DNA from: Jimgerdemannia flammicorona
Taxonomy: Eukaryota; Mucoromycota; Endogonomycetes; Endogonales; Endogonaceae
Reading direction: 5' to 3'
Length of the DNA stretch: 17,689 nucleotides
Assembly (NCBI GenBank): GCA_003990745.1
Contig: RBNI01002732.1
Span: 1-17,689 of the forward strand
Made by a program: the position numbers and the translations under genes. Positions 1 through 17,689 of the stretch are shown in pieces (the first letter of the stretch is position 1; every line of letters begins with the position of its first letter). The notes beneath the pieces are model-generated. The model was given only the letters and a program-made list of their open reading frames with translations, was not told where the DNA came from and did no database searches.

Positions 1-39
<39 letters not shown>
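1..39 (+). repeat. Poly(A) run, possible LINE tail
   Basis: The window opens with 39 uninterrupted A residues. A run of this kind is what a poly(A)-tailed retroelement leaves at its 3' end, and the window also ends where another LINE seems about to reach its tail. The body of any such element would lie upstream and is not visible, so a simple homopolymer is equally possible. Confidence 0.45.
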
Positions 40-40
<1 letters not shown>

Positions 41-93
41 AGCAATATTTAAAACTGAAACAACAAATTTACATACTAGACAAGAGACCCAGA

Positions 94-1500
94 CTAAATA
101 CCAACCAATGAACCTTCTATGCCAACACTCTCAATTTCACTTGTATCACTAATATCCTTCAACAGTTCTAAGTACCCTCCTGAGACATTAGAGATACTCT
201 CCTCAACCTTGCCTTGACTAGCTATAAATTTGACCCCATCTTCTACTGGTTGAAATTTTTGGTTTTTTAGACTAATTATAATAATCAAGCCTCTCTTGAG
301 GATATCTTGAAAGAGCAGCTAATTATTCTTATTCATTCACTTCAGTTTAACTTGGCAAATCTTTACTGGTCACTCATTAATAGTAACAGATGGCTATGAT
401 GAATTTACTTGGAGGACTGTAATGATTTTGCCATTAAGCTGTCTAAGGCTAAAGTTCTATTTATAAAGGTCATCAGGTTGTACACCTATTGTGGAGGCTA
501 AAGATTAAAGAGGATTTCAATTAATATTTAGTTTGATATTCACTCAAAGGTTTATATTTTTACTTACTAAAAAGTCTATACAATATATTATCTTGTTTCT
601 TTATTTAAGTCTTCTGTACTAGTCTGGCCTTCATCTTCATATAGATCACTACTCTCTTTCTCAGCCAACTTTTTACTATGACATTAGCCAGCTCTACAAT
701 AGATTCAAAATTTGTAAAGTAGTATAATTGCCTCCTCAAACAGCTTAGCATGGGGCAATGATGGATTTGAAAGAGTGCCTGCTGTTATGGTCTCAAAGTC
801 TCTGCTAATGACAATTAGAAAAGAGTGAAAGCTGAGACTACTGTGAAGAGTATTCAAATGGATTTCAATCTGACCAAGATGATGATATATAGACTATTTG
901 GTCTCAGTCTTGATACACTTAGAGTTTGCAGAGATGTTAGCTGTAGGATGCCTCTTCAAACTTGCCAAGCTCCTATTTCTCAACTGCTGTTCTTTGTCTA
1001 TATTGGTTGTGAGTTGCAAATCCTCTTCAGGAGTACAATTTTTATACATCTCACTTAAGAAGCTTGCAGACCAAGTAATTGCCTACTTTTAAGAGATCTC
1101 AGGAGAGGAGCTTGAGATAGCAGAGCTTAGAGATATAGCAGCAATCTTGACAAAGCTTAAAGAGGCAGTAGTGGTCTCAGTAGAGCATGAAGAGGTAAGA
1201 GTAGCTTTGGTTGAAACAGCCTCAGTTGAAGCAGTTGTAATTTCAGTGAGACTTGAGAGGGTGGCAGTATATAATCTCTTGAACTCTACTATAGTAATAG
1301 AAAACTTCTTATATTGGAATTGGTTCCACTTATTGAATTTGCCATAGTTGTTCATAGAAGTGGCCAGACCAATATAGGTGAAGATAAAGTTGGCTGATAT
1401 GTTGAACTTTTCAGCCAAGTGCTTGATTGAATATTGGAAAGAGTAAAGCTCTTCTATTATAGCATTATAGAGTTCAAGAGAGGTTCTTGGATATTTTTTA
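94..1500 (-). pseudogene. Decayed unrecognised reading frame, minus strand
   Basis: Read on the minus strand from about 1500 down to 94, the sequence keeps protein-like stretches broken by stops and frame changes. The upstream part (about 1490-1089) starts with a segment containing HLAEKFNISANFIFTYIGLA, which looks like a helix-turn-helix, followed by NKWNQFQYKKF. A Ser/Thr/Ala-rich tail follows. The far end (288-94) reads as a plausible C-terminus beginning IIIISLKNQKFQPVEDGVKF and ending at a stop at about 94. The piece between (about 600-289) also reads as broken coding sequence. I cannot name the family. It could be a degraded transposon protein or a decayed host gene. Base composition is A+T-rich and CpG-poor, like the surrounding repeats. 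No intact start or single open frame remains. Confidence 0.45.
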
Positions 1501-1740
1501 TATTTTTATCAAGATAAGAGTGACTAAAGAGTTATTTTAAAGAGTATGTTTGATATATTTATATTTACTATTTTCGCATTTACATTTGCATATATTATAT
1601 GAATAAATTTAATTAAATATACTATAATTGTAGTTTGTTGAAATTGAATACTAAGTGCTGATTTTGCTAGATTTGTATTCAATTAAATAGGTGAAATTGG
1701 AGAACTTTGATCATTTAATTGAATCTATTTTGGGGGTTGA
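1500..1740. other. A+T-rich spacer with a 12-bp inverted repeat
   Basis: No coding potential is seen here. ATTCAATTAAAT at 1677-1688 is matched by its reverse complement ATTTAATTGAAT at 1713-1724, with 24 bases between. The rest is low-complexity A+T-rich sequence next to the LTR-like block that follows. Confidence 0.5.
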
Positions 1741-2110
1741 CACAGGTGACTGCACTTGCTGGAAAGCTCACCAAAGCAAGAGGGTCCTATCATAGGTACT
1801 GATAACCTGCAGGTAACTTATAATGGATACTTGATGCCCAAGGTCAGCTGACTCTATATATAACCCATAATATACTAAGATAATATCTTATTAGTAATAA
1901 CAAAAGAAAGAAAGTGCTGCACCAAAATAAGTATACCCCAGATATAGCCAAAGGTACCAGAAACTATGAAAAAGTAGAGAAGACACTGATCCAATATTAA
2001 TAAAGAGGTAACTCATCACTATTACCTCATTTCTACTACTCTGTAATAGATATAGTAAACTAACCTGAGGTATTAATTGTGGAAGTGGACTTGGAAGGTT
2101 ATCTATCAAA
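1741..2110 (+). repeat. Possible solo LTR or LTR fragment
   Basis: This block is less A+T-rich than its neighbours and carries promoter-like elements in the order found in an LTR. A TATA box TATATATAA lies at 1854-1862 and an AATAAA at 1999-2004, about 140 bases apart. No coding sequence is present. The edges are uncertain; the left edge could be as far out as TGTTGAAATTG near 1637. No second copy is in the window, so the call rests on layout only and could be wrong. Confidence 0.3.
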
Positions 2111-2893
2111 ATATTATAACTAGTAAGATAGTAGAGAAAGATATATATAATTATAACTTAGCTAAAGAACTTATCTCTTAGATAGTAATATAGCTAAATT
2201 TGGCTATAAATTTTTAAAAATTCATAAGTCTGAAAATTATAATAACTTTATAAAAATATTTTAGCTATTGATTTTATTTTATTTTTTTTACCTTTGAGTA
2301 AAGTTTTATTATAAAAAAGAAAAAGAAAATATAACCTTTTTTTTTTAATAAAAAAATCACTACTAAAAGATATTTCTATATATTATCTAAAGATAATAGA
2401 GAGAGAAAATTATAAATTCTATAAGTTAAAATATCTTATAGTTATTTAAACTATTCCTTATATTGATTTATAAATAAATTTGTAAATAAAAAAAAAAAAT
2501 TGAATAAAAAATTTTTTTTATTAAAAACCTTATATTAAATATTATGTCAAAAAAAAAATTTAAAAATTTTATATTAAATATTATATCAAAAAAAAATTAA
2601 AATATTAAACAAATTTATCTATATCTGATTATGATATAAGGAATAAATAAGTTTTACTACTTCTTATAGATAAATATTTTATTATTTAAATAGACTATTT
2701 AATTTTTATTAGTTATTAACTATATAAGTAAATCTAAAAAAAACAAATCTATATTTAATAAATTATAAAGTTTTAGATTTATAATATAATTATTATATAA
2801 ATATAAATAAAAGCATTATAATAGAATTATAACTATTTAAGATAGTATAAAATATTTTAAAAAAACTTAAAAATAATTTAAAACTAATTATAT
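2110..2893. other. Extremely A+T-rich block, no gene
   Basis: This stretch is almost entirely A and T, with long A-runs and T-runs (for example 2280-2345 and 2487-2600). It has no open frame of note, no RNA gene that I can see and almost no CpG. It separates the possible solo LTR on the left from gypsy element A on the right. It may be a repeat mutated nearly to completion, or a native A+T-rich spacer. Confidence 0.7.
2523..2600. repeat. 39-bp tandem duplication, two copies
   Basis: Two adjacent units with a period of 39 bases lie at 2523-2561 and about 2562-2600. Both begin AAAAA, continue with the shared core TTATATTAAATATTAT and end in TCAAAAAAAAA. They differ by a few transitions (CC against TT after the leading A-run, and ATGTC against ATATC), all of C/T or G/A type. 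This looks like slippage or local duplication inside the A+T-rich block. Confidence 0.8.
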
Positions 2894-3042
2894 TGTGATG
2901 AGCAATAGAATTACATTGCCAAAATGATAAATTAGCCATATACTATATCTAGTGTACTAAGTAATCAAGACTGCTTTACTGCATCAACTTATATATTTAG
3001 CCAGAGATACCAGAAACAGTATGTTTACCTATACTCTCTAGG

Positions 3043-3096
3043 TATACTATACCCTCAAGATACACTGTACCCTTAAGGTACACTATACTCTTAAGG
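3043..3096 (+). repeat. 18-bp tandem repeat, three units, in LTR
   Basis: Three consecutive 18-base units lie at 3043-3060, 3061-3078 and 3079-3096, of the form TACACTATACCCTTAAGG with a few transitions between copies. They sit about 60 bases upstream of the TATA box, which is where U3 enhancer repeats are usually found. Confidence 0.85.
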
Positions 3097-3106
3097 AATA
3101 CTTACC

Positions 3107-3134
3107 ATAGTTAGCAATCTATAGTTAGCAATAT
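3107..3134 (+). repeat. 14-bp direct repeat, two units, in LTR
   Basis: ATAGTTAGCAATCT (3107-3120) is followed at once by ATAGTTAGCAATAT (3121-3134). The pair lies between the 18-bp repeats and the TATA box and is probably part of the same U3 control region. Confidence 0.85.
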
Positions 3135-3158
3135 AGTAACCAATAGTAACTACAACTG

Positions 3159-3190
3159 TATAAAATACCCCAGAGATAAGAGTGAATAAA
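3159..3190 (+). promoter_or_regulatory. TATA box and AATAAA of element A LTR
   Basis: TATAAAATA at 3159-3167 is a good TATA box, and AATAAA at 3185-3190 could be the polyadenylation signal used in the 3' LTR copy. They are only about 20 bases apart. Transcription would then start at or just after the AATAAA, leaving it in U3 of the 3' copy or making R very short. Confidence 0.5.
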
Positions 3191-3921
3191 CCTTAGTCTG
3201 AAATTTGAATCCAAAGCAAAAGACAAGTCTGTCTATTATACTTCAAGAGGAACTCTACAGCCACTGCTAAGAGATTGTGAGCTTTGCCATTCCATTTCCA
3301 CTCTGGTCTCCTTTCCAATATAAAGCCTTGGTTGCTTGCCAGATAAGCCTGAAGAAATCTGCCAAGTTTAAGGAAGAACTTCACCACCTTTTGAGTAATC
3401 TGCCACTTAAGGAATAAGCTACTGTTTCTGAGTTATCTGCATTCCCAGATAGCCTTAAAGAATCTTGCTACAAGTCAGTCTCTTGATACAACTTCACAGT
3501 AATCTGTTTACATAAACAAAGCTGGTCTTTGTCATAACTTACCAAGAATCTGAGTTATTATTCTCAGAAGAACCTTGCTGATTCAGGAAGAATCTATGAC
3601 ATCTGAGTTACTCAAGTTATCTGAATTATCTACCATCCAAGTTATTAGTTTGTTCTCAGTGAGCCTGATTTAGAAAATCTACTACCAGAATTATTTCCAA
3701 TTGTCACTTAAGAAGAAAACCACTAAATTACCAGATTGCACTATATAAGGAACTGCTTATACTATATATGAAATTCCACCAATTCCCAATTGACCCAAGA
3801 AGGAAACCCATTCACAAATCACTGCTATATCCAGAGAACTGTCTTAATAAAGAAATCTGACAAAATCAACTATTATATCCAGAACTTGACTATTATACTA
3901 CTAAATATCAAAAATATTTTA

Positions 3922-3958
3922 TTACTTTTAACAAAGTAACTGGGGGCTCAAGCTGAAC
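3922..3958 (+). other. LTR/leader junction with hairpin and candidate PBS
   Basis: TTACTTT (3922-3928) and AAAGTAA (3933-3939) form a perfect 7-bp stem around a TAAC loop at the presumed LTR end. TGGGGGCTCAAGCTG starts at 3941, beginning with the TGG complementary to a tRNA CCA end. Its first nine bases match the start of the tRNA-Pro primer site known from murine leukaemia virus. The match then stops, so the primer tRNA is uncertain. Confidence 0.5.
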
Positions 3959-4049
3959 TACATCAATCCCCAATCTTGTAATTTGCCTCTATTGAGCCAG
4001 GCATATTACATTTGTAGACTCAATTGGAAAAGGTTTCAAATTGATATGA

Positions 4050-5970
4050 CTTTTTAGCTCACAAGAACCCACAGTCAAACTGGATATATTTGATACAACA
4101 GCAATCTCTACCACCACAGGAGAACTAGTTATCACCAGTATCTGGACAGAAAGAGAAGTAATTACATCAAGACTTGCTAACTACTCAGCATCAGAAGGAT
4201 CCCAACAAGAACCAGAAGTCAATATAACCAGAGATCCCCAAGCAGATCAATTAAACAATATAGGTAGCCCTGCTAGATACTGTAGAGAACTTGCCAAAGA
4301 ACTAAAAGATCTTATTACACAAGCTCAAAATTGTGTAGCCAGATACCCCACAGCAATCCCACCAATCTCACCTATTGAATCCTTATCACCAGCTCTTGCA
4401 GAACTAAAAGTAGCTCCTACAAGAATACCCAGGCTTATTCTACTTCATCCAAGGCTCTGAACACTATCCTCAAGATACCCAAGCAACTCCATCTTCAGTG
4501 ACAGTTCAGAAAGTGAATCTGAATCAAAATCTGGACCAGAACTAGAATTAGAAGAAAGTGATGATAAAATGGCCACCTTACTGCCAACTTTTGCAAGATA
4601 TTCAGAGGAAGACCTCAGAGAATTCTCTGATGGAATTGAAGGAATTGCAGTCCTGAGAAATCTCTCAGATGAAAGAAAAATTGCCATCTATAAGGCCCAG
4701 CTCAGAGAACCAGCTAGAGGAATTTTCTACTAAACAGCAAATGACCCACATTCAGAACTGGTGAGACAGATACAAGCAGCAGTATCTTATGAGCTAGAAT
4801 ATGTAGCTATGGTCCACTGGCTCATTGAAAAGTATGCAGGAAATGATACCTGTCATAAGGCTCAAGAATCTATCATAGAGATAAAGATGAATCTTGGAGA
4901 ATCACTTAGAGCTTTCTTCACAAGAATTCAGAAGAGAATGCATGCTGCCAGGTTCAATACTACCAACCAGAACATTATAGATCCAATGACCTTCATGAAT
5001 GGGATTCCTCCAAATATTGCTCAGCATGTCTGTATCCTAGGTATCAGAAGGTCTGAAGAGTAAGTAGATACAGCCCAAGGATTTTTTGATATCAGACAAG
5101 GAACTACCTAGAGTGACTATAGCAAAAAGGATGATAAGGAAGATATCCTGGTCAAAGCTCTACAAGGACTCCTCCAAGGACAAGAGAGATCTGAAGAAAG
5201 AAGGCCAGCTAAAGAAAGAAAGAAGAATAAGAGTGAAATTCAAGACCTCAGCTCCAAGTTGGACTGATTGATTGGACAGATTGAAAAACTCACCACATGT
5301 AAAAATCAGAGCTACCAAGACTACAGAGGATACCCACCATAGAGGAGTCAAGGTTATCCATCCAGAGATAACAGAAGCTATCAGTAAGAAGAAAGAAGAT
5401 ATTCTGTCCAAGACAGAGCCCAAGTCTAATGCTTCTACTGTGGATAATTCAGATACTATGCCACTAAATGTGACAACAAAAGAAGTGACCAAAGGGATTC
5501 AGAACTACTAAACCAAAGGAATGATACTCAGTACAAGAAGGCCAAAGTCCATCCTGTTGAAGACTTTGAAGAAGCAAGCAATAGTGAAGACTATAGACCT
5601 GTACCCTATCAAGGTTACCACTCAGAAAAAGTTTACTCAGCAGAAAAAAAGATGTGATCTGTAGAAAGGCTATTCAGGAATATCAGCTAAAGAATTATTC
5701 AAGAAGAAGATAAAGAACATAAAGAGAAGTAAGTGAAAACACCTCCCTAGACTCTCTTACCTTTTGTCTCTGAGAGAAATGAGTTGCTACTAGAGGATGA
5801 AGAAATGGAATAAGAAGAACAAAAAACTACTGCCCCAAAACCCAAGAAGAAGTACACCCCAAAGACCATGCTCAGAGACATCTATAATAATGCCTGGTAG
5901 AAGATTCAAGAGGCCAAGATAGAAGTCCCTCTCCTGCAGTTCCTGCAACTGATACCAGCTGGAGTTCAAA
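4050..5970 (+). pseudogene. gag: Gag of element A, interrupted by stops
   Basis: Gag is the structural protein that packages element RNA. It reads in one frame (frame 3) from about 4050 to about 5970 with in-frame stops, including 4458 and those after 4730, 5060 and 5108. The N-terminal third is Ser/Glu-rich around 4495-4560. A helical capsid-like part (about 4570-5063) includes AVSYELEYVAMVHWLIEKYA. A charged Lys/Glu-rich stretch follows (5110-5270), then a zinc knuckle at about 5430-5471. The knuckle keeps all three cysteines (CFYCG and ATKC), but the histidine position is Tyr and a stop falls inside it. The last part (about 5850-5970) has RDIYNNAW and KIEVPLLQFLQLIPA, which resemble the segment just before protease in many Ty3/gypsy polyproteins. 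No convincing start codon is seen; the true start may have been lost. Confidence 0.85.
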
Positions 5971-6474
5971 ACAATTGCTGAGAACCACCAGGTCCAGCAC
6001 TGGTCAAGTTCCCATCCCATAGTAAGAGCTAGTCCCCACATCTATTCAGACTATAGAGAGATATATCAGTATCTACTTATATGGAGATATTGGAGGACAA
6101 AAGGTGAAAATCCTCATAGACATAAGAGTAGCTATCTGTGTCATTGCTAAACAATTCCTGGACACCCTCCAATGGCTCATTGATAGACCATCCAACCTCA
6201 GTATCATAGTAGCAGATGGAGCCTAAACTCAACCCCTTGGAGAAGTATAAAACATTACTATCTCCCTGGGACACATTTAGTTCTCTATCCCAAAAGCTAT
6301 TATCACTAAAGCTGTCACCTATGATATGATCCTTGGTACCAACTGGATGAAGGAAATGAATGTAGTTGTTAATATCAGTCAACAAGTACTCAAGTTTGAC
6401 TACTGAGGCAAAAAGTATAGAGTTAAGGTGACCAGCTATGAACAATCAAAGAAGAAGAAGAAGGTTACCATCTA
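5970..6474 (+). pseudogene. pol: Retroviral-type aspartic protease of element A
   Basis: This segment (frame 2, one step back from gag) would be the aspartic protease that cuts the Gag-Pol polyprotein. GDIGGQKVKILID lies at about 6083-6121 where the flap-forming strand and catalytic loop belong, and ILGTNWM (about 6332-6352) matches the C-terminal ILG motif of gypsy proteases. The catalytic Asp-Thr/Ser-Gly triad instead reads Asp-Ile-Arg, explained by one C-to-T and one G-to-A change, so the enzyme would be dead. Several stops interrupt the domain (for example after 6020). The gag-to-protease step could be a natural -1 frameshift site or a small deletion; no clear slippery heptamer plus stem was identified. 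Confidence 0.85.
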
Positions 6475-7410
6475 GGAAGAATATACCAGTAGTGAAGAAT
6501 CTACTATAGAAGAGGAAGAAGAATCTGAAGATAGAAGTAATCCCAGACTCAATCTCCAAATTAACCTAGTGGATGATAGACCAGAAGATAATGTCTGGGT
6601 CAAGAACACTGTCCCCATTACTATCAGAGCTATTGCAGAAGAAATCAAAGGATGTCCCACCTGCCTTAAGAGACACAAGTGCTCTGAGCACTCCTCCAAG
6701 ATCATTGGGATAAGGAATTCGCCTGACACAGCCTGCTCAGAGTGCAGAAAGAAGAAGAGAAATGCAGACATGTTCCAGAAACACCTGCAACTGAAGCAGC
6801 AGAAGTATAAGCAATTTGGGGCCAAGAATTATCTGAGGAAAAAGAAGTTCCTGACCAAGAAGTTCCTGAACAAGAAGCACCTAAAGAAGAAGAGGTCCCT
6901 GAACTCATTCCCTGGGATAACCCTTGCTGGACACTACCTGAAGACAATGACCCTTGGGATATAGAAGAAGGATCCAGTATAATCCCCATTATTCCCAAGA
7001 AAAAAACTCACCAAGAGAGGGCATTTCAGCTAGGAAGATGTCCACACCAAATTGTCTTTCACTCTCTCTGAGACTACTGCTACCAGTGCCATCTACTAGA
7101 TCAACAGGAGAGACAGAGACTCCAGAGACCAGAACTCCTGAACACAGTTGCACAGTCAACTATCTTCCAAGAAGTTACTACTAAGTTGCAAAGCTGATTC
7201 AGAAGACAAGGTCTCTTCACCTGAACAGAAGTATACCTCTTGTCCACTCTTCTCCCAACTTATGACTAAGATGAGTACCGATTTCCAAGGCAATAAGAAA
7301 TCAACAACCAGGAACATCATTTCCAAGCAATGAGATATTGTAATCATGAAAGACACTCAGACTGCTAAGACTGCAACATCAGAAGATTCACCTCAGTCAT
7401 GATGTTGCAA
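6475..7410 (+). pseudogene. Acidic and Cys/His-rich pol region of unknown role
   Basis: Between protease and dUTPase lies about 900 bases of coding-like sequence with no family that I recognise. It reads in frame 2 to about 6755 and in frame 1 after that. It opens with a Ser/Glu-rich acidic stretch (6475-6540), then a cysteine-dense part with KGCPTCLKRHKCSEH (about 6644-6690) and a second cysteine pair near 6738-6750. A short repeat follows (EVPDQEVPEQEAPKEEEVPE, about 6844-6903), then a hydrophobic acidic segment with two tryptophans. After that come two more Cys/His clusters, at about 7039-7110 (RCPHQIVFH then CYQC) and about 7330-7380 (RYCNHERHSDC then DC). The spacing suggests zinc binding, but this is inference. 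Stops of all three kinds occur. Confidence 0.6.
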
Positions 7411-7418
7411 TCCATACC

Positions 7419-8146
7419 TTGAAGAGAGGAGACAACAGAGACCAGATCCAAAAAAGTCAGACCAAGAAGCCAGGAAAAAGGACCCTCAAGATCTATGATT
7501 TAGAAGAAGATATCCTAGCTCTCACCAGACATACAACCTGCCAAGAATGGGTAGAGAATGCCACCAACTTCATGGAAGCCCTAGACCCTACAGGAAAAAG
7601 AGAAATAAACTATCTCTGAGACCTCTCCACTGGAGCCAGATGGCCACACCTCAACCTCAGAGCTTGGAGGCTCTCTACTAGTGAAGCTTCAGCCCTAGGA
7701 CAGCCTGAACTTAGCAAGAATGTTGCCCAGTAGACCCTGCTGTACCCTAAGGCCAAATCCCTGACCAAAGCCCATCTAGAGGATATAGAATATGATCTTC
7801 ACAGTCTGGAGGATGAATCTATCAAGTTTGAAAAAATATTCATGATCAGAACTAGACTAGTTATGCAGCCATCTCAAGGAGCTTACATCCATCTAACCTC
7901 AAGGTCTGGACTTACCAGACAAGGAATAACTATAGAAGGAGAAACTATTGACCCAGGATATACAGGCAAAATCAAGATCATTCTATACAATAGTAGTACA
8001 GAATGATACTGAATCATTAGAGGACAGAAGATTGCCCAAGCAGTCTTCATGAAGGTCAAGGTCCTACAACTACAAGAAGTCTCTGAACTGACCAAAGGAA
8101 CAAGACAAGCCAAAGGATTTGGAAGTTCAGACAAGAAGAAAGTACA
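7419..8146 (+). pseudogene. dUTPase domain in pol of element A
   Basis: dUTPase hydrolyses dUTP to dUMP and pyrophosphate, keeping uracil out of newly made cDNA. In frame 3 the five motifs of the trimeric all-beta dUTPase family appear in order with normal spacing. Motif 1 is EYDLHS (YDL at 7791-7799). Motif 2 is SRSGLT (7899-7916). Motif 3 is ETIDPGYTGKIKIILYN (from 7941; the uracil-loop Asp is at 7950-7952 and the Tyr at 7959-7961). Motif 4 is RGQKIAQA (from 8019). The glycine-rich motif 5 is TRQAKGFGSS (8100-8129). The core is about 120 residues, the usual length. The segment 7419-7770 in the same frame is coding-like but not assigned. Two TGA stops (8004 and 8010) lie between motifs 3 and 4, others lie upstream, and the motif 5 Arg-Gly is Arg-Gln here. 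The motifs are otherwise well kept. Confidence 0.9.
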
Positions 8147-8520
8147 TCTCCTTCAAGTCAACCATCTCAAGAGGAATGTCCCCCAGAAAGTGTACCACCA
8201 ACCAGTCAAACTATACAAGAATCTCATTCTGGAGCCTGGAGAACAAACCATCTTCAAAATATTTGTACCACCTGATCCCAGAAACCATTTCTTTGAAACC
8301 AATGAAGATATCCTGTACCTAGATATGGAAGGACATACATTTCCTGACAAGATGTATCCAGTACACTCCTGAGTAACCAACCAAAGTTGAGAAACCATCA
8401 TCTTGCCAAAAGGAACCATTGTAGGGCATCTGGTGCCTTTTTTCAACCAAATTCATAGAGAAGTTTATGAACTAAACTTATTGAGAAATGACAAAAGGTC
8501 CCAGAAGAAAGGAAAGGCCC
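8147..8520 (+). pseudogene. Beta-rich linker between dUTPase and RT
   Basis: In the dUTPase frame (frame 3) the reading continues for about 120 residues after motif 5 with two or three stops. It alternates hydrophobic and polar residues, includes LEPGEQTIFKIFVPPDP (about 8235-8285), and ends with ILPKGTIVGHLVPFF (about 8400-8445). This pattern, ending in a Pro/Lys-Gly-Thr strand, resembles the stretch that precedes RT in many Ty3/gypsy polyproteins. No catalytic motif is seen. The frame then moves back by one base near 8500-8530 into the RT frame. Confidence 0.55.
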
Positions 8521-9370
8521 CTCTGCGACCCAGGAGACAGTGAAGCCTTCCACTAACATTGGAGAAGAATTAATATCTCAACAATGGCAACAACTAGTAG
8601 AACTCCTCAATAAATATCTAGATATCTTCACTACTAATTATGGCAATTTGTCATACAACCCATCATACCACTACAGCATAAATACAGAAAATGCAATACC
8701 CATCTAACAGAAATCCTATAGAATACCCCATCACTTTAAAACATTCAAAAAGGAGCATATTCAAGAACTCTTAGATAATGGAGTCATCTAACTCTCTATC
8801 AGCCCCTGGGTCAGTCCTATAATTATTGTTCCAAAGAAAGGAGAATGGAGACTCTGTGTAGATTACAAGAAACTCAATTCAGTCACCTAAAAGGATACCT
8901 ATCCTCTGCCCAGAATTGATGACCTTTTGTATCAGTTACAAGATGCCAGATACTTCAGCAGTATGGACCTTTTTGTAGGATTTCATGAGATCTCCATGAA
9001 TCTAAAAAACATTCAAAAGACAGCCTTCCTTGCTCTAGGAAAACTATTTAAATATCTCTGAATGGTCTTTGGACTTTGTAATGCACCCCCCACCTTTCAA
9101 AGGATGATAAATTCAGTCTATGTCCCCTTAATCCACTACTGCCTGATTGTATATATGGATGATTCCAACATCTATACAGTAAATTTTGAAGAACACCTGT
9201 ACTACCTAGAGGAATTCTTCAAACTCACTCATAAGAACTATCTGAGACTCAATACAAGAAAATGCTACTTTGGGAAACAGAAACTTGAATTCCTTGGATT
9301 TATAGTTTCAAAAGAAGGAACTTATACAGACTCAAAGAAAACCAAAAAGATCAACAATTAGCCAGTACCC
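8521..9370 (+). pseudogene. pol: Reverse transcriptase of element A
   Basis: RT copies element RNA into DNA. In frame 2, from about 8521, the order of motifs is that of Ty3/gypsy RT. First comes the N-terminal lead HFKTFKKEHIQELLDNGVI, then SPWVSPIIIVPKKGEWRLCV, then SSMDLFVGFHEI carrying the first catalytic Asp. Next are MVFGLCNAPPTFQRMI (9062 onward) and the YMDD box at 9152-9163, then LEFLGFIVSKEG. The catalytic aspartates are still present, but stops at several places (for example in VI*LS, VT*KD and just before MVFG) make it non-functional. Confidence 0.93.
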
Positions 9371-9945
9371 AAGACCCCAAAGGAAATATTATCATTCCTA
9401 ATGCTGGTATCCTACTACAGAAGGTTTATTAAGGACTTTGCCCAAATCACTACTCCAATCTGGATCCTTCTCAAGAAAGGAGTGCTATTCAAATATACAG
9501 AATCACAAGAAAAAGCCTTCAAAGAACTCAAAAACTGTATAACTATAGTACTAATCCTTGTACACTCCAATCTACAGAAGCCATTCATCTTGTATATAAA
9601 TACTTCCAAAGATGGCCTAGGAGCAGTTCTAGTCAAGGAAGGACTTGACTAATAATACTATATGATAGCTTAAGTAAGTTGAGCTACCAATCAGCAGCAG
9701 ATGAACTATGGTAGCACCAAATTAGAATGCCTTGTAGTTATATGAGTGGTCACTCTATTCAAGCATTATTTTATCAGAAAAAGGTTCACCCTAATCACAG
9801 ATCATACAGCCCTCAAATGGCTATTCAACTATAAGAAATCTACTAGAATCCTAGCCCACTGAATCCTTATCCTTTAGGATTACAAAATCACCATCATCCA
9901 CAAAGCAGAGAAAGCTTACAACAATGTTGATGTACTTTCTCACTA
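9371..9945 (+). pseudogene. pol: RNase H of element A
   Basis: RNase H degrades the RNA strand during reverse transcription. It follows RT in the same frame (frame 2). The connection segment SYYRRFIKDFAQITTPI (about 9407-9457) is typical of Ty3/gypsy RT-RNase H. The first catalytic Asp, expected in the L-x-T-D-A-S-type strand, is Asn here (9599-9601), which fits a G-to-A change. The Glu in KLECLVV and the Asp in TLITDHTALKWL are present. The end HKAEKAYNNVDVLSH (about 9898-9945) matches the usual HxxGxxNxxADxLSR closing motif in altered form. Several stops lie between 9653 and 9880. Confidence 0.88.
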
Positions 9946-10560
9946 TTCCCAATAAACCAGAAGAAGGGTGTCCCAAGGAACTACATCTTAAAGAAAGCTT
10001 CTCAGACTATCAAGGTACAAGAAGATCTCATCTGAAAGGAATATCAGAAAGCCTATCAAGGACAAGCAAATATAGAAGAAAAATTACAAACAATATACCA
10101 ACATTGGCCCAATCTCAGAACACAAGTCTGAAACATACTCAAGAAATTTGATATCTGCCAAAAGTACTAAGGAAGGAAGAACTACCAAGCACTACTGCAA
10201 CTAATTACACTACCAGACAATATCTTTTAGAGATGGAGAGAAGATGTAATTGAACCCCTATCAGTTATACCAAGAAGAAACAAATATATTTTTATATTTA
10301 TAGAACATCTAACTAAGTGGCCCAAGGTTTTCCCATTGGAAATTACAGATGCCCTAACTATTTTAGGTCTCCTCTATGGACTTATACTCAGATATGGACC
10401 CCCAGAAGAACTCATCTCTGATCAAGGTACAGAATTCATCAATAACATAATTACAAGTTATATCTAAATTTACAGATCCACCTTAAACAGACCACATTAT
10501 ACTACTCTCAGACCAATGGTATGACAGAAAGAATGAACCAGACTATTAAGAAAGGACTTG
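9946..10560 (+). pseudogene. pol: Integrase of element A, C-terminally truncated
   Basis: Integrase inserts the cDNA into the genome. It reads in frame 1 from about 9940, then in frame 3 from about 10455. The zinc-binding N-terminus ends in FDICQKY, where the second cysteine of the C-x2-C pair has become Tyr. The DDE core is recognisable: Asp at 10243-10245 in WREDVIEPL, then NKYIFIFIEHLTKWPKVFPL, Asp at 10420-10422 in LISDQGTEF, and Glu at 10527-10529 in QTNGMTERMNQ. The sequence stops resembling integrase soon after about 10560, so the C-terminal part and any chromodomain are lost. Stops and the frame change make it inactive. Confidence 0.9.
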
Positions 10561-10620
10561 CCCAAGTCAATCCTACCAATGATGATATCAAAGATACAGT
10601 CTTCAATCTGACATGGAGTA
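10560..10620. other. Junction of two oppositely oriented gypsy elements
   Basis: Left of this stretch the plus strand reads as integrase of element A; right of it the minus strand reads as the gag/protease border of element B. No LTR or poly(A) lies between. The exact breakpoint cannot be fixed, because the minus-strand frame of B runs on through the stretch as coding-like sequence, while the plus strand keeps a short open frame with no integrase likeness. Confidence 0.7.
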
Positions 10621-11975
10621 TAAGCAGATGTCTTGCACTGATCTTTGGATTCTTCATCTGAGTTTTCAGATTCTTCCTGTGCATTGTGAGCTTCTACAAT
10701 CTTGTACTCTTGATTCTTGGCAGTAGTTGCAAGTCCTACTCTCAACTGCTGTCTGAAGGTAGGGACTTCAGCTAGCTATCCAAAGGTAGCATTGATCTTC
10801 TGTTCCTTGAGGTCCTTGTAGATATCATACTGGTGGATCTTGGTCTTGCACAGCTTCTGTTCCTTCTTGCTTTCACTTTCTCCTGAAACTGGAGTAGTGC
10901 CTTCAATGATTTGGTGAGCAGCTTCATCTAACTCTATGTCTTGATCAATTCCTCAGATTGAGTCTTACTTTGAATAGTGACAGTTGGAGTCTTCTTTGGT
11001 CTTCCAACTGGCTTGCTGTTGCTCTTCTTATCATAGGGCTTGGACCAGGTTCTGGTACCTTCAGTAGCAGGGTAGAATTCAAGCTCCTCATAGTATTCTT
11101 TATCATCAGTGTCACCAATCTCCTCAATGACTACTGCATTGGTTTGTTCTCTGGTTTTGCTAGCATTGCTTGGTTGGGCTTTGTGTCTTGTTTCAGTTAT
11201 ACAACTCTTTGCATAGTGGCCTTCTTCTCCATATCTGAAGTATGTGATATTGCATTCTTCTGTAGCAGCTGCAAATCTCTGCACTAGTCTCCTGTTAGTG
11301 CTTCAGACTTCTCTAACAACATCACTAAGGTGTGCAGTCATCTCAGCGAACTGTTTGATGAGTTCCTCCACTGGGTCAGCTTTGTTTACAACTGTGGCAG
11401 GTATAATACTAGTTGGTTTTGATGGCTCTATCTTGATACTAGTTATTTTCTCCATTGAGTGTTCGGCAGGATGTCTGGCAGTCCAATATCTCTATACAAA
11501 GACTACTTTCTGATCAAGGGTCAGTGCAGCTGGGGTAGACCAGATTGCTAGGGCAATTTCAGGGTGAACTCCTTTGAGGAAGGTTGAATCTGCTATTTTT
11601 TCCTTGAGGGCATCATCATAGCCAGCCAAGACAATCTGGTGGCAGATTTGGGTATAGAATTAGTTGGGATCTTTACTAAGTCCCTGGCAGAGAGTATTGA
11701 GTTGATCCTTGAGAGCTTGCTTGATCTCTTCAGTATAGTATATTGTTCTGAGGAAGGCCTTCATATTGGCAAGTTTGGCTACACTATTATTGGCAATAGT
11801 GATTGTATTGAACTTATCTCTAACAGGTCCTCTGAGGCTGACTGATAGAAGAGCCAATTGTGCATCCACACCAAGGGCTTATATAGCAGCAAATTGTTCA
11901 AAGTCTTCGATAAAGGTCAGGATTGACTATCTTTCACCAGTAACATTCAGGTGACACAAGACTCAGATAACACTT
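10575..11975 (-). pseudogene. gag: Gag and protease lead-in of gypsy element B
   Basis: This is part of a second Ty3/gypsy element on the minus strand, truncated at both ends. From about 11960 downward it reads ILTFIEDFEQFAA and LALLSVSLRGPVRDKFNT, the typical Gag capsid pattern. Next come LKDQLNTLCQGLSKDPN, IVLAGYDDALKEKIADSTFL and VHPEIALAI. A zinc knuckle follows (about 11240-11195): YFRYGEEGHYAKSC, with Tyr at the first two cysteine positions. One frame runs from 11960 to about 10934. The reading then steps back by one base and continues through YDIYKDLKEQKINATFG and QEESENSDEESKDQCKTSAY to about 10620, which resembles the pre-protease segment of fungal gypsy polyproteins. It differs in sequence from Gag of element A, so it is a different family. 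Stops are scattered throughout. Confidence 0.85.
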
Positions 11976-12096
11976 TTTACTATGTTTTTAGTGTCTGATG
12001 ACTATCAACATACATGGCAATGATTGAACTGATGAGCATACTGGCCAGGGGGGTGGCGGTGCCTTTGGCTGGCAGTAGGTGGAGAGGAGGGGAGAT

Positions 12097-13926
12097 GGTT
12101 TGGGGATGCCAGGGGCCTCAATGGCTAGCTGAGGCCCTGGTGATAGAGGGAGGGGTGGTCTGAGGCAGAGAGGAGAGGAGAGGTTGACCTTTGCTGATAA
12201 GGTCAGAATGGAGAAGATGGCCTCTGGTCTAGATAGTTGGCTGGGCTTGGGGAAGGTATCGACAGATGCTACTGGGGGACAGGGAGGTGTGCCCAGGGGA
12301 GTTTCAGATGGTAGGAGAGGAGCTAGAGTAGGGGCTGGAGATGTGACTGTTGATGGAGCTGTAACTAGAGTTCTGGCAAAAAATCCAGATGTGATGGTAG
12401 TTGACAATTCAGGACAGGAGGTAGGTACAAGGCCTGGAGACCTGGCAGATGGGGTGACAGGAATGGTGTCAGCCCTGTTACTCAAGAAGTCGAGGTCAGA
12501 ATTCACAGTCACAATGAGTTTCTGGGGCTTGGCAGTAATAGTGAGAATGATCTTGGGGCTGGTGGCACAGGAGGCAAAGGGAGCAGCTTCAGTGAAGTTT
12601 CTGAAGGGGAAGGAAGGGGTCAAGGTGGGGTTCAAGAAGGAAGAAGCCTTGCTGGCAGTCTTGGAGAAGGGGGTGACAGTTGGTGGAGTTATGGTCCCTA
12701 TGGCCAGGTGCATACACTGGGACCCTCAAGTGGTGTAGTTGATGGTGTTAGATCTCCCTACAGTGTCAAAGGAGAGGACCAGAGAGTTAGTTGTGGAGGT
12801 GATCAAGGAATATGGCGAGATTGTGGATGTTGGGTTCAAGGTCTGGGAGGGTATGGAGCTCTAGACTAGTGACATCAATGTCAGGGTGTGGCTGGCTGGA
12901 AAGGAGAATATGGGGAAGTCAAGGGACTGGCCAGCAACACTGAGGTAGGGACTGGTGGAGTGCAAGGTCACAAGGGTGAAGGAGACCCAAGAGGAGGAGG
13001 AAGATCTATTGGAGGCTATGGAGAATCTGGAAAGGGTGGTTGTAAGGAGGAGATTGGCCTGGAAGGAGTTTGAGGCCAGGATGGTGGTGGGGGAGATGGA
13101 TGAGAAGAGAGTCTGGATGGAGAGGGGGGCCTGGGAGAAGATGCAGGGGAGAAAAGTCCAGATGGAGCTGCTGGCGAAGTTGGGTGAGAGTAGAGCTGGT
13201 GGAAGCTCAGAGGAGGGGGGGGTGGGATTGCAGGAGAGTGCCTGGGCTGTGGGGGGCGAAAGGGCCCAGGGTGGGACTTGGGATGGATTGGAGGAGGAGA
13301 GGGGAGGCAATATAGAGGCAGATGCGGAAATGAGTGAAGGAGTATGCCCTCAGTATAGTGTCCCAGGTGGAGCTGAGGGGGAGGAGGAGCTGCTGGATAT
13401 GACAGATGAGGAGTGGGATGAGTCAGTGAGGAGGAGTGCTCTGGTGGACCCTGAGGTGGATGGGGGGCAAATCGCCCAGGGTGCGGTAGAGGCAGTGGAT
13501 GAGGAGAAGTGGATGTGGAAGACCCTGGAAGGAGTAGTGGCAGAAGAGCTGGGGGGAGAGGACTTCAGGGTTATGGAAGAGAGGCATTGGGAGGAGATCC
13601 TGTGGGGGGAGGAGGTGCTGAGGAAGATGAGGAACAAGATCCTAGCTGTTCTCCTGGAGTCAGTTGAATATCAAGTCAATGATCAGAGAGAAGAGGAACT
13701 TAGGAGGATTGTAAGTGACTGGGCATTATACTTGTGGAACTCAAGGAAGAGACTGGAGAAGTGGTGCGCAGTCTGCCTGGACTTTAGGTCAGAGATAGAG
13801 GAAGTGGATGGGGTAGAATGTCAGGAAATCTTGGAGGCACTGGATGCTCAGGCTAATACAGAGGGTGACTTGGAAGCTGAATGGCACTTGGATCTGGCTG
13901 GGGATAAGATGAGCATAGAATACTAG
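12097..13926 (+). pseudogene. LINE ORF1, RNA-binding type, interrupted
   Basis: ORF1 would be the nucleic-acid-binding partner of ORF2. It reads in frame 1 from about 12097 (an ATG in a Gly/Arg-rich lead-in) to the TAG at 13924-13926. In-frame stops lie just before 12184 and at 12736, 12856 and 12946. The first part contains LTFADKVRMEKM. The middle (about 12680-12990) has LMVLDLPTVSKERTREL, VEVIKEYGEIVDVGFKVWEG and VRVWLAGKENMG, a beta-alpha-beta pattern like the RRM-type domain of other LINE ORF1 proteins. After that comes a long Glu-rich, charged, probably coiled-coil region (12955-13650). The C-terminus has WCAVC, but no clear CCHC knuckle was found. The RRM assignment is inference from pattern; the ORF1 role is supported by position directly ahead of ORF2. 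Confidence 0.75.
13213..13275 (+). other. G-run cluster inside ORF1, possible G-quadruplex
   Basis: Long G-runs follow one another here: an eight-G run then GGG at about 13215-13226, a six-G run at about 13251-13256, then GGG and GGG-T-GGG at about 13261-13275. The loop between the first two runs and the six-G run is longer than the usual 7 bases, so only part of the cluster meets a strict G4 rule. Confidence 0.4.
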
Positions 13927-13957
13927 GCTGGGGTCTCTATTGCAACATTCCTTCAAT

Positions 13958-14690
13958 ATGAACTGTATAACTAGGATATTCTCTTTGAATGTAAATGGGT
14001 TATAGGGGGTGGCTAGAAGGAAGTATATATTTGGATGGCTTAAGGAACTGGATGCGGACCTCTCCTTGTTGTAGGATGTTCATTATGAGGTGGATGTGAA
14101 TTTACAGGATTAGACTAAGGAATGGGGGGGGACAGTGGTATAGAGAGAGAAAGTGGGTATTCTCATTTGGAAAGGGATGGGAGACATTGAGAACATTGGA
14201 CATTGGGGGTCTTGGGTAGTGTGGGGAGTGTGGAAGAGGCCTGGATGGGACTCACTGATAGTTGGGTCTTATTATTGCCCAGCTGAGAGAGGGAAAAGGG
14301 TGGATTGACTTCACAGGTTGAAAGAAGCCAGTGTCTTGAGTGAGGTTGGGTTGGACTGCCTGGGGGGTGACTTCAATATGGTATGTGATAAGGAGATAGA
14401 TAGGACAGATAGAGAGAGAGGCATGTGGAGTGAGAGTGGTGGGCTGAGTGACTGGTTGGAGACAGAGAGGTTGAGTTCATTAGTGGACTCAGGAAAACAG
14501 TTTTGAGACAATCGGCAGGTGTACACCCACTGGGCAGCAGGGCTGGGCTCCAGGATTGACTGGGTTTTGACAGCAGAGTGTTGGGGGGCAGATGTCTGGA
14601 TGGCACTGGAGGTAGTTTGGTGTCTGTGGTCTGATCACTGGGGGCTACTAGGAGGGGGGAGGTTTGGGAGAAGTGAGGATGGGTCTGGAT
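13958..14690 (+). other. ORF2 apurinic-type endonuclease domain
   Basis: The domain follows the exonuclease/endonuclease/phosphatase fold of LINEs. It begins FSLNVNGL (metal-ligand Asn at 13988-13990). The expected Gln-Glu of the next motif is altered: the codons read stop-Asp near 14054. Further motifs in order are VGSYYCPAERGKR (about 14258), GGDFNMV (Asp at 14369-14371, Asn at 14375-14377), SRIDWVL (Asp at 14558-14560) and SDHWGLL (Asp 14633-14635, His 14636-14638). The catalytic His and its partner Asp are thus still present, while the catalytic Glu appears lost. Confidence 0.85.
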
Positions 14691-15249
14691 ATTGGAGACT
14701 AAATTCTTCCTTATTGGAGGATAGGGCTTTGTGGGAGGGTTGGGAAATAAAGGTTATCTGGAATATTGGGAGGTGGCAGGAATGAGGCCTGGGGATTGGG
14801 GACCACTGGAGGAGACTGAAGGCGAATGCTCAGGGGTATTGGAGGGAAGCTAGGAAAGGAAGGTGTGCTCAGCAACAGCAGCAGGTACTGTAGACCTCAC
14901 AGCATCTGGCAGCACTCATGGAGAGATGGACAGGTATGCTAGAAGATGGGAAGATGAATGACTGGCATATTGTGAGAATCCAAAAGGAGGTGGAGGAGCT
15001 GAAAGGAGTGTTAAGAAGTAAGGAGGAGGTGAGGCTGTAGGGGATGGTGGCCCGACTGCAGTGGCAGGGGCTTGAGGAGGGAGAGAGGCCTACTAGGTTT
15101 TTGACATAGTTGTTACAAGCCAGACAGATGAAGCAGCAGTGGGAGGGAGTTCTGGATGTAAATAGTGAGCTGGTGGTAGAGACTTCAGTAATTCTGGGTT
15201 TACTGAGATTCTGTTGGGAGAATTTATAGAGTGAGGAAGGAGGAGTGGA

Positions 15250-16240
15250 TGCCTTAGATATTGAAAGGTAGCTGGGGGGTTGGCACCCAAACCCTGCATT
15301 GGGCCTAGGGGCTTTGGGGGACCCAGTGAGTGGAGAGGAAATCTGCAAGGTTGTGGCCTCGATGAGTAAGGGGATGGCTCTAGGGAAGGATGGACTTCTC
15401 TGGAATTTTTGGAAGAAGATGGCTGGGGTGGGTGAGGTGCTAGAGGAAATGACCACTATGTGTGATGAGGTTCTTCAGTCTGGTACTTGGATTGGGGGCC
15501 AGCACTTAGGGCTAGTCTCCTTGATCTACAAGAATAAGAGGAGGCAGGAAGATTGGAAGAACTGGTGGCCAATCATGCTACTTAATATGGACTGCAAACT
15601 AGTGATGAAGATCTTGGTGATGAGGCTGTAAGGAATTACTCAGCAAGTGCTTAGTGTGGAGCAGCATGGGTTTGTGAGTGGCTGGTTGATTCATGATGGG
15701 ACAGTGTGAGTCCATGGAGTGATTGAAGGTGCCCAGGCTATAGGGGTAGATGGATGGTTGGTATTCCTGGATCAGGAGAAGACATATGATAGAGTGTGGA
15801 GGATCTGGCTAGAAGGAGTGCTGAAATGGGTGAGTATTCCCCCAGAGTTCCAAGGTTCATTGGTCAGCCTCTTAGAGGATAGTCAGGCTGCATTGATCAT
15901 CAATGGCCACAGGGGGGTGACCTTTCCCCTAGGTCGTGGGGTGCCACAAGGGGACCCCTTGTCACCCATATTGTATGCCCTCTCCCTGGAGCCCCTACTG
16001 GACAGGATTTGGCATCAGATTGGGGGTTTAGATATTCTAGGGATTAATTGGAAGGTGGGGGCCTTTGCTGATGATATGGTGGTCGGGCTGGACTCCTTGA
16101 TGGATGTGGGAGAGTTACAGAGGTCTGTGAAATGGTATGAGAGAGGATCTGATGCTAAACTAAACTGGTACAAATGTGAGACTCTGGTGCTGGGTACTAG
16201 AATTGTTGGTAGCGATGTGATTGGGACAGTGGTGCTGGCT
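15250..16240 (+). other. ORF2 reverse transcriptase domain
   Basis: RT motifs appear in order in frame 2: MALGKDGLLWNFWKKM (about 15373-15420); QHLGLVSLIYKNKRRQEDWK (about 15500-15560); QHGFVSGW; FLDQEKTYDRVW (first catalytic Asp at 15770-15772); GRGVPQGDPLSPILYALSLE (15932 onward); and the FADD box at 16064-16075 in GAFADDMVVG. The FADD form and the GxPQGDPLSP motif are standard for non-LTR RT. About five stops interrupt it before 15720, but 15719-16240 is one open stretch with all the core catalytic residues intact. Confidence 0.93.
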
Positions 16241-17571
16241 GGCAAACCAGTACATTATTGGAGATCTACTTCTCAGTGTTCAGATCTCTTCTTTCCTGTG
16301 CATGGTGGAACCAATAACTTCTGGAGTGGGGAAATGTTCTGCTGCGATGGGGAGGTTGGTATATATCCCTAGCTGGAAGGGTGATGGTACTGAATGTGTA
16401 TTGGATGCTGAAGCTGTAGTATGTAGGGTACTATTTGGATTTCCCACCTTGGGTGGTCAGGGGGCTGTTAAAGATGGCGAGGTCATGGATCTGAAGAGGG
16501 CGGCAAAGCCAGGTGGGGTAGGAGGTGCTCACACTGCCTGTGGAAAGAGGTGGGCTGGGTTTAGTTGACTTTGCTAAGTGGCTTCAATGTTTGTGAGCTT
16601 AGTGGTTGAGGAGGGTGAGTGAGCTGAGGGGTTGGGAGTGGGTGCTACTCATGTAGAGGGTGTGGGAGGTTAGGTATTCCCCTCATGGTGATTCTGGTGA
16701 CTTGCTTGCAATGGTGGCTATGGAGGAGAGCAGGAGGATGCAGTTTACAGGCTTCTGGTGGGGGGTGGTGGATGGCACTAAGAAAATTGGACTTTGGTGG
16801 TGAGGTGATGAAGCCAAGGAGGATTGGGGACCACAGATGTGGTGTTGGGACAGGCTTCTACTGGGTGGTGTTCTGGTGGAGGAGTTCCAGCTTGGCGAGG
16901 GCATAGAGTGTCTACAGGGCTTGGGTGGAGACCTATAGCCCAAAGCCTGGCAGAGGGTTGGAATTGGTGAGGAGTGGGATTGGAATGGACTCTGGCTTTG
17001 GAGCAAACAGGTGAGGCAGTGGCTGCCCCCCAAGTTCTGGGTAGTGTGGTGGCAAGTCCTATGGCAGAATGTGATGTTGAACTATTGGTCTGGGCACTTG
17101 GTGGATGGTGGCATATTTGAGTGTGAGGAATGTTTCAATGTTGGTCAGGAGGGAGGAGTGGTACAAATATCTGAACATTGGCTTAGTGAGTGCGAGGTTT
17201 TGGAGGAGTTTTGGAGATGTATCATAGACCGGCTAGGGCTGTGTGCCTTAGAGGGAGGGGAAGGGGGGAGATGGGGAGAGCTCCACCAGAGACTGATTGG
17301 TGGGGTTAGGAATGAATGGCTGACTCTTGGCTGGGCTCTGGCTATGTGGGTTGGATTAGCTAGACATTGAGTTCATGTATTTGAGGAGGGACAGCAGGTT
17401 GGGGTTGGGAACAAAGTAGCATGTTGGGAATGGTTATTATTGGACATTTTGAATGGCTGGTGGCGAGGGTGGGGGCCAGGTGGGGGGAATCACAGGGGTT
17501 TGGTACAGTGTATCTCCTGGAAGAGTAGTGGGAGGATTCAGGTGGTGGGTGACTGGATTGTGTGTGAGTAG
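16240..17571 (+). other. ORF2 thumb and C-terminal CCHC finger
   Basis: In frame 1 the post-RT segment of LINEs can be followed: ISLAGRVMVLNVYWMLKL (about 16360-16410), then LTLPVERGGLGLVDFAKW (about 16530-16580), then PKFWVVWWQVLWQNVMLNYW (about 17030). It ends in a zinc-finger-like motif with Cys at 17122-17124 and 17131-17133, His at 17176-17178 and Cys at 17191-17193. The spacing C-x2-C-x14-H-x4-C is close to the C-terminal motif known from many LINE ORF2 proteins. All four ligands are preserved. The stops here include TAG, TGA and TAA. Confidence 0.85.
17467..17498 (+). other. Putative G-quadruplex near LINE 3' end
   Basis: Four G-runs (GGG at 17467-17469, GGGGG at 17471-17475, GGGGGG at 17482-17487, GGGG at 17495-17498) are separated by loops of 1, 6 and 7 bases, which meets the usual G4 folding rule. 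It lies at the very end of ORF2, about 190 bases from the window end. Confidence 0.65.
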
Positions 17572-17689
17572 GGGGAGGTTGAGAGAGGAAGATTGGGTCC
17601 ACGGGGCATTGGTTGAGGGCTTGGAGTGACATTGTATTGTTAAAATTATAGACAGCAGTAATAAAGGGCAGTCCAAGTGACTATAGAAA
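17572..17689 (+). promoter_or_regulatory. LINE 3' UTR with polyadenylation signal
   Basis: After the last ORF2 stop about 118 bases remain. AATAAA at 17660-17665 is followed about 21-24 bases later by the terminal GAAA at the window edge, the normal distance from signal to cleavage site. The poly(A) tail and any target-site duplication would lie just beyond the window. Confidence 0.65.

Follow-up and report, generated by a model that had tools for sequence, protein, structure and literature searches.

Layout of the element

The window, by which we mean the whole 17,689-nt stretch of DNA that was analysed, carries on its plus strand a dead, truncated member of an abundant Ty3/gypsy LTR family, which we refer to as family A (Table 1). 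Loci in the same genome are given L-numbers (e.g. L049) and proteins from searches P-numbers; P0001, P0002 and P0003 are homologues of the family A protein from another source. The protease, reverse transcriptase (RT), RNase H and integrase are present in Ty3/gypsy order on one strand, the integrase by a match below its cut-off (24.3 bits versus 32.6). As the first-pass annotation of this DNA had claimed, a dUTPase domain lies between the protease and RT of a plus-strand gypsy element, the protease being recognised by decayed motifs around 6110-6400 and RT by PF00078. The matches to RT and RNase H, both on the same strand and downstream of the dUTPase, are above the Pfam cut-off. No Pfam match was obtained for the protease piece of the window; in sibling L050, the protease shows DTGA as its active site. 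Likewise, the gag piece put to Pfam gave no gag family above the cut-off, and the P0001 counterpart of the segment that follows the dUTPase gave no Pfam match. The annotation had also described the sequence on both sides of the dUTPase as coding-like and in the same frame. This was true of segment 8139-8540, whereas in the window the protease is in another frame, and RT reads in the -1 frame with respect to the dUTPase in all four copies compared, with no gaps between the copies.

Table 1. Features of the family A copy in the window.
Feature	Position	Strand	Basis
5' LTR region (outer edge approximate)	2894..3937	+	aligned with the end repeat of sibling L049
gag pieces	4461..5063	+	open pieces; sibling homology from 4550; gag by position and by eye
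Decayed aspartic protease	6080..6400	+	ILIDIR..MILGTNWM in the window; DTGA in sibling L050
Protease-dUTPase linker with Cys-rich stretches, broken into several frames here	6430..7733	+	open pieces
dUTPase domain, interrupted by TGA codons at 8004 and 8010	7752..8129	+	PF00692 on 7734-8006 and 8013-8372; motifs
Conserved segment 3' of the dUTPase, same frame	8139..8540	+	common to P0001-P0003
Hyperconserved block where the dUTPase frame gives way to the -1 RT frame	8500..8562	+	copy comparison
TGA closing the dUTPase frame	8541..8543	+	same in four copies; P0001-P0003 stop no more than a residue away
Reverse transcriptase in pieces, -1 relative to the dUTPase	8890..9361	+	PF00078 on 9062-9361; tblastn of 8891-9058 to other elements
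RNase H part	9362..9652	+	PF17919
Integrase part, truncated around 10580	10231..10580	+	PF00665, E 3.7e-5, below the curated cut-off

The LTRs of the family are seen in siblings: the ends of L049 repeat over at least 1.1 kb (88.7% identity), those of L050 over 0.87 kb (87.1%). The copy in the window retains only the 5' side, and no repeat pair was found there; its homology to family A, judged against three copies, stops around 10580, at the start of another repeat. As to a chromodomain after the integrase, the mark of a chromovirus, the two 3' pieces of L049 put to Pfam gave no match, and the window copy is truncated before that point. The remainder of the window is occupied by other sequences. 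Positions 10574-11930 carry, on the minus strand, gag-like zinc-knuckle sequence of another element, and homology to L011 and L027 begins where that to family A ends. The region 12000-17600 is GC-rich with a strong GC skew and contains a non-LTR-like RT (PF00078 at 15710-16372, E 9e-17).

The dUTPase domain

The five dUTPase motifs that had been reported were all found in order, in one frame and at the places given: YDL at 7791, SRSGL at 7899, IDPGYTG at 7947, GQKIAQ at 8022 and GFGSS at 8115. We take these to be the catalytic motifs of trimeric dUTPases, whose letters bind and cleave dUTP. The profile search and the structure prediction that the first-pass annotation had recommended both bore the domain out. 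Firstly, PF00692 matched both open pieces, with E 9.2e-11 and 42.1 bits for 7734-8006 (curated cut-off 22) and with E 1.5e-4 for 8013-8372, whose score of 22.0 bits is exactly the curated cut-off of 22. Secondly, in the AlphaFold model of P0001, a protein that scores 95.3 bits against PF00692, the dUTPase residues 131-260 are confident, with blocks of 72-95 pLDDT in a whole model of only 52.9, and the model matches dUTPases in the PDB. In addition, the stretch 4764-5684 of sibling L049, where the frame is open, matched 78 distinct PDB sequences (best E 4.7e-22); the 60 matches listed are dUTPases. The motif letters are intact in the window and in P0001, and P0001-P0003 retain the dUTPase at 70-74% identity. 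Since PF00692 matches both open pieces and the motifs lie in one frame, the domain is real: the window is confirmed to carry a true trimeric-type dUTPase domain. A chance series of motifs is ruled out by the PF00692 matches. Besides the two TGA codons that split the domain in frame, the dUTPase frame of the window contains further stops at 7617, 7731, 8370 and 8388.

The dUTPase in sibling copies

A first DNA search, with the dUTPase stretch as query, found siblings of 86-88% identity (best 40 of 1048 candidates, the window itself excepted), which carry the dUTPase by selection. Because such a query is biased toward dUTPase carriers, siblings were searched again with the RT stretch (best 40 of 995 candidates), and the expected dUTPase place was fetched for 20 of the 39 other copies. 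The dUTPase was present at this place in 19 of the 20, and the last one offers 99 bases before its contig ends. In this comparison, which had been proposed from the outset, the dUTPase between protease and RT proves to be a fixed part of family A. The family is old and its copies are decayed: in the dUTPase frame, each of the 21 copies aligned over 7419-8500 has two stops or more (14 of them share the stop at codon 8010), and the motif letters are partly lost in the RT-chosen copies.

Sister dUTPase lineages

The matches obtained when the genome contigs were searched with PF00692 were all above the cut-off (best 150 of 5391 candidates), and the window was not among the matches listed. None of the 28 loci fetched from them is similar at the DNA level to the internal region of the window's element, the best being about 30% identical to the window's dUTPase. 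Two further dUTPase-bearing gypsy groups were distinguished in the same genome, B1 (L010, L014 and L018) and B2 (L004 and L011), which are separate in a tree of 63 domains. The Pfam order in these B lineages is zinc knuckle-dUTPase-protease-RT, parts of which are seen as dUTPase followed by protease in L018 and L021, gag-dUTPase-protease in L004, dUTPase-protease-RT in L011, and zinc knuckle-dUTPase in L010 and L014. In this one fungal genome, three or more divergent gypsy lineages have a dUTPase, which occupies two positions, after the protease and before it. The places expected from RT could be fetched for 17 of 20 B1 copies (three lay beyond the contig), and 16 of these carry the dUTPase. 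The other one, L166, has gag-leader-like sequence in its place. Two motifs of the B1 dUTPase at 4756-5139 of L010 are unusual, motif 2 reading RSSLAL and motif 4 GFCIAQ, yet the domain evolved under constraint. A viral scan kept 80 loci.

Origin of the domain

No host dUTPase stood out when the contigs were searched with a cellular query: among the best 150 of 4922 candidates, identity did not exceed 50%, and the highest-ranking matches were places of family B2. The canonical motif 5 pattern had no match in the genome contigs. GH72, UDG and thymidylate synthase were not found in these contigs either, whereas ribosomal protein L3 was; the contigs thus look gene-incomplete, and the negative result for a host dUTPase says little. 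The L3 protein scores best against fungal PDB chains (513 down to 484 bits over the first 15 rows, 14 of them fungal), the first animal chain reaching 476 bits; as far as this single ribosomal protein goes, the host is a fungus.

The domain phylogeny that the first-pass annotation had suggested gave a divided answer. In the tree of 63 domains, from which the partial rows P0002, P0003 and P0138 were dropped, family A groups with bacterial-type rows (97/87), apart from the eukaryotic and other gypsy dUTPases, but the alternative of placing it among the eukaryotes and elements is not rejected (p 0.49). With the bacterial rows included, the test rejects a single clade of A, B1 and B2 (p 0.0067) and also a clade that joins A and B to 21 other elements (p 0.0047). 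It does not reject A with B1 (p 0.357), B1 with B2 (p 0.44) or B with the elements (p 0.062), and A with B2 is borderline (p 0.051). After removal of the 24 bacterial-type rows and of one plant row, neither a clade of A and B (p 0.545) nor one of A, B and the elements (p 0.179) was rejected.

On the one hand, the two rejected clades and the grouping of A with bacterial-type rows, together with the fact that the best organism-named matches outside the family are bacterial, make it conceivable, though rather doubtful, that this dUTPase came from bacteria, apart from the eukaryote-type dUTPases of other gypsy lineages. On the other hand, A lacks a two-residue insert that is present in most of the aligned bacterial rows, and the collection of those rows by similarity to A biases the tree. 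Because the result hinges on rows chosen in this way, we do not claim a bacterial origin; whether gypsy lineages captured their dUTPases separately depends on the outgroups included. A single origin of all gypsy dUTPases considered here is rejected with the bacterial rows and not rejected without them. The position of family A in the RT tree, at the end of a long branch (1.95), is unsure.

Decay and selection

Nearly all changes between the two LTRs of a copy are transitions: the ratios of transitions to transversions are 95:9 in L049 and 106:5 in L050, both of family A, and 21:1, 39:0, 36:0 and 45:1 in L010, L016, L022 and L025, respectively. CpG is at 0.05 of the expected number over the window and at 0.05-0.49 in the loci measured (L010-L051), and the 1082 bases of 7419-8500 contain no CpG where 47 are expected. 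Since an exon of ribosomal protein L3 has a normal CpG content (1.07 of expected) as against 0.05 in the window, CpG loss goes with repeats. The LTR changes and the CpG loss in repeats look as they would after RIP or methylation decay, and mutations that are nearly all transitions, together with the near absence of CpG, point to cytosine deamination or RIP of chromosomal DNA as the cause of the decay of the copies. A dUTPase, which the first-pass annotation had suggested might serve against a dUTP-rich or uracil-generating host environment, would not prevent either process.

As transition bias by itself lowers dN/dS, neutral decay was simulated for the dUTPase-chosen set of B1 copies. In that set (12 copies), dN/dS of the dUTPase measured against L010 is 0.084, versus 0.60-0.68 in the neutral simulations, whose 1% points are 0.21-0.29. 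The value is 0.102 in the RT-chosen B1 copies (the 14 of 16 with the full stretch, stops being present in 9 of the 14), and that of the B1 RT is 0.078 (9 copies). The dUTPase is therefore under purifying selection in sister family B1. For B2, the pairwise median dN/dS values, which stand without a neutral control, are 0.229 for the dUTPase, 0.215 for the protease and 0.125 for RT. In family A itself, selection on the dUTPase left no clear trace: variants common to at least three copies number 25, 20 and 30 at codon positions 1, 2 and 3. What supports a function here is the intact motifs and the homologues P0001-P0003.

The junction between the dUTPase and RT frames

The dUTPase frame closes at the same TGA in the window, L049, L050 and L051, and P0001, P0002 and P0003 end within a residue of that position. 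The bases around it are exceptionally well conserved. In 5649 gapless columns of the four copies, the longest invariant run is 37 bases (8517-8553; the next is 23), and the most invariant 40-column window is 8517-8556 (0.975; the next is 0.925). A 63-base junction query found 39 other places at 98-100% identity among the matches listed (best 40 of 749), 12 of them at 100% over 61-63 bases, whereas a control stretch in RT found no other place above 95% among the matches listed (best 40 of 597); the control is a single stretch, and both were measured against the window copy. In eight RT-chosen copies compared with the window, 18 of 483 aligned block sites differ, versus 66.7 expected at 13.8%; local alignment trimmed some block ends, so that the true count is somewhat above 18. 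The CpG in the block is one of three left in 3901-10580 and is kept in 8 of 12 copies seen. The open-access papers listed by the literature searches that brought up dUTPase in fungal and rotifer gypsy elements included none on a conserved junction block, which was not among the terms searched.

Our guess is that the block combines a recoding signal with double coding. The dull alternative is that mutable sites are scarce in it. No slippery site was identified at the junction, and none of four RNA folds was more stable than shuffled sequences (z -0.05, 0.41, -0.52 and -0.38). We think it unlikely, although worth setting out, that 8500-8562 is an unrecognised signal for frameshifting or bypass that sets the ratio of protease plus dUTPase to RT, in an element whose dUTPase may have been captured separately, possibly from a bacterial-type source. 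On this reading, the block is constrained at the nucleotide level and survives a decay that erased almost every surrounding CpG. The junction block is a separate lead to how elements dose their enzymes and why a short stretch withstands the decay around it.

Proposed function of the dUTPase

dUTPase has a role in non-dividing cells (PMC4531489). We consider it highly probable that family A is a gypsy family with a fixed dUTPase, and that in its ancestors this enzyme kept uracil out of the cDNA. The order in family A is gag, protease, linker and dUTPase, followed in the -1 frame by RT, RNase H and integrase. In active ancestors, the most likely task of the dUTPase was to convert dUTP to dUMP close to the particle in which reverse transcription took place, and RT would thereby have been spared uracil in the cDNA when host dUTPase is low, as may be the case in resting hyphae or spores. 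If RT was reached by recoding, the dUTPase, being encoded upstream of the frame change, would have been made in excess over RT, like the retroviral dUTPase of the pro frame. What the sequences show is the domain, where it lies, its occurrence throughout the family, the frame relation and the decay of the copies; the enzyme activity, the recoding and the benefit to the element are what we infer.

It is improbable that the family A domain is no longer an enzyme and persists in a structural or regulatory role within the particle. The lack of a selection signal in family A and the unusual letters of B1 in motifs 2 and 4 would fit such a role; against it, the motif letters for dUTP binding and cleavage, which are the catalytic ones, are intact in the window and in P0001. 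A one-time insertion of a host dUTPase gene fragment into a single gypsy copy is next to impossible. The window copy, isolated and broken, cannot by itself tell, but the sibling test contradicts such an event and P0001-P0003, from another source, have the same domain and flanks. Family A as a gypsy family with a dUTPase of its own remains our preferred reading.

Relation to known elements

The first-pass annotation knew of no well-described fungal gypsy element with a dUTPase. This claim to novelty fails, because the arrangement is already known: fungal gypsy elements with dUTPase have been reported from Phanerochaete, Tuber and Postia (PMC2864245). Closest in description is PosPlaTy3-5 of Postia placenta, a fungal Ty3/gypsy element with dUTPase between protease and RT (PMC2864245), which resembles family A by description. 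The Phanerochaete chrysosporium elements (2008) and Tmt1 of Tuber melanosporum (2008) are, by description and as cited in PMC2864245, fungal LTR retrotransposons with a dUTPase. A dUTPase between protease and RT is also reported in rotifer and planarian elements (PMC5408684 and PMC6431247); among these, Juno, Vesta and TelKA of bdelloid rotifers are LTR retrotransposons which, compared with family A by description, differ in belonging to animal lineages with extra ORF3s (PMC5408684). Betaretroviruses (PMC4531489) share the order NC-dUTPase-protease with B1 and B2, and encode the dUTPase ahead of the RT frame as family A does, but their dUTPase, made across frames in fusion with NC as a trans-frame product, is placed before the protease, whereas that of family A comes after it.

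The known pattern is widened here to three or more gypsy lineages and two dUTPase positions, with selection in at least one lineage, so that the question of why retroelements carry a dUTPase becomes testable outside vertebrates. The dUTPase changes its place among gypsy elements, as Novikova and colleagues wrote of Postia (PMC2864245). In a scan by simple motifs of 144 proteins (137 search matches and 7 from this genome), 143 had a dUTPase, in orders such as protease-dUTPase-RT-RNase H (9 proteins), dUTPase-protease (7) and RNase H-dUTPase (5). One protein, P0018 from Salix suchowensis, contains four tandem dUTPase domains, and in P0014 from Zingiber officinale the dUTPase follows a stretch that, to our eye, looks like the end of a caulimovirid RT.
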